From the NCBI GenBank assembly GCA_015057325.1, contig SVEQ01000016.1:1-61205 (forward strand): a stretch of 61,205 nt of DNA, given 5' to 3'. A program made the position numbers and the translations under genes. Source of the stretch: Lachnospiraceae bacterium. Its GTDB lineage: Bacteria; Bacillota; Clostridia; Lachnospirales; Lachnospiraceae. The notes beneath the pieces are model-generated. The model searched no databases. It saw only the letters and a list, made by a program, of their open reading frames with translations, and was not told the DNA's origin. Shown here piece by piece: positions 1-61,205 of the stretch (positions are counted from its first letter, which is position 1; every line of letters starts with the position of its first letter).

Positions 1-127
1 GTAATATATCGACAATTTGTTATGCGTCCGTTTTGAAAATGTATATAACAGTTAATTAGACACAGGATATGCATACACCTGATAATCTATACGCGTCCGT
101 TAAGAATAAAAGTGCATTAAACAGCAA

Positions 128-157
128 TTCCCTGCCAAGATAAATCTCAGCAGGGAA
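128..157 (-). terminator. Probable terminator hairpin after metAA
   Basis: Inverted repeat TTCCCTGC (128-135) / GCAGGGAA (150-157) with a 14-base loop, lying just past the metAA stop. The tract after it on the minus strand is only weakly T-rich (TTGCTGTTT), so termination strength is uncertain. Confidence 0.5.
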
Positions 158-165
158 AGTAAGCA

Positions 166-1071
166 TCAAAGTATATAAGGCGTAATCTGATATACGTAAT
201 AATTAAGCCAGTTAAAATAAAGTGTGTTAGCATGACATCTCCAAGACTTAATAGGTTTCTTAGAAGGGTCATCATCAGGATAATAGTTACACGGAATTTC
301 AGGATTAATACCCTTATCAAGATCCCTCTTATATTCCTGATCCAGAGTTAATGTATCATACTCCGGATGTCCTGTCACAAAAATGTTCTTACCACCGTCA
401 CCGATTATAAGATACGGTCCGGTAATATCACTTTCAGATACTATCTCCAATCTGTCATTGGCAACAATATCTTCTTTACTGACACCCGTATATCTCGACT
501 GCGGTACTAGGAAAGAATCATCAAAACCTCTTACAAGTTCCGTTCTTTTATGGAATGTGTAGTGCTTATATATTCCGGAGAACTTCTTGGGAAGCTCATA
601 CTTATGAACTCCGTATCGATAGTAAAGGCCCGCCTGTGCACCCCAGCATATATGAAGTGTCGAAGTTACATTCTTTTCAGACCAATCCATAATCTTTGTT
701 AGTTCGTCCCAATACTCCACTTCTTCAAAATCAAGTTTCTCAACAGGTGCACCTGTTATAATCATTCCATCAAAACGTCTGTGTTTGATTTCCTCAAATG
801 TTGTATAGAAACTCTCAAGGTGCTTTCTGGCAACATTTTTTGATTCATAAGTACCTGTTCTGATTAATGAGATATTGACCTGCAAAGGTGTATTGGCAAG
901 ACTTCTGAAAAGTTGAAGCTCTGTATCTTCCTTAAGCGGCATAAGATTAAGTATAACCACCTCGAGCGGACGGATATCCTGGCTCATCGCCCTGTCCTCA
1001 TCCATCACAAATATATTCTCTTCTTCCAAAATCTTTTTGACCGGAAGGTCATTGGCTATCCTAATCGGCAT
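166..1071 (-). CDS. metAA: Homoserine O-acetyltransferase (MetA family)
   Basis: Acylates homoserine in the first committed step of methionine synthesis in the cytosol. The 301-residue length is normal for MetA. The glutamine-amidotransferase-like fold shows nucleophile Cys142 in HICWGAQAGLYY, and His235 and Glu237 in GHPEYD. Residue 111 is Glu (GAPVE). In characterised MetA enzymes Glu at this position goes with acetyl-CoA rather than succinyl-CoA, so the acetyltransferase call is an inference from that residue. The start ATG at 1071 follows an AGAAGGAAA ribosome binding site. The gene has its own promoter immediately downstream of the neighbouring lipoprotein gene, and no SAM riboswitch or T-box is visible in the roughly 30-base leader. 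Confidence 0.95.
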   Translation of the reverse strand: MPIRIANDLPVKKILEEENIFVMDEDRAMSQDIRPLEVVILNLMPLKEDTELQLFRSLANTPLQVNISLIRTGTYESKNVARKHLESFYTTFEEIKHRRFDGMIITGAPVEKLDFEEVEYWDELTKIMDWSEKNVTSTLHICWGAQAGLYYRYGVHKYELPKKFSGIYKHYTFHKRTELVRGFDDSFLVPQSRYTGVSKEDIVANDRLEIVSESDITGPYLIIGDGGKNIFVTGHPEYDTLTLDQEYKRDLDKGINPEIPCNYYPDDDPSKKPIKSWRCHANTLYFNWLNYYVYQITPYIL

Positions 1072-1109
1072 TGATGTTTCCTTCTTTCTAACTAATTTGT
1101 GTTCAACTA

Positions 1110-1138
1110 ATTATAGTATAAATGATATCCTCAATCAA
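1110..1138 (-). promoter_or_regulatory. Sigma-A-type promoter of metAA
   Basis: On the minus strand, -35 TTGATT (1133-1138), a 17-base spacer and -10 TATAAT (1110-1115). The transcript would start about 35 bases before the metAA ATG. Confidence 0.75.
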
Positions 1139-1145
1139 GGACAGT

Positions 1146-1760
1146 TTATTCAAGCACCGCATCCTTTAATGTGTAATACACATCCTCTTCTATCTTATAT
1201 GAGGAAAATATTCCCGAAACAGTAATTTCAGAATCCGCTGTTGGATAATCACCACCTGATAACTGAAACTCTATTCCCTGTGCACAACATGCGGTTGCAT
1301 CTTTTATAACGCATGCATAATAATCGTTATTATCAACATCATCATGATATATCGCAGTTGTCCCCTTCATTCTAATCTTCTTACCTATATACTGTTCAGG
1401 TGCACACATCATAGTATATACCTCCGAATATACAAGCGTACTACTTAACTTTGTAAGATCGACATCCACATCACCTGATGACAGATCCGTAACCGTCTCG
1501 TCAGTCTCCTCATACAAAGCATCCGATTGTTGCGTATCGTTTCCTTGTACATCTGCCGTATTGTCAGATTCCGAATCAAGCGACTCCGAATCATCCGTAT
1601 TGGCGTTATCTGACTCTGTGGTTTTATCCGCCTGCTCTTTAAGAACATCCTCAACATTTTTTGATACCTTGCTATCCGTTGTTCGCGTACTATCCTTACC
1701 GCATCCACACATTCCAAGCACAAGTATCATAACCATCAAAAAACACGATATTTTCCTCAT
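1146..1760 (-). CDS. Lipoprotein with an OB-fold-like C-terminal domain
   Basis: 204 residues. An N-terminal signal peptide ends in a lipobox with Cys20 (MCGC), so it should be a lipid-anchored extracytoplasmic protein. Residues of roughly 25-95 form an acidic, Ser/Asp-rich linker. The C-terminal part has YIGKKIRMKG, a DATACCAQGIEF motif with paired cysteines, and a strand pattern like a small nucleic-acid or metal-binding OB fold. It lies 17 bases after the ZnuA-like gene, so the two are probably co-transcribed. Inference: it helps extracytoplasmic metal handling, with the Cys-Cys pair as a candidate ligand. I do not recognise a named family with certainty. Confidence 0.7.
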   Translation of the reverse strand: MRKISCFLMVMILVLGMCGCGKDSTRTTDSKVSKNVEDVLKEQADKTTESDNANTDDSESLDSESDNTADVQGNDTQQSDALYEETDETVTDLSSGDVDVDLTKLSSTLVYSEVYTMMCAPEQYIGKKIRMKGTTAIYHDDVDNNDYYACVIKDATACCAQGIEFQLSGGDYPTADSEITVSGIFSSYKIEEDVYYTLKDAVLE

Positions 1761-1777
1761 AAAAACACACCGTCCTT

Positions 1778-2749
1778 TTACTTCAACGCTTCTTTAAGCA
1801 CTTCAAGATTGTCCTCCATAATAGACAAATACTGTGCTCCGTCCTCAACATCCTTCATCGTTACAGACTGCATTGAATTAATAGTAAGTATGCTCTGATT
1901 CTTATCGGTTGTATTATCAACAATACTCTGTGCAATCTTCTGATCTGAACCCTCAATTGTCATTACGCTCTTAAGATTGAGTTCATCCACTTTGTTAGAG
2001 AGAAATCTTATTGTCTCAAAACTTGCTTCAGTCTCCGCAGAACAGCCAATAAATGCTGCATAATATGTTAGACCGTAATCCTCTGTCATATATCTGAATG
2101 GGAATCTATCTCCGAAAAGTATGCATTTTGTTGATGCATCATCTACAGCACTCTTATACTGGTCATCCAACTGTGAAAGACTGTCTGTATAAGCTTTAAC
2201 ATTTGCCTGATAAGTTGAAGCATTATCAGCATCAACCTTCTCGATTGCTTTTTCTATCTCATTGCAAAGGATTACTGCATTCTTAAGCGAAAGCCAAACA
2301 TGCTCATCATATTCAGGGCCTTCTTCTTCCTCTTCTTCTTCGCCTTCCATTCCTTCAACAAGTTCTTCTTCTTTAACGTTATCACCTAATACATCAAGAA
2401 GATTAATGGCAACCATATCTTTGTTATTGGCTGTTTTGAGAACGTCCTCTACCCAGCCGTCAGACTCGCCACCTACATAAATGAAAATATCGCAATCCGA
2501 TATTTTAACAATATCATCTGTTGTTGGCTGATAACTGTGCAAATCAACTCCGCTATCAAGAAGCAAAGTAAGTTCTGCATTATCTGCTTTATCACCAAGT
2601 ATCTCTCTTACCCAATCATACTCCGGGAAAATTGTTGTAACGATTTTAATCTTATCAGAAGATGTATTAACATCTTCTTTTTTACCGCATCCGCATACTG
2701 CAAATACGAGCATAACCATAGCAACTACTAATAATAATTTCTTTTTCAT
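1778..2749 (-). CDS. Zinc/manganese-type ABC transporter substrate-binding lipoprotein (ZnuA-like)
   Basis: 323 residues with a lipoprotein signal (VCGC, Cys21), then a cluster A-I (ZnuA/TroA) fold. Candidate metal ligands are His71 (DLHSYQP) and His150 (DEHVWLS). A run of Glu at about residues 136-143 sits where ZnuA proteins carry a His/acidic-rich loop. At the usual third His position the sequence reads FGDRFPFRY, so that ligand is replaced or supplied differently. The role would be to capture extracellular Zn or Mn for import. No ATPase or permease gene lies nearby, so its ABC partners must be elsewhere or absent. It is followed by the lipoprotein gene and preceded by the Cys/His membrane protein gene. 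Confidence 0.88.
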   Translation of the reverse strand: MKKKLLLVVAMVMLVFAVCGCGKKEDVNTSSDKIKIVTTIFPEYDWVREILGDKADNAELTLLLDSGVDLHSYQPTTDDIVKISDCDIFIYVGGESDGWVEDVLKTANNKDMVAINLLDVLGDNVKEEELVEGMEGEEEEEEEGPEYDEHVWLSLKNAVILCNEIEKAIEKVDADNASTYQANVKAYTDSLSQLDDQYKSAVDDASTKCILFGDRFPFRYMTEDYGLTYYAAFIGCSAETEASFETIRFLSNKVDELNLKSVMTIEGSDQKIAQSIVDNTTDKNQSILTINSMQSVTMKDVEDGAQYLSIMEDNLEVLKEALK

Positions 2750-2795
2750 TTATCTAAACCTCCACTATTAAAAAAACTAAAATAACGTGTTGGTT

Positions 2796-3104
2796 TCAAG
2801 GGTTTAATCTTACCTTCCTACTTACAAGCGTATGTGGAACAACATGTAAAACATACATCTTGCATAGATTATATGTAAGCGCAGAAACGAGAAGTACCAG
2901 TATAATTGTTCCTACAGCATTACCAAGTTGATTAATTGTATTGATACAAATATCTATCGTGGCACATATCGGACAATCCTCACCACAACAATCGTGATGA
3001 AGTTCTCCTGCCACAAAGAAATAAGACATAAGTAACGCAAACAAAACCATCACGCAAACCGTAACGGATATAATCTTTCTGTTGTTACCAGTCAAAAACT
3101 TCAT
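2796..3104 (-). CDS. Small Cys/His-rich membrane protein
   Basis: About 102 residues from the ATG at 3104, chosen because AAGGG lies seven bases upstream. An in-frame TTG at 3122 would add six residues and overlap ligA. Two hydrophobic segments (about residues 10-33 and 62-82) flank a short loop with HHDCCGEDCPIC and a further Cys. This Cys/His cluster is the only strongly constrained-looking part and is a plausible extracytoplasmic metal-binding site. It sits four bases after the ligA stop and upstream of the ZnuA-like gene, which fits a role in metal homeostasis. Function is not established. Confidence 0.7.
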   Translation of the reverse strand: MKFLTGNNRKIISVTVCVMVLFALLMSYFFVAGELHHDCCGEDCPICATIDICINTINQLGNAVGTIILVLLVSALTYNLCKMYVLHVVPHTLVSRKVRLNP

Positions 3105-3108
3105 GTCA

Positions 3109-5085
3109 TCACCCTTTTGCAAGTTTAATAAAATCTTCCTCCGATAGAATCGGTATGTTAAGTTCTCTCGCCTTCTTATTCTTTGACGAATTAGACGTCA
3201 CATCATTGTTGATAAGATAATTTGTCTTAGCTGAAACCGAGCCTGTGACCTTACCGCCCAACTTCTCAATATACTCCTTAAGCTCGTCGCGGTTAGCAAA
3301 ATGCTCTACACCGCCGGTTATAACGAATACTTTTCCATCAAGTGTTTGATCGCCCTTTTCTGCTTCTTTTTCAAAGGTTATTTCCAAAAGAAGATCATTT
3401 ACAAGCTTAAGTTTTTCTTCGCTATGGAAGAAATCAAAAAATGCTTGTGCCAACACCTCGCCTATGCCGTCTATTGCTGTAAGTTCTTCTACACCGGCAT
3501 TAATTATTTTGTCAAAATCTGCATCAAAATGAGCCACTATAACCTTGGCATTGGCAAGTCCTATTCCGGCAATTCCAAGACTGTATATGAACTTTGCCAT
3601 TGGAACTGTTCGTGCTGTATTGACAGATGCAATAATATTGTCATATGATTTCTCGCCGAAACCTTCCATATTGACAATCATATCCTTATGTCTGTCAAGA
3701 TGAAACAAATCCGGAAGACTTCTAATTATACCTTTATCAATGAATTTTTCAAGTGTAGCCTCTGACATACCGTCAATATTCATTGCATTTCTTGATACGA
3801 AATGTGCAAATCCTTTGATCTGCTTAGCAGGACAATCAGGATTCGTACAAAACAATACCTGTACGCCATTCTCGTCCTTTAGAGTTGTATCTCCCTCGCA
3901 GGCCGGACACTTATCGGGTATTACAAGATTATCACTTCCCGTAAGATTCTCGGCAACCTGCGGAATTATCATATTCGCTTTATATACCGTTATCTTGTCA
4001 TTTAAACCAAGACGAAGTGCACGAAGAATACTTACATTATGAAGGCTTGCACGACTTACTGTAGTTCCTTCAAGTTCAACCGGTGAAAATATGGCAACCG
4101 GATTGATAAGTCCTGTTCTTGACGGTGACCATTCAACCTCAAGCAGTGTAGTTTCTGCCAATTCATCTGCCCATTTAAACGCTATCGAATCACGAGGAAA
4201 CTTCGCTGTCGTTCCAAGACTTTTTCCATACGCTATATCATTATACGAAAGCACAAGTCCGTCTGACGGAACATCATGATTAGTAATCTTTTCAGCAAAA
4301 AATGCTACTTTATCCGCAATCGTATCGGCATCTACGGTGTAATGCTCAACCACATCAAACCCCTGCTTAGAAAGCCAATCAAAACGGCTAATTACCGTAT
4401 TGTCAAAACCGATATTTTCTATCTCTGTATCATTTAACACATCTGCCACCATAGAAAATGCAAAGAAATTCACGTGACGTTTTGCTGTAATCTCATTATT
4501 AAGCTGTCTTACCGAGCCAGAACAAAGATTACGTGGGTTTTTATATTTTTCTTCCGAATCGGCTATCTCTTCGTTCATTTTGTTAAAGTCTGAATATTTG
4601 ATAACAGCCTCTCCACGAATAATGAGCCTGTCTTTATAAGGTATTCTTCTTGGAAGATTCTCAAACGTCTTTGCGTTATTGGTTATAACCTCACCAATCT
4701 CACCGTTACCGCGTGTTACCGCATTCATAAGTTCACCGTTCTCATAGGTTAACACAACGGTAAGACCGTCCAATTTCCATGAAAGAACGCCCTCGTGAGA
4801 GCCCAGCCAACTCTTAAGAGTCTCCACTTCTTTTGTCTTATCGAGCGAAAGCATAGGCGACGGATGTGCTTGCTTTGGAAGTTCACTTAAAACCTCATAT
4901 CCTACATTGACAGTCGGGCTGTTTGCCAATGTAATACCGGTCTCCTCTTCAAGTGCTACAAGCTCGTCATACAGCCTGTCGTACTCAAGATTAGACATGA
5001 TTTCCGTATCTTTTTGATAATATGCTTTTGACGCTTCATTAAGAAGTGCCACAAGCTCTTTAAGTCTTTTTTCTTTATCCATCAA
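3109..5085 (-). CDS. ligA: NAD-dependent DNA ligase LigA
   Basis: Seals nicks in duplex DNA using NAD+ during replication and repair. The 658-residue length is typical. In order: an N-terminal Ia domain (YYQKDTEIM...EYDRLYDEL), an adenylation domain with nucleophile Lys104 in SWKLDG, an OB domain, a four-Cys zinc finger (CPAC...CTNPDC), helix-hairpin-helix repeats (GIAGIGLANAK, IDGIGEVLA) and a C-terminal BRCT domain (GKVFVITGGVEHFANRDELK). The Ia motif has MSNLEYD where most LigA proteins have ISDxEYD. The start could be 5085 or the adjacent ATG at 5082. Confidence 0.97.
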   Translation of the reverse strand: MMDKEKRLKELVALLNEASKAYYQKDTEIMSNLEYDRLYDELVALEEETGITLANSPTVNVGYEVLSELPKQAHPSPMLSLDKTKEVETLKSWLGSHEGVLSWKLDGLTVVLTYENGELMNAVTRGNGEIGEVITNNAKTFENLPRRIPYKDRLIIRGEAVIKYSDFNKMNEEIADSEEKYKNPRNLCSGSVRQLNNEITAKRHVNFFAFSMVADVLNDTEIENIGFDNTVISRFDWLSKQGFDVVEHYTVDADTIADKVAFFAEKITNHDVPSDGLVLSYNDIAYGKSLGTTAKFPRDSIAFKWADELAETTLLEVEWSPSRTGLINPVAIFSPVELEGTTVSRASLHNVSILRALRLGLNDKITVYKANMIIPQVAENLTGSDNLVIPDKCPACEGDTTLKDENGVQVLFCTNPDCPAKQIKGFAHFVSRNAMNIDGMSEATLEKFIDKGIIRSLPDLFHLDRHKDMIVNMEGFGEKSYDNIIASVNTARTVPMAKFIYSLGIAGIGLANAKVIVAHFDADFDKIINAGVEELTAIDGIGEVLAQAFFDFFHSEEKLKLVNDLLLEITFEKEAEKGDQTLDGKVFVITGGVEHFANRDELKEYIEKLGGKVTGSVSAKTNYLINNDVTSNSSKNKKARELNIPILSEEDFIKLAKG

Positions 5086-5108
5086 AACTACCTTCTTACC
5101 TATAACAA

Positions 5109-5855
5109 TTACTGCTTTGCGTTTTCCACCTTATCCTGAGCAATTCTCTTTTTAAGTTCTGTAAGCTCTTCGGGGGTAACATTTCTGATTTGTCCCGGCT
5201 TCATTTCGCCGATTTCAATATTGATAACTCTTATTCTGCGAAGCTTGACAACTTTATATTCAAAGGCTTCGCACATCTTTCTAATCTGTCGGTTATAGCC
5301 CTGGGTTAAAATGATAGAGAACGACTTATCATTTCTCTTTTTTACCTTGCATCTCTTAGTAACAACCCAGACATCTTTGTTGGAATCGTGAATCTTGACA
5401 CCTTCCGCCATACCTTTAAGAAAATCATCTGTTATTGTTCGGTTAACGGTAACTACATATTCCTTTTCATGCTGATTTCTCGCCTTGGATATCTCGTTAC
5501 ACAAATCGCCGTCATTTGTAAGCAATAACAACCCTTCCGAATCCTTATCAAGTCTTCCTATATACTTAAGATCATTATCCAACTTAAAGTTTTTAAATAT
5601 TCCCGATTCGTCTCCGTTATGCATTGTACAAGCATAACCCTTAGGCTTATTAAATGCTACCAGCTTAAACGGCAGATCATGCTTAATAACCTTATTATTA
5701 ACTTTGACTTCATCAGCATCGCTTACACGCATACCCATGTCAGCAGTTTTGCCATTAACCGACACCTTGCCCTGCTCTATAAACTCATCTGCCTTACGTC
5801 TTGAGCAAAAGCCTGATGAAGCGATATATTTATTTAAACGTATCTGTTCATTCAT
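5109..5855 (-). CDS. rRNA pseudouridine synthase, RsuA/RluB/RluF family
   Basis: Isomerises a uridine to pseudouridine in ribosomal RNA. The ATG at 5855 (248 aa) is preferred because AAGAGGA lies upstream and the S4 domain starts right away (MNEQIRLNKYIASSGFCSRRKADEFI). The upstream in-frame extension to 5933 runs through the promoter. The S4 RNA-binding domain spans about residues 5-60. The catalytic domain has YIGRLDKDSEGLLLLTNDGD with the catalytic Asp in RLD, and TQGYNRQIRKM near the end. The layout resembles RluF/RluB, but the target uridine cannot be read from sequence alone. Confidence 0.9.
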   Translation of the reverse strand: MNEQIRLNKYIASSGFCSRRKADEFIEQGKVSVNGKTADMGMRVSDADEVKVNNKVIKHDLPFKLVAFNKPKGYACTMHNGDESGIFKNFKLDNDLKYIGRLDKDSEGLLLLTNDGDLCNEISKARNQHEKEYVVTVNRTITDDFLKGMAEGVKIHDSNKDVWVVTKRCKVKKRNDKSFSIILTQGYNRQIRKMCEAFEYKVVKLRRIRVINIEIGEMKPGQIRNVTPEELTELKKRIAQDKVENAKQ

Positions 5856-5904
5856 AATATTATTCCTCTTAAAGTAATTATGTCCAAATATGCACGCATT
5901 TGAT

Positions 5905-5933
5905 ATAATACCACGCGCAGAAAATATTTTCAA
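5905..5933 (-). promoter_or_regulatory. Promoter of the pseudouridine synthase gene
   Basis: -35 TTGAAA (5928-5933), a 17-base spacer and -10 TATTAT (5905-5910) with an extended TGG just upstream. The TSS would lie about 40 bases before the chosen start at 5855, which supports that start over the longer ORF. Confidence 0.7.
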
Positions 5934-5979
5934 ATATTTCCGTTATTCTTTATTTGTCAAAATATATTGCATTTTTTTC

Positions 5980-6008
5980 TTGAAATTGTTAATAAACTAC
6001 GTTATAAT
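5980..6008 (+). promoter_or_regulatory. Promoter of the Lrp-family regulator
   Basis: -35 TTGAAA (5980-5985), a 17-base spacer and -10 TATAAT (6003-6008). It is a near-consensus sigma-A promoter, divergent from the pseudouridine synthase promoter. It gives a leader of about 80 bases. Confidence 0.8.
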
Positions 6009-6021
6009 ACGGTTGAATGCA

Positions 6022-6062
6022 GTGAGGTGTTCTTTTATTAAATGGGACAACTCACTTTTTTT
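6022..6062 (+). terminator. Terminator-like hairpin in the leader of the Lrp-family gene
   Basis: GTGAG (6022-6026) pairs with CTCAC (6051-6055). After one mismatch TGTTC (6028-6032) pairs with GGACA (6045-6049). Seven T follow (6056-6062). It lies between the promoter and the start codon at 6093, so it would act as an attenuator rather than an end-of-gene terminator. Confidence 0.55.
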
Positions 6063-6092
6063 ATATTATTAATTAGGTTAGGATGTGAAATT

Positions 6093-6542
6093 ATGGACGC
6101 AATAGATAAAAAGATACTACGACTTCTTCAGGAAAACGCAAGACACCCGTTAAAGTACATTGCAGGCAAGGTATTTCTTTCATCTCCTGCAGTTTCAGCA
6201 AGAATCGAACGTTTGGAAAATGATGGAATTATCACAGGCTATCAGGCTGTGGTTGACCCAATAAGCCTCGGCTATCACGTAACGGCATTTATCAACATGT
6301 CTTTAGAGCCTAAGCAAAAACCTAAATTCTATCCATTCCTTGAGAAATGCCCCAATGTTCTTGAATGTAATTGTGTTACGGGTGCATATTCAATGTTAAT
6401 TAAGGTTGCATTTGCAAGCACCATGGAATTGGATACTTTCATAGGTCAACTTCAAAAATACGGCAAGACCGAAACACAAATAGTATTCTCAACTCCGGTT
6501 AAACCTCGCGGAGTAAGCATTGCCGAAGAAGATAAGAAATAA
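6093..6542 (+). CDS. Lrp/AsnC-family transcriptional regulator
   Basis: 149 residues from the ATG at 6093, chosen for the GGATGTG upstream and because the helix-turn-helix begins at once (MDAIDKKILRLLQENAR). The N-terminal winged HTH (about 1-60, SSPAVSARIERLENDGII) binds DNA. The C-terminal RAM/ACT-like domain (about 65-140) with the CNCVTGAYSMLIKV segment binds amino acids and mediates oligomerisation. No amino-acid gene is adjacent, so targets cannot be inferred, although autoregulation through the divergent promoter region is likely for this family. The leader contains a possible attenuator. Confidence 0.92.
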   Translation: MDAIDKKILRLLQENARHPLKYIAGKVFLSSPAVSARIERLENDGIITGYQAVVDPISLGYHVTAFINMSLEPKQKPKFYPFLEKCPNVLECNCVTGAYSMLIKVAFASTMELDTFIGQLQKYGKTETQIVFSTPVKPRGVSIAEEDKK

Positions 6543-6546
6543 AGGA

Positions 6547-6572
6547 AACCACCGGTTATTGTGCCGGTGGTT
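6547..6572. terminator. Shared hairpin between convergent genes
   Basis: AACCACCGG (6547-6555) / CCGGTGGTT (6564-6572) with an 8-base loop, flanked by a T-rich tract on the plus side and CCTTTATTTC on the minus side. The right arm lies inside the last codons of the minus-strand gene and its stop codon lies in the loop. It probably serves both genes. Confidence 0.7.
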
Positions 6573-7470
6573 CTTCATTATTATCTGTTTCATTGTTTTC
6601 GTTATTTTCAGTTTCGTTGTTTTCAGGCTCATTATTCTCGGGTTCGTTATTCTCATTTTCATCTGCCTTGTTTTCGGTAGTTACTGTTTGATTAACGTCT
6701 GCACCGGAATTAACCTCGACATTTCTTTTACTGATAATGTCATAGAAATCTTTGAGCGTACTGTCTTTCTTGGTAAGTTTCTCGTTCTGCTTTGCAACCG
6801 AGGAAAATACCTTCTGTATATCCTTATCACCCTTAATCTTAGCTATATACTCCTGTGTTTCTGCCGGAAGTGTACCATTCATTATTCTAAATCCCTGTGC
6901 TCCGGTAACAATGTATAAAACTACAATATCATATGGTGAAGAATTAACACCGCTAATTGAAAGATTAGAAACAACAAACGCAACGTAACTTCCCTCATCC
7001 GGACCGTCTTTGGTATATACCGTAATATTGTCATAAGCAGTTATGAACTCAGCCTTCTTCTTAAGTAACTCATCACTGCTATACTGTGATGCATCGGTAA
7101 CCATATCCTGAAGTTTCTGATTATCACATTCAGTTATTGCAGCAAAATACTCCATTATAAAGGCATTGAGATCCTCATCCTGATTCTTCTCATAAGGAAG
7201 AATCGTTTCATGAGTTTCATCTGCATCAACATCTAAATCAAGAACTTCCTTCTTAATATCTTCAGGAGAATCTTTCAACGCCCCCTTTGTAAAAGGATTA
7301 CCCATTATCGCATACACAAGTACACAACAAAGTACAAACAAACTCCATCCAAGAATAAGTTTGAGTTTCGGACTTATATATAACGTGTCATTACCAACAT
7401 GAAGTTCCGAATCCTTAAAATGAAACGACTCGCTGTAATCTGACATCTTATCAAATACATTCTTATCCAT
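6556..7470 (-). CDS. Single-pass membrane protein with an Asn/Glu-repeat tail
   Basis: 304 residues, no family recognised. One transmembrane helix (about residues 32-56, LKLILGWSLFVLCCVLVYAI) leaves a short cytoplasmic N-terminus and a large outer domain. The middle part (about 95-240) looks like a compact alpha/beta NTF2-like fold (FIMEYFAAITECDNQKLQDM, then YVAFVVSNLSI), a guess from the helix-strand pattern. The C-terminal 40 residues are low complexity with repeated ENNEP/ENNET units ending in EPPAQ, probably a flexible acidic tail. The gene is convergent with the Lrp gene, sharing a terminator. Confidence 0.8.
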   Translation of the reverse strand: MDKNVFDKMSDYSESFHFKDSELHVGNDTLYISPKLKLILGWSLFVLCCVLVYAIMGNPFTKGALKDSPEDIKKEVLDLDVDADETHETILPYEKNQDEDLNAFIMEYFAAITECDNQKLQDMVTDASQYSSDELLKKKAEFITAYDNITVYTKDGPDEGSYVAFVVSNLSISGVNSSPYDIVVLYIVTGAQGFRIMNGTLPAETQEYIAKIKGDKDIQKVFSSVAKQNEKLTKKDSTLKDFYDIISKRNVEVNSGADVNQTVTTENKADENENNEPENNEPENNETENNENNETDNNEEPPAQ

Positions 7471-7556
7471 AATACTGCTCTCCGTCTATATAGAACTTTT
7501 GCCATACTATTCTAACAAAAGACATCTTAAAATGCAACATAGGAAGTCAAAAATAT

Positions 7557-7585
7557 TTGCCATTTAAAATATGTTGTAGTATTAT
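7557..7585 (+). promoter_or_regulatory. Promoter of tRNA-Arg and the downstream RlmH-like gene
   Basis: -35 TTGCCA (7557-7562), a 17-base spacer and -10 TATTAT (7580-7585). The alternative -10 TATACT lies 3 bases on. It starts about 8 bases before the tRNA 5' end. Confidence 0.6.
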
Positions 7586-7599
7586 ACTACTTGTGATTT

Positions 7600-7671
7600 G
7601 CACCAGTAGCTCAGTGGATAGAGCACCGGCCTCCGGAGCCGGGTGCGGAGGTTCGATTCCTCTCTGGTGCA
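7600..7671 (+). tRNA. tRNA-Arg (anticodon CCG)
   Basis: A 72-base cloverleaf. Acceptor GCACCAG (7600-7606) pairs with CTGGTGC (7664-7670), discriminator A7671. D stem is GCTC/GAGC. Anticodon stem CCGGC/GCCGG holds the loop CTCCGGA with anticodon CCG. T arm is GGAGG-TTCGATT-CCTCT. CCA is not encoded. The gene after it begins only 21 bases downstream, so the two are probably co-transcribed. Confidence 0.95.
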
Positions 7672-7692
7672 TTTTTTATTAAGGAGAAACTT

Positions 7693-8115
7693 ATGAAATA
7701 CGATATTTACTGTAACACAAAATCAATATCAAAAAACAGAAAGGCAGCAATTAATGAATTTACAAAAAGACTTTCTGCCTACTGCAAAGTATCAATCACA
7801 AACAAAAAAGACACGCTTCCCAATATAAATCTTGACAAGGAAGGTTGCCTTTTAATTACAATTACTAACGGTCCTTCTACTTTTTCTTCAGAAGAACTAT
7901 CTTCGTACATAAATGATATTCAATTAAATGGGATTTCTACCGTGTATGTTGTTGTCGGATACAACGCAAAAGAGATTGAGAAATTAACTACAGATAAAAT
8001 CAAATCACTTTCTATAATCAATGCAAACATATCTAACGAAACTTTAATGATTCTTACATTAGAACAGATATATCGTGCATATACTATTATTCAGGGCAAA
8101 ACGTATCACAAGTAG
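7693..8115 (+). CDS. Divergent RlmH-family protein lacking the SAM-binding motifs
   Basis: 140 residues, start ATG with AAGGAG six bases upstream. It aligns by eye end to end with RlmH, the 23S rRNA pseudouridine-1915 N3-methyltransferase (SPOUT fold). It keeps the N-terminal KRLSAYCKVSI segment (25-35), a strand like the family's central one (GCLLITITNG), and the C-terminal EQIYRAY (124-130) with terminal YHK (138-140). Where RlmH has the cofactor loop GGSLG it has VVGYN (87-91), and where RlmH has FPHQ it has NISNET. It therefore probably cannot bind SAM itself. The convergent 153-aa RlmH keeps exactly the motifs missing here and lacks those kept here, so I infer a non-catalytic partner subunit. 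It overlaps that gene tail-to-tail by 10 bases. Confidence 0.85.
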   Translation: MKYDIYCNTKSISKNRKAAINEFTKRLSAYCKVSITNKKDTLPNINLDKEGCLLITITNGPSTFSSEELSSYINDIQLNGISTVYVVVGYNAKEIEKLTTDKIKSLSIINANISNETLMILTLEQIYRAYTIIQGKTYHK

Positions 8116-8567
8116 GTCACTGTATCGCACAACGCTTCAACAAGAACCATTCTCATTATCTGATGTGGAAACGTCATTTTTGAAAAGCTAAGTTTTAACT
8201 TAGCCTTATCTTTTATCTTTTGAGCAATTCCCAATGAACCTCCAATTATATATGTAACAGAATCCATATTAAGTTCCATTGCTTTCTTTATGTGGGTGCA
8301 ATGTTCTTTTGCAGAAATCTCTTTTCCCTCAACACAAAGTGCAATCACATAATCACGATTAGATAGTTTTGAAAGCATTGGCTCACACTCTTTTACAAGA
8401 AATGATTCCGTTGCAGATTCACTCATTTTCTCCGGTATTTTTGTATCAGGTAGCTCTATTATTTCAAGAGTGTGTCCCATCTTTTGAAATGCACCACTCT
8501 TCTCTTTAATAAGATCTCGATAAAAACCTTCTTTGACTTTTCCAACGCAAATTATCCTAAATTTCAT
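8106..8567 (-). CDS. rlmH: 23S rRNA (pseudouridine1915-N3)-methyltransferase RlmH, with altered tail
   Basis: 153 residues. SPOUT methyltransferase that, in the characterised homodimeric enzyme, methylates pseudouridine 1915 in helix 69 of the assembled ribosome. The cofactor-binding knot is intact: YVIALCVEGKEIS, IIGGSLG (107-113) and LSFSKMTFPHQ (126-136). Two conserved parts are missing. The usual KRLSRY-type segment near residue 25 reads EKSGAFQKMGHTLEI. The C-terminus reads MVLVEALCDTVTYL and stops, without the family's EQxYRA...PYHK tail that contacts rRNA. Reading the other frames past the stop does not recover that tail, so a simple frameshift does not explain it. The convergent 140-aa paralog supplies both missing parts. 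Confidence 0.92.
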   Translation of the reverse strand: MKFRIICVGKVKEGFYRDLIKEKSGAFQKMGHTLEIIELPDTKIPEKMSESATESFLVKECEPMLSKLSNRDYVIALCVEGKEISAKEHCTHIKKAMELNMDSVTYIIGGSLGIAQKIKDKAKLKLSFSKMTFPHQIMRMVLVEALCDTVTYL

Positions 8568-8707
8568 GCTTTAAGCCCTCAAAATACGTAATTGTTTTCA
8601 ATTTGTTTGCTTCAATGTCATAATTTGTTCATATTTATAGTATATATTAAGAGCATAGAAACCTTTTCATAATTTTTTCATTAATTCTCCCTTATATTAA
8701 TACTAAG

Positions 8708-8742
8708 AAAGAGACCGGTTCCACACCCCGGTCTCTTTTTTT
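8708..8742. terminator. Terminator hairpin after putP
   Basis: AAAGAGACCGG (8708-8718) / CCGGTCTCTTT (8728-8738), an 11-bp stem with a 9-base loop. It starts 4 bases past the putP stop. T7 follows on the plus side and CTTTCTTAG on the minus side, so it may work in both directions. Confidence 0.75.
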
Positions 8743-8745
8743 CAT

Positions 8746-10308
8746 TTATATATTCTTATTATTAATCTGCTCAAACTCTTTAAGCATCTCTTCAGAAGGA
8801 GTCTTGGTAACTAATGAAAATGCAACTACACATACAAGACTTACCAAAAATCCGATTGCAAGTGAATACAAACCTGTTGCAGAGCCTAACGTAACCAATC
8901 CATCATCACCCTGAACAAATGGTATATAATCCCATATTATTACTGTTGCCGCACCCGATACAATACCGGCTACCGCTCCCGGGAGGTTAGTTCTCTTCCA
9001 GTAGAGAGATAACAATACCGTAGGTCCAAATGCTGCACCAAATCCTGCCCATGCATTTGACACAAGACTCATTACCGAACTATCAGGGTTAAGAGCAATT
9101 ACATATGCAACAACTGCAATAACAACAACTGTAGCACGACTTACATTAAGTACAGTCTTATCACTTGCATCTTTCTTAATAATTCCCTTATAGATATCTT
9201 CTGCAACCGCTGATGATGTAACAAGAAGCTGTGAATCAGCAGTTGACATGATTGCAGCAAGTATTCCACAAAGGAACAAGCCACCAATAAACTCAAGATG
9301 GAAATCACTTACAAAAATCTGCTTAATCATTTCAATAAATACATTCTCTGACGATATAGCTTCAAACTTACCCTGTCCAAGTATTTCAGGGAAAAGATAA
9401 GCACGTCCCACAATACCGATAATTACAGCAAACGCAAGCGAAAGTGCAACCCAAACAATTGCTATAACCTTAGACTTATTAAGTTCCTTATCACTTGATA
9501 CTGCCATAAAACGAACAAGAATATGAGGCATTCCACAATATCCAAGTCCCCATGCTAATTGGGAAATAATATATGTTGCAGATACAGGTTCGCCGGAGTC
9601 ATGCATTATATTAAGGAATGAACTTGCACCACCTTCGACACCACTCTGTCCGAGTATGTCAACAATGTTACCTGAACCAACAATGAAGTATGCAATAATA
9701 GGAACAATCAAAACACCGACAAGCATCAAAGTTCCCTGAATGAAGTCTGTAGTACACACTGCCATGAATCCACCAAGGAACGTATATATAAGAATGACAA
9801 GTGCACCAATTGTAAGAGCAACCTTATAATCCATGCCAAATACAGATGCAAACAACTTACCTCCTGCAGTAAGTGAAGATGCTGTATAAACAAGGAAGAA
9901 AATGATTATAACTACTGAGGAAATAACCAAAAGTACTCTCTTTTTATCATGGAAACGGTTTTCCAGATACATAGGAAGAGTAAGTGAATTGTTTGCAACG
10001 ATTGTATATCTTCTAAGTCTTGAAGAAACAAACAACCAGTTACATACGGTTCCTATGAAAAGACCAACAGCTATCCATGCCTGTCCTGTTCCGAAAGCAT
10101 ATACACTTCCCGGAAGTCCCATAAGAAGCCAGCCGCTCATGTCGGATGCCTGTGCCGAAAGTGCAGCAACCCATCCGTTAAGATGTCTTCCACCAAGGAA
10201 GAAGTCTTCTGAATTTTTCGTTTTTCCTGCGTACCTTGCACCTATTGCTATCATAACGAGCATATATGCAGCAAATGCAAGAAGTACCCAAATTAATGAA
10301 TTACCCAT
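8746..10308 (-). CDS. putP: Sodium/proline symporter PutP (SSS family)
   Basis: 520 residues from the ATG at 10308, preceded by AGGAG. The longer in-frame extension to 10674 would run back across the divergent promoter and is rejected. About 13 transmembrane helices are expected for the solute:sodium symporter family, and alternating hydrophobic stretches fill the protein. The PutP signature is clear: SEDFFLGGRHLNGWVAAL and ALSAQASDMSGWLLMG near the N-terminus, and SNAWAGFGAAFGP with LYWKRTNLPGA near the C-terminus. It imports proline with Na+. It is a single gene with its own terminator, divergent from the phosphate transporter gene. Confidence 0.95.
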   Translation of the reverse strand: MGNSLIWVLLAFAAYMLVMIAIGARYAGKTKNSEDFFLGGRHLNGWVAALSAQASDMSGWLLMGLPGSVYAFGTGQAWIAVGLFIGTVCNWLFVSSRLRRYTIVANNSLTLPMYLENRFHDKKRVLLVISSVVIIIFFLVYTASSLTAGGKLFASVFGMDYKVALTIGALVILIYTFLGGFMAVCTTDFIQGTLMLVGVLIVPIIAYFIVGSGNIVDILGQSGVEGGASSFLNIMHDSGEPVSATYIISQLAWGLGYCGMPHILVRFMAVSSDKELNKSKVIAIVWVALSLAFAVIIGIVGRAYLFPEILGQGKFEAISSENVFIEMIKQIFVSDFHLEFIGGLFLCGILAAIMSTADSQLLVTSSAVAEDIYKGIIKKDASDKTVLNVSRATVVVIAVVAYVIALNPDSSVMSLVSNAWAGFGAAFGPTVLLSLYWKRTNLPGAVAGIVSGAATVIIWDYIPFVQGDDGLVTLGSATGLYSLAIGFLVSLVCVVAFSLVTKTPSEEMLKEFEQINNKNI

Positions 10309-10378
10309 GTCAAATCTCCTTATAAAAAAAATCATGGATAATATTACCACAAAGAATGGGAAAATGCAAAAATTATTA

Positions 10379-10407
10379 GTGACAAAAACATTAAAACATT
10401 CTATAAT
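10379..10407 (+). promoter_or_regulatory. Promoter of the Na/phosphate transporter gene
   Basis: -35 GTGACA (10379-10384), a 17-base spacer and -10 TATAAT (10402-10407). The start codon is at 10451 with GAAGGAGA just before it. Confidence 0.75.
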
Positions 10408-10450
10408 TGTGAAAGTATGGTTATACTTATGAGGCGAAGGAGATATCATC

Positions 10451-12547
10451 ATGGATATTCTATCAATATTACAACTATTAGGTGGCGTTGGATTATTCCT
10501 ATACGGCATGAGTCTTATGGGATCATCACTTGAAAAACTTGCAGGATCGGGACTTGAAAAAATCCTGGAAAAATTAACTACAGGTAAGAACAAAGCAGCC
10601 GGATATATTAAAGGATGGGGACTTGGTACAGGTGTTTCCGCCATTATCCAAAGTTCAGCAGCAACAACAATCATGCTTATTGGTTTTGTAAATGCAGGAA
10701 TTATGAAACTTGTTCAAGCCATTCCTGTTATTATGGGTGCTAATGTCGGAAGTACTGTAACAACACAGATTCTTCGTCTTGGTGATTTGGGTTCAGACAA
10801 TATTCTTATTCAACTAATTAAGCCTGCATCATTTGCACCTATGCTTGTTGGTATCGGTGCATTCATCGTATTGTTCACAAAGAATAAAAAAGCAAAGCAG
10901 GCTGCAGGAATACTGGTCGGACTCGGTGTACTTTTCTATGGAATGACAACAATGGAAGCAGTATTTGCTCCTCTTAAAGATTCCCCGACTTTCCAGAAGG
11001 CTTTTGTATCATTTAATAATCCTTTTATAGGAATACTCGTTGGCCTTGTAATAACCGCATTAATTCAGAGTTCTAACGCTTCTATCGGTATCCTTCAGGC
11101 ATTATCCGCTACAGGAAGTGTTACATATGCTTGTGCATTTCCTATATTGGTAGGCGCTAACTTAGGTAAATGTATGACAACTATATTGGGTGGCATTGGC
11201 GGAAACAAAAAAGCAAAACGATTAGTACTTGCATATATTTTATTTAATCTTTTCGGTGCTATTATTTTTTCAACCATAATTTATTTAATATATTATACGG
11301 TAGGAATCGGTTTTTGGAATGACTCTATCAACAGAGGTGGAATCGCTAATATCCATTTGCTTTTCAACCTGTTAACAAGTATTATCCTATTGCCTTTCAG
11401 TCAAAAAATCAGCAATCTGACCGAAATAATTATAGTCAAAGAAAAGGTTTCGAAATCCGACAAAGAGCTTGCTGTTCTTGACAACATGCTTCTTAATACA
11501 CCAACCATTGCGCTTGAGCAATGTAAACAAGTTATTTCTTCAATGGCGGACGCTATATATGAAAACTACAAAATAGCGACCGGTCTCATATATAATTACG
11601 ATGAATCCAAACACGAAAAGTTATTGGAAAACGAAGACTTCATTGACAGATGCGAAAGTGCACTATCTGCATACATCGTTAAGATTAATTCAAAGCGTCT
11701 TTCCAAAGACAATCGTCTTGTAGTTTCAGAAATCCTTAATTCAATTAGTGATTTCGAGCGAATGGGCGATCATTGTATGAATATATATTTTGTTGCAAGA
11801 GACAAAAATGAGCAGAACATCAACTTCTCTCCTGCAGGACATTTTGAGGTAGATACAATCACCAACGCTGTTGATAATATTTTAAAAACCACATTTGATT
11901 GTTTTAAAAATGACAATGCCTCTGCTGCAGTAAGAATTGAACCTATGGCTGAAACAATTGACAACTTAAAAGAGATAATCAAGACACACCATGTTGAACG
12001 TCTTCAAGAAGGAATCTGTGGTATAGCAGGTGGTATTTCATTGGTTGATCTTGTTACAAGTTACGAAAGAATATCTTCTCATTGTGCTAACGTATCATTG
12101 CATATTGTTAAACGTGTTGAAAACGATCACAACTTTGATGAAATGCACGGTCACGCTAATGATAGTTTCAGCGAAGAATACAAAGCACTTGTTCACTATT
12201 ACGAGATGCAGTACATCTCTCCTGTCATTAATGAAAAACAATCACTTGAGGCAGAACAGAAATACAGAGAAGAACACAAAGAAGAATTTGAGGATAAGAA
12301 GAATGATAAAACAAAGCAACACAATAAGCCTTCTGACAAAATCAAAGCTAAACTTACTGACAAAAAGAGCGATAAGGATAAAACAAAATCTAACGATAAA
12401 GCGCCTGACAAAAACAAAGTTAAGACCAGCGACAAAACAACCGACAAAGACAAAGCAAAAACCAACGATAAAGCGATCAACAAAGACAACAAAAAAGCAG
12501 TTGATAAAGACAACTCAACTGCTAAAAAATCAAACAAAAAGAAATAA
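10451..12547 (+). CDS. Na/Pi cotransporter family protein with PhoU-like domain and Lys/Asp-rich tail
   Basis: 698 residues. The N-terminal half (about 1-325) is an NptA-type Na/phosphate cotransporter with the inverted repeat hallmark: GTGVSAIIQSSAATTIMLIGF and GLVITALIQSSNASIGILQAL, both with the QSS motif. A PhoU-like helical domain follows (about 345-560), with SDFERMGDHCMNIY and YERISSHCANVSLH. The last 90 or so residues are a low-complexity repeat of Asp-Lys units (SDK, NDK, TDKDK). The charge suggests a disordered cytoplasmic tail, unusual for the family. Likely job: sodium-driven phosphate uptake or export, controlled by the PhoU domain. Confidence 0.92.
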   Translation: MDILSILQLLGGVGLFLYGMSLMGSSLEKLAGSGLEKILEKLTTGKNKAAGYIKGWGLGTGVSAIIQSSAATTIMLIGFVNAGIMKLVQAIPVIMGANVGSTVTTQILRLGDLGSDNILIQLIKPASFAPMLVGIGAFIVLFTKNKKAKQAAGILVGLGVLFYGMTTMEAVFAPLKDSPTFQKAFVSFNNPFIGILVGLVITALIQSSNASIGILQALSATGSVTYACAFPILVGANLGKCMTTILGGIGGNKKAKRLVLAYILFNLFGAIIFSTIIYLIYYTVGIGFWNDSINRGGIANIHLLFNLLTSIILLPFSQKISNLTEIIIVKEKVSKSDKELAVLDNMLLNTPTIALEQCKQVISSMADAIYENYKIATGLIYNYDESKHEKLLENEDFIDRCESALSAYIVKINSKRLSKDNRLVVSEILNSISDFERMGDHCMNIYFVARDKNEQNINFSPAGHFEVDTITNAVDNILKTTFDCFKNDNASAAVRIEPMAETIDNLKEIIKTHHVERLQEGICGIAGGISLVDLVTSYERISSHCANVSLHIVKRVENDHNFDEMHGHANDSFSEEYKALVHYYEMQYISPVINEKQSLEAEQKYREEHKEEFEDKKNDKTKQHNKPSDKIKAKLTDKKSDKDKTKSNDKAPDKNKVKTSDKTTDKDKAKTNDKAINKDNKKAVDKDNSTAKKSNKKK
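12295..12544 (+). repeat. Low-complexity Asp/Lys repeat coding region
   Basis: Degenerate repeats of GAT/GAC AAA-type codons encode DKxK, SDK and NDK units at the C-terminus of the phosphate transporter. The base composition is strongly A-rich compared with the gene body. It probably grew by slippage. Confidence 0.7.
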
Positions 12548-12549
12548 TT

Positions 12550-13227
12550 TCATTCTTTACTTTCAATTATTAAGGCTGCTCCTTTTCCAACGCGGATTCG
12601 GGCAGCTTTATCATTTATTTCATTACTCACAAGATAACTTGTTCCGCATGGAACCGTTATATTATCTACAGGATATGCAACTCCCGAAAGTGTAAGACCA
12701 ATCAACTCTTTTGATAAAACAATAAACGACAAATATTTATAATCGTACGTCAAATCTTTCTTTATAACACAATCAATCGGCGATGTATCTGTACTGACAT
12801 ATCTTATTCTGTTATGTGCATCAACCATAACGCATTCGACATTCTTATCGTATATTTTCTTCAGAAGACTGATATTTCCAAGCATATGGTCAATTCTCGC
12901 ACCACCCGTTGCACCCAAAATTGTTATGTACATCGCACCGGACTCTATAGCCTTGTCAACCGCAAGTTCAGTATCCGTTGCATCCTTCATAACCGGGAAG
13001 CGTTCAAAAATTAATTTATTATCTGCAGATAATTTTTTATATTCCTCAAGAACGTTATCATCAACAGAATCAAAATCTCCCATTATTACATCAGGCATTA
13101 TGCCCATCTCTTTTGCATAATTAAGACCTTTATCAACAGCAAAGACCTTATCATATGATAAGGTCTTAATGTATTCCTTTGCAAAACAAGTATCTATACC
13201 GCCACCGGTAATAATAATACACTTCAT
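12550..13227 (-). CDS. thiN: Thiamine pyrophosphokinase
   Basis: Transfers pyrophosphate from ATP to thiamine to make the cofactor TPP. The 225-residue length is normal. The N-terminal catalytic domain shows AVDKGLNYAKEMGIMPDVIMGDFDSV with the Mg/ATP-binding DFDS, then RFPVMKDATDTELAV and GATGGARIDHMLGN. The C-terminal beta domain binds thiamine (about 150-225, SGVAYPVDN). It is the last gene of the prpC-prkC-rsgA-rpe-thiN run and lies 17 bases after rpe. Its 3' end faces the phosphate transporter gene with only 2 bases between stops. Confidence 0.95.
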   Translation of the reverse strand: MKCIIITGGGIDTCFAKEYIKTLSYDKVFAVDKGLNYAKEMGIMPDVIMGDFDSVDDNVLEEYKKLSADNKLIFERFPVMKDATDTELAVDKAIESGAMYITILGATGGARIDHMLGNISLLKKIYDKNVECVMVDAHNRIRYVSTDTSPIDCVIKKDLTYDYKYLSFIVLSKELIGLTLSGVAYPVDNITVPCGTSYLVSNEINDKAARIRVGKGAALIIESKE

Positions 13228-13244
13228 AATCTCACGCTCTCTAA

Positions 13245-13898
13245 CTATCCGATAATAGAATTAAGTTCTTTGACATTTGCTTGGATATCACCACGAAATA
13301 CCGACGAACCGGCAACAAAAACATTTGCTCCTGCCTTCTTAACCTTGTCAATATTGCCACTATCAATACCACCATCTACTTCAAGATACATGTTAGGCTT
13401 TGAAGCATTTATCATCATATCTCTAACGGCTGTAATTTTCTCATATGTCGATTCAATGTATTTCTGTCCGCCAAAACCGGGATAAACACTCATTATAAGA
13501 ATCATTTCACACTGCGGAATAAGTTCTTTGACAACATCGGCCTTTGTATCGGGGCTTATTGCAACACCTGCTTTCTTACCTAGTGCATGTATCGCTTCAA
13601 CAGTTGCAACAACATCCTCACATGCCTCATAGTGAACTGTTATCAAATCAGCACCGGCATCAGCAAAAGCCTCAACATATCTTATAGGTTCATTTATCAT
13701 CAAATGAACATCAAACAATGCATCTGTAACCTTGCGAAGAGATTTAATAACCGGTATTCCGAATGATATATTAGGTACAAAAGCACCATCCATAACATCT
13801 AAATGAATCCAGTCAGCCCCTGCTTTTGTTGCTGCATTAATTTCAGCATCCAATTTTGAAAAATCGGCTGCAAGAATTGACGGTGACAAATAATTCAT
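13245..13898 (-). CDS. rpe: Ribulose-phosphate 3-epimerase
   Basis: Interconverts ribulose 5-phosphate and xylulose 5-phosphate in the pentose phosphate pathway. 217 residues, full length TIM barrel. Visible motifs: SPSILAADFSKL at the N-terminus, HLDVMDGAFVPNISFG (metal-binding His and catalytic Asp), VHLMI, MSVYPGFGGQKYI, and EVDGGID with the second catalytic Asp. RBS AAGAGGAAAA precedes the ATG. It lies 34 bases after rsgA in the same operon, a conserved Firmicutes arrangement. Confidence 0.97.
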   Translation of the reverse strand: MNYLSPSILAADFSKLDAEINAATKAGADWIHLDVMDGAFVPNISFGIPVIKSLRKVTDALFDVHLMINEPIRYVEAFADAGADLITVHYEACEDVVATVEAIHALGKKAGVAISPDTKADVVKELIPQCEMILIMSVYPGFGGQKYIESTYEKITAVRDMMINASKPNMYLEVDGGIDSGNIDKVKKAGANVFVAGSSVFRGDIQANVKELNSIIG

Positions 13899-13932
13899 AA
13901 TTTTCCTCTTTTCTGTTACTCTTACGGTTTAA

Positions 13933-14808
13933 CTAGTATTTTCTGCGATCTTTGATTTCCTCAAAGAACATTTTGTAATTATCATATCTGTTTGAAGATA
14001 ACTCTCCATCGGCCACAGCATCGCGTACGCCACATTCTTTCTCACCGATGTGATTACATCCGGCAAACTTACAATATGGTTCAAACTTTTCAAACTCACT
14101 ATAGTAGTCTTTTAGTTCTTCAGCCTCAATATTATCAATATAAATATTGCTAAAGCCAGGTGTATCCATAAGATATGTATCATCTGATATCGGGATAAGT
14201 TCCGAATGTCTTGTCGTATGCTTACCTCTCATAATCTTTCTGCTAATCTCACCGGTATCCATATTAGCTGAAGGATTAAGTTTGTTCATAAGTGACGATT
14301 TTCCAACTCCTGACGGCCCCGCAAGCGTTGTTATCTTGCCTTTGAGAACCGCACGAATTTCGTCAAGCCCTTCATCTTCCTTTGCACTTACAAAAAGCAC
14401 TTGATAGCCGGCCTCTTCATACGCCTTTTTGTAACCGATAAAGTCATTGTCATTTGCTACATCTGACTTATTAAAACAAATAACCGTAGGAACATTCTGC
14501 TGTTTCATAACAATTAAAAATCTATCAAGAAGGTTTAAATTAGGGTCGGGCTCTTTTATCGCAAATACAACCAAAGCCTGATCGACATTTGCAACCGCAG
14601 GACGAATGAGTTCGCTATGTCTGTCCAAAATCTCTTCAATACTTCCGATTTTGTCTTCTTCATTTAACACATCGAACTTAACATCATCACCCACAAGCGG
14701 TTTTTGCTTATTCTTACGAAAGATACCTTTCGCCTTACACTCATAGGTTGCCCCTTTTGAATATACATAATAGAAACCCGCAATACCTTTGATAATCTTA
14801 CCCTGCAT
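13933..14808 (-). CDS. rsgA: Ribosome small subunit-dependent GTPase RsgA
   Basis: Circularly permuted GTPase that helps late 30S subunit maturation. 291 residues: an N-terminal OB fold (about 1-65), then a permuted G domain with G4 (CFNKSD), G1/P-loop (AGPSGVGKSSLMN) and G3 (LMDTPGFSN). A C-terminal zinc knuckle follows with CKFAGCNH...ECGV. It begins 3 bases after the prkC stop, so translation is probably coupled. Placement with prkC/prpC is typical, and phosphorylation of this GTPase by PrkC is known in Bacillus. Confidence 0.97.
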   Translation of the reverse strand: MQGKIIKGIAGFYYVYSKGATYECKAKGIFRKNKQKPLVGDDVKFDVLNEEDKIGSIEEILDRHSELIRPAVANVDQALVVFAIKEPDPNLNLLDRFLIVMKQQNVPTVICFNKSDVANDNDFIGYKKAYEEAGYQVLFVSAKEDEGLDEIRAVLKGKITTLAGPSGVGKSSLMNKLNPSANMDTGEISRKIMRGKHTTRHSELIPISDDTYLMDTPGFSNIYIDNIEAEELKDYYSEFEKFEPYCKFAGCNHIGEKECGVRDAVADGELSSNRYDNYKMFFEEIKDRRKY

Positions 14809-14811
14809 ACA

Positions 14812-16965
14812 TTAGTGCTCCACTACTTTAAGTTTTGCCTGTAATGAAGACGAGAAACTGCCTGTAATATCGTTACCCGCATCATCCTGTACACTATATA
14901 TCAAACTTATATTATCCTTGCTAGGTATCTCACATGAAGCAAATGAAGATCCATCGAGTGGCAGGCTTGCCTCATCGTACCAGTCATTTACAATATTGTA
15001 TGATGAATCACCAACTTTAAGGGTAACTGTTATCTTAACCAACTTACCTTCAGGGAATGTGTAACTTGAGTTACTTATTGAACCTGAGAATGACGCAGAG
15101 TAACTTGTCTTAACAGGTTTCTTACCCTTACTGATTGTAATATCAATTGATGTTTCTTCCTTAACCTCTGTTCCCGCTGCTATACTCTGGGAAATAACCT
15201 GTCCTTCCTTAACGGAATCGCTGTATTCCTGAGTAACGTTACCTAACTTAAGTTTTACTTCTGAAAGTGCAGTTTCTGCCTCTGTAACAGTCTTTTTCTT
15301 AAGATCAGGAACCTTAGCAACTTTAACTTCCTCGCCCTTACTTACAACAATTGTAACTGTAGAGCCTTCTGCTGCACTTGAATTAGCATCCGGGCTTTGG
15401 CTTATTACCTTACCCTCTTCAACCTCTTCGTCATATTCCTCATCAATTTCAACCTTAAAACCTGCTGCTTCAAGAATACTCTTTGCTTCGTCAGAACTCT
15501 TTGAAACAACATCAGGCACATTGGCCATCTTCTTGCCCTTACTTATAACAAGCGTAACCTTGTCATTTTCAGTAAGTACTGAACCTGCTGATATGCTCTG
15601 TTCTGCAACCTTACCTTCATCATAAAGTTCTGTATAGTCACGCTCAATAACATATGCCACCTTAAGTTCATCAAGTAACTTCAACGCTTCTTCCTCATCC
15701 ATTCCGACAAGGTCAGGCATTTTATTAGTCGCAGATTCTGTTGTTGTAGCCTCTTCTGTTGTTGTGGGTTTTTTATTCTTTTTGAATACTCCTGTAATTG
15801 ATAAAACCGCAACAAGAATTATTATACCTATAAGACAAGTAGCAACAATAGCACCAATAGTTATTGCTTTCTCCATCTTAGGATCAAGTTCATCTTCATT
15901 CTTCTCGTCATAAAGAGGGGATTCATCATCCTCTTCGTCTTCATCGTAAGGATAATCATCACCATAGAGACTGTCTAACGCTTCCTTTGCCTCCTCTAAT
16001 TCCGTTCTTCTCTGATTAACAGGAAATACAGATACACCTTGAGGATCTCCTGCTGCACTATTGATTGCAGCAAGTTCATCTGTTGAAATCTGAATTGTCG
16101 GTGCGTTGTTGGAAAGCATTGTACTTGGAACACCAACTTCCGCATTAGGATCCATAGCTATCTTCTTCAAATCAGAAAGCATAGCGTTGGTCGTAAGATA
16201 TCTCTGTTCAGGTTTCTTCTGTGTAGCTTTAAGAACAATCCTTTCAAGTCCGTACGGAATATCAGGATAATACTCTCTTGGTGGAATTATCTCGCTCTGA
16301 ATATGCATAAGTGCAACAGTTACGTTGTTCTCACCTTCAAAAGGAACTCTTCCGGTAAGCATTTCATAGAGTGTAATACCAAGTGAATAAATGTCGGAAC
16401 GCTCGTCAGAAAAACCACCTCTTGCCTGTTCGGGAGATATATAATGAACACTACCCATAGCACTTGAAGCAACTGTATTAGATGTTGCCGCTTTGGCAAT
16501 ACCAAAATCTGTCACCTTAAGTGTACCGTTCTTTGAAACAATAATATTCTGTGGCTTAATATCCCTATGAATTGTATGATGCTCATGAGCAACTTCAATT
16601 CCGGAACAAATCTGAATAATGAAATCCAATGCCGTAGCATAATTAAGTCTTCCATTCTGCTGGATATATTCCTTAAGAGTAATACCCTCTACAAGTTCCA
16701 TTACAATATAGTAATATCCGCTTTCCTCTCCTACATCAAATACATTAACAATATTAGGATGTGAAAGACCGGCTGCAGATTGTGCTTCCATACGGAACTT
16801 AGTGACAAAACTCTTATCATCAGAAAACTCCGGCTTTAAAACCTTCATCGCAATATAGCGATTAAGCACATGATCCATTGCCTTATAAACAACGGACATT
16901 CCTCCCGATCCAATCTCCTCTGCAATTTCGTATCTATTCTGAATTATCATTCCCGCTTCAAACAT
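14812..16965 (-). CDS. prkC: PASTA-domain Ser/Thr protein kinase PrkC
   Basis: 717 residues from the ATG at 16965. The in-frame ATG at 16980 lies inside prpC, while 16965 has GAGGTG upstream. The cytoplasmic kinase domain (about 8-265) has the Gly loop (GSGGMSVVY), ATP Lys41 (AMKVLK), catalytic HRDIKPQNI (Asp135) and DFGIAK. An acidic juxtamembrane stretch (about 335-360) precedes one transmembrane helix (about 367-394). Outside are three PASTA repeats that begin MPDLVGMDEEEA, VPDVVSKSSDEA and VPDLKKKTVTEA, then an extra 90-residue beta-rich domain. PASTA kinases sense peptidoglycan fragments and control growth and spore germination. Confidence 0.96.
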   Translation of the reverse strand: MFEAGMIIQNRYEIAEEIGSGGMSVVYKAMDHVLNRYIAMKVLKPEFSDDKSFVTKFRMEAQSAAGLSHPNIVNVFDVGEESGYYYIVMELVEGITLKEYIQQNGRLNYATALDFIIQICSGIEVAHEHHTIHRDIKPQNIIVSKNGTLKVTDFGIAKAATSNTVASSAMGSVHYISPEQARGGFSDERSDIYSLGITLYEMLTGRVPFEGENNVTVALMHIQSEIIPPREYYPDIPYGLERIVLKATQKKPEQRYLTTNAMLSDLKKIAMDPNAEVGVPSTMLSNNAPTIQISTDELAAINSAAGDPQGVSVFPVNQRRTELEEAKEALDSLYGDDYPYDEDEEDDESPLYDEKNEDELDPKMEKAITIGAIVATCLIGIIILVAVLSITGVFKKNKKPTTTEEATTTESATNKMPDLVGMDEEEALKLLDELKVAYVIERDYTELYDEGKVAEQSISAGSVLTENDKVTLVISKGKKMANVPDVVSKSSDEAKSILEAAGFKVEIDEEYDEEVEEGKVISQSPDANSSAAEGSTVTIVVSKGEEVKVAKVPDLKKKTVTEAETALSEVKLKLGNVTQEYSDSVKEGQVISQSIAAGTEVKEETSIDITISKGKKPVKTSYSASFSGSISNSSYTFPEGKLVKITVTLKVGDSSYNIVNDWYDEASLPLDGSSFASCEIPSKDNISLIYSVQDDAGNDITGSFSSSLQAKLKVVEH

Positions 16966-16969
16966 ATCC

Positions 16970-17704
16970 TTACACCTCATTTACAGTCTGCTCTACAACT
17001 ACAACGCCAATATTATCTTTACCACCGTAATAATTAGCCCGCTCTATTAACATGTCACACATCTTATCAGCATGCTTTTGGTGATTAATTATAGATGCTA
17101 TCTCATCATCCTCAACCATGTTCGTTAATCCGTCCGAACAAAGCAGCACCTTATCATTTTTTTCTAATTCTACTTCGAAGAAATCCGGTACCGCTTCTTT
17201 TGCAGTTCCTAAAGCTCTTGTAATAATATTCTTCTCCGGATGAAATCTGACTTTCCTTCTTTCAAGTTGTCCTGTTCTAATAAGTTCTTCAACCAATGAA
17301 TGATCAAGTGTTATTTGTCTTATATCATCACCGATTACATATAATCTGCTGTCGCCTATATTAGAAACTATAAGTTTGCCTTCTATTATGACCGCAACAA
17401 CAAATGTTGTTCCCATCCCGCGAAGTTCATCGCGTTCTGCTGACAGTTGGAACAAACTGTCATTAACTTTTGTAATACCTGTCTTTAATATTGTAATGGG
17501 GTTAACATATTCACATTCCTTAACATAGTCTACAAACCATTCAACAGCATGCGATGAAGCATAATCTCCTGCTTTGTGACCACCCATACCGTCTGCAACT
17601 ATGTACAGATTCGGAAGATTGCCGATGCTTTTATCGGAAAAGAATATACAATCCTGATTCATATTTCTGCACATTCCAATATCAGTTTTTCCATATGAGA
17701 TCAT
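16970..17704 (-). CDS. prpC: PP2C-family Ser/Thr protein phosphatase PrpC/Stp
   Basis: 244 residues. Removes phosphates placed by PrkC and is its obligate counter-enzyme. The PPM metal-binding motifs are intact: RNMNQDC near the start, VADGMGGHKAGDYAS, SNIGDSRLYV, DHSLVEELIRTGQ, CSDGLTNMVEDDEI and GGKDNIGVVVV at the end. It overlaps the rlmN stop by 4 bases (ATGA) and is followed 4 bases later by prkC, so kinase and phosphatase should be made together. Confidence 0.97.
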   Translation of the reverse strand: MISYGKTDIGMCRNMNQDCIFFSDKSIGNLPNLYIVADGMGGHKAGDYASSHAVEWFVDYVKECEYVNPITILKTGITKVNDSLFQLSAERDELRGMGTTFVVAVIIEGKLIVSNIGDSRLYVIGDDIRQITLDHSLVEELIRTGQLERRKVRFHPEKNIITRALGTAKEAVPDFFEVELEKNDKVLLCSDGLTNMVEDDEIASIINHQKHADKMCDMLIERANYYGGKDNIGVVVVEQTVNEV

Positions 17705-18747
17705 CGAAAACCCCCTTCCCCATTTTCTTTCTCAATATAGGCCTTACGAAGTTGTCCGCAGGCAGCGTCAATATCTTTGCCCATACCTCTTCTAATAGTA
17801 ACATTTATTGCATTTTTTTCAAGCAAAACTTTAAACTTTTCAATAGATTTTCTGTCTGCTTTTTTATATTCCCTCTCTTTTATAGGGTTAACCGGAATAA
17901 GATTGACATGACATGGAAATCCTTTCAGCAATCGACCTAATAATTTTGCATCCTCTTCCGTATCATTTTGTCCGGCTACAAGTGAATACTCAAAGGTTAC
18001 CCTTCTTCCTGTCTCATTAAAATAAAACTTACACGCATCAAGCACTTCATCGATTGAATACTTATTTGCAATCGGCATTAACTCACGTCTTCTTTCATCC
18101 GTTGCGGCGTGAAGTGATAACGCAAATGTTATCGTAAGATGCTCGTTTGCAAGTCTTTTAATCTCCGGAACAAGCCCACAACTTGAAACGGTTATATTCC
18201 TTTGACTTATATTAAGTCCGTTTTCATCTGTTATTATTCTTATAAACTTTAAAAGATTGTCGTAATTATCAAGCGGTTCGCCCGTTCCCATTACAACAAT
18301 ATTTGAAACTCTTTGACCTAACGTCTTTTCTATTACATAAATCTGATCAAGCATTTCCGATGCGGTTAAGTTTCTCTCAAGCCCCATAAGTGTTGAAGCA
18401 CAGAACTTACAGCCCATGCGACACCCCGCCTGTGAAGAAATACATACGGAATTGCCGTGATTATACGGCATAAATACGCTTTCAATTACATTGCCATCAG
18501 AAAGCCTTAACACAAACTTATTGGTTCCGTCTACAGAGGAAACAAGTCTTTCCACTACTTCAAGGGATACAAAGTCATCTCTAATAAACTCCTTAATGTC
18601 CTTCGGTATATTACTCATTTCATCAACACTTCTTACAAGTTTAACATGACACCAGTCATACACCTGTTTTGCACGGTACTTCTGAAATCCGTGTTCATTC
18701 ATATATTCTGTTAATTCATCTAATGTCATCGACTTAATATCCATCAT
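17701..18747 (-). CDS. rlmN: 23S rRNA/tRNA (adenine-C2)-methyltransferase RlmN
   Basis: Radical-SAM enzyme that methylates C2 of A2503 in 23S rRNA and A37 in tRNAs. 348 residues. The cluster motif CRMGCKFCAS is present, along with VVMGTGEPLDNYDN (SAM-binding GEP), SLHAATDERR, and a C-terminal GMGKDIDAACGQL with the Cys that forms the protein-RNA intermediate. The N-terminal helical domain carries KYRAKQVYDW. The start is 18747 or the adjacent ATG at 18744. It lies 15 bases after rsmB. Confidence 0.97.
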   Translation of the reverse strand: MMDIKSMTLDELTEYMNEHGFQKYRAKQVYDWCHVKLVRSVDEMSNIPKDIKEFIRDDFVSLEVVERLVSSVDGTNKFVLRLSDGNVIESVFMPYNHGNSVCISSQAGCRMGCKFCASTLMGLERNLTASEMLDQIYVIEKTLGQRVSNIVVMGTGEPLDNYDNLLKFIRIITDENGLNISQRNITVSSCGLVPEIKRLANEHLTITFALSLHAATDERRRELMPIANKYSIDEVLDACKFYFNETGRRVTFEYSLVAGQNDTEEDAKLLGRLLKGFPCHVNLIPVNPIKEREYKKADRKSIEKFKVLLEKNAINVTIRRGMGKDIDAACGQLRKAYIEKENGEGGFR

Positions 18748-18762
18748 TATATCTACCGCAAA

Positions 18763-20139
18763 CTAAATCTTCTTAATAAACTTTGCAATGTAAAAGCCAT
18801 CACACTTTGCTATTCCCGGAAGCATCTGCAAACTATATTCATTATCCATCTGATCCTGCAATTCGTCGGGAACAGATTCTTTTATGCTGCAACCTTCATA
18901 CGGAAAATGTGAAAGAAACCACTCGGAATTGTCCCTGTTCTCCGCAGGATTGATTGTACATGTACTGTATAAAAGAACTCCGCCCGGTTTAACGTACTCA
19001 GCCGCATTGCTTAATATATTCCTCTGGAGATTGACAAGTTCAAGTACCTTTTGCTTTGTAACATGATACTTAATATCATTTTTCTTACCGATAATTCCAA
19101 GTCCCGAACACGGAAGATCTGCTATAACTATATCCGCCCACTCTCTTCTGCTCTCATCAGGAACTAATGCGTCCGACACCGAAACTTCAATATTCGACAG
19201 TTTGAGACGTTCAATGTTTTCTTTTATTTTGTCCGTTTTACGCTCTGATATGTCTCTTGCATCTATTATTGCATTACCCAAAAGTTTTTGTGCAAAATGA
19301 GTACACTTTCCACCCGGTGCTGCACACAAGTCAAGAACATGAAGTGGCTCCTTTTTATTTTCTAACATTTCCTTTGCACCCGAAAGACTGTATAATAACA
19401 TCGAGCTTTCATCCTGGATGAAGAACTCTCCTTCGGCAAAGCCCGGAAGCCTTTTCACATAATTAACTCCGGTTAATTTAAGAGCATCCTCACAATAACT
19501 GCCCTTTGCTACTGTAACATTTGCATCTGCAAGTTTCTTTTCAAGTTCTTGTGCCGTTGTAATACTGTCGTTAACTCTGATAGTTAATTCCGGCGAATAT
19601 AAGTATGAACTTAATATTTTTTCAGCCTTATCCTCACCAAACCATGATATATATTTCTTAACAATCCACTCAGGCACGGAATACATAACCGAATAGTATT
19701 TTATTTTATCCTTATTCTTATCAGGATAAATGATATCTTCCTTATTACGTCCTATATTACGAAGCACTCCGTTAACAAATCCTGCAAGACTGCTCAATCC
19801 TCTTTTTCTTACAAGCTTAACAGCCTCGTTACAAGCCGCCTGGTCAGGTACTCCATCCATAAAAAGCATTTGATATATTCCCATACGAAGCACAGTTCTG
19901 ATTACAGGTTTACATTTTTTTGCTTTGACCTTACTGTAACTATCTATAATGTAATCTAGTTTAATTTGATACTCCGTAACACCTTCAACAAGGCGCGACA
20001 AAAACGCCCTATCCGTCTTTGGCAGAAACTGCTTGGCAAATAACTGCTTGTTTAGAGCGTCTTTAACAAATATATTATTCTTTTCAGTTTCAAGCAGCAC
20101 ATCAAGTGCTAACTCTCTTACATTTTCATGATTATTCAT
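18763..20139 (-). CDS. rsmB: 16S rRNA (cytosine-967 C5)-methyltransferase RsmB
   Basis: 458 residues. The N-terminal NusB-like RNA-binding domain (about 1-140) is followed by a Rossmann methyltransferase domain with the SAM loop LDLCAAPGGKCTH, VIADLPCSGLGIIGK (the PC motif Cys) and LLYSTCTINPAEN with the catalytic TC Cys. It methylates C967 of 16S rRNA. No strong Shine-Dalgarno is visible before the start, which lies 21 bases after the fmt stop, so translation may depend on coupling. Confidence 0.95.
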   Translation of the reverse strand: MNNHENVRELALDVLLETEKNNIFVKDALNKQLFAKQFLPKTDRAFLSRLVEGVTEYQIKLDYIIDSYSKVKAKKCKPVIRTVLRMGIYQMLFMDGVPDQAACNEAVKLVRKRGLSSLAGFVNGVLRNIGRNKEDIIYPDKNKDKIKYYSVMYSVPEWIVKKYISWFGEDKAEKILSSYLYSPELTIRVNDSITTAQELEKKLADANVTVAKGSYCEDALKLTGVNYVKRLPGFAEGEFFIQDESSMLLYSLSGAKEMLENKKEPLHVLDLCAAPGGKCTHFAQKLLGNAIIDARDISERKTDKIKENIERLKLSNIEVSVSDALVPDESRREWADIVIADLPCSGLGIIGKKNDIKYHVTKQKVLELVNLQRNILSNAAEYVKPGGVLLYSTCTINPAENRDNSEWFLSHFPYEGCSIKESVPDELQDQMDNEYSLQMLPGIAKCDGFYIAKFIKKI

Positions 20140-20160
20140 TACTTTAATCCATTAGGCAGT

Positions 20161-21120
20161 CTATCCGAGATTAAGTCCTGTCTCAATCTTATATCCCAGC
20201 AAAAATGCCGCCGTATCCATTCTCTTCTTTCCTTCCAACTGCAAATTAAATACTCTAAGTGCGCCATTACCGCATCTTACCGTAAAACTCTTCTTATCAA
20301 CTGCAATCACCTGACCGTTACTACCATCAACATTAGCTTTTGCAATCATATCAAGTGCAGTTTCTTCTGCAATGACTTCTGCCTGGTATATCTTAAGAAG
20401 CTTGTCTGACAAAGCCGTAAATGCACTAGGCCATGGATTAAGTCCTCTGATAAGTCTTTCAAGTTCTTCTGCATCCCTTGAAAAATCAATACTACCCATG
20501 TCCTTTGTAAGCATCTTTGCATAGTTTGACTTAGAATCATCCTGCTTAGTTCTTATAGCAACGCCTTTCTCTATCTTATCAAGCGTCTCGACAATAATCT
20601 CGCCACCAAGAACTGCCAATCTGTCAAAGAGCGAACCGCCCGTCTCATCAGCATTTATCGTAATAACCTTCTGATCTATAATATCTCCGGTATCAAGTCC
20701 CTTATCCATATACATGGTCGTAACACCCGTTTCTTTAAGACCGTCGATAACCGCCCATTGAATGGGTGCAGCACCTCTGTATGCCGGCAACAATGAAGCA
20801 TGCACATTGATGCATCCATACTTTGGAACATTAAGTATTGATTCGGGAAGAATCTGTCCAAATGCAACTACAACTATCGCATCGGGATTGATCTCCTTAA
20901 TTACTTTGACAAACTCTTCATCTCTTGCTTTTGCAGGTTGAGCCACCGGCAAATCGTGGGCAAGTGCACACTCCTTAACAGGCGAATACACAAGCTTCTT
21001 GCTTCGTCCTTTGCTCTTGTCAGGTTGTGTAACAACAAGACTTATCTCGTGTCCTGCAGCAATTAACGCCTCTAACGTGTTAACCGCAAAATCAGGCGTT
21101 CCCATATATACAAGCTTCAT
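20161..21120 (-). CDS. fmt: Methionyl-tRNA formyltransferase
   Basis: Formylates initiator Met-tRNA with 10-formyltetrahydrofolate. 319 residues: an N-terminal formyltransferase domain with NVHASLLPAYRGAAPIQWAV (catalytic Asn/His), GVTTMYMDKGLDTGDI, and a C-terminal tRNA-binding OB-like domain (from about 205, RGLNPWPSAFT). It starts 3 bases after def, the usual def-fmt pair, and is followed by rsmB. Confidence 0.98.
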   Translation of the reverse strand: MKLVYMGTPDFAVNTLEALIAAGHEISLVVTQPDKSKGRSKKLVYSPVKECALAHDLPVAQPAKARDEEFVKVIKEINPDAIVVVAFGQILPESILNVPKYGCINVHASLLPAYRGAAPIQWAVIDGLKETGVTTMYMDKGLDTGDIIDQKVITINADETGGSLFDRLAVLGGEIIVETLDKIEKGVAIRTKQDDSKSNYAKMLTKDMGSIDFSRDAEELERLIRGLNPWPSAFTALSDKLLKIYQAEVIAEETALDMIAKANVDGSNGQVIAVDKKSFTVRCGNGALRVFNLQLEGKKRMDTAAFLLGYKIETGLNLG

Positions 21121-21123
21121 AAA

Positions 21124-21624
21124 TTATTCCTCTTCCTCGTCCTCTAACAAATTCTCAACATCTCTTAACGGACTCTCTGCAACATCTTTGTAAAGCACAC
21201 CGTCTAAATGATCCAACTCATGACAAATCGCTCTTGCAAGAAGTCCCTCCGCTTCAAGAGTCTGCTCTTTCATATCTACATCAAAGTACTTAGCTACAAC
21301 ATGGTAAGGTCTTGTAACCGTAGCAACCTTGCCCGGAATACTAAGACAACCCTCATCACCACATTGTTCTCCGTCTTTTTCAAGGATAACCGGATTAATA
21401 AGAATATATGCACTGCTTTCCTCTTCGTCGTAATCTACATCAATTACAACAATTCTCTTAAGGATGCCCACCTGAGGAGCCGCAAGTCCGACACCGTTTG
21501 CCTCATACATTGTATCAAGCATATCCTCGATAAGAGTAAGCGTTCTCTCATTGACTTCTTTTACTTCTTTACATTTTTTTCTTAATATGTCATCCCCGTC
21601 TACACGGATTTGTCTAAGTGCCAT
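21124..21624 (-). CDS. def: Peptide deformylase
   Basis: Removes the N-formyl group from new proteins. Start chosen at the ATG at 21624 (166 aa, MALRQIRVDGDDIL) because AAGGAG sits eight bases upstream. The longer ORF to 21693 has no such signal. All three active-site motifs are present: GVGLAAPQVG, DEGCLSIPG (metal Cys) and CHELDHLDG (two metal His and catalytic Glu). A short acidic tail (EDEEEE) ends the protein. Pairs with fmt downstream. Confidence 0.97.
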   Translation of the reverse strand: MALRQIRVDGDDILRKKCKEVKEVNERTLTLIEDMLDTMYEANGVGLAAPQVGILKRIVVIDVDYDEEESSAYILINPVILEKDGEQCGDEGCLSIPGKVATVTRPYHVVAKYFDVDMKEQTLEAEGLLARAICHELDHLDGVLYKDVAESPLRDVENLLEDEEEE

Positions 21625-21695
21625 TGATAATTTCTCCTTCATTGTAAAATCATTAACTTGCCTATTATACCATAAAAAATATACTTCTTGCAAAC

Positions 21696-23729
21696 CTAGT
21701 ACGTTTTAAGTGGATTGAAATCAAAACTAACGAAACATTTTTCAAAATCAGTTTCGTTATCAAGAATACTTTCTACCGTATCCTTAACCATAATAAGTTC
21801 ATCCAGCGATTTGGACTTAAGATAAATGACCTTCCTGTAATTGTCGTCCATTTTGTAAATGTTGGCCTCACATGGACCGATTACTCTAAGTTCCTTATTA
21901 TCTTTGCTCTGTTTGTCAATAATTGCTTTAATAAAATCGGAGTATTTTCCCAAGAGTTCTTCATCCTCACACTCCATAAAAATTACAAGCATATTATAAA
22001 TCGGAGGATAGCAAAGCATTTCCCTATAAGCTTTTTCCTCTTCGAAGAACTCATCATAATCCTGATTTGCAGCCGCCTGTATGCAGTAATCATCAGGTCG
22101 GTAGGTCTGAATAACAACCTCTCCGCCTTTATCACTTCTGCCGGCTCTTCCTGCCGCCTGCGTCAACAAATCAAAAGTTTTCTCCGCTGCCATATAATCG
22201 TTATCAAATAGCGTTGTATCCGCTGCAATTGCGCCCACCAAAGTTACATTAGGGAAATCATGTCCTTTGACAATCATTTGTGTTCCAACCAGAATGTCCG
22301 CCTGTCCGTTTGCAAAGGAATCAACAATTTTTTCGTGCGAGTTCTTTCTCTTGGTAGTATCAGTATCCATACGAATAACTCTCGCATCCGGGAATTCCTT
22401 TTTTATTTCACTTTCAACCTTTTGTGTTCCTGTACCAAATCCGGCAATAAACGGTGAATTACATTCGGGACAAACTTTTGGTCTTGCTATCTCGTAGCCG
22501 CAATAGTGGCACACAAGTTTTGCATTTACAGTCTTACTGTTATGCTCCTTTAATGAAACGTCACAGTGCGGACACTTAAACACATATCCGCATTGTCTGC
22601 ACGAAACAAAACCTGCATAACCACGTCTGTTTATAAAGAGCATTGTCTGTTCTTTTTTCTCTAATCTGTCTCTTATAAGTTCTTTTAAATGCCTTGAAAA
22701 GATACTGCGATTTCCCTGCTCAAGTTCTTTACGCAAATCTACAACACTTACTTTTGCAAGACTTGCCCCGTCTTTTGCTCTTTCATTAAGCGTTATAAGT
22801 TCATATTCCCCATTAATTGCTTTGTAATACGAATCAATAGATGGTGTTGCCGAACCCAACACAACCGATGCATCACACATCGATGCCCTTTTGATTGCAA
22901 CTTCTCTTGCATGGTACTTAGGTGTTGTATCACTCTTATAGCTTTGTTCATGTTCCTCATCAATAACGATAAGTCCAAGATTGGAAAATGGCGCAAACAA
23001 AGCAGAACGTGGTCCTATTACAACGGAAACCTCACCCTTTTTAGCACGTTCAAACTGTTCATAACGCTCCCCTTTTGAGAGTTTTGAGTTCATTATTGCA
23101 ACCTTATCCCCAAACCGATTTCTAAACCTTGCAACCGTCTGATAAGTTAGTGCAATCTCGGGAATTAAAACAATTGCCTGTTTTCCCATAGCAAGCATTT
23201 TCTCAATAATTTCTATATATACAAGTGTCTTACCGCTTCCTGTTATTCCTTTTAGAAGATAAGTTTTGTTATTACCTTGTTCGTAATCATCAACAACTTT
23301 TTTTATTGCTCGCTTCTGTTCTTGGTTAGGAACAAATGCTTCCTCTTCAAAAGGTGTTTCAAACTCTTCCTTTTTCGTCCGATTCTTAACCTTTTCCTTA
23401 ATCGGCATAACAGTCTTTAGAGCATTAATCATTGTCGAGCCGTAATTATCTTTAATAAATGCTGCCAGTTCAATTAACGTACTCTCAATGGCAACATCTT
23501 TCTTTTCTATATCATTTATGTATTTTAATTTCTCTTCATCAATCTCCGGCTTATCTGAAAAGCCTATAACATAACCTTTACGTAGATTATTACCACGACC
23601 AAAAGGGATAGATACGCTCATTCCGATACGTATCTGTCCCTCTAATTCCTTCGGTATCTTATATTGAAAAGTTCTATCGATTGCCTCGTGTGAGATATCT
23701 ACTATTATATCCGCAAATCTTTGTGACAT
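21696..23729 (-). CDS. priA: Primosomal replication restart helicase PriA
   Basis: 677 residues. Reloads the replisome at stalled forks. The N-terminal 3'BD DNA-binding domain begins ADIIVDISHEAIDRTFQYKIP. The helicase core has Walker A KGITGSGKTLVYIE, Walker B VIDEEHEQSYK, GSATPS and QAAGRAGRSDK. Between the lobes are paired zinc sites (CRQCGYVFKCPHCD, CHYCG, CPECN). The ATG at 23729 lies inside the 3' end of murE, giving a 56-base overlap. This is long for this operon and means the last 18 codons of murE are double-coding. Confidence 0.97.
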   Translation of the reverse strand: MSQRFADIIVDISHEAIDRTFQYKIPKELEGQIRIGMSVSIPFGRGNNLRKGYVIGFSDKPEIDEEKLKYINDIEKKDVAIESTLIELAAFIKDNYGSTMINALKTVMPIKEKVKNRTKKEEFETPFEEEAFVPNQEQKRAIKKVVDDYEQGNNKTYLLKGITGSGKTLVYIEIIEKMLAMGKQAIVLIPEIALTYQTVARFRNRFGDKVAIMNSKLSKGERYEQFERAKKGEVSVVIGPRSALFAPFSNLGLIVIDEEHEQSYKSDTTPKYHAREVAIKRASMCDASVVLGSATPSIDSYYKAINGEYELITLNERAKDGASLAKVSVVDLRKELEQGNRSIFSRHLKELIRDRLEKKEQTMLFINRRGYAGFVSCRQCGYVFKCPHCDVSLKEHNSKTVNAKLVCHYCGYEIARPKVCPECNSPFIAGFGTGTQKVESEIKKEFPDARVIRMDTDTTKRKNSHEKIVDSFANGQADILVGTQMIVKGHDFPNVTLVGAIAADTTLFDNDYMAAEKTFDLLTQAAGRAGRSDKGGEVVIQTYRPDDYCIQAAANQDYDEFFEEEKAYREMLCYPPIYNMLVIFMECEDEELLGKYSDFIKAIIDKQSKDNKELRVIGPCEANIYKMDDNYRKVIYLKSKSLDELIMVKDTVESILDNETDFEKCFVSFDFNPLKTY

Positions 23730-25191
23730 CTTCTTCCTCTAATATCTCTCTTATAAGATCTCTTTCATCCATGTGGTACTTTTTGCCTTTGATTTCCTGA
23801 TAATCCTCATGACCTTTTCCTGCAAGAACAATAACGTCGCCGGGCTTCGCATTCATAATTGCATATCTTATCGCTTCCTTACGGTCAGCAATCTCAACGT
23901 ACTCGCCTGTAGTCTTGCTAATTCCCGTCTTAATGTCATTAATTATATCCTGAGGTTCTTCATCTCTTGGATTGTCTGAAGTTATAATTGTAAGGTCCGC
24001 AAGCTTACCTGAAACCTCGCCCATCTCAAATCTTCTTGTCTTTGATCGATTGCCTCCGCATCCAAAAAGCGATACAAGACGTTTTGGATTATACTGACGC
24101 AACGTATTAAGAATACTTTCAAGACTCATAGCATTGTGTGCATAGTCAATCATTAGAGTAAATGAATCCGATATAGGAATCATTTCCACTCTTCCTTTGA
24201 CGTGAATATCCTTCAAAATCTCAAGTATCTTATCCATGTCGACACCAATCTCTGCCGCAACAGCTATTGCCGAAAGAGAGTTGTGTATAGAAAACTCACC
24301 TGGAAGACTTACGCTCACCGCTGCATTGTATTTGCCGACAAGGTCGTAATTAATACCAAGCTCACCGTCACGTTCATAAAGCTGTTGATTCTTTGCCTGA
24401 TAATTGGCACCATCCTTCATGCCGTATGTAACAACATCACAAGTATGGTCTTTCATTATCTGCTCAACATACTCATCATCAACATTAAATATTCCTGTTT
24501 TGCACATTGTAAAGAGTTTGGCTTTCCAACCAAGATACTCTTCAAAACTGCTATGCTCATTAGGTCCTATATGGTCTTCCGAAAGGTTTGTAAATATACC
24601 ATAATCAAAAGATATACCTGCTACTCTGTCAAGCATAAGTCCCTGCGAAGAAACCTCCATAACAACAGCATCAAGACCCTTATCTACCATTTCCTTCAAA
24701 TATCTTTGAACAACAATAGATTCCGGAGTTGTATTCTTAGCAGGAGTAACCTTATCTCCGACTATAATTTCTATTGTTCCGATAAGTCCCGTTTTAATGC
24801 CTGCAGATTCAAGCATTGATTTAATCATATAAGTAGTTGTTGTCTTACCTTTAGTTCCTGTGATACCAACCACCTTAAGTTTGTCAGAAGGATTGCCGTA
24901 AAACGCTGCACTTATTACCCCCATTGCATAACGCGTGCTTGCCACCTTAATAATAGTTACATCACTGTCATTATCTACATCAACATCCTTTTCAACTACC
25001 AATACGCTTGCACCGTCATTTGTGGCTGCTTTTGCATAATTGTGACCGTCAAACTTAGCTCCTGATATACAGAAAAAAAGCGTACCTTTCTTAATGTTTC
25101 TGGAATCATTTTCAACCTCTAAAACTTCGGTATCCAAGCTTCCTCTTACAAGTTCGTATTCAATATTACCGATAATATCACTTAATCTCAT
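23674..25191 (-). CDS. murE: UDP-MurNAc-tripeptide synthetase MurE (meso-diaminopimelate type)
   Basis: 505 residues. Adds the third residue to the peptidoglycan precursor. Mur-ligase motifs: an N-terminal UDP-binding domain, GITGTKGKTTTTYMIKSML P-loop, NLSEDHIGPNEHSSFEEY, and DYAHN. The specificity loop reads TSDNPRDEEP; DNPR is the signature of enzymes that add meso-diaminopimelate. The C-terminus extends about 18 residues past the usual end (after EEED) into the priA reading frame. The upstream hairpin at 25226-25259 ends the rpoZ transcript, so murE likely starts the operon that runs down to thiN. Confidence 0.97.
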   Translation of the reverse strand: MRLSDIIGNIEYELVRGSLDTEVLEVENDSRNIKKGTLFFCISGAKFDGHNYAKAATNDGASVLVVEKDVDVDNDSDVTIIKVASTRYAMGVISAAFYGNPSDKLKVVGITGTKGKTTTTYMIKSMLESAGIKTGLIGTIEIIVGDKVTPAKNTTPESIVVQRYLKEMVDKGLDAVVMEVSSQGLMLDRVAGISFDYGIFTNLSEDHIGPNEHSSFEEYLGWKAKLFTMCKTGIFNVDDEYVEQIMKDHTCDVVTYGMKDGANYQAKNQQLYERDGELGINYDLVGKYNAAVSVSLPGEFSIHNSLSAIAVAAEIGVDMDKILEILKDIHVKGRVEMIPISDSFTLMIDYAHNAMSLESILNTLRQYNPKRLVSLFGCGGNRSKTRRFEMGEVSGKLADLTIITSDNPRDEEPQDIINDIKTGISKTTGEYVEIADRKEAIRYAIMNAKPGDVIVLAGKGHEDYQEIKGKKYHMDERDLIREILEEEDVTKICGYNSRYLTRGNR

Positions 25192-25225
25192 ATAGAAATC
25201 TCCTACATAAAATACTTGTTTTACT

Positions 25226-25259
25226 TAAAAATAAGAGCTGCCACCCGGACAGCCCTTAT
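25226..25259 (-). terminator. Terminator after rpoZ
   Basis: On the minus strand ATAAGGGCTG (25250-25259) pairs with CAGCTCTTAT (25231-25240), one wobble, 9-base loop, followed by T5-6. Separates yicC-gmk-rpoZ from the murE operon. Confidence 0.88.
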
Positions 25260-25263
25260 AATC

Positions 25264-25503
25264 TTATTCTTCCTCGTCGTCTCCAACAATTTTAACCTTG
25301 CCGGCATACAATTCCTCAACTGCAGCAGACAAAGGTTTCTTGCCCTCTGCATCTACAAGTGCAGTATCACCTGCAATAATCTGTCTTGCTCTCTTTGCTG
25401 TTGCTAACACGATTGAATAGCGGCTCTGAACAACCGGCTGTTCGCCCGGCTCAACCTCACTGTTAACTACTGCCATTAAATCCGTATACGATGGATGAAT
25501 CAT
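25264..25503 (-). CDS. rpoZ: RNA polymerase omega subunit
   Basis: 79 residues. Small subunit that helps assemble RNA polymerase by clamping beta-prime. It shows the family core SRYSIVLATAKRARQII followed by the acidic C-terminus. It overlaps gmk by 4 bases (ATGA), the conserved gmk-rpoZ order in Firmicutes. Confidence 0.95.
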   Translation of the reverse strand: MIHPSYTDLMAVVNSEVEPGEQPVVQSRYSIVLATAKRARQIIAGDTALVDAEGKKPLSAAVEELYAGKVKIVGDDEEE

Positions 25504-26135
25504 GATATAAACTCCTTTCGAATCTCCGTTAATTCTGATTTCATTATATTAATATGCTCACTATTTCTATCTGACTTGAAACTCTCTGCCGTAATAACCG
25601 CATGCAAGTCTTGCACACATTTATCAAGGTCATCATTTACAACCAGATAATCATAATGAACCATATCGTCAGTTTCTTCAAAGGCACGCTTTAATCGTTT
25701 GCCAATAACTTTGGCATCCTCTGTACCTCTTCCAAACAAACGGTCTTTAAGGGTTACTGCATTAGGTGCCGTTATAAAGATAAGCACCGCCTCCGGATAC
25801 TGTTCCTTAATATGCATTGCACCCTGAACCTCTATCTCTAATATTACGTTGTTACCCTTTGCAAGTTCATCTTCAACGAACTGTTTCGGAGTTCCGTAGT
25901 AGTTCTCCACGTACTGTGCCCACTCGATAAAGCCGTTATAATCGATAAGCTTCTCAAACTCTTCAACCGTCTTAAAATGATAGTCTACACCATCAACCTC
26001 TCCGGGTCTTGGTGCTCTTGTTGTTGCTGATACCGAAAGGCTGTAGCCGTACTCGCTTACAAGTTTCTTAACTGCTGTTCCTTTGCCTACGCCGGAAAAA
26101 CCTGATACAACAATTAACATTCCTTTTTTATTCAT
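25500..26135 (-). CDS. gmk: Guanylate kinase
   Basis: 211 residues. Phosphorylates GMP to GDP with ATP. P-loop SGFSGVGKGTAVKKL, GMP-binding TTRAPRPGEVDGVDYHF, EWAQYVENYYGTP, and the lid GRGTEDAKVIGKRL are all present. It follows yicC by 11 bases. The small remA gene (DUF370) often found between yicC and gmk in Clostridia is not here. Confidence 0.98.
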   Translation of the reverse strand: MNKKGMLIVVSGFSGVGKGTAVKKLVSEYGYSLSVSATTRAPRPGEVDGVDYHFKTVEEFEKLIDYNGFIEWAQYVENYYGTPKQFVEDELAKGNNVILEIEVQGAMHIKEQYPEAVLIFITAPNAVTLKDRLFGRGTEDAKVIGKRLKRAFEETDDMVHYDYLVVNDDLDKCVQDLHAVITAESFKSDRNSEHINIMKSELTEIRKEFIS

Positions 26136-26146
26136 ATGTTCACCTT

Positions 26147-27025
26147 CTATTCAATATTCTGAATCTGTTCTCTAACCTTCTCAATCTCGGTCTTTAAATC
26201 AATCGCCTTGTTAGATATATCAAGGCTGTCAGCTTTTGAAAGAATTGTGTTAGCTTCTCTGTTCATCTCCTGTGCAATGAAGTCTAATTTCCTTCCTACA
26301 TTACCGCCTTCATTAAGAATAGAAATTGTATTCTCTATGTGTGAACGAAGTCTTACAGTCTCCTCATCAACACAAATCTTGTCTGAATAAATAACAACCT
26401 CTGTTGCTATACGGTTTTCATCAATTGCACTTCCCTCAAGTAGTTCCTTAACCTTATTCTCAAGTCTGTTCCTATATTCGTCAACAAGTGATGGTGATGT
26501 ATTCTCAATATAATCAACCATCTCAAGCATACCGTTAAGTTTTGCAATCAAATCCTTCTTAAGAGCCTCGCCCTCTTTCGTACGTGCATCGACAAAGTTC
26601 TTAACAGCATCATCAAGCACAACAACGAAATCCTTCCAAAGTGTTTCATCAACTTCGCTCTTCTCCTCAAGCGTTAATACCTCGGGATATCTTGAAAGTA
26701 TAGCCGAGTTAATATCTGAAGATATCGAGAAATCCTCTCCCATCTGCTTAATATAATTCATATACTCAGTAGCAATTTCCTTGTTATACTTAACTAAAAC
26801 ATTGCTCTTTGTATAATCCTCATAGGTTACAAATATATCAACCTTACCTCGGCCTATATAATCCTTTAAATGATTCCTCATATCAGCCTCAAAAGCATTA
26901 AACTTCTTAGGCATTTTAATATTAAGATCACAATATCTGTGATTAACCGACTTCATCTCGACAATAATCTTACGTTCTTTCGTAACACTTTCGCTACGTC
27001 CGAAGCCCGTCATACTTTTTATCAC
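26147..27025 (-). CDS. yicC: YicC-family endoribonuclease
   Basis: 292 residues if started at the GTG at 27025, preceded by AGGTG, giving the family N-terminus MIKSMTGFGR. The longer ATG start at 27082 adds 19 non-conserved residues. The N-terminal YicC domain (about 1-155) is followed by a DUF1732 C-terminal domain with SAIDENRIATEVV, HIENTISILNEGG, GRKLDFIAQEMNREANTI and the closing KTEIEKVREQIQNIE. Family members are RNases that act in RNA turnover. Clustered with gmk and rpoZ as usual. Confidence 0.95.
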   Translation of the reverse strand: MIKSMTGFGRSESVTKERKIIVEMKSVNHRYCDLNIKMPKKFNAFEADMRNHLKDYIGRGKVDIFVTYEDYTKSNVLVKYNKEIATEYMNYIKQMGEDFSISSDINSAILSRYPEVLTLEEKSEVDETLWKDFVVVLDDAVKNFVDARTKEGEALKKDLIAKLNGMLEMVDYIENTSPSLVDEYRNRLENKVKELLEGSAIDENRIATEVVIYSDKICVDEETVRLRSHIENTISILNEGGNVGRKLDFIAQEMNREANTILSKADSLDISNKAIDLKTEIEKVREQIQNIE

Positions 27026-27130
27026 GTCAACACCTGCTTTTCTACTAAAATACTGTTGCAACTTAAGCCCTCGACTCAACACAACAATTCAAGATATTAT
27101 ATCAAATCACAAGAGAAAATGCAAGGAATA

Positions 27131-28876
27131 CTAATCCTTAATCTCTTCTATTCCTTTAATGTCAGGAATTGCCACCATTGAATAATTGGTATGGTATATA
27201 ACATACCCGGGATTTGACTCCGGCGGCTTCTTAAGATTACCTCTTCTCGTATAATCTATCTCCACTTTAGGACTTGTCTTACCCGTCGAATAAAAAGCGG
27301 CAAGTTTGGCTGCTTCCTCATATGTATTATCAGGAACGTCTTCTGCCCCTTCAAGTTTAACTATAACATGTGAGCCCGGCATTTCCTTTGCATGAAACCA
27401 CAAATCCTTTGGTCCGGCAGTCTTAAATGTAAGCCTGTCATTTTGCAGATTATTCTTTCCGACATACATATGAAATCCATCAGATGACACAAAGTGAAGT
27501 GGCTTACTCTTTTCCTGCTTGCCGTTTTCCTTCTTGCCTTTCTTTTCTTTGAGAAATCCGGAAAGTTCCATCTCACGTCTAATCTCTGCAATATCAGCCT
27601 CAGAGGTTGCAAGTTCAACACTGTTTTGCAACAGCAACAACTGATCTAATGTATCCTTGCTTTCTTTAACCAAAACAAGTGATGCCTCGTATGTTCTTTT
27701 CATTTTGTTATATTTATTAAAATACTTATTGGCATTTTCAACTGCAGTTAATAATGGATCAAGTGGAATTGTAATTTCAGTATTATCGTAGTAGTTATTA
27801 ACTGTAATACTCTTATCACCTTCTTTTACCTCGTGTCCGTATGCTTGTAGCATTTCCCCGTATATTCTGTATTTTTCTCTTTTCTCAACATCCTTTAACT
27901 GCTTAGCCTGTATGTCATATTTCTTTGAGGTTCTCTCAATCAAGGCTGACAATACTTTTCTTAAATCCGTTGATTTCTGATGCATTCGGCTGTATGTATC
28001 CTTCTCGGCATAAAAATGTGTAAGCACCTCTGATACGTCATTAAACTTGACCACGTTTAAATCCTCATACATATAAAGATGGAAAGATGAAAACGCTACC
28101 GGAACACCGTCATTATATACTATACAAGGTTCGTATTCCCCATTACAGACCTTTTCCATCAACGTCGAAAAAACATTCCAAAGCATCTCTTTATTGGAAT
28201 CCGCAAGACTGTCTGTACTAAAGTTTCCATCAACCTCTGCCTCATAGCATATCTCCTCAGACATCTCCTTAGACATACCGGTAATTGACGTATATATTGC
28301 TTTGACAATACTTTCAGGCTTTGAAAGAATATCGCCTAAAAACTCTTCCTTTGTGATATTAAGCGGGTTTTTCTTATCACTTGGTGGCAACACATATTCT
28401 CTTCCGGGAAGCACCTCTCGTACCGAGCTTATATTACTTCCAATGCGCTTAACCGAATCGATAATGTTACCTTCATTGTCGGTAAAAATGATATTACTGT
28501 ACTTACCCATAAGTTCGATAATAAGTTTCTTACGACATACATCACCCATCTCATCAAGGTGTTCAATTTCTATTGAAATAATTCTTTCAAATTCCGGCTG
28601 AGTAACTTCTATTATTCTTCCGTTGCCAATGTGCTTTCTAAGCAACATACAAAAGTTAGGTGCTGTCATCGGGTTGTTCTTATTCTCAGAAAGAAAATAC
28701 ACAAGAGGAAGTGTAGCACTGGCATTAAGCATAAGTCTATGTGTACCGCCATTATTCTTAACAACAAGATTAATCTCATCCGTCTCCGGTTGATAAATCT
28801 TGTATATTCGGCCACCCTCAAGCCTCTCTTTCATATCCCTGACAATATTGGAAACGACTATACCGTCAAATGCCAT
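27131..28876 (-). CDS. rqcH: Ribosome quality-control factor RqcH (NFACT family, former fibronectin-binding A)
   Basis: 581 residues. Binds obstructed 50S subunits and recruits Ala-tRNA to add C-terminal alanine tails. NFACT-N domain at the start (MAFDGIVVSNIVRDMKERLEGGRIYKI region), then a HhH and long coiled-coil (about 290-440), then NFACT-R with DLWFHAKEMPGSHVI and EAAKLAAFYSTGK. Older annotations call this fibronectin-binding protein; the cytosolic RQC role is the better-established one. It precedes yicC, with no clear terminator between. Confidence 0.95.
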   Translation of the reverse strand: MAFDGIVVSNIVRDMKERLEGGRIYKIYQPETDEINLVVKNNGGTHRLMLNASATLPLVYFLSENKNNPMTAPNFCMLLRKHIGNGRIIEVTQPEFERIISIEIEHLDEMGDVCRKKLIIELMGKYSNIIFTDNEGNIIDSVKRIGSNISSVREVLPGREYVLPPSDKKNPLNITKEEFLGDILSKPESIVKAIYTSITGMSKEMSEEICYEAEVDGNFSTDSLADSNKEMLWNVFSTLMEKVCNGEYEPCIVYNDGVPVAFSSFHLYMYEDLNVVKFNDVSEVLTHFYAEKDTYSRMHQKSTDLRKVLSALIERTSKKYDIQAKQLKDVEKREKYRIYGEMLQAYGHEVKEGDKSITVNNYYDNTEITIPLDPLLTAVENANKYFNKYNKMKRTYEASLVLVKESKDTLDQLLLLQNSVELATSEADIAEIRREMELSGFLKEKKGKKENGKQEKSKPLHFVSSDGFHMYVGKNNLQNDRLTFKTAGPKDLWFHAKEMPGSHVIVKLEGAEDVPDNTYEEAAKLAAFYSTGKTSPKVEIDYTRRGNLKKPPESNPGYVIYHTNYSMVAIPDIKGIEEIKD

Positions 28877-28911
28877 CTCACTTACCTCTTTCTTTTATTT
28901 ATCAGCAAACA

Positions 28912-28935
28912 GCCGCAAGCTTAATAGCTTGCGGC
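28912..28935 (-). terminator. Terminator hairpin after glgA
   Basis: Perfect 9-bp stem GCCGCAAGC (28912-28920) / GCTTGCGGC (28927-28935) with a 6-base loop, 16 bases past the glgA stop. The following tract on the minus strand (TGTTTGCTG) is only moderately T-rich. Confidence 0.7.
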
Positions 28936-28950
28936 AGTAATTCGTAATTA

Positions 28951-30381
28951 TTATTGATATATTTCCTCATATCTCTTAGCTGAGCTTGCCCATGAGTAAT
29001 CCTGTTGCATAGCTCTTACCTGCATATCCTCCCAGTTCTTTCTCTGGTTAAGGAATACATCCTTCGCATAATTGATAGTACGCAAAAGTTCGTTAGGATC
29101 ATAATTAGCAAACGAGAAACCTGTTCCTGTCTGCTCATATTCGTTATATGGAATAACGGTATCATTTAATCCACCTGTCTCACGAACAATCGGAAGCGAA
29201 CCATACCTAAGTGCCATAAGCTGAGTAAGTCCACAAGGCTCAAACCTTGAAGGAACAAGTATCGCATCACATCCGCCATACATCTTATGCGACAACTCAT
29301 CAGAGAAGAAAATGTTAGCTGAAACCTTAGCCGGATGGAAGTTCTGATAATATTTGAACATATCCTCATAATGAGGATCTCCTGTTCCAAGTACTATGAA
29401 CTGAACTCCGTCCTGACAGATATCATTCATAACCGCATCTACCAAGTCAAGACCTTTCTGGTCTGTAAGTCTTGAAATGATACCGATAACAAACTGATCC
29501 TTATCAACCGGAAGTCCAAGTTGTTTTTGAAGTCCTGTTTTGTTAGCCACCTTATTCTTCTTGAAGTTCTTAATATTATATGTTTTGTATAACTTTTTAT
29601 CCTTCTCAGGATTGTATGTATCGTAATCTATTCCGTTAACAATTCCTATAAGTGACTGATTCCTTGCCTGCAATAAACCGTCTAATCCCTCACCGTAATA
29701 AGGAGTCTGTATCTCGTACGCATAAGTATCACTTACTGTTGTGATAAGATCTGCATAGACAAGACCACCCTTAAGCATTGAAGCGTCATGGTTAATCTCT
29801 AACTTATCGGCAGTGAAAAGATAATCGGGAAGGCCGGAACAATATCTTACATGTTCAATGTCCCATTTACCCTGGAACTGCAGGTTATGTATTGTCATTA
29901 TGGAACGAATACCCGTAAAGAACGGATTGCCTGCAAATAATGTCTTAAGATATACAGGAACCATACCTGCCTGCCAGTCATGACAATGAACAATATCAGG
30001 TCTGAATCCTACAACAGGAAGTATCGCAAGTGCTGCCTTAGAAAAATAACAGAACTTTTCAATGTCCCATCTTGCATCACTATACGGTGTCTGACCATTG
30101 AAGAAATACTCATTGTCTATGAAATATACAGGAACACCTTCGTATTCCATATAGAAAATACCAACATATTGATAATGATTACCTATATCCAATTGAAAAT
30201 TAGCAAGATACTTCATGTTCTGCTTAAAACGGTTTGGAATACACATGTAGTTAGGAATGATTATTCTTACATCATACTTCTTCTTATCAAAAATCTTAGG
30301 AAGTGTACCAACAACATCTGCAAGTCCTCCTGTTTTGATAAACGGAACACACTCTGAAGCTATATAAGCTATCTTCTTCAT
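28951..30381 (-). CDS. glgA: Glycogen synthase GlgA
   Basis: 476 residues from the ATG at 30381, preceded by AAGGAGATG. Elongates alpha-1,4-glucan from ADP-glucose. GT5 fold with the N-terminal KTGGLADVVGTLPK (donor-binding), HCHDWQAG, and C-terminal ISRLTDQKGLD, PSRFEPCGLTQL and GGLNDTV. No glgB/C/D is adjacent, so glycogen genes are scattered. It is a single-gene unit with its own promoter and terminator. Confidence 0.96.
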   Translation of the reverse strand: MKKIAYIASECVPFIKTGGLADVVGTLPKIFDKKKYDVRIIIPNYMCIPNRFKQNMKYLANFQLDIGNHYQYVGIFYMEYEGVPVYFIDNEYFFNGQTPYSDARWDIEKFCYFSKAALAILPVVGFRPDIVHCHDWQAGMVPVYLKTLFAGNPFFTGIRSIMTIHNLQFQGKWDIEHVRYCSGLPDYLFTADKLEINHDASMLKGGLVYADLITTVSDTYAYEIQTPYYGEGLDGLLQARNQSLIGIVNGIDYDTYNPEKDKKLYKTYNIKNFKKNKVANKTGLQKQLGLPVDKDQFVIGIISRLTDQKGLDLVDAVMNDICQDGVQFIVLGTGDPHYEDMFKYYQNFHPAKVSANIFFSDELSHKMYGGCDAILVPSRFEPCGLTQLMALRYGSLPIVRETGGLNDTVIPYNEYEQTGTGFSFANYDPNELLRTINYAKDVFLNQRKNWEDMQVRAMQQDYSWASSAKRYEEIYQ

Positions 30382-30424
30382 GATCAACACATCTCCTTGT
30401 TTGAACAGTGTAATTATGCGAATA

Positions 30425-30453
30425 ATTATATCATAATACACTTGTTAAAGAAA
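30425..30453 (-). promoter_or_regulatory. Promoter of glgA with extended -10
   Basis: -10 TATAAT (30425-30430) preceded by TGA, giving an extended -10, with a weak -35 TTTCTT (30448-30453) 17 bases upstream. It lies 44 bases before the start codon. Confidence 0.65.
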
Positions 30454-30485
30454 GATGGTTTATATAGTTTTTTGATTATTTTTTT

Positions 30486-31316
30486 CTATGCACCAAACCT
30501 TTCTTCGTTGTAACCTTTCATTCGATATTCCAGCCTGAACTTATCTGCTATTAGTGCTATAAACTCTGAATTAGTCGGTTTACCTTTTCCCGAGTTTACG
30601 TTATAGCCAAACAGTTCTTCTAATACATCCAGTTTTCCCCTGTTCCAAGAAACCTCTATAGCATGACGTATGGCTCTTTCTACGCTGCTTGTTGTCGTAT
30701 GATATTTTTTTGCAATTGCAGGATAGAGAAATTTTGTAATATAGTTGAGTATGTCAGGATCCTTTATCGCCATAATGATACCCTCTCTTATATACTGATA
30801 TCCCTTTATATGTGCAGGTATTCCTATCCCTCTTATCATTCTTGTAACATCATTTTCAAGTGCTGAATCAAACAGAAACTGTTTCTGTTCTAACGACATG
30901 CCTTCCTGTTTCTTCAAATATTGTTTCTTTTTTGCATAAGCATCCAATATTCTTTCAAGAATTCTTGCAATATATTTAGGACTTTGATTTAACATGAAAT
31001 AATAATCCGCACCTGCATTGTAAGCTAAATCAATTATCGATGTTGACATAGCCGCGGACAAAACTATTATTTTGGCATTTTTTAGTTCCTGTTGTTTCTT
31101 GCAATACTCTATAATAGAAATTCCATCTCCACCTTCAAGACATATATCTGTTATTATCATATCAGGTTTGTTTTCCCTGATATATTCTTTGATTTTTATG
31201 TACTCATCATATATTTCTTCGTAATTATATTCGTATTTTTTCATGTATGATTTTATCTGGTTAGTGACATCCCTCCTTTTAGAAGAAACGATTAATATGT
31301 TCATTGATTCGTGCAT
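30486..31316 (-). CDS. Spo0A-type response regulator, second paralog with partly degenerate receiver
   Basis: 276 residues, start with AAGGAGACG upstream. The C-terminal DNA-binding domain is a clear Spo0A effector (about 155-265: [55 protein letters not shown]). The N-terminal receiver keeps the phospho-acceptor Asp57 ([13 protein letters not shown]). It has Ser11-Ser12 where Spo0A has the metal-binding acidic pair, and Leu/Asn at the conserved Lys position (YYFMLNQ), so normal phosphorelay chemistry is doubtful. It lies 22 bases after the other paralog, so the two are co-transcribed and likely bind similar sites or heterodimerise. Confidence 0.9.
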
Positions 31317-31338
31317 TTTTGCGTCTCCTTATAGTTAG

Positions 31339-32130
31339 TTAATTAGCACTTTTCATCTTATCCAACCTTATTCTGTCTGCCATTAAGGCAATGAACTCAG
31401 AATTGGTCGGCTTTCCCTTATCTGCTTGTATCGTATAACCAAACAAATCGTGGATCATATCAATGTTTCCTCTTTCCCACGCAACCTCAATTGCATGACG
31501 TATCGCTCTTTCCACTCTTGTATCTGTAGTACCGTGTTCTTTTGCAATATCCGGATATAACTGCTTTGTGACAGCATTTAATACATCCATATTTTCAACC
31601 GCCATTAAAATTGCAGTTCTTAAATACAGATACCCTTTAATGTGAGCAGGCACACCTATTTCGTGAATCATTCGTGTTACAAGCATATTCATATCCTTTT
31701 CAAAATTGCCCTGTTTTACAACAATGTCATCCGATTGATTCATTTTAAGTTGTCCGTTTTGTTTATCAAGACAATCTGAGATGCATCTGCCAAGGGCTTC
31801 CTCGTTTTGTTCCCATGGCAAATATTTAACATTTCTCTTGTTCTGTAGTACATCTAAAACTTTTGTAAGACTTTTCGAACCGACTAAAATAAAGCTGACC
31901 GAGTCAAGCACACTTTCCTTCCTGACGCTTTCTATAATCTCTATACCATCAGTCTGCGGTAAAACAGGATATAGTAAAACAACATCAGGAACCTCCATCT
32001 TGATATTTGTAAGTAATAACTCTCCGTTTTCATATGTGCCTATCAACCGACATCCCGCCTGCTTCCTTACGACATCAGTCATTATCCTTTTCATTTTCTC
32101 ATCATGATTTCCAATCATAACTCGAACCAT
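31339..32130 (-). CDS. spo0A: Stage 0 sporulation protein A homologue with pseudo-receiver domain
   Basis: 263 residues, in the conserved place next to spoIVB and recN. The effector domain is canonical: [37 protein letters not shown] and [18 protein letters not shown]. The receiver has lost its phosphorylation machinery. The acidic pair reads Asn8-His9, the phospho-acceptor position is Tyr54 ([13 protein letters not shown]), and the conserved Lys is gone (VKYLPWEQ). It therefore probably cannot be phosphorylated like classical Spo0A, the master switch of sporulation. How it is controlled is unknown; the co-transcribed paralog may supply the signal input. AAGGAGGA precedes the ATG. Confidence 0.93.
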
Positions 32131-32270
32131 TCAAAGTTCCTCCTTATTTAGTTGTTACGTCAAATCGACCATTGCTGACTATATCAAACGAAAAACGCAA
32201 ATAAAATATGACGCATGACAAGATAGCACCACTTATTGGATAAATTATTGTGTTATGTCACAAAATAAAA

Positions 32271-32277
32271 TGTCGAA
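32271..32277 (+). promoter_or_regulatory. Possible 0A box upstream of spo0A
   Basis: TGTCGAA matches the Spo0A-binding 7-mer exactly and lies about 140 bases before the spo0A start, beside the spoIVB stop. One 7-mer is weak evidence: the same string also occurs inside metAA near 658. Confidence 0.35.
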
Positions 32278-32279
32278 TT

Positions 32280-33341
32280 TTATTGCTTATACATTTTATC
32301 AATGAAGATTGCATACCCTCTTGTAGGATCATTTACAAACACATGAGTAACCGCTCCAATTATCTTTTCATTCTGTATTATCGGTGAACCGCTCATCCCC
32401 TGCACAATTCCGCCTGTAAGCGTTATCAACCTTTTGTCGGTCACCTTTATTTCCATCTCTTTATCTCCGTTTTTATTTTTGTGAATGTTAACAATTTGTA
32501 TATCATACAGTGTTTTTTCACCACTTACAAAGGTCTGGATTTGTGCATTCCCCTCTGTAACTTCAGACTCATCTGCAACCTCTAACGACTCCTCATCACT
32601 AATACTTTGAAGAAAATCATCCGTAACGCTTCCGTATATTCCATATAGTTTGTTTTCCTCAATGCTTCCTACAACATTGTCATCATCATACGTTATCATT
32701 CCTTCTATCTCCCCGGGTGTTCCGCTAATCCCCTTCTCTACACCGTAAATGTCGGCAAGATATAATTTTCCTCCCGACACCTTCATAAGTTTGCCCGTGT
32801 CAGAATCCGTAATACTGTGGCCAAGTGCTCCAAACTTTCCGTTTTCGACATAAGTAACCGTGCCAAGGCCCTGCAAATCATCACGCACCCATATACCGAT
32901 TTTATACATATTAACACCCGTTTCGACAGGCGAAACAACTACATTTATTTTTTTACCGTTTCTGTCTACCGAAAAATCAAGGTCCTTTCCATCGCACTTT
33001 GTTATTTCATTAATCAATTGTTTCTTTGTGCTGATTTTCTCACTATTTAGTGCAGTTATATAATCGCCCTTTATCAATTTGTTTTTGGCAGGACTTGTCG
33101 TATTTCCATAAAGGTCTGTGACATCACATGTATCTATTACGAGTATTCCTTTCGTATTTACATATATTCCGACAGTTTTTCCTACCGGCGTCAAGCGTTT
33201 TCCAACATTTCCCGATACAGGCTTGAGTAAATGTTCCCTCTTTTCTTTTTCATATCCAAGTCCTGCAACAATAAAAATGAACAATATATTTGCCATTAGT
33301 ATAAAACGTAAAATCATTCTGTATTTGTACAATCTACTCAT
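32280..33341 (-). CDS. spoIVB: SpoIVB signalling serine protease
   Basis: 353 residues from the ATG at 33341, preceded by AAAGGAGTGG; the in-frame ORF back to 33419 runs through the recN terminator and is rejected. In sporulation the protein is made in the forespore, secreted across the inner membrane and triggers sigma-K activation. Layout: an N-terminal transmembrane anchor (about 7-28), a PDZ domain (about 85-165) and an S55 peptidase domain with catalytic His in GALGHSI and Ser in GMSGSPII. The neighbours recN and spo0A match the standard order in spore formers. Confidence 0.96.
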   Translation of the reverse strand: MSRLYKYRMILRFILMANILFIFIVAGLGYEKEKREHLLKPVSGNVGKRLTPVGKTVGIYVNTKGILVIDTCDVTDLYGNTTSPAKNKLIKGDYITALNSEKISTKKQLINEITKCDGKDLDFSVDRNGKKINVVVSPVETGVNMYKIGIWVRDDLQGLGTVTYVENGKFGALGHSITDSDTGKLMKVSGGKLYLADIYGVEKGISGTPGEIEGMITYDDDNVVGSIEENKLYGIYGSVTDDFLQSISDEESLEVADESEVTEGNAQIQTFVSGEKTLYDIQIVNIHKNKNGDKEMEIKVTDKRLITLTGGIVQGMSGSPIIQNEKIIGAVTHVFVNDPTRGYAIFIDKMYKQ

Positions 33342-33364
33342 AATACCACTCCTTTTTTTGCAAA

Positions 33365-33402
33365 CAAAAAAGACCCATACCAATCTGTGATTAGTATGAG
33401 TC
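33365..33402 (-). terminator. Strong terminator between recN and spoIVB
   Basis: A 14-bp stem (33389-33402 with 33372-33385, two wobbles) with a 3-base loop, followed by T7 on the minus strand. It ends only about 24 bases before the spoIVB start codon, so the spoIVB promoter must overlap the hairpin or spoIVB relies on read-through. Confidence 0.9.
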
Positions 33403-33419
33403 ATATTTTCATTTCTCAA

Positions 33420-35093
33420 TCAGTTAACCTTTGCCTTACTTGCCAATTCTTTCATTTCTTTTGCTGAAGAAATAACTGTATCGGTAATCTCTGCACCTCC
33501 AAGTAGTCTTGCAAGTTCTGTAATTTCCTTGTCCTTGTCAAGTTTTTGGATACTCGTGATTGTTTTGTTATCTATAACATTTTTCTCAATCATATAATGG
33601 TGATCCGCCATTGCTGCTATTTGAGGAAGATGTGTAATACAGATAACCTGATGATTCCTGCTTATGTAATTAATCTTTTCGGCAACCATCTGTGCGGTTC
33701 GTCCGCTAATTCCCGTATCAATCTCATCAAACACAAGTGTTGATACTCTGTCAACAGAAGCAAGACACGCCTTCATCGCAAGCATAATTCTTGAAAGTTC
33801 ACCACCGGAAGCAACCTCATTAAGCGGTTTCATTTCCTCACCTACATTGGTAGAAATGATAAAATAAGCGATATCTTTTCCTTCTTCCGTATAACCTTCG
33901 CACTCTTCAAAACACATATCAAATCTTACATCAAGGAAATTAAGGTCAGTAAGTGATTGTTTGATTTTATCACTAAGAAGTGCTGCCGTTTCTTTTCGAC
34001 ATTTTGTAAGACTGTCACACAACTTATCAAGTTTGTCAGAAACAACATTTAACTTAGTTTTAAGTTCTTCTAAATACTGTTCCTGATTGCTTATTCTGTC
34101 GTAGCTTTGTGTCAGATCATTATAATAACTGTTAATATTGGAAATAGTTTTACCATATTTTGCCTTTAAATGATTGATAAGATTTAGTCGATTCTCAAGA
34201 ATAGTAAACTCTTCTTCCGAAAAACTGTTGTCCTCTATATACTCTCTTGAACTTCTTACCGTCTCACTTACAAGATCTGAGGCAGTCTGTAACGTATCTG
34301 CAATAGACTGAAGTTTCTCATCGAAAGAAGCAACTGATGTAAGTTCTCTTATGGCACGATCTAATGAGTCAGTCACATTACCACTTAAATTATTGTTGGC
34401 AATACTTAAACTCTCTGTGATATTCTTACCATGCAAAGCCTTCTCGTATTGTCTTTCTAACTCCTCATCTTCGCCTTCTTTAAGTTTGGCACTTTCAATC
34501 TCATTTTTTTCAAAAAGCAATAAATCAAGTTTCCGCTTTTTTTCTTCCTCATCCATATTATTTGCATCAAGTTCTTTTTTTATAGAAGAATATTCTTCAT
34601 AAATTTCTTTAACTTGTTGCTTAATTGGCTCTATCGTGTTTTTGCCGTATCTGTCTAATAATTTGATGTGTTGTTTTTTGTCGAGAAGTGACTGATTTTC
34701 GTGCTGTGCATGAAGATCAATAAGAAGTGCTGAAATCTGCCTTAATTTTGAAACGGTAATCGTCATACCGTTTGCCTTGCATATACTTCTTCCGTCATTA
34801 ATCGTCCTTGAAATAATTATCTCACCGTCTTCAATATCGGGTATTTCAAGTTCTTTTAACGAAGCTTGTACGTCTTCATCATCAATAGAAAACAAAAGTT
34901 CAACAAGACCATAATCTGCGTCGGCTCTTACAAAGTCCTTCGGTGCTTTTCCACCGAGTGCTATCATAACCGAGTCTATAAGAATTGATTTACCGGCACC
35001 TGTTTCACCTGTCAAGATATTAAGATTGTCCGCAAACGGAATATCAATCTCATCTATAAGTGCCATATTCTTTATGTGTATATTAATAAGCAT
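33420..35093 (-). CDS. recN: DNA repair protein RecN
   Basis: 557 residues. SMC-like ATPase recruited to double-strand breaks. Walker A TGETGAGKSILIDSV near the N-terminus, long coiled coils in the middle (about 150-350), then the signature EVASGGELSRIMLA and Walker B LVFDEIDTGISGRTAQMVAEK. Final HLPQIAAMADHH segment is typical. It lies 15 bases after argR; argR-recN adjacency is conserved in Firmicutes. Confidence 0.97.
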   Translation of the reverse strand: MLINIHIKNMALIDEIDIPFADNLNILTGETGAGKSILIDSVMIALGGKAPKDFVRADADYGLVELLFSIDDEDVQASLKELEIPDIEDGEIIISRTINDGRSICKANGMTITVSKLRQISALLIDLHAQHENQSLLDKKQHIKLLDRYGKNTIEPIKQQVKEIYEEYSSIKKELDANNMDEEEKKRKLDLLLFEKNEIESAKLKEGEDEELERQYEKALHGKNITESLSIANNNLSGNVTDSLDRAIRELTSVASFDEKLQSIADTLQTASDLVSETVRSSREYIEDNSFSEEEFTILENRLNLINHLKAKYGKTISNINSYYNDLTQSYDRISNQEQYLEELKTKLNVVSDKLDKLCDSLTKCRKETAALLSDKIKQSLTDLNFLDVRFDMCFEECEGYTEEGKDIAYFIISTNVGEEMKPLNEVASGGELSRIMLAMKACLASVDRVSTLVFDEIDTGISGRTAQMVAEKINYISRNHQVICITHLPQIAAMADHHYMIEKNVIDNKTITSIQKLDKDKEITELARLLGGAEITDTVISSAKEMKELASKAKVN

Positions 35094-35108
35094 CTTGTAC
35101 CTCCGGCC

Positions 35109-35564
35109 TTATTTATCTAAGGCTAATGAATTAATTCCGGAAATGATTTCTTTACAAAAATCTACATTTCTTGCCGCGGCAAAGATTGTATCATCACCTG
35201 CTATACAGCCCATAAGCCCGGGGATTTCCATATTATCAAGGGCAGCGGCAACGGCCATGGCCATACCTGAAACAGTACGAATAACTATAAGATTGTCAGT
35301 ATAGTCCATGTTAAGAATTCCTGCACTTAATACCTGCTTGTACTTCTGTTCTACTGCGGTATCGAACTTCTTAAGCATTGCATACTTCTGTCTTCCCGAA
35401 TCACCCTGTATCTTGGTAAGTTTCATCTCTCTTATATCACGCGAAATGGTAGCCTGCGTGATTGAAAAACCGGCCTTGGATAATTCAGCAAGTAATTCAT
35501 CCTGTGTTTCAATGTCTTTACTTTCTATTATTTCTTTAATTTTATTCTGTCTCTTCTCTTTCAT
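35109..35564 (-). CDS. argR: Arginine repressor ArgR/AhrC
   Basis: 151 residues. An N-terminal winged helix (QDELLAELSKAGFSITQATISRDIREMKL) binds ARG boxes, and a C-terminal hexamerisation domain with GTVSGMAMAVAAALD-like region (here RTVSGMAMAVAAALDNM) and GCIAGDDTIFAAA binds arginine. It overlaps the end of nadK by 23 bases and precedes recN. No arginine genes are present in the window. Confidence 0.96.
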   Translation of the reverse strand: MKEKRQNKIKEIIESKDIETQDELLAELSKAGFSITQATISRDIREMKLTKIQGDSGRQKYAMLKKFDTAVEQKYKQVLSAGILNMDYTDNLIVIRTVSGMAMAVAAALDNMEIPGLMGCIAGDDTIFAAARNVDFCKEIISGINSLALDK

Positions 35565-36441
35565 AATTCACCTGTTTATTCGCTATTTTGTTACGAAGCA
35601 CCTCATAAAAACTCGGATCAAAAAGTTTTATCATGCGTGTACTTTCCGATGCCTTACCAATAACTACCTTATCTCCCGGAGAAAGTTTCATTCCGGGCTG
35701 ACCGTCATAACTGATAAGTGCTTCATCCTCCTGTGCTTTGCGCATTTTTAAGATTTCTATTTCTATCTCATCCTCACTTGTAAGAACTATGCTCTTTGAA
35801 GTCAACGAATGAGGTGAAATCGGTGTTATTATTATATTATGTGCTTTGGGCGACACAATCGGACCTCCTGCGGAAAGGTTGTATCCTGTAGAACCAGTCG
35901 GTGAAGCAACGATTACTCCGTCTGCTTCATAGTTTTCTAACAGTTTACCACCCACAGATACTTTAAGTCCAATAACTCTGGAAAATCCCGCTCTAGTAAT
36001 TACGATGTCATTTAACGAAATATCCGTAAGTGCCGGTGATTTTGAACCTGCCTTGTACACACAACCCTTAATATTCATTCTTTCTTCTACAGAATAATCA
36101 TCAGCCATAAGACGTTTGACAACCGGCTTAATCTGTTCCGGTTCAACCTCGGTTAAAAATCCCATTGTGCCAAGATTAACTCCGACAATCGGAATATTAT
36201 ATTGTCTTAAATCTCTGTTGACCTTAAGAATTGTTCCGTCTCCGCCAAGCGCAATGATACAATCATATGATTCGGCATCATTTACCGAATAAGAAACGTC
36301 CTTGGATAAACCATCATTATCCTTCGCTCCGACAATCCGCATACTTGTTCCGCCAAGCTTGTCTATATACTCTTCAAGCTTTTTGGTAAGTATCAAATTG
36401 TTGTCCTTTGTGTAGTTGGTGGCAATCAAAAACCTTTTCAT
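35542..36441 (-). CDS. nadK: NAD kinase
   Basis: 299 residues. Phosphorylates NAD to NADP. The GGDGTIL motif with catalytic Asp, VGVNLGTMGFLTEVEPEQ, and the tetra-Gly-like SPTGSTGYNLSAGGPIV are visible. Cytosolic. Between tlyA and argR, the conserved xseA-xseB-ispA-dxs-tlyA-nadK-argR-recN order. Confidence 0.97.
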   Translation of the reverse strand: MKRFLIATNYTKDNNLILTKKLEEYIDKLGGTSMRIVGAKDNDGLSKDVSYSVNDAESYDCIIALGGDGTILKVNRDLRQYNIPIVGVNLGTMGFLTEVEPEQIKPVVKRLMADDYSVEERMNIKGCVYKAGSKSPALTDISLNDIVITRAGFSRVIGLKVSVGGKLLENYEADGVIVASPTGSTGYNLSAGGPIVSPKAHNIIITPISPHSLTSKSIVLTSEDEIEIEILKMRKAQEDEALISYDGQPGMKLSPGDKVVIGKASESTRMIKLFDPSFYEVLRNKIANKQVNYEREETE

Positions 36442-36454
36442 ATATGCACCTTCC

Positions 36455-37252
36455 CTAGCTTAAATCACTGTGTGACTTTGCTACAATATCATCTACGTCA
36501 CAATTACCGGTTGTCTCCAATTCGATCTTACTTAAATGTAGCAAATACTCTATGTTGCCTTCCGGTCCCTTAATCGGCGAGTAATCAAGATTACACACAA
36601 AGAACCCAATGCTTTTGGCGTAATCAACAACCATGTGAATTACTTCCTTATGCACATTGATATCTCTGACAACGCCCTTCTTTCCAACCTTCTCACGACC
36701 AGCTTCAAATTGTGGCTTGATAAGGCACACAATCTGACCATCATCTGTCAGTAATTCTTTGACAGGTCCAAGTACCTTAGTCAATGAAATAAATGATACA
36801 TCAATAGAGGCAAAATCAATCTTGTCCTCGACCATGTCAGGAGTTACATATCGTATATTGGTTTTCTCCATACAAACAACACGCTCATCCTGTCTTAATT
36901 TCCAATCTAACTGTCCATGGCCGACATCAACAGCATATACTTTGACCGCTCCGTTTTGAAGCATGCAATCGGTAAATCCCCCTGTTGACGAACCAACATC
37001 CATACATGTTTTGCCCGAAAGCGTCACATCAAAATTAGCCATGGCTTTCTCAAGTTTTAATCCGCCTCTGCTTACATACTTAAGAGTAGAACCCTTAATC
37101 TCTATCGGTATCTCGCTGTCAAACGAAGCGCCTGCCTTATCCTCGCGTTGTCCGTCAACATAGACTATTCCCGACATAATTATTGCCTTTGCCTTCTCTC
37201 TTGAAGTTGCAAGTCCTCTATTAACAAGTAATACATCCAAACGTTCTTTCAT
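36455..37252 (-). CDS. tlyA: TlyA-family rRNA ribose methyltransferase
   Basis: 265 residues. An N-terminal S4 domain (MKERLDVLLVNRGLATSREKAKAIIMSG region, 1-60) is followed by an FtsJ-like Rossmann methyltransferase with SRGGLKLEKA (K of the KDKE tetrad), CMDVGSSTGGFTDCML (SAM loop), YAVDVGHGQLDWKL, and LIKPQFEAGRE. Homologues 2'-O-methylate 16S/23S rRNA; the old hemolysin label is not supported. Typical partner of dxs and nadK. Confidence 0.95.
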   Translation of the reverse strand: MKERLDVLLVNRGLATSREKAKAIIMSGIVYVDGQREDKAGASFDSEIPIEIKGSTLKYVSRGGLKLEKAMANFDVTLSGKTCMDVGSSTGGFTDCMLQNGAVKVYAVDVGHGQLDWKLRQDERVVCMEKTNIRYVTPDMVEDKIDFASIDVSFISLTKVLGPVKELLTDDGQIVCLIKPQFEAGREKVGKKGVVRDINVHKEVIHMVVDYAKSIGFFVCNLDYSPIKGPEGNIEYLLHLSKIELETTGNCDVDDIVAKSHSDLS

Positions 37253-37264
37253 TACCGTTCCTCA

Positions 37265-39133
37265 TTATAAATATTCACAAATTACTGAAAGCACCGACTC
37301 ATAATCGATACCAAGCATTTCTCTTAACTGTGTAACCGAACCATGTTCAACAAAGGTATCATTTATTGCAATGTTCCTTACTGTGATATTCGGATACTCT
37401 TTGCTCTTTTGCATGTAGTACGATGAAACCATCTGTCCAAAACCACCCTGATATACATGCTCCTCAAGGGTAATTACAACATCATGATCCTTTGCAAGTT
37501 CGTCTAACATCTCTGTATCAAGAGGCTTGATAAACCTTGCATTTACAAAGGTTATCTCTTTGCCGTCTTCTAAAAGTTTCTCATATACTTTGCATGCTTC
37601 CTCAACCATATTGCCAACCGCAATAAGTGCTATCTTCTTGCCCTTTGCGATTATCTCACTCTTACCAAGCTCAATCGGTGCAAGGTTGTCCTTAAGACCA
37701 TAAAACGCATCTCCCTTGCTGTATTTTATCGCAATAGGTCCGTCAAACTCCATAGCATACTCAAGCGATTTGGTAAGTTCATACCTGTTCTTAGGGGCAA
37801 TTACCGTCATCCCCGGAATACTGCAAAGATACGCTGTATCAAATATACCCTGATGTGTCGAGCCGTCCTCACCGACAAGTCCCGAACGGTCTATCGCAAA
37901 AACAACATGTTGCTTCTGCAAACAAACATCATGAAGTATCTGATCATAAGCACGCTGCAAAAATGACGAATACACAGCAACAACAGGAATCATACCCTCT
38001 TTTGCAAGACCTGCCGCAAATGTCACTGCATGCTGCTCCGCAATACCTACATCAAAAAATCTTTTTGGATACACATTGGAAAACTTATCAAGTCCCGTAC
38101 CTGAAGCCATCGCCGCAGTTATGGCGATAAGGTTAGGATACTCTTCGCCAAGTGCAAGCATCTTCCTTCCAAAAACTCCGGTGTTAGTCATCTTTGTCTG
38201 TTTCTCAATAACCTTGCCTGTCTTAATATCAAAAGGCTTAACTCCATGGAAATATTTAGGGTGTTTCTCGGCATAACGATAGCCTTTGCCCTTGACCGTT
38301 TTGACATGTACAACAACAGGTCTTTTAAGTTTTAATGCCGCAATAAATGTATCAACCAATGAATCTACATCATGTCCATCTATCGGACCGATATAAGTTA
38401 TTCCCAAATCCTCAAAAAACATTCCGGGAACAAGAAGTCCCTTAATACTGTCCTTACCTCTTTTGACAAGTTTTGCAATCGGCTCACCGACACCCGGAAT
38501 GTTAAGAAGTCCCTTCTCGACACCTGACTTAACATCATTATAAGTCTGACCGACACGAATCTTGTTAAGGTAATTAGACATACCACCGACATTCTCATCA
38601 ATGGACATTTCGTTATCATTAAGGACAATCATACAACTGCTCTTAAGTCTTCCAAGATTGTTAAGTGCCTCATAAGTAAGTCCGCCTGTAAATGAACCAT
38701 CACCGATAACTGCAACAATAGCCTTCTTTTCACCTTTAAGTTCACTTGCTTTGGCCATTCCTATCGCAGCGGATATTGAAGTAGAACTATGTCCTGTATC
38801 AAATACATCGGTATCACTCTCTGCCTGTTTGGGAAATCCGCTCATACCGCCAAACTGTCTAAGAGTTTCAAAGCCTTCACGTCTTCCCGTAAGAAGTTTG
38901 TGCGTATAACACTGATGTCCAACATCCCAGATAATCTTGTCATTTGGCAGATTAAGAACAAGATGAAGAGCCATTGTAAGCTCTACGCAACCAAGATTAG
39001 AAGCTAAATGACCTCCTGTCTTTGAAACATTTTCAATCAAAAAACTTCTGATTTCTCCGGCAAGTTCCCCCCAACAGGAAGAATCGAATTGTTTTATATC
39101 ATTTGGTTCATGGATATTATCTAAAAGTCCCAT
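37265..39133 (-). CDS. dxs: 1-Deoxy-D-xylulose-5-phosphate synthase
   Basis: 622 residues. Condenses pyruvate and glyceraldehyde 3-phosphate, first step of the MEP isoprenoid pathway. TPP-binding motif GDGSFTGGLTYEALNNLG, DVGHQCYTHKLLTGR, GPIDGHD, the pyrimidine domain DVGIAEQHAVTFAAGLA with catalytic Glu, DRSGLVGEDGSTHQG and the C-terminal transketolase domain. Lies 21 bases after ispA, so two isoprenoid genes are together. Confidence 0.98.
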   Translation of the reverse strand: MGLLDNIHEPNDIKQFDSSCWGELAGEIRSFLIENVSKTGGHLASNLGCVELTMALHLVLNLPNDKIIWDVGHQCYTHKLLTGRREGFETLRQFGGMSGFPKQAESDTDVFDTGHSSTSISAAIGMAKASELKGEKKAIVAVIGDGSFTGGLTYEALNNLGRLKSSCMIVLNDNEMSIDENVGGMSNYLNKIRVGQTYNDVKSGVEKGLLNIPGVGEPIAKLVKRGKDSIKGLLVPGMFFEDLGITYIGPIDGHDVDSLVDTFIAALKLKRPVVVHVKTVKGKGYRYAEKHPKYFHGVKPFDIKTGKVIEKQTKMTNTGVFGRKMLALGEEYPNLIAITAAMASGTGLDKFSNVYPKRFFDVGIAEQHAVTFAAGLAKEGMIPVVAVYSSFLQRAYDQILHDVCLQKQHVVFAIDRSGLVGEDGSTHQGIFDTAYLCSIPGMTVIAPKNRYELTKSLEYAMEFDGPIAIKYSKGDAFYGLKDNLAPIELGKSEIIAKGKKIALIAVGNMVEEACKVYEKLLEDGKEITFVNARFIKPLDTEMLDELAKDHDVVITLEEHVYQGGFGQMVSSYYMQKSKEYPNITVRNIAINDTFVEHGSVTQLREMLGIDYESVLSVICEYL

Positions 39134-39154
39134 ATAATAGTCCTCATATGTTTA

Positions 39155-40081
39155 TTAATTGGTTCGATGAATTAAGTATTTCACAAGTTCAATAACAAAT
39201 CCGGCTTCTGACTGTACTTTCTTGATATCATCAAGCGCAAGATTGGAAAGTCTTTCCACTTCCGCAGTTGATTGCTCCATACCGTGAATAGTCACGTATG
39301 TCACCTTGCCGCTCTCCTCATCAGAATGAATCGGCTTGCCCAACTCCTCAAAGGTTGCGGTTTCATCGAGTATATCGTCCTGAATCTGAAATGCCATTCC
39401 AATATTATAAGCTGCATTTCTAATCACATCAACTTCGTCATCGTTAGCACCTGCAAGAATTGCACCTATCGTCATAGAAGCCTCGATAAGTGCTCCCGTC
39501 TTATTCTCATAAATATAAAAAAGCTGTTCCTTGCTAAGTCTTTGTCCTGTCATCTCCACATCAACGGTCTGACCGCCAATCATTCCATGTACACCAGGCT
39601 TACTTGCAAGTATGGAAAGTGCTTTTTCAATTCTTTTTCTCATGAGAAGTTCATGCGCAACGCCTTCATTATCCTCGCCCTCTGCAACCATATCAAATGC
39701 CTTTGTTGCAGTTTCGTATGCATAATTAAGAAGTCCGTCTCCCGCAAGAATTGCCATCGCTTCACCATATACAACATGTGCGGTTTTTCTTCCGCGTCTG
39801 TAATCGTCATTATCAAGCGCCGGCAAGTCATCATGAATAAGCGAGTATGTATGAATCATTTCTATTGCTGCCATAAACGGTTCAACAATCTTATCGTTGC
39901 CGCCAAACAGCTTATACACTTCACTCATAAGAATAGGTCTTATACGCTTACCACCGGCAAAAACGGTATAGTCCATAGCAGAAAGCACCGTCTTTTCAAA
40001 GCCTTCAACCTTAGGCATATACGTCCTCAAAACACTGTCCGTATATTCAATTTTCTCTTTTAATTCTTCACTAAAAGCCAA
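39155..40081 (-). CDS. ispA: Farnesyl/geranyl diphosphate synthase
   Basis: 308 residues. Trans-prenyl transferase making C15 (possibly C20) diphosphate for undecaprenyl and quinone synthesis. The first Asp-rich motif is DDLPALDNDD and the second QIQDDILDE; the allylic-binding GGKRIRPIL is present. The first motif with the two-residue insertion matches bacterial farnesyl diphosphate synthases. Starts one base after xseB ends. Confidence 0.96.
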   Translation of the reverse strand: MAFSEELKEKIEYTDSVLRTYMPKVEGFEKTVLSAMDYTVFAGGKRIRPILMSEVYKLFGGNDKIVEPFMAAIEMIHTYSLIHDDLPALDNDDYRRGRKTAHVVYGEAMAILAGDGLLNYAYETATKAFDMVAEGEDNEGVAHELLMRKRIEKALSILASKPGVHGMIGGQTVDVEMTGQRLSKEQLFYIYENKTGALIEASMTIGAILAGANDDEVDVIRNAAYNIGMAFQIQDDILDETATFEELGKPIHSDEESGKVTYVTIHGMEQSTAEVERLSNLALDDIKKVQSEAGFVIELVKYLIHRTN

Positions 40082-40303
40082 TTACTGCTCCTCCTCATCA
40101 GAAAGCGTATCGCCGATTACTATCATTTCTTTTTCAATTCCTGACAATTCTTCCTTACATTTAACTATAAGTTTAGCACCCTTGCCATACAAATCAATTG
40201 AATCCTTAAGCGGCAATTCATCATGGTCAAGTTTGTTAATAATATCTTCTATTTCTGCAAAAGCAGCTTCTAACTTAAACTCTTCTTTGTTATCTGTACT
40301 CAT
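40082..40303 (-). CDS. xseB: Exodeoxyribonuclease VII small subunit
   Basis: 73 residues, helical. Core FAEIEDIINKLDHDELPLKDSIDLYGKGAKLI is the XseB signature. Binds XseA to form exonuclease VII, which degrades single-stranded DNA. Four bases after xseA and directly abutting ispA. Confidence 0.95.
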   Translation of the reverse strand: MSTDNKEEFKLEAAFAEIEDIINKLDHDELPLKDSIDLYGKGAKLIVKCKEELSGIEKEMIVIGDTLSDEEEQ

Positions 40304-40307
40304 TAAG

Positions 40308-41513
40308 CTAATTATCCTTTCCTTCGATTCTTACGACACTTCCATGTATTGTACCGTCACAAACCGTTACTGACAAATCATCGCCTTCCTTAACATTTTT
40401 AACGCTTGTAAGAGGTCTGCCGTCATGTTCGATATAACCGTAACCACCCGTAAGTCTTGCCGTAGGCGATAATCCGTTAAGTCTTGTAAGCAATACTTCG
40501 TATAAATGATACCGCTTATCATAAACATTTTTCATAAGCTGATTAAGCTTTGCTTCTAACTGCTTAATCTTCATACATTGATTGTTATATTTTACAACCG
40601 GCGAAGCGGCTTCTAACCTTGAACTTAACAATCTGTATCGGCTCTCTGCCATATTAACTTTGCCGGTAATTTTTTGCTTAAGTGTTCTTTCATATTGAGC
40701 AAGCGTACGCTTCTTCTCCATTATATCAGGAATTGCAAGCTCACACGCAGCGCTTGGTGTCGGTGCTCTAAGATCCGCCGCATAATCCGCAAGTGTATTG
40801 TCTATTTCATGCCCTGTACCCGATATTATAGGTGTGTTAGCATCATATATTGCCCTTGCAACAATTTCCTCGTTAAACGGCCATAAATCCTCAATAGAGC
40901 CACCACCACGTCCGATGATAATGGTATCCATTCCCATCGTATCTAACTTCTTGATACCTCTTACAATTGTAGCTGCCGCTCCCTCTCCTTGAACCTTAGC
41001 AGGATAGAGATATAACTGGACATACGGATTCCTACGCTTTGCAATATTACAAATATCCTCTATTGCAGCACCTGTCGGTGACGTAACGATTCCGACTTTC
41101 TTAGGAAAAGCCGGAATCGGTTTCTTATGCTCGTGATCAAAAAGACCCTCCTCATACAAGCGCTGTTTTAATTTCTCATATTCAAAGTATAATATCCCCT
41201 GTCCGTCTAATGTTATCTTTCTGGCATAAAGCTGGTATTTGCCGTCTCTTTTAAAAAGAGAAACATATCCGGAAATAATTACACTTTGTCCATCTTCAGG
41301 AACAAAATCAAGTCCTGTTTTTCTGGAGGAAGCATACATCATACCCGGCATGGAACATTCTTCGTCCTTGATTGTAAAATATATATGTCCCGAAGAATGA
41401 AGAATTACTCTCGAAAGTTCTCCCTTTATGGAAACGTTACTTAAAAAGAAATCATTAGAAAGCATGTTGGATACATATTCATTTATCCTTGATACTGTAT
41501 AAACTTCTGCCAT
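40308..41513 (-). CDS. xseA: Exodeoxyribonuclease VII large subunit
   Basis: 401 residues. An N-terminal OB-fold (about 1-100, VSRINEYVSNML, IKGELSR, GHIYFTIKD) is followed by the catalytic domain with VGIVTSPTGAAIEDI, IIGRGGGSIEDLWPFNEE and SGTGHEIDNTLADYAADLRAPTPSAA. C-terminal coiled coil shorter than in E. coli, as is common in Clostridia. Starts one base after nusB ends. Confidence 0.97.
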   Translation of the reverse strand: MAEVYTVSRINEYVSNMLSNDFFLSNVSIKGELSRVILHSSGHIYFTIKDEECSMPGMMYASSRKTGLDFVPEDGQSVIISGYVSLFKRDGKYQLYARKITLDGQGILYFEYEKLKQRLYEEGLFDHEHKKPIPAFPKKVGIVTSPTGAAIEDICNIAKRRNPYVQLYLYPAKVQGEGAAATIVRGIKKLDTMGMDTIIIGRGGGSIEDLWPFNEEIVARAIYDANTPIISGTGHEIDNTLADYAADLRAPTPSAACELAIPDIMEKKRTLAQYERTLKQKITGKVNMAESRYRLLSSRLEAASPVVKYNNQCMKIKQLEAKLNQLMKNVYDKRYHLYEVLLTRLNGLSPTARLTGGYGYIEHDGRPLTSVKNVKEGDDLSVTVCDGTIHGSVVRIEGKDN

Positions 41514-41514
41514 A

Positions 41515-41922
41515 TTACTCCACGCTTTTTACAATTTTCCCCAAAACCGCATTAACAAAACCTTTGGCATCTTCATCACAATAAGCCTTAGAAAGTTCTA
41601 CGGCTTCGTTAATTGCAACACTGTTGGGAACTTCCTCTTCAAACATAATCTCATAAGTTGCAATTCTCATTATCGTAAGTTCTGCCTTACCGATACGGTC
41701 TATAGTCCAACCTTCGCAACACTCTGTAATCTTATCATCAATGTCTTTAAGTTTGTCCATTATCGCATGAGTTTTGTCATTGACATAGTTGATATTCTTA
41801 TCACTCTTGCCCGATAATTCATCTAATGAATAGGCAATCTGCTCCTCCATCTCTTCTCTTGTGTTAAATGACAAGCGAAACATTATCTTAAATATCTCTT
41901 CTCTTATCTCACTACGTAGCAT
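41515..41922 (-). CDS. nusB: Transcription antitermination factor NusB
   Basis: 135 residues from the ATG at 41922 (AGAAGGGAA upstream; the ORF to 41970 has no RBS and would start in the hairpin). All-helical fold with EEIFKIMFRL, AELTIMRIATYEIMF, and the closing VPNSVAINEAVELSKAYCDEDAKGFVNAVLG. Acts with NusE/S10 in rRNA transcription antitermination. First gene of the nusB-to-recN run. Confidence 0.96.
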   Translation of the reverse strand: MLRSEIREEIFKIMFRLSFNTREEMEEQIAYSLDELSGKSDKNINYVNDKTHAIMDKLKDIDDKITECCEGWTIDRIGKAELTIMRIATYEIMFEEEVPNSVAINEAVELSKAYCDEDAKGFVNAVLGKIVKSVE

Positions 41923-41955
41923 ATTAATTCCCTTCTTTCCCATTATATTGGGAAA

Positions 41956-41985
41956 GCTGCCCCAACCCATATGTTTTGGGGCAGC
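41956..41985. terminator. Hairpin between the Asp23 gene and nusB
   Basis: GCTGCCCCAA (41956-41965) / TTGGGGCAGC (41976-41985), perfect 10-bp stem, 10-base loop, 23 bases past the Asp23-family stop. T5 follows on the plus side, while the minus side has only TTT, so partial read-through into nusB is likely. Confidence 0.7.
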
Positions 41986-42007
41986 CTTTTTATCTTGTTA
42001 TTGATTA

Positions 42008-42406
42008 CTATTTTGCAGGCTTTTCTTCTTTCTCAAAAACAACACCGGCAATTCTTACTTTGACTGAAGAAACATTAAGCCCTGTCATTGTCTCAAGTGC
42101 CTGCTTAACTTTCTCCTGCACAACCTTTGATACATCTAAAACACTATATCCGTATTTTAATTCCAAAGAAAGATCAACTTTCACGTCTTCCGGTGAAACT
42201 TCAACCTTAACTCCTTTGGAAAGGTTTTTCATTCCAAGTTTGCTAACCAATTCGTTGGTAATATTACCATACATCTTAGCAACGCCATCTACTTCTGTTG
42301 CGGCAAGACCTGCAATAATGGCTATTACATCATCCGCAATCTGAATATCTCCAAGTGCTCCTGACTCTTTATAACTGTAATCACTCTTAACTGTATCTGC
42401 TGCCAT
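42008..42406 (-). CDS. Asp23/Gls24-family envelope stress response protein
   Basis: 132 residues from the ATG at 42406 (GAAGGAGGAG upstream). The core reads GDIQIADDVIAIIAGLAATEVDGVAKM, then KVEVSPEDVKVDLSLELKYGYSVLDVSKVVQEKVKQAL, the YloU/Asp23 pattern. Family members associate with the membrane and cell envelope stress; in Clostridia one copy usually lies next to nusB as here. The C-terminus is Lys/Glu-rich (EKEEKPAK). Confidence 0.93.
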   Translation of the reverse strand: MAADTVKSDYSYKESGALGDIQIADDVIAIIAGLAATEVDGVAKMYGNITNELVSKLGMKNLSKGVKVEVSPEDVKVDLSLELKYGYSVLDVSKVVQEKVKQALETMTGLNVSSVKVRIAGVVFEKEEKPAK

Positions 42407-42475
42407 AATACTCCTCCTTCGACATGCAAAACAAATATTTTGCATCCTGCCTAATCATTTAATCATACGTAGTAT

Positions 42476-42505
42476 AGTATATCAAACATCTACTATGTTT
42501 TGCAA
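42476..42505 (-). promoter_or_regulatory. Promoter of the Asp23-family gene
   Basis: -35 TTGCAA (42500-42505), an 18-base spacer and -10 TATACT (42476-42481). The leader contains a perfect 8-bp hairpin, ATGCAAAA/TTTTGCAT (42424-42445), directly before the RBS. Confidence 0.65.
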
Positions 42506-42523
42506 TCCTTTTGGCAATATTTT

Positions 42524-43243
42524 TTAATCAGGCTGGATTGTGGTAATTACAATCTTATTAAGTTCATATCCTGTATTTCTCGTTATTATATCTTCTATCT
42601 GGGTACGTTGTTTATCGGTAATCTCGGTTATAGGAACAGATACATCTACGCTTTCATCGGAAATATTAACAACTGCATCCGCAAATCCCTTTGCCGCAAG
42701 TTGATTTTCAGCAGCTGTTTCTTTTTCCATTCTTTCTGTCATCGATAACATTTTTGCAACCGCATCCTTCTTTGCATCCTCGGACAGAGACTCATTGTTG
42801 ATTATTTCGAGTAACATTTCCTTTGCCTTTGAACGAGTCTGTTCTCTGTTAAGCTTTGCCTGCGAAAGTGTTACGGAACCGCTTGTAAGTACCGCTTCTC
42901 CAACCGTATCAGAGTCAATCGGATCACCGTTTTCATCAAGACTTGCTTCTGCCATATCTGTATTTTGTGCCGCGTCTTCAGCTTCTTCAACAGTGCCGGG
43001 ATCCTCCAGCGAAGTATCCTCATATGTATCGCCAACCGCAAGTTCATCAGGATTTGCCGAGTCTGTAACAGAAGCACTCACCGTTGAATCGTCCGAATTA
43101 CCGCTTGCTCCTTCACTTTCCATATTCTCTACCGAAGTGTTTAACACCTGTTTATCGCTCGTAAAATTAAGATATCCGGCAACAGCAATCATTATTGCCA
43201 ACGCAGTGATAATAACTTGATTTTTCTTCCAGATTTTTTTCAT
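42524..43243 (-). CDS. spoIIIAH: Stage III sporulation protein SpoIIIAH
   Basis: 239 residues. One N-terminal transmembrane helix (about 10-27), then a long acidic/Ser linker (30-125), then a ring-forming YscJ-like domain (about 130-239) with MLLEIINNESLSEDAKKDA and GFADAVVNISDESVDV. In the mother-cell membrane it pairs with forespore SpoIIQ to form the feeding-tube channel. The linker is longer than in Bacillus. Last gene of the spoIIIA operon. Confidence 0.95.
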   Translation of the reverse strand: MKKIWKKNQVIITALAIMIAVAGYLNFTSDKQVLNTSVENMESEGASGNSDDSTVSASVTDSANPDELAVGDTYEDTSLEDPGTVEEAEDAAQNTDMAEASLDENGDPIDSDTVGEAVLTSGSVTLSQAKLNREQTRSKAKEMLLEIINNESLSEDAKKDAVAKMLSMTERMEKETAAENQLAAKGFADAVVNISDESVDVSVPITEITDKQRTQIEDIITRNTGYELNKIVITTIQPD

Positions 43244-43266
43244 TATATACTTCCTTTCATGATTTA

Positions 43267-43890
43267 TTAATTAGAGCCGTTTTTCAATTTACCCACCACT
43301 ATTTTGTGTGCGTCAATTGAAAACAGCGCGCTTACCGCTTCCTTAATTTTGAGTGCCACTGCCTCATTATTTCCTCCCTCACAAAGCACCACCACGCCCT
43401 CAATATCAGGATAACTTTCCTTAACAACAATAGGCCCGGTATTACCATCCTGCTCGATCAAAACCGTCTGTTGCTCACTTTTTACACTCTCCTTTTTTAC
43501 TTCCTTTCCATCCTCCTTGCCTGTCTCGGACTGACTCTCATAGGGAAGATTCTTGTCTAATATCTTTTGACCGTCATCCTTTAATGTAATCATCACAAAT
43601 ACTCTTCCCGCTCCGTCCATTCCGCCTATGGTTTGTTCTAATTTATTCTCCAAATATGAAAGATATGCATTATTTACATCTTTTTTTGCTTCGGGCTTTG
43701 AATCGATCACAAGTTCATTCTTGCCCTGCGTCTTATTCTGAAGTTTCTTCTTACTATCCGATATGGGCGCAGCAACAAGCAATAAAAAAATTCCAAGAAG
43801 AAAGCATATAACCACTCTCTCCTTTTTCTCTCTATCCAGCTTGCCGACATTTATAAATGATTCCCAAACGCTTTTCTTGTCTTTATTCAT
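43267..43890 (-). CDS. spoIIIAG: Stage III sporulation protein SpoIIIAG
   Basis: 207 residues. N-terminal membrane helix (about 24-43, VVICFLLGIFLLLVAAPI), then a ring-building domain with LSYLENKLEQTIGGMDGAGRVFVMITL-like core and GVVVLCEGGNNEAVALKIKEAVSALFSIDAHKI. Forms a large ring in the SpoIIIA-SpoIIQ secretion-like channel. Overlaps spoIIIAF by 8 bases. Confidence 0.95.
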   Translation of the reverse strand: MNKDKKSVWESFINVGKLDREKKERVVICFLLGIFLLLVAAPISDSKKKLQNKTQGKNELVIDSKPEAKKDVNNAYLSYLENKLEQTIGGMDGAGRVFVMITLKDDGQKILDKNLPYESQSETGKEDGKEVKKESVKSEQQTVLIEQDGNTGPIVVKESYPDIEGVVVLCEGGNNEAVALKIKEAVSALFSIDAHKIVVGKLKNGSN

Positions 43891-44341
43891 AAACTATATC
43901 CACTTCCCTGCCAAACGAATTATAAAGATATGTTTCCAATTCTTCTAATGCATATATTTCCCCATCAAAAGATATTTCTATTCTGTATACTGTTCCATTT
44001 TCATCCGCACGTACATTAAGGCTTTTCACTTTAAAGCCTGCTTGCCTTAAAATGCTTTCCAACTGTATCTTAATTGACTCCTCATAAAGCCTACACCCAC
44101 CCTCGGTCAAACTGCCACCGCTTTGCTCGATAGTTAAATAGTTCTTTATGTAGTCAACATACGTCTTTTCATCAATATCAAGAATAGTCATTACCGGGTT
44201 AAGCATAACCAGAATAAACAACAGTCCCACCACAAGACTTATGTGCTTCTCATAGCTTTTATTAGGGGCTAACAGCAATAAAGTCGATGAAAAGACAGCA
44301 AATAACAATCCGCTTCTAATCCATGAAAATACCTGTTCCAT
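43883..44341 (-). CDS. spoIIIAF: Stage III sporulation protein SpoIIIAF
   Basis: About 152 residues starting at the ATG at 44341 (or 44344), right behind GGAGG; the longer ORF to 44410 overlaps spoIIIAE. Two N-terminal membrane helices (about 5-22 and 32-52, SLVVGLLFILVMLNPVM) then a soluble domain (SIKIQLESILRQAGFKVKSLNVRADENG) with the ring-building fold. Channel component expressed in the mother cell. Confidence 0.92.
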   Translation of the reverse strand: MEQVFSWIRSGLLFAVFSSTLLLLAPNKSYEKHISLVVGLLFILVMLNPVMTILDIDEKTYVDYIKNYLTIEQSGGSLTEGGCRLYEESIKIQLESILRQAGFKVKSLNVRADENGTVYRIEISFDGEIYALEELETYLYNSFGREVDIVYE

Positions 44342-44349
44342 CATGCCTC

Positions 44350-45513
44350 CTATCCGGAATACAGTTTGACATTTGTCGTCATTATAATAATTGCAATCGT
44401 AAGAATACACATCGCAAGCGAGGTAGCAACCGTTTTAAGCATCACTTCAGTCCCACTGCAAGCCCCTTCAAGCCCACTTGTAATACGCGCATCGCTAATC
44501 GGTTGTGTAACAACAAGAATAAGTTTGTAACTGATGTAAAAAGCAAGTATTTTAAGTAACGGCACCGCACCCATAACAATCAACACAAGCACTATCGTTA
44601 CACCGACACAATTCTTGATAAGCACGCCCGCACCAATAATAATATTGCCAACTCCGGAAAGGGCACTACCACCGGGAAGAATCGATATTCCCTTCATCAA
44701 CACATTGTATCTTACATTCTCGCACACAGGGACTATCATGCCCTTTACAACATTTAATCCGACAATAAATGATACCGATATTTTAAGCAGCCATTCTATG
44801 CATTGTTTTATAAGTTCAGACAACTTGGAAAATCTGTCCTTTTTGTTAATCTGATTAAGCAGGACAATCAGAAAATAAATTCTAACTCCGGGTAAAATTA
44901 ATGTAAGAATTAGTTTTTCCATAACGGATAACATGTATATAAATAAAGCATTTACCATATGCGTGGTTGTTATTCCGCTGCAAAACATAAGAGACATTGA
45001 AAAGGCCGGCAGCATACACTCCATAATCTCTCTTATAAAACAAATAGTATCCTCCGCTACGTCATATATAAGAAAAAAAGATTTTATAAGTATTGCCGAA
45101 GCCATAAGATAGGTTATGTAAAAGCCCTGTTCTCCCACAAAACTTGATTTCAAGATCGACGAATAATTATTAAATATCGCAGCAATAACAATGAGAATTA
45201 TAAGCCTTCCCATTAGTTCCCGGTTACTTAACAATTCTCTTGTTATACCATGACAGAAATCTTCAATAGCACTTTTGACTGCACCGTTGACGTCGCCTTG
45301 CAAAAGCAGATGATACACCTTATCAAACGACACCTTACTATCCATCCCATGCTCATTTGCTATATCCTCTAATTGTCTATTGGCATCATCAAAGTCAACT
45401 TCGTTACCCAAGAGTTCATCATAGCTATCTACATAATCAATCTCCTGCGCCTTGCAAACACATTTATTGGATATCAAGATTAACAAAGCAAAAAACAAAG
45501 CAATTCTCTTCAT
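44350..45513 (-). CDS. spoIIIAE: Stage III sporulation protein SpoIIIAE
   Basis: 387 residues. Signal peptide (about 1-21), a short outer domain, then about eight membrane helices (ILIVIAAIFNNYSSI, VGNIIIGAGVLIKNCVGVTIVL and others). SpoIIIAE is the large polytopic, permease-like member of the channel. Ends eight bases before the spoIIIAF start. Confidence 0.95.
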   Translation of the reverse strand: MKRIALFFALLILISNKCVCKAQEIDYVDSYDELLGNEVDFDDANRQLEDIANEHGMDSKVSFDKVYHLLLQGDVNGAVKSAIEDFCHGITRELLSNRELMGRLIILIVIAAIFNNYSSILKSSFVGEQGFYITYLMASAILIKSFFLIYDVAEDTICFIREIMECMLPAFSMSLMFCSGITTTHMVNALFIYMLSVMEKLILTLILPGVRIYFLIVLLNQINKKDRFSKLSELIKQCIEWLLKISVSFIVGLNVVKGMIVPVCENVRYNVLMKGISILPGGSALSGVGNIIIGAGVLIKNCVGVTIVLVLIVMGAVPLLKILAFYISYKLILVVTQPISDARITSGLEGACSGTEVMLKTVATSLAMCILTIAIIIMTTNVKLYSG

Positions 45514-45522
45514 ACAAGACTC

Positions 45523-45906
45523 CTATATAATATTTGTTATAGTATCAACTATCGCAAAAAGAACAGGCATACTTATAATCATCATTGTTATTTTACCGGA
45601 TATTTCCACCTGTCCTGCAACCGCCAAAAAACCGGCTTCCTTGCAAATATTAGATGTAAACTCGCATATATACGAAATACCGACTACTTTAATCAATATT
45701 GAAAGATACCCCGATTGAAGACCAATTCCATCCATTACGTTATTAAGAAAATCGACCACTACACTTAAGCGGTCAAGAATGTATGTAAAAACAAGAATGC
45801 TTACAGCTATCGAAAAATACAGACTAAGCGGGCTTGATATCCCTTTTAAGTTAATTGCCAATATCACTCCAACAAAAACAGCAATTATAAGTTTTAAGAA
45901 TACCAT
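45523..45906 (-). CDS. spoIIIAD: Stage III sporulation protein SpoIIIAD
   Basis: 127 residues from the ATG at 45906, with GGAGGGAG upstream (the ORF to 45948 overlaps spoIIIAC without an RBS). Three or four hydrophobic helices and the family motif YLSILIKVVGISYICEFTSNICKEAG. Small membrane subunit of the feeding channel, follows spoIIIAC by 10 bases. Confidence 0.94.
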   Translation of the reverse strand: MVFLKLIIAVFVGVILAINLKGISSPLSLYFSIAVSILVFTYILDRLSVVVDFLNNVMDGIGLQSGYLSILIKVVGISYICEFTSNICKEAGFLAVAGQVEISGKITMMIISMPVLFAIVDTITNII

Positions 45907-45916
45907 AGACTCCCTC

Positions 45917-46111
45917 CTACAGACCAAACAGTTCCTGCATTGTGGCAAACAAATCCACCATATAAGGAAGAATCCATGTCAACACAACAATAATGCCTGC
46001 CATAGTCACAAAAAAGGCCTGATCATCTCTGCCGGCATGCTTTAATATCTGATTTAGCAGCGCAATAACCACACCCAAAGCGGCTATTTTAATTATCATT
46101 TCAACAGACAT
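45917..46111 (-). CDS. spoIIIAC: Stage III sporulation protein SpoIIIAC
   Basis: 64 residues, two membrane helices, with the family motif LNQILKHAGRDDQAFFVTMAG. Normal length for this very small subunit. Lies 12 bases after spoIIIAB. Confidence 0.95.
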   Translation of the reverse strand: MSVEMIIKIAALGVVIALLNQILKHAGRDDQAFFVTMAGIIVVLTWILPYMVDLFATMQELFGL

Positions 46112-46123
46112 AGCAACACTCCC

Positions 46124-46651
46124 TTAAAACAATACTATAAGCGTCATCAGCCCCACAAACGCGCACAAGGTAATGATGACTTTCTTCTTCTGACTATGTT
46201 CAAGATAAAGTTGTTTCCTTTTTTCCTCCACTTGAATAAGAAAATAGTCAATGGCTTTTTCCTGCACTTCTCTATCCATACAGCCCAGCTTGTCCTTAAG
46301 TTCAAAAAGCCCCTCGATATCCGCAATCGTTAACAAAGAATTATCTATTAGACTTCTTGTACACCTGTCCCATATGTCTCCAAACGTCTCTTCAGGCTCC
46401 TTACTCATACTCTCGTACATCTCATAAAACCATTTATCAAACGGAAAGTCTGTCATTTTAGATAAATGCAAAAAACACTCCGGCAAAGTATCGTTTAGAT
46501 AGTAAAGTTCACTTTTTAACTTAAGCATAATATTATAAAGGCTTTTCATCTGTTCAAGTTCCTTTGTCAATCCCCGATTAATTTCATACGCAAGATATAA
46601 ACTTGCCGCAAGAATCAAAACCGCACCTATAACTTTAACAACTATTTCCAA
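46124..46651 (-). CDS. spoIIIAB: Stage III sporulation protein SpoIIIAB
   Basis: 175 residues. Membrane helices at both ends (about 5-22 and 155-173) and a helical cytoplasmic middle with LKSELYYLNDTLPECF and KLGCMDREVQEKAIDYFL, similar to type II secretion GspF halves. Overlaps spoIIIAA by 10 bases. Confidence 0.94.
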   Translation of the reverse strand: MEIVVKVIGAVLILAASLYLAYEINRGLTKELEQMKSLYNIMLKLKSELYYLNDTLPECFLHLSKMTDFPFDKWFYEMYESMSKEPEETFGDIWDRCTRSLIDNSLLTIADIEGLFELKDKLGCMDREVQEKAIDYFLIQVEEKRKQLYLEHSQKKKVIITLCAFVGLMTLIVLF

Positions 46652-47589
46652 AGCACATTTCCCATTTCATCAAATACACTTTCAATATTACCGGGACCAT
46701 TATCCTTTGAAAGCACAATAAAACGTCTAAACATTTTCTCCTCGACGAGTTTTCTAAGAACCGGCTTATTCTTAATATCCTCAACCGAGTTGCCATGCAC
46801 AGTTGCAATCATCCTGCATCCGCAATTCATGACATAAGCAATGGCATCTATATCTTCTCTTTTGCCTATCTCATCAACCGCAATAACTACAGGCGACATG
46901 CTTCTAATAAGCATTAGCATTCCTTCTGCCTTTGGGCAGCAGTCAAGCACGTCCGTTCTTATTCCGATATCATTTTGCGGAACCCCCATATAAGAAGCAC
47001 CAAGTTCTGAGCGTTCATCAACAACACCAACATTTACTCCCTGTCGATTCTCGTCACCATCAGATAACAAGCGAACAACATCTCGAAGCAATGTGGTCTT
47101 TCCGCATCCCGGTGGTGAAATTATCAAAGTATGATAAATGCTCCCATTCTCGCAAATGAACGGAAGAACTTTGGTGCCGCAGCCTTTCTTTTCATGAGAC
47201 ATTCTTATATTGATAAAGGATATGTGTTTAATACTTTTAACAACACCATTTTCCATTATTACCTTGCCGGCAAGTCCAACTCTATGGCCTCCTTTGACCG
47301 TAATAAAACCCTGTTTGATTTCGTCTTCATAGGCATACAAAGAGTAATTGCTTATATACTCCATAGTTTCCTTAATGTCTCTTGCCTTTATTATGTATGC
47401 CTCTGACTTGTCATCAACAAGTATTCCGTTTCCCGACACAAAATGTTCCCGTCCATCAATAACAACAATAAACGGCTCATCAATTCTTATTCGAAGTTCT
47501 GATAGTTTGTCATAGTCTATCGAAAGCCTTGACACAATCTCACGAAGTTTTGCTGACAAGATTCTAAGTATTTCCTGTTTCCGGCCCAT
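46642..47589 (-). CDS. spoIIIAA: Stage III sporulation protein SpoIIIAA, AAA ATPase
   Basis: 315 residues. Secretion-type ATPase of the SpoIIIA complex. Walker A ISPPGCGKTTLLRDVVR, Walker B VIAVDEIGKREDIDAI, arginine-rich ELGASYMGVPQNDIGIRTDVLD and TVHGNSVEDI. First gene of the eight-gene operon spoIIIAA-AH, read by mother-cell RNA polymerase (sigma-E) in studied species; I did not locate that promoter with confidence in the 47590-47676 gap. Confidence 0.96.
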   Translation of the reverse strand: MGRKQEILRILSAKLREIVSRLSIDYDKLSELRIRIDEPFIVVIDGREHFVSGNGILVDDKSEAYIIKARDIKETMEYISNYSLYAYEDEIKQGFITVKGGHRVGLAGKVIMENGVVKSIKHISFINIRMSHEKKGCGTKVLPFICENGSIYHTLIISPPGCGKTTLLRDVVRLLSDGDENRQGVNVGVVDERSELGASYMGVPQNDIGIRTDVLDCCPKAEGMLMLIRSMSPVVIAVDEIGKREDIDAIAYVMNCGCRMIATVHGNSVEDIKNKPVLRKLVEEKMFRRFIVLSKDNGPGNIESVFDEMGNVLWK

Positions 47590-47676
47590 AACCCGCCCCC
47601 CTTAAAACTTTAGCTCATATTTTAATATATGATTAAATCTTCTAATTATACCTATCAAAAATATTTCCTTACACGC

Positions 47677-47710
47677 AAAAAAACAGGGAGAACATATTAT
47701 GTTCTCCCTG
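47677..47710 (-). terminator. Strong terminator after efp
   Basis: Perfect 12-bp stem CAGGGAGAACAT / ATGTTCTCCCTG (47684-47710) with a 3-base loop, then T7 on the minus strand. It insulates the spoIIIA operon from efp. Confidence 0.93.
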
Positions 47711-47735
47711 TTGGGTATACATTTTAAATATGCAA

Positions 47736-48299
47736 TTATGCTCTTGAAAGATACTCGCCTGTTCTTGTATCGATAGAAATCTTATCACCCTGGTTAACGA
47801 AGAGAGGTACATTAAGTGTAGCACCTGTCTCAACTGTACAAGGCTTTGTTGCACCTGTTGCAGTGTTACCCTTAACGCCAGGCTCACACTCGGTAACCTC
47901 AAGTACAACTGTAATTTCAGGCTCGATAGCAAATACGTTACCTGCATGAGAAACAACCTTAACATTCTCGTTCTCTTTAACGAACTTAAGTGAATCTCCT
48001 ACAACGTCCTTACCAAGGGCGATCTGATCATATGTCTCATTGTCCATGAAATAGTACAAATCACCATCTTCATATAAATACTGCATGTTCTTACGGTCGA
48101 TATGAGCTGTCTCGCACTTCTCTGTAGGACGGAAAGTCTTCTCTACAACACCACCGTTAACGATGTTCTTTAACTTTGTACGAACGAAAGCTGCTCCCTT
48201 ACCAGGTTTAACATGCTGAAACTCAATAATCTGATAGATATTTCCTTCAAACTCGATTGTTACACCATTTCTAAAATCTCCTGCCGAAATAGTAGCCAT
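47736..48299 (-). CDS. efp: Translation elongation factor P
   Basis: 187 residues. Rescues ribosomes stalled on polyproline. Three beta-barrel domains; the domain I tip loop reads KPGKGAAF with Lys34 at the usual modification site; domain III ends with [26 protein letters not shown] precedes the ATG. It has its own promoter and terminator. No epmA/ymfI-type modification gene is visible nearby. Confidence 0.97.
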
Positions 48300-48338
48300 T
48301 GATTAATCCTCCTTAAATAGATAAACTCACATATCGCC

Positions 48339-48367
48339 ATTATACATGATGAGTTTTCATTTTTCAA
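48339..48367 (-). promoter_or_regulatory. Promoter of efp
   Basis: -35 TTGAAA (48362-48367), a 17-base spacer and -10 TATAAT (48339-48344). Near-consensus. The -35 lies 9 bases past the stop of the upstream gene. Confidence 0.8.
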
Positions 48368-48375
48368 CAAAAATT

Positions 48376-48981
48376 TTATGCCATCTCATCTCTTATCTGT
48401 TTGACGACTTCTGCTTCTTTACCTGCCCCTTCCGTATAGTTGGTTGCAACAACTATAAGTGTAACATCAAGTTCTAGCGCTGCCTCCATTTTCTCAATGA
48501 ATCCGGTGGAAATACCATAATCCTTTGTCACAAGATATTTGATGTCAAAATCCTTAATCATCGCACAGTTCATATTCTTACTAAAAGGTCCGTACATCCC
48601 GATAAGATGCCTTCCCTTAATTCCGATATCCTCACACGCACTTATAATATCACTGTTTGACATTACTCTTGAATATATTCTTTCCTCAAAGTTATCCAAC
48701 TTAGCATACTCGTATATCTCGAGCGCACCCGTAGTCGTTAAAACATTCCCCTCTGTATCCTTAAGATAATCAACAGCATCCTTGATACTTTCTACAATAA
48801 TAATCTTCTCTCCGGTGTTATTCTTAGAAAGCTCCCCTATTACTGAAAGTTCTCCTCTTGTTGTAAGCTCCTCAATCTTTGCAAGCTCTCCCTTAACCGC
48901 CAACTCTCCTTTGACAGAAAGTCCCGTTCGTGGAATCGCAACAACTCCCTGATTCTGTACTATAAGTTCCTTCTTGTCCAT
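48376..48981 (-). CDS. Half-CbiJ/CobK-like protein with N-terminal hexapeptide repeats
   Basis: 201 residues. From about residue 58 on it matches the second half of precorrin-6A reductase (CbiJ/CobK): VLTTTGALEIYEYA, MYGPFSKNMNCAMIKDFDIKYLVTKDYG, GFIEKMEAALELDVTLIVV. The first CbiJ Rossmann half with its NADPH-binding GGT motif is missing. In its place are about 57 residues including five six-residue repeats (VKGELA, VKGELA, KIEELT, TRGELS, VIGELS). It lies 30 bases after the cbiG-like gene, so the two form a unit. It is unlikely to be an active reductase by itself. Whether it is a decayed or a re-purposed gene cannot be told from sequence, but the frame is open and the RBS-start spacing normal. 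Confidence 0.75.
   Translation of the reverse strand: MDKKELIVQNQGVVAIPRTGLSVKGELAVKGELAKIEELTTRGELSVIGELSKNNTGEKIIIVESIKDAVDYLKDTEGNVLTTTGALEIYEYAKLDNFEERIYSRVMSNSDIISACEDIGIKGRHLIGMYGPFSKNMNCAMIKDFDIKYLVTKDYGISTGFIEKMEAALELDVTLIVVATNYTEGAGKEAEVVKQIRDEMA
48826..48915 (-). repeat. Five 18-bp in-frame repeats in the CbiJ-like gene
   Basis: Codes for residues 23-52, five six-residue units ending in GEL(A/S) or close variants. The first two units are identical at protein level. Likely grown by slippage or selected as a beta-helix-like segment. Confidence 0.75.
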
Positions 48982-49011
48982 TATCCAAAAACCTCCGAAT
49001 TACTTATGCAT

Positions 49012-50043
49012 TTAGAATCTAATCGTAAGCTTCTTAACCGCGGCAGCAATTGATATACCGTTGCTTTCCTGAGTCTTAATAATCAACTTACCACCGTGAC
49101 TTCCTCTAAGCGCACATCTTTCACTCGCATTGTCAACATTAAAATTAGCTCCAACCGTATCTGTATCAGAAAATGTTCCGGCAAGTTCTAACAACGTCTC
49201 ATCCGAATACGTCTGATACTTAACTCCAAGTGATTCCGCAACCTCTGCAATACCCGGTTCCTCATCAAGAGCATGCAACGAGCATATTCTTCCAAGTCTT
49301 GAAACCGGTAAATGATACTTCTCAAGATTAGTAATAAGGAAATGCTCTATGTCGCTCGCCTTTGTTCCCGGAACACATGTAAGTCCGATAATAATATTCT
49401 TTGGAACAAGATGTAATGTATTATTAAACGGATCTGCTAAGAGATCTGTTGAAACAAATATACCTCTTTCCATATTGTCATTACTTAAATTGTCCGGAAC
49501 CTTACCCTCAATGTAGTAATCGCATTTAAAACCAACTGTTTCCCCATACAGAAGTTCATTAGACATCTCCTTGCCTAATACCCCTTCAACAATATACAGA
49601 TGATTCTTTCTTGCAAAAGCCTCAATATTAAATACCGCACCTCTGCCGGCTCCATTGGTTATGATTGGTGTTGCACCAATCTGATCGGACAGGTTGTACG
49701 CAAACTCGTTAGCCGTAAGCATCTGACCGGATAATAAAGAAATAACCGATGAGCCCACTTCATCAATCACAACAACCGCCGGATCGGTTGTCTTGCTTCT
49801 TATAAACGGTGATATCGCTCTAACTGCCGTTTCACACGCACCAATAAAAATAAGGGCATCCGCTTCATAAAACACATTCGCAACAGAAGCTTCCAGCCTA
49901 TGGATTGGCAATTTACCTGCCATAGCTGCAATCTTCTCCGCGGCATATGATGAAACGTTATGCCCTTCTTCTTCCAGACACAATTCGAGTCTGTCACTTA
50001 AAATACAACCCTTGATTGAAAAAGCAAATATACATATATTCAT
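49012..50043 (-). CDS. cbiG: CbiG-like cobalamin biosynthesis protein, altered active-site motif
   Basis: 343 residues from the ATG at 50043 (GGAGGGGTG upstream). CbiG opens the delta-lactone of cobalt-precorrin-5A in anaerobic B12 synthesis. The N-terminal domain shows FIGACETAVRAISPFI and DPAVVVIDEVGSSVISLLSG, the central linker, and the C-terminal domain IIIGLTCVPGTKASDIEHF and GVKYQTYSDETLLEL. The normally conserved SGHLGGAN motif reads SGQMLTAN, so His and both Gly are replaced. With only a half-CbiJ beside it and no other cbi/cob gene in the window, a normal B12 role is uncertain. Confidence 0.85.
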   Translation of the reverse strand: MNICIFAFSIKGCILSDRLELCLEEEGHNVSSYAAEKIAAMAGKLPIHRLEASVANVFYEADALIFIGACETAVRAISPFIRSKTTDPAVVVIDEVGSSVISLLSGQMLTANEFAYNLSDQIGATPIITNGAGRGAVFNIEAFARKNHLYIVEGVLGKEMSNELLYGETVGFKCDYYIEGKVPDNLSNDNMERGIFVSTDLLADPFNNTLHLVPKNIIIGLTCVPGTKASDIEHFLITNLEKYHLPVSRLGRICSLHALDEEPGIAEVAESLGVKYQTYSDETLLELAGTFSDTDTVGANFNVDNASERCALRGSHGGKLIIKTQESNGISIAAAVKKLTIRF

Positions 50044-50084
50044 ATAACACCCCTCCTTCAAGCCCAATTAATAAAACCACTTCT

Positions 50085-50113
50085 ATTATACTACTTTTGG
50101 CTCTCCGAAGAAA
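50085..50113 (-). promoter_or_regulatory. Possible promoter of the cbiG-like gene
   Basis: -10 TATAAT (50085-50090) with weak -35 TTTCTT (50108-50113) at a 17-base spacing. No cobalamin riboswitch fits in the roughly 40-base leader. Confidence 0.5.
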
Positions 50114-50135
50114 GTATTATGTTGTATTTTTGTAA

Positions 50136-51227
50136 TTATTTTTTTGAAATGTACCCCTGCTTTGTAAGTAACTCTGCACAAAGTACAGCACCACCTGCAG
50201 CACCTCTTACTGTATTATGAGAAAGTCCTACAAACTTCCAATCATATACAGAATCCTCACGGATACGTCCAACGGAAATTCCCATTCCGTTCTCAAAATC
50301 AACATCAAGTGCAACCTGAGGACGATTATCCTCTTCCATATACTGAATGAACTGCTTAGGTGCAGAAGGAAGTTCTAACTCCTGAGGAACACCCTTAAAC
50401 TCAACTAACTTCTGAATAAGCTGCTCTTTTGTAGGCTGCTTCTTAAACTTAACAAATACTGCTGCAGTATGTCCGTTTAATACAGGAACTCTTATACACT
50501 GACATGTAATAACAGGACTAGTAGCAGGAACTATCTCACCCTTGCTCTCATCAATGTGTCCCCATATACGAAGAGGCTCTTTCTCAGACTTCTCTTCCTC
50601 ACCGCCGATAAACGGAATGATATTACCAACCATTTCAGGCCAATCCTTAAATGTCTTACCTGCACCTGAGATAGCCTGATAAGTTGTTGCTACAACCTCG
50701 TATGGCTCAAACTCTTTCCATGCTGTAAGAACAGGTGCATAACTCTGAATTGAACAGTTAGGCTTAACTGCAACAAAACCTCTTGTTGTACCAAGACGCT
50801 TCTTCTGGAAATCAATAACCTTCATATGATCAGGATTAATCTCAGGTACTACCATAGGAACATCAGGTGTCCAACGATGTGCTGAGTTATTAGACACAAC
50901 AGGAGTTTCTGTCTTTGCATAAGCCTCCTCAATAGCCTTAATCTCATCCTTTGTCATATCAACAGCTGAGAATACAAAATCAACAGTTGAAGCTACTTCT
51001 TCGACTTCATTTACATTATGTACAATGATATTCTTAACAGCTTCCGGCATTGGTGTATCCATTTTCCAACGGTCGCCAACAGCCTCTTCATACGTCTTGC
51101 CTGCACTACGTGGGCTTGCAGCTATTGTTACAACCTCAAACCATGGATGATTCTCTAACAAAGAAATAAATCTCTGACCTACCATACCTGTACCGCCAAG
51201 GATACCTACTTTCAACTTCTCACTCAT
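50136..51227 (-). CDS. asd: Aspartate-semialdehyde dehydrogenase, archaeal/fungal-type
   Basis: 363 residues from the ATG at 51227 (TTAGGAGAT upstream; the ORF to 51290 is rejected). Reduces aspartyl phosphate to the semialdehyde for Lys, Thr, Met and diaminopimelate. N-terminal GILGGTGMVGQRF, active-site Cys in KPNCSIQSYAP, and TYQAISGAGKTFKDWPEM with RIRVP-like CIRVPVLNGHTAA. Motifs and length follow the archaeal/fungal branch, not the usual Gram-positive Asd. Own promoter. Confidence 0.95.
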   Translation of the reverse strand: MSEKLKVGILGGTGMVGQRFISLLENHPWFEVVTIAASPRSAGKTYEEAVGDRWKMDTPMPEAVKNIIVHNVNEVEEVASTVDFVFSAVDMTKDEIKAIEEAYAKTETPVVSNNSAHRWTPDVPMVVPEINPDHMKVIDFQKKRLGTTRGFVAVKPNCSIQSYAPVLTAWKEFEPYEVVATTYQAISGAGKTFKDWPEMVGNIIPFIGGEEEKSEKEPLRIWGHIDESKGEIVPATSPVITCQCIRVPVLNGHTAAVFVKFKKQPTKEQLIQKLVEFKGVPQELELPSAPKQFIQYMEEDNRPQVALDVDFENGMGISVGRIREDSVYDWKFVGLSHNTVRGAAGGAVLCAELLTKQGYISKK

Positions 51228-51299
51228 GTTATCATCTCCTAATTCGTGACTTGTTATTAAAAGAGCAAAGACTCGTAATCTTCGGCTCAATTATTCTCT

Positions 51300-51328
51300 A
51301 TAATACCCCAAACTCTTCCATTACGCAA
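51300..51328 (-). promoter_or_regulatory. Promoter of asd
   Basis: -35 TTGCGT (51323-51328), a 17-base spacer and -10 TATTAT (51300-51305). It gives a leader of about 65 bases before the start at 51227. Confidence 0.65.
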
Positions 51329-51334
51329 GTTTTT

Positions 51335-52774
51335 TTACTGAATATTACAAGCTTTCGGAATTCTTATTGCAATAACAAATGCTACTCCGTCTTCAAGATT
51401 ATTAACGCGGTAATATCCGTTATGCTTTTCCACAATCTCTCTTACAATAGAGAGACCCAGTCCATAACCCTTCTTGCTACGGCCTCTTACCTTGTCAACC
51501 TTTCCAAACGGCTCCCATACGGTCTGTATATCCTCATCCGGGATAAAACTTCCTGAATTATATACAGTAAACTCGTAACAATCTTCATTTCTCTTTCCTG
51601 AAACTTTGATTATCGGAGGTTCCCCGGTAGCATACGTAACAGCATTTCTTATAAGATTATACACGGCACGTTCTGTCATAACGTAATCCGCATATATTAC
51701 ATCCTGCTCGTCATACTCTGTTTTAAACTGTATAACAGTATCCGGGTTTTCCTGATAAAATCTTTTCTCAAGTTCGCCAAAGAAACGCTTGGTTTCTAAC
51801 TTGTCACATTTAGGTTCACCATATTCCTGTTCAAGTTTGGAAAACTCTAACATCTCCTTAACAAGCATATCTATACGATTACTCTCATCGGAAATGATTT
51901 CACAATAAGAAACTGCCTTCTCGGGATTCTTTGTAACTATCGCTTTCATTCTGTCGGAATAACCCATAATAACTGCAATAGGTGACTTAATCTCATGGGA
52001 TAAGTTTCTTACCAAACGCTTTCTTTTCTCAATATCTTCCTGCATCTGCTCAATATTATCCTGCAAATGCTCAGACATTTTGTTGACAGCATCTGAAAGC
52101 TTTCCTAACTCATCATCGCAACACACATCTACTCTCGTATCAAACTCAAGATTTGATATATGCTCAGCTGCATCCGTAATCTGTTCAAGCGGTGTAGTGA
52201 AATGATACGTCCATTTATGTACAATAATAAGTCCGATAACAAGTATTACCACTCCGGCAATAAGTTCGAAAAGCATTGTAATCTTTAATGAATTCTGTAA
52301 ACTCCTGTAGGAACGGGATAAAACCGCATATCTGTCAGGTGCAACCCTATGAATGAGATATATCCTTATCCCGTCACGATTCCTTTTTCCAAGAGTTCTG
52401 CTTGATGAGAAGGTTTCCCCCGCATCTAACGCCTCTTTATTGTCAAACAATAATTTGTAGGCGGGGTTATTATAATCAACCTTCTTTTTTTCTTTGAGTG
52501 TATCAGAGGTTGACGCAATAATATTACCCTCACCGTCCGCAATGGTAATACGCGTATTAATATCCTCTTCTATCTGCTCCATGTATTCACGGAATTCATA
52601 ATCGCTGATATCAAGATTTTCTATCTCGTCAGCAATTTTATCCAGTTGCATTGTCCAGCATTTTACGGAAAATGGTATCATCAAAAAATTAGTAAGTGTA
52701 ATATTAAGCAAAATAGATCCACCCAGCATAAAAATACCAAACAGAATAAATCTTAACTTTATCGAATGTTTCAT
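51335..52774 (-). CDS. Sensor histidine kinase
   Basis: 479 residues. Membrane helices at about 8-34 and 170-190 flank an extracytoplasmic sensor domain of about 130 residues. HAMP (about 190-245), then dimerisation box with His260 (RNLSHEIKSPIAVIMGYSDRM) and the ATPase domain with NLIRNAVTYA (N box) and GYGLGLSIVREIVEKHNG (G box). It overlaps the regulator gene by 4 bases, so they are a cognate pair. The signal is not evident. Confidence 0.95.
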   Translation of the reverse strand: MKHSIKLRFILFGIFMLGGSILLNITLTNFLMIPFSVKCWTMQLDKIADEIENLDISDYEFREYMEQIEEDINTRITIADGEGNIIASTSDTLKEKKKVDYNNPAYKLLFDNKEALDAGETFSSSRTLGKRNRDGIRIYLIHRVAPDRYAVLSRSYRSLQNSLKITMLFELIAGVVILVIGLIIVHKWTYHFTTPLEQITDAAEHISNLEFDTRVDVCCDDELGKLSDAVNKMSEHLQDNIEQMQEDIEKRKRLVRNLSHEIKSPIAVIMGYSDRMKAIVTKNPEKAVSYCEIISDESNRIDMLVKEMLEFSKLEQEYGEPKCDKLETKRFFGELEKRFYQENPDTVIQFKTEYDEQDVIYADYVMTERAVYNLIRNAVTYATGEPPIIKVSGKRNEDCYEFTVYNSGSFIPDEDIQTVWEPFGKVDKVRGRSKKGYGLGLSIVREIVEKHNGYYRVNNLEDGVAFVIAIRIPKACNIQ

Positions 52775-53445
52775 TCATTCACCTCAAAACAATAACCTGT
52801 ACCACGAACCGTCTTAATATAATTACCTGCATCTCCTATTTTGGCACGAAGCATCTTAATATGGGTATCTATTGTTCTTATATCACCTTCGTAGTCAAAG
52901 CCCCATATTCTGTCCAATATTGTTTCTCTTGTAAGAACAATATTTTTGTTATTAACAAGAAGCTCCATAAGAAGATATTCCTTATTGTTAAGCACAACCT
53001 CTGTGCCATTGACATAAACCTTGTGAGCCGGAGGATCAATCTTAAGCATACCAAATTCCATAGTATCCAAATCTTCTGCCTTACTAAGCTTTAACAGGTT
53101 CTTAATTCTCTCTGTTAATATATCATAGTGGAATGGCTTGCTGACATAATCGTTGGCACCATTTCTAAGCGCGCTAAGTTCACTTGCCGAATCGCCAAGT
53201 GCCGTAAGCATAAGAACAGGCATATCGGATTTCTCACGTATTTCCTTAAGAACTCCCATACCATCTGTTCCGGGCATCATAATATCAAGTATTGCCAAAG
53301 AAAGATTCTGGTTGTTCCAAAAGATATCTATTGCCTCATCTCCGTCCTCTGCGGCAAAAACCTCATACCCTTCTTCTTCCAATACCTCTTTTACAAGATT
53401 TCTCAATAATTCATCATCATCTGCCAACAATATATTAACTGCCAT
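52771..53445 (-). CDS. OmpR/PhoB-family response regulator
   Basis: 224 residues. Receiver with Asp9-Asp10, phospho-acceptor Asp54 (LAILDIMMPGTDG) and conserved Lys in YVSKPF. The C-terminal winged helix (about 125-224) ends RTIDTHIKMLRAKIGDAGNYIKTVRGTGYCFE. All key residues intact, unlike the two Spo0A-type proteins. Partner of the histidine kinase downstream. Confidence 0.96.
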   Translation of the reverse strand: MAVNILLADDDELLRNLVKEVLEEEGYEVFAAEDGDEAIDIFWNNQNLSLAILDIMMPGTDGMGVLKEIREKSDMPVLMLTALGDSASELSALRNGANDYVSKPFHYDILTERIKNLLKLSKAEDLDTMEFGMLKIDPPAHKVYVNGTEVVLNNKEYLLMELLVNNKNIVLTRETILDRIWGFDYEGDIRTIDTHIKMLRAKIGDAGNYIKTVRGTGYCFEVNE

Positions 53446-53510
53446 ACAATACCTCCCAATTATGAATTACAATTAGCTTATTCTATAATAACCCATAATT
53501 GTGTAATAAA

Positions 53511-53543
53511 GAAGAAAAGGTGCGGAAAAAATTCCCGCACCTT
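53511..53543 (-). terminator. Terminator after serA
   Basis: AAGGTGCGG (53517-53525) / CCGCACCTT (53535-53543), perfect 9-bp stem, then TTTTCTTC on the minus strand. It ends the serC-serA transcript. Confidence 0.85.
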
Positions 53544-53565
53544 GTTATATTTTCGTTTGCTAATA

Positions 53566-54729
53566 TTATCCTATTACTCTTACCTTAACAACGCCTTCAA
53601 CTGCCTCGATATCAGACTTGTCGCTGTCTGAAACTGCAGACTCAACATCTAAGATTGTGTAAGCCCAGTCACCCTTTGACTTACTAACCATGTTAGAAAT
53701 GTTGATACCGTCTTTTGAGAATACTCCTGTAAATCTTGTAAGCATATCAGGAATGTTCTTATGACAGATACAAACTCTTGCTGCTGTCTCACACTTACCG
53801 GCATCACAAGCAGGATAGTTTACAGAGTTCTTGATATTACCGTTCTCAATGAAATCTACAATCTGCTTAACTGCCATAATAGCACAGTTATCTTCAGACT
53901 CATCTGTTGAAGCTCCAAGGTGAGGAAGTGTAATAACATTATCAACACCGGCAATTGCAGGGTTCGGGAAGTCAGTTACATACTTCTTAACCTTGCCTGA
54001 TGCAAGAGCCTCTTTCATATCCTCATCATTAACGAGTACGTCTCTAGCAAAGTTTAAGATTCTTACTCCGTCCTTCATCATTGCAAATGCTTCCTTGTTA
54101 AGCATTCCCTTTGTGCTGTCGAGTGCAGGAACATGAACTGTTATGTAATCACACTCTTTATAAATGTCCTCGATGTTTTTGATGTGCTTAATATGGCGTG
54201 AAAGTGACCATGCAGCATCAATTGAAACATATGGATCATATCCATATACTTCCATACCAAGACGGAAAGCAATGTTGGCAACCTTAGCACCAATTGCACC
54301 AAGACCGATTACACCAAGCTTCTTGCCTGCAATCTCGTTACCTGCATATTCCTTCTTCTGCTTCTCTACCTTCTTAGCGATATCTGCATCAGTTGCATTT
54401 TCCTTAACCCAGTTATATCCACCCATAAGGTCACGTGAAGCAAGCATAAGACCTGCAACAACCAACTCCTTAACACCGTTAGCGTTAGCACCAGGTGTAT
54501 TAAATACAACGATACCTTTGTTAGCGCAATCCTCAAGAGGAATATTGTTAACACCTGCACCCGCTCTTGCTATTGCAACAAGGCTCTCAGGCATTTCCAT
54601 GTCATGCATTGAAGCAGAACGTACAAGTACCGCATCAGCGCCTGCCATATCCTCTGTTATCTCGTAATTATCTGAAAATAAATCAAGTCCGCATGCTGCG
54701 ATTGGATTTAAACATTTAACTTTAGCCAT
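53566..54729 (-). CDS. serA: D-3-phosphoglycerate dehydrogenase
   Basis: 387 residues. First step of serine synthesis. NAD-binding GKKLGVIGLGAIGAKVANIA, catalytic region ARAGAGVNNIPLEDC, NFARDVLVND (where many homologues have NxARG), LPHLGASTDESEDNCA with catalytic His, and a C-terminal ACT domain (about 315-387). The start overlaps the serC stop by one base (TAATG), so translation is coupled. Confidence 0.96.
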   Translation of the reverse strand: MAKVKCLNPIAACGLDLFSDNYEITEDMAGADAVLVRSASMHDMEMPESLVAIARAGAGVNNIPLEDCANKGIVVFNTPGANANGVKELVVAGLMLASRDLMGGYNWVKENATDADIAKKVEKQKKEYAGNEIAGKKLGVIGLGAIGAKVANIAFRLGMEVYGYDPYVSIDAAWSLSRHIKHIKNIEDIYKECDYITVHVPALDSTKGMLNKEAFAMMKDGVRILNFARDVLVNDEDMKEALASGKVKKYVTDFPNPAIAGVDNVITLPHLGASTDESEDNCAIMAVKQIVDFIENGNIKNSVNYPACDAGKCETAARVCICHKNIPDMLTRFTGVFSKDGINISNMVSKSKGDWAYTILDVESAVSDSDKSDIEAVEGVVKVRVIG

Positions 54730-55811
54730 TATGCATTCTCCTCCTCGAACTTCTTCATGAACTCTACAAGCTTCTCAACGCCCTCGATTGGCATTGCATT
54801 GTAGATAGAGGCACGCATACCACCAACTGTTCTATGACCCTTAAGGTTAACAAAACCTGCTGCTGTAGCTTCCTTAACGAACTTAGCATCAAGTTCCTCA
54901 TTACCTGTTACGAAAGGTACGTTCATAAGTGAACGGTCTTCCTTTACAACAGTACCCTTGAAAAGCTTAGAAGAATCAAGGAAATCATAAAGAATAGCTG
55001 CCTTCTTCTCATTGTGAACCTTCATTGCCTCAAGTCCACCCATCTCTTTAACCCACTTAAATACCTTACCACAGATATAAATACCGTAGCATGGAGGTGT
55101 GTTGTAAAGTGAATCTGCATCAGCCTGAGTCTTATACTTAAGCATTGTTGGAGTACCCTCCATAACGTCATCACGGATAAGGTCCTCACGAATAATAACA
55201 ACTACAACACCTGCAGGTCCAACATTCTTCTGAACACCAAAGTAAATGAGACCGTAATCTTCTACATTTACAGGCTGTGAAAGAATGTCTGAAGACATAT
55301 CTGCTACAAGAATCTTACCCTTTGTGTTAGGAAGCTTCTTATATGTTGTTCCGTAAATTGTGTTGTTATGACAAATATATACATAGTCTGCATCATCATC
55401 AATATCAAGATCTGAACAATCAGGAATATAAGAGAAAGTCTTATCTGCTGATGAAGCAACTGCCTTAGCGTTACCGTACTTCTTAGCTTCCTCATAAGCC
55501 TTCTTAGCCCACTGTCCTGTAATGATGTAATCTGCAACACCATTCTTCATAAGGTTCATAGGAATTGCGGCAAACTGCTGTGATGCACCGCCCTGTAAAA
55601 AGAGCACTTTGTAATTATCCGGAATATTCATAAGGTCACGAAGATCCTTCTCTGCTGTCTGGATAATCTCCTCAAATGCTTTTGAACGGTGGCTCATCTC
55701 CATTACGCTCATTCCTGTTCCGTTGTAGTTAAGCATTTCGTCTGCTGCCTGCTTTAATACAACCTCAGGTAATATTGATGGTCCTGCTGAAAAATTATAA
55801 ACTCTTTCCAT
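54729..55811 (-). CDS. serC: Phosphoserine aminotransferase
   Basis: 360 residues. Class V PLP enzyme, second step of serine synthesis. NFSAGPSILPEVVLKQAADEM, MSVMEMSHRSKAFEEI, FLQGGASQQFAAIPMN, and the PLP Lys in YFGVQKNVGPAG. The C-terminus reads HRTVGGMRASIYNAMPIEGV. It follows ilvB by 32 bases, so serine and branched-chain genes may share a transcript. Confidence 0.97.
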   Translation of the reverse strand: MERVYNFSAGPSILPEVVLKQAADEMLNYNGTGMSVMEMSHRSKAFEEIIQTAEKDLRDLMNIPDNYKVLFLQGGASQQFAAIPMNLMKNGVADYIITGQWAKKAYEEAKKYGNAKAVASSADKTFSYIPDCSDLDIDDDADYVYICHNNTIYGTTYKKLPNTKGKILVADMSSDILSQPVNVEDYGLIYFGVQKNVGPAGVVVVIIREDLIRDDVMEGTPTMLKYKTQADADSLYNTPPCYGIYICGKVFKWVKEMGGLEAMKVHNEKKAAILYDFLDSSKLFKGTVVKEDRSLMNVPFVTGNEELDAKFVKEATAAGFVNLKGHRTVGGMRASIYNAMPIEGVEKLVEFMKKFEEENA

Positions 55812-55843
55812 TTTATTTAATCCTCCTGGATATTATTATCTTA

Positions 55844-57529
55844 TTATTTATCAAGGTCTTCTTCTGAGAAGCATGTAGATATTGGCTGACCTGCTGCAAC
55901 CATAGGCCATACCTTATCATCTTTTTCGATCTGTGCATCAATCACGCAGGGCTTGCCTGATTTCAACGCTTTCTTAAATGCTTTCTCAAACTCATCAAGA
56001 GTTGTTGCCTTAAATGCCAACGCACCCATGCCCTCTGAGATTTTAACAAAATCTACGGAATCGTCAAGTACTGTGTTGGAATATCTCTCTTCGTAGAACA
56101 ATGTCTGCCACTGTCTAACCATTCCCAAAACATGGTTATTAATTACAACCTGAATTATAGGAATGTTGTAACGAGCAGCTGTCATAAGCTCATTCATGTT
56201 CATACGGAAGCAACCGTCTCCGGCGATATTAATAACTGTCTTTTCAGGCTTACCAACCTTAGCACCGATACATGCACCAAGTCCGTATCCCATAGTTCCA
56301 AGACCACCTGAAGTAAGAAGCTGTCTAGGCTCTTTGTAGTTATACATCTGAGCTGCCCACATCTGATGCTGTCCAACATCTGTTGTAATAATTGCATCAC
56401 CCTTTGTAAGCTTGTATATCTTCTCAATCGCTGTAGGACCTGTAAGTATATCCTTAGGATATGAAGAAGGATACTTTTTCTTGAGTTCATCAATCTCCTT
56501 AAGCCACTCTTTGTTATTCTTCTGCTCAAGCTTAGCATTTAACTTCTTAAGAATCTCTTTTGCGTCACCAATGATACTTGCATCAACAACAATATTCTTG
56601 TTAATCTCAGCAGCATCTACGTCTATCTGAACAATCTTAGCATTGTTGGCAAACTTCTTTGCATTACCGATAACTCGGTCTGAGAAACGTCCGCCTACAA
56701 CTATTAACAGGTCTGACTGTGTCACACCGAAGTTAGAAGCCTTTGATCCATGCATACCAACCATTCCGGTATAGTGCGAATCAGTTCCGTCAAATACACC
56801 TTTACCCATCAAGGTATCACATACAGGAGCATCTACAAGCTTAGCAAACTTTCTAAACTCCTTATATGCACCGGAAGCTACTGCACCGCCTCCTACCATA
56901 ATGAATGGCTTCTTAGCCTTACCAATCATTTTGACAACCGTATCAATGTCTTCTTCCTTGATTGTCTTGGTGATAGGCTCGATTTTCTCCGGTTTCTTGT
57001 ATTCGTAATCAGCAAGATTAGCGGTTACGTCCTTAGTAATATCTACAAGAACGGGACCCGGTCTTCCACTTGCAGCAATCTTAAATGCACGTCTTAAAGT
57101 ATCAGCTAACTCATGTACATTCTTAACGATAAAGCTGTGCTTTGTTACAGGCATTACTACACCTGCAATATCAATCTCCTGGAAAGAATCCTTACCAAGC
57201 ATAGACACACCTACGTTAGCTGTAATTGCAACAAGAGGTATTGAATCCATATATGCTGTAGCAATTCCGGTAACTAAGTTAGTTGCACCCGGTCCTGAAG
57301 TTGCCATACAAACACCAACCTTACCGGTTGCTCTTGCATAGCCATCTGCAGCATGACTTGCACCCTGCTCGTGAGAGGTAAGAATATGCTTAATCTCGTC
57401 CTGATGCTTGTAAAGAGCATCATACACATTAAGGATAGTTCCTCCCGGATAACCGAACACGGTATCAACACCCTGTTCCTTCAGACATTCAATTACGATT
57501 TCTGAACCTGTTAATTGTTTCATCTTCAT
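55844..57529 (-). CDS. ilvB: Acetolactate synthase, large (catalytic) subunit
   Basis: 561 residues from the ATG at 57529 (a second ATG at 57523 is also possible, both behind AAGGAG). First common step of valine, leucine and isoleucine synthesis. TPP/FAD/Mg fold with GYPGGTILNVYDAL, catalytic Glu in LTSHEQGASHAADGYARATG, GDGCFRMNMNELMTA (TPP/Mg) and NNHVLGMVRQWQ. No ilvN (regulatory subunit) or ilvC gene is adjacent, so feedback control must come from a subunit encoded elsewhere. Confidence 0.96.
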   Translation of the reverse strand: MKMKQLTGSEIVIECLKEQGVDTVFGYPGGTILNVYDALYKHQDEIKHILTSHEQGASHAADGYARATGKVGVCMATSGPGATNLVTGIATAYMDSIPLVAITANVGVSMLGKDSFQEIDIAGVVMPVTKHSFIVKNVHELADTLRRAFKIAASGRPGPVLVDITKDVTANLADYEYKKPEKIEPITKTIKEEDIDTVVKMIGKAKKPFIMVGGGAVASGAYKEFRKFAKLVDAPVCDTLMGKGVFDGTDSHYTGMVGMHGSKASNFGVTQSDLLIVVGGRFSDRVIGNAKKFANNAKIVQIDVDAAEINKNIVVDASIIGDAKEILKKLNAKLEQKNNKEWLKEIDELKKKYPSSYPKDILTGPTAIEKIYKLTKGDAIITTDVGQHQMWAAQMYNYKEPRQLLTSGGLGTMGYGLGACIGAKVGKPEKTVINIAGDGCFRMNMNELMTAARYNIPIIQVVINNHVLGMVRQWQTLFYEERYSNTVLDDSVDFVKISEGMGALAFKATTLDEFEKAFKKALKSGKPCVIDAQIEKDDKVWPMVAAGQPISTCFSEEDLDK

Positions 57530-57631
57530 CAAACTCCTTAATCATATATTACATTAGTACATTCTTTTCATGAAACACATACACAATCATATAGTTTTAT
57601 AATGATTTTGTAAAGTATTAATTTTATTTTT

Positions 57632-59293
57632 TTACAGCTCTAATACTGCTCCGCGGTTACCTGATGTTACCATCTTTGAATATCTTGCAAGATATCCTGT
57701 TGTAACCTTAGGTTCTCTTGGTGTCCAAGCAGCTTTTCTCTTAGCAAGTTCTTCCTCTGAAACATCAAGCTCTAAGCTGTGATTATCAATATCAATCTTA
57801 ATGATATCGCCTTCCTCAACAAATGCGATAGGGCCGCCAACTGCTGCCTCAGGAGATACATGACCGATAGATGCTCCACGGCTTGCACCTGAGAAACGTC
57901 CGTCGGTAATAAGTGCAACAGACGAACCAAGTCCCATACCTGCAATAGCTGATGTAGGGTTGAGCATCTCTCTCATTCCCGGACCACCCTTAGGGCCTTC
58001 GTAACGGATAACTACTACATCACCCTCAACAATCTTACCGCCCTTGATAGCATTTATTGCATCTTCCTCGCAATCAAATACTCTTGCAGGACCTTCATGC
58101 TTAAGCATTTCAGGTACAACTGCGGAACGCTTAACCACAGAACCGTCCGGTGCAAGGTTACCCTTAAGAACTGCAAGTCCGCCTGTTTCTGAATATGGAT
58201 TATCAAGTGGTCTGATTACCTCAGGGTTCTTATTGGTATATCCCTCTACTGCCTCGCCGATTGTCTTACCAGTTACAGTCATACAATTCTCATTGATAAG
58301 TCCTTTACTCTTTAACTGATTAATAACCGCATATACTCCACCGGCTTCATTTAAATCTTCCATATAAGTAGGACCTGCAGGAGCAAGGTGGCAAAGGTTA
58401 GGTGTCTTTGCGCTTACTTCATTAGCAAGTGCGATATCAAAATCAAATCCGATCTCATGAGCGATTGCAGGAATATGAAGCATTGAGTTTGTTGAACAAC
58501 CAAGTGCCATATCAACTGTAAGTGCATTCATAATAGCATCCTTTGTAATAATGTCTCTTGGACGGATATCTTTCTTAAGCATGTCCATAACAGCGTAACC
58601 TGCACGCTTAGCAAGCTTAAGTCTCTCTGAATATACTGCAGGAATTGTTCCGTTACCCGGAAGTCCCATACCAAGTGCCTCTGTAAGACAGTTCATAGAG
58701 TTTGCAGTATACATTCCCGAACACGAACCACATGTCGGACAAGTCTTACACTCATACTCATATACATCTTCTTCTGTCATTGTTCCTGCCGCATAAGAAC
58801 CAACAGCCTCAAACATTGAAGAAAGTGATGTCTTATGTCCCTTAACATGACCTGCAAGCATCGGACCACCTGATACGAATACGGTAGGTACATTAACTCT
58901 TGCTGCTGCCATTAAAAGACCGGGTACATTCTTATCACAGTTAGGAATCATAACAAGTGCATCAAACTGATGGGCAATTGCCATACACTCTGTCGAATCT
59001 GCAATCAAATCTCTTGTTACAAGAGAATACTTCATTCCAACATGTCCCATTGCAATACCGTCACAAACTGCAATTGCAGGGAACATTACAGGCACACCGC
59101 CTGCTTCTGCTACACCAAGCTTAACTGCCTGTGCTATTTTATCAAGATTCATATGTCCCGGTACGATCTCGTTGTATGAACATACGATACCAACCATAGG
59201 TTTCTTCATTTCCTCATCAGTCATGCCAAGGGCATTAAATAATGAACGATGAGGTGCCTGCTGCATTCCTGCTTTAACATTATCACTCTTCAT
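57632..59293 (-). CDS. ilvD: Dihydroxy-acid dehydratase
   Basis: 553 residues from the ATG at 59293, AAAGGAGTGA upstream (a GTG at 59302 is the alternative). Fe-S dehydratase of branched-chain amino acid synthesis. Cluster cysteines lie in [29 protein letters not shown], with [14 protein letters not shown] and [21 protein letters not shown] at the end. It follows leuB by 17 bases. Confidence 0.97.
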
Positions 59294-59310
59294 AATTGTC
59301 ACTCCTTTTC

Positions 59311-60393
59311 TTAAACACGCTCCGCAATGAGGGTTCCCATCTCGTCACATTTAACCTGTGGCTCGCCCGGCTTTGCGAGGTCAATTGTTCTGTAGCCTTC
59401 GGCTAATACTTTCTTGACTGCGTCTTCGATTGCATCTGCCTCTTTATCAAGGTCGAATGTGTAGCGAAGCATCATGGCTGCGCTTAATATCGTTGCAATC
59501 GGATTTGCTATGTTCTTGCCTGCGATATCCGGTGCGGATCCGCCTGATGGCTCATACATTCCAAACTTAGTTTCATTAAGTGATGCAGAAGGAAGCATTC
59601 CGATTGAACCTGTAATCTGTGAAGCCTCATCCGATAAAATATCTCCGAACATGTTCTCTGTAAGAACAACGTCAAACTGTGCAGGATCCTTTACAAGCTG
59701 CATTGCACAGTTGTCAACGAGCATTACTCCGTATTCAACCTCAGGATAGTCCTTTGAAACCTCTTCTACTACTTTTCTCCAGAGTCTTGATGAATCAAGT
59801 ACGTTTGCCTTATCAATAAGAGTTACTTTCTTACGACGCTTCATTGCAATATCAAATCCCTTGATAGCAATTCTTCTGATTTCATTCTCGTTATAAGTAA
59901 GAGTATCAACTGCTGTCATAACTCCGTCAATTTCTTTTGTGTATCGCTCTCCGAAGTAAAGACCGCCTGTAAGTTCTCTCATCATCATCATGTCAAATCC
60001 ACGCTCGGCAACCTCTGCCTTTAATGGACATGCATCCTTAAGTTCAGGATAAAGATATGCAGGACGTAAGTTTGCAAACAAACCAAGTTCTTTTCTAATC
60101 TTAAGAAGTCCTGCCTCAGGACGCTTATTAGGAGGAAGCTTATACCAAGGTGATGTCTGTGTGTTACCACCGATTGAACCCAAAAGAACAGCGTCTTTTG
60201 ACTTCGCAATATTAACTGCCTCATCTGTTAAAGGCTCTCCTGTTGCATCTATAGAGCATCCGCCCATTAAAATCTGTTCATAGTTAAATGTGTGTCCGTA
60301 TTTTGCACCAACCGCATCAAGCACTTTCATTGCTTCGGTTACAATTTCAGGACCTATACCGTCACCTTTGATGACTGCCAAATTACATACCAT
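59311..60393 (-). CDS. leuB: 3-Isopropylmalate dehydrogenase
   Basis: 360 residues. Oxidative decarboxylation in leucine synthesis. N-terminal [37 protein letters not shown] (substrate arginine region), [40 protein letters not shown], and [31 protein letters not shown] precedes the ATG. Confidence 0.98.
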
Positions 60394-60458
60394 TTTACCA
60401 AACTCCTTTTATACATATAATCATATTACTGTTATTCATTTAAACGGCTATATACATA

Positions 60459-60947
60459 TTAGTTCTTAGCATTGATTGAATTAATAAGTCCGCCACTTGT
60501 AATAATATTCTGCATAAATGGTGGAAATGCCTGACCTTTATACTCTGTGCCCTTGGTTCTGTCATATATCATACCGCTGTCAAAATCAATCTCCACATCA
60601 TCTCCTGCTTCGATTTCCTTTGCTGCCTCAGGGCACTCAATAATCGGAAGTCCGATGTTAATTGCATTACGATAGAATATTCTTGCAAATGTTTCCGCGA
60701 TAACGCAGCTTATTCCACTTGCCTTAATAGCAATCGGTGCATGCTCTCTTGAAGAACCGCAACCGAAGTTCTTGTTTGCGACCATTATATCTCCCTCTTT
60801 AACACGATTAACAAAATCCGGGTCGATATCCTCCATGCAATTCTTTGCAAGTTCATTAGGATCTGACGAGTTTAAGTATCTTGCAGGGATTATAACGTCT
60901 GTATCAACATTATCTCCATATTTATGTACTGTACCATGTGCTTTCAT
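60459..60947 (-). CDS. leuD: 3-Isopropylmalate dehydratase small subunit
   Basis: 162 residues from the ATG at 60947, chosen because AAAGGAG lies eight bases upstream; the ATG at 60953 and TTG at 60965 sit on or too near that site. LeuD swivel domain with [35 protein letters not shown] and [15 protein letters not shown]. It needs LeuC for activity, and no leuC lies in the window: the 258 bases before the gene hold a palindromic element instead. Confidence 0.96.
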
Positions 60948-60980
60948 TATCATTTCTCCTTTCAAATTTCAATTATTGCT

Positions 60981-61204
60981 GTTTAGTTACATTTTACGAG
61001 CGAAACTTCTAATTATTTAAAGCGTCTCTTATGATTGCAGTTCCAACGCAGGCACGCTTCCGCCCGTTTTGAGCGCAACGGTACTAAACTCGCATTTCAT
61101 GCTCATTAAGTACCGGCGGTCAAAAAGGACCTGCTCATGGATACTGCAACATAATTCGACGCATGATATACGCTATGAAGTTTCGCATGAAAATGTCCCT
61201 AAAC
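60981..61204. repeat. 224-bp palindromic (MITE-like or structured-RNA) element upstream of leuD
   Basis: The ends form imperfect inverted repeats of about 28 bases (60981-61009 and 61177-61204), each starting GTTTAG, sharing ACATTTT, and ending in an identical GCGAAACTTC. Between them further arms pair in order toward the centre: GCGTC 61022-61026 with 61158-61162; 61029-61041 with 61143-61154; GCAGG 61048-61052 with 61130-61134; CCGCC 61060-61064 with 61115-61119; CGGTACT 61079-61085 with 61109-61115; and GCAT 61092-61095 with 61099-61102. The whole folds as one long hairpin centred near 61093. The right end lies against the window edge, so target-site duplications cannot be judged. The short frame inside is not a convincing gene. 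Confidence 0.8.
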
Positions 61205-61205
61205 G

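Follow-up and report, generated by a model that had tools for sequence, protein, structure and literature searches.

RlmH (also known as YbeA or OrfX; PF02590/TIGR00246) is a homodimeric SPOUT methyltransferase, with solved chains from Escherichia coli (5TWJ, 1NS5), Staphylococcus aureus (4FAK) and Bacillus subtilis (1TO0). It has been called the smallest SPOUT methyltransferase, and its symmetric dimer makes one asymmetric active site (PMC5430550). In the parts of the E. coli structural study drawn on here, monomer A is said to contribute the SAM pocket together with K11, K42 and R43, and monomer B to contribute the C-terminal tail along with R25, R26, R142 and R154 (Koh et al., 2017; PMC5430550). 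In the same parts, one of the two SAM sites in the homodimer, the second, is described as empty below 500 uM SAM, the helix bearing E138 is assigned a role in both dimerization and catalysis, and mutants at E138, Y152, H153 and R154 are described as having undetectable activity in vitro, with dimerization and SAM binding retained in the tail mutants (PMC5430550). A homodimer makes good use of only one of its SAM sites, which leaves the other site, and one of the tails, redundant.

Here we describe a locus from a Lachnospiraceae bacterium in which two neighbouring genes, rlmH-A and rlmH-B, are both homologous to RlmH over the domain and between them carry the residues of a single composite active site. 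They differ from RlmH in being unlike subunits, each without one half-site and both below the NCBIfam equivalog cut-off. Judging from their sequences, it is highly likely that the two proteins (A and B below) form an obligate heterodimeric RlmH making m3Psi1915 in helix 69 of the 23S rRNA, in which the physical pairing and the methylation target are both predicted from the residues that each protein retains.

The rlmH-A and rlmH-B genes of the window

The window, meaning the whole stretch of DNA that was analysed (61,205 nucleotides), carries the following features at this locus.

7599..7672, forward strand: tRNA-Arg(CCG), found by ARAGORN, directly 5' of rlmH-B and ending 20 bp before it
7681..7686, forward strand: Shine-Dalgarno-like AAGGAG of rlmH-B, read from the sequence, just 5' of its ATG
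7693..8115, forward strand: rlmH-B, 140 aa, putative subunit that donates the tail, contacts rRNA and has no SAM pocket (PF02590, E 8.4e-16)
7765..7782, forward strand: KRLSAY of B, at the positions of E. coli R25/R26, RNA-contact residues of monomer B
8062..8112, forward strand: EQIYRAYTIIQGKTYHK of B, with the equivalents of E138, R142, Y152, H153 and K154
8106..8567, reverse strand: rlmH-A, 153 aa, putative SAM-binding subunit without the catalytic tail (PF02590, E 6.6e-35)
8106..8138, reverse strand: C-terminus of A (EALCDTVTYL-stop), which stands in place of the expected EQxYRA...YHK
8160..8171, reverse strand: FPHQ of A, SAM bight 3, including H129
8229..8249, reverse strand: IIGGSLG of A, SAM bight 2

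The original prediction had placed two complementary, convergent RlmH-family genes in 7600..8567. Both open reading frames are real and overlap by 10 bp as described, the common segment being 8106-8115, but the genes begin slightly after 7600, where the tRNA gene lies. Membership of the RlmH family holds for both proteins, with PF02590 scores of 120.8 bits for A and 58.8 bits for B against a Pfam gathering cut-off of 27; the match of A covers profile positions 1-141, without the last 13, and that of B covers 1-154. Both also match the solved RlmH chains 1TO0, 4FAK, 1VH0 and 1O6D, and A has an 87% identical match on a contig of Lachnospiraceae bacterium RUI386, the nearest named relative retrieved. 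With the best NCBIfam model, A scores 144.9 and B 57.1, against an RlmH equivalog cut-off of 172, and neither protein reaches any listed model. The motif assignments were likewise borne out by alignment: A has IIGGSLG and FPHQ, lacks the KRL segment and the YHK tail, and ends in ...VEALCDTVTYL; in B, both KRLSAY and EQIYRAY are present and the protein ends in YHK, VVGYN taking the place of the IIGGS of A and NISNET that of its TFPHQI. The genome (99.3% complete, 24 contigs) was also checked for a further rlmH; none was found, the profile search giving exactly two PF02590 matches, A and B.

Distribution of the pair and partition of the active site

A PF02590 search covered 440 distinct genomes (G000-G439), with overlaps between sets counted once. 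The sets comprised the window's genus (26 genomes), its family (150), four further genera (1, 8, 1 and 1), its class (137, at least 90% complete), its phylum (119, at least 95% complete) and the families of G253 and G243 (6 each). Proteins of identical sequence, whether A or B, entered the count once for each genome; loci L031, L032, L033 and L037 (contigs already under G handles) and L038 (a short, chance-like match) were dropped. An A and B pair was found in 42 genomes, a single gene in 349, no match in 46 and an irregular arrangement in three. Thirty-two of the pairs lie in the window's family (22 of the 26 genomes of its own genus, seven of the eight of g107, and one each in g41, g71 and g132) and ten outside it (five in f43 and one each in f20, f21, f27, f55 and f90), so that the two-subunit reading reaches far beyond the window, to scattered relatives in seven families. 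In 42 of 440 genomes there are thus two co-conserved homologous proteins, of which, as judged by sequence, A has a SAM site and B does not. The co-conservation anticipated for the two genes was borne out: among the 440, no genome was found in which an intact B is joined by a full-length RlmH that is itself intact, and none has a tail-less A without B, excluding G299 (frameshift) and G397 (contig end).

The 349 single genes extend to profile position 154, save that of G397, which is cut by the contig end; those of G088 and G152 are start-truncated, and G287, G309 and G310 have second PF02590 matches under the Pfam cut-off. The irregular genomes are G437, with B alone, cut by a contig edge, and no A detected; G299, whose gene is frameshifted; and G254, from the genus of G277 (which has the pair), with a broken relic of B at about 1223 of L121 and A undetected, where both halves may have disappeared together. 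The 46 genomes without a match include 14 of the 119 phylum-set genomes, which are at least 95% complete, and this absence indicates that the modification may often be dispensable. Tail fragments at the contig edges of G120 and G274, beside full-length genes, were considered as B and rejected, as FPHQ or FPHN is present and the canonical profile scores best.

In three further genomes an intact full-length rlmH is accompanied, a few kb off, by a partial or broken second copy (L122 882-1199 in G306, L124 8769-9247 in G411 and L125 2345-2455 in G396). In staphylococci, mobile elements recombine at the 3' end of rlmH, and these second copies resemble such events.

The final alignment held 42 A, 42 B and 56 canonical proteins, the last being three solved chains, L034-L036 (L035 translated from an internal start), the best-scoring 30 of the 133 single genes of the family and 20 hand-picked from 114 class-level single genes. 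The YHK end is present in 42/42 B, 0/42 A and 55/56 canonical proteins (the exception, from E. coli, ends in YHRE), and both G[GA]SxG and FPH are present in 42/42 A and 0/42 B. G103, S105 and G107 are retained in every A; in B, G104 is found in 0/42 and G107 in 1/42, yet G103 is still present in 34/42, which fits less well with a clean split. Conversely, K25 and R26 occur in 42/42 B (14/42 and 8/42 in A, respectively), as do R142, Y152, H153 and K154, with E138 in 41/42 B and 40/42 A. The one B without E138, that of G436, counts against the pattern, with Lys at this position and D in its A. An internal gap at E. coli residues 52-57 is common to all 42 B proteins.

When columns conserved in at least 90% of canonical proteins were scored as kept if retained in at least 90% of the 42 A or B proteins, the 48 conserved columns divided into 22 kept by A only (including G9, E56, L72, G76, G104, G107, H129 and R133), 14 by B only (including E22, K25, R26, Q139, Y141, R142, Y152, H153 and K154), one by both (E138) and 11 by neither. 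The union of a pair covers 44.4 of the 48 columns, a value attained in 0 of 2000 permutations of the B columns, which average 39.7 (sd 1.05). The partition seen in the window is not chance, as 42 of the 440 genomes show it too.

It could be supposed that A is a self-sufficient homodimeric methyltransferase with substitute tail chemistry, and that B acts apart from it, in ribosome binding or regulation. The retention of E138 and of the SAM pocket in A would fit such an enzyme, as would the dimerization and SAM binding of the E. coli tail mutants. This reading is nevertheless improbable, as single mutations in the E. coli tail suffice for activity to be undetectable in the parts of that study drawn on here (PMC5430550), tail-less A does not occur without B in the genomes counted above, no common replacement motif is apparent among the 38 A C-termini compared, and the catalytic tail is exactly what B retains.

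The predicted heterodimer can be compared with the monomer roles assigned in the E. coli structure. The lists of Koh et al. (2017; PMC5430550), as given in the parts of the article used, supply 13 monomer-A and seven monomer-B residues, or 20 of 24 tabulated positions, K11, R43, D73 and S145 being omitted as positions where the E. coli residue differs from the canonical consensus against which retention was scored. Of the monomer-A list, a mean of 11.98 residues is kept in A, 2.17 in B and 12.38 in canonical proteins; for the monomer-B list the means are 1.69, 6.98 and 6.93. By this alignment-based measure, the partition between A and B agrees with the monomer roles in the E. coli enzyme. Two observations fit less well: K42 is a lysine in only 25 of 38 A proteins, and E. 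coli K11 and R43, given to monomer A in that study (PMC5430550), are unconserved in the canonical set.

Another reading accepts an A-B heterodimer and has it methylate a site or RNA other than that of RlmH. Heterodimeric tRNA-modifying enzymes are described, in the part of the source consulted, as tending to take several substrates (PMC6382703), and a helix 69 pattern search of the window's own assembly gave no match, a result that is uninformative on the target. A change of target is rendered very unlikely by the retention across the pair of the catalytic residues and of the R25, R26, R142 and R154 positions (as listed in the parts of Koh et al., 2017 used here), and by the fact that the pair replaces RlmH and does not supplement it.

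Within the window's genus, both genes are under purifying selection. In two species pairs, dN/dS (Nei-Gojobori) is 0.084 (against G010) and 0.121 (G024/G025) for A, and 0.112 and 0.191, respectively, for B. That rlmH is on its way out, with A and B as pseudogenes or sequencing artefacts, might draw on the 46 genomes that apparently dispense with the enzyme and on the broken B of G254, but is scarcely credible against these low ratios (0.08-0.19), open frames in 42 pairs from seven families and catalytic residues invariant among the 25 B proteins compared. Mean pairwise difference is 0.52 for A and 0.60 for B (32 genomes) versus 0.31 for the 30 best-scoring of 133 canonical family proteins, a comparison that is indicative only given the different taxon sampling and the choice of best-scoring canonical proteins. 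Distances of A and B in the window's family are correlated (r 0.87, 496 genome pairs), which says nothing beyond shared ancestry.

Origin, arrangement and possible mobility

In a tree of 96 proteins, which took 20 of the 37 pairs then known, the 20 B proteins, from six families, form a single clade (UFBoot 99), and the A proteins are scattered. B looks like one lineage, in six families in the tree and seven in all; B evolves fast, however, and long-branch effects could have inflated the support for a single clade. The origin of A was examined in trees without B, one with 12 A proteins (the smaller test) and one with 15 A and 32 canonical proteins from which the tail columns were removed. In the latter, the A of G253 falls inside canonical f20 (99), that of G277 inside canonical f21 (100) and that of G352 (f90) beside canonical f7 (99); the A proteins of f43 and f55 group together (100), as do those of the window's family (84). 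The A of f27 is weakly placed (56), having fallen among the A proteins of the window's family in the 96-protein tree. Forcing monophyly of A costs 127 log-likelihood units and is rejected (AU test, 10,000 replicates), and the smaller test likewise rejects it (dlnL 106, p-AU 0.0005, with a program warning that 5000 replicates were few). This rejection implies that the tail was lost more than once. The f20, f21 and f90 placements are firm, and the best tree holds five or six separate A groups, joined by a weakly supported backbone, with separate tail losses in f1, f20, f21, f43/f55, f90 and perhaps f27. On these phylogenies, A has several origins, each from a full-length RlmH that was resident.

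The original prediction had explained the pair by a duplication followed by reciprocal loss. The split between SAM site and tail stood; a local duplication confined to the window's genus did not, as the pair occurs in seven families with B as one lineage and A polyphyletic. The best-fitting history is one in which B spread and tails were then lost repeatedly. In f20, a single canonical gene is present in four of the six genomes, and another one has no match; together with the one B lineage and the many origins of A, these single genes favour horizontal spread of B. Horizontal transfer is probable, judged by the tree and by one copy flanked by insertion sequences; the alternative is an ancient B that was lost repeatedly.

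That flanked copy is in G253 (L096 636-3977), where B lies between two near-identical IS605-type tnpB genes that have a 300-bp identical direct repeat in common, beside a Y1 transposase gene and near a PemK-like gene scoring just below its Pfam cut-off. The A of this genome is missing just YHK and has the C-terminus ...EQIYRAFKILNNEP (final letters NNEP). The flanks suggest a mobile B, as in a recent arrival.

B was also considered as a plasmid or phage gene and this was rejected: in the records compared by tblastn (8 of 22 plasmid and 8 of 22 phage records), the matches span 465-480 bp, the full length of the canonical gene, and B was recognised in none. Seven of the eight plasmid records are annotated rlmH, and the sole viral-contig match is canonical RlmH.

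The arrangement of the two genes varies. Within the window's family, A and B converge side by side in 31 of 32 pairs; they lie in tandem, A then B, in G243, G311, G352, G435 and G436. In 6/42 pairs they are apart, by about 2.5 kb in G156, 8 kb in G438, 14 kb in G253 and 46 kb in G207, or on different contigs (G277, G439), so that co-regulation is not universal. A tRNA-Arg(CCG) gene precedes B in 11 of the 14 loci scanned from the window's genus (L003, L004, L005, L007, L008, L010, L012, L015, L017, L018 and L022) and in L071 (G131). The scan of eight other pair loci gave none, and that of 28 canonical rlmH loci gave one. In the window, this tRNA gene and B are probably in one transcription unit, and the tRNA gene may be the entry site of B.

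A predicted two-subunit RlmH among known systems

In the proposed heterodimer, A would provide the SAM pocket, made of bights 1-3 with GGSLG and FPHQ, and B would provide the share of the second monomer, namely the YHK tail (its Y152 being the proposed base), together with the network of E138, R142 and Y152 and the patch formed by K25 and R26. B would have arisen once and then spread, probably horizontally; with a tail donor present, the resident RlmH would be free to shed its tail, a loss repeated independently, and A and B would become mutually dependent. Put more broadly, B may be an old, once-arisen and mobile SAM-less RlmH. On entering a genome it would pair with the RlmH already there and relax selection on that protein's tail, whose loss then makes the host dependent on B, a ratchet from homodimer to obligate heterodimer that would have been repeated; we regard this reading as evenly balanced.

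Among the matches listed by a full-text literature search whose coverage leaves most subscription papers and bioRxiv outside, no bacterial RlmH heterodimer was found, and the word 'heterodimer' is absent from the part of a SPOUT review that was consulted (PMC9508554). The A/B pair would offer a natural view of a symmetric enzyme turning into a two-part machine, and amounts to a mutational dissection done by evolution, in which the residues retained by each subunit point to the contribution of each monomer. The phylogenetically separate tail losses, together with G253, where YHK alone is gone, allow a test of whether obligate complexity can arise through relaxed selection after the gain of a partner. 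If the reading of B as a mobile tail donor is true, these genomes hold natural replicates of an experiment on constructive neutral evolution.

The original prediction likened the pair in principle to Trm6/Trm61, in which one subunit binds SAM and its partner is a paralogue without SAM, as proposed for A and B; that enzyme differs in having a Rossmann fold and acting on tRNA. Trm6/Trm61, the tRNA m1A58 methyltransferase, is named in a source (PMC1829167) whose part used here also proposes, for yeast Ygr283c/Ymr310c, a SPOUT paralogue as an inactive partner subunit, which is its likeness to the A/B pair. The yeast case differs in being a suggestion only, in a eukaryote and in another SPOUT family, COG2106 (PMC1829167). 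The mt-LAF5/LAF6 pair of the trypanosome mitoribosome differs in being eukaryotic and mitochondrial, and is named in a paper on an A-loop 2'-O-methyltransferase, in the part of which that was consulted it is, like the predicted A-B enzyme, a SPOUT methyltransferase heterodimer on the large ribosomal subunit (PMC12123411).
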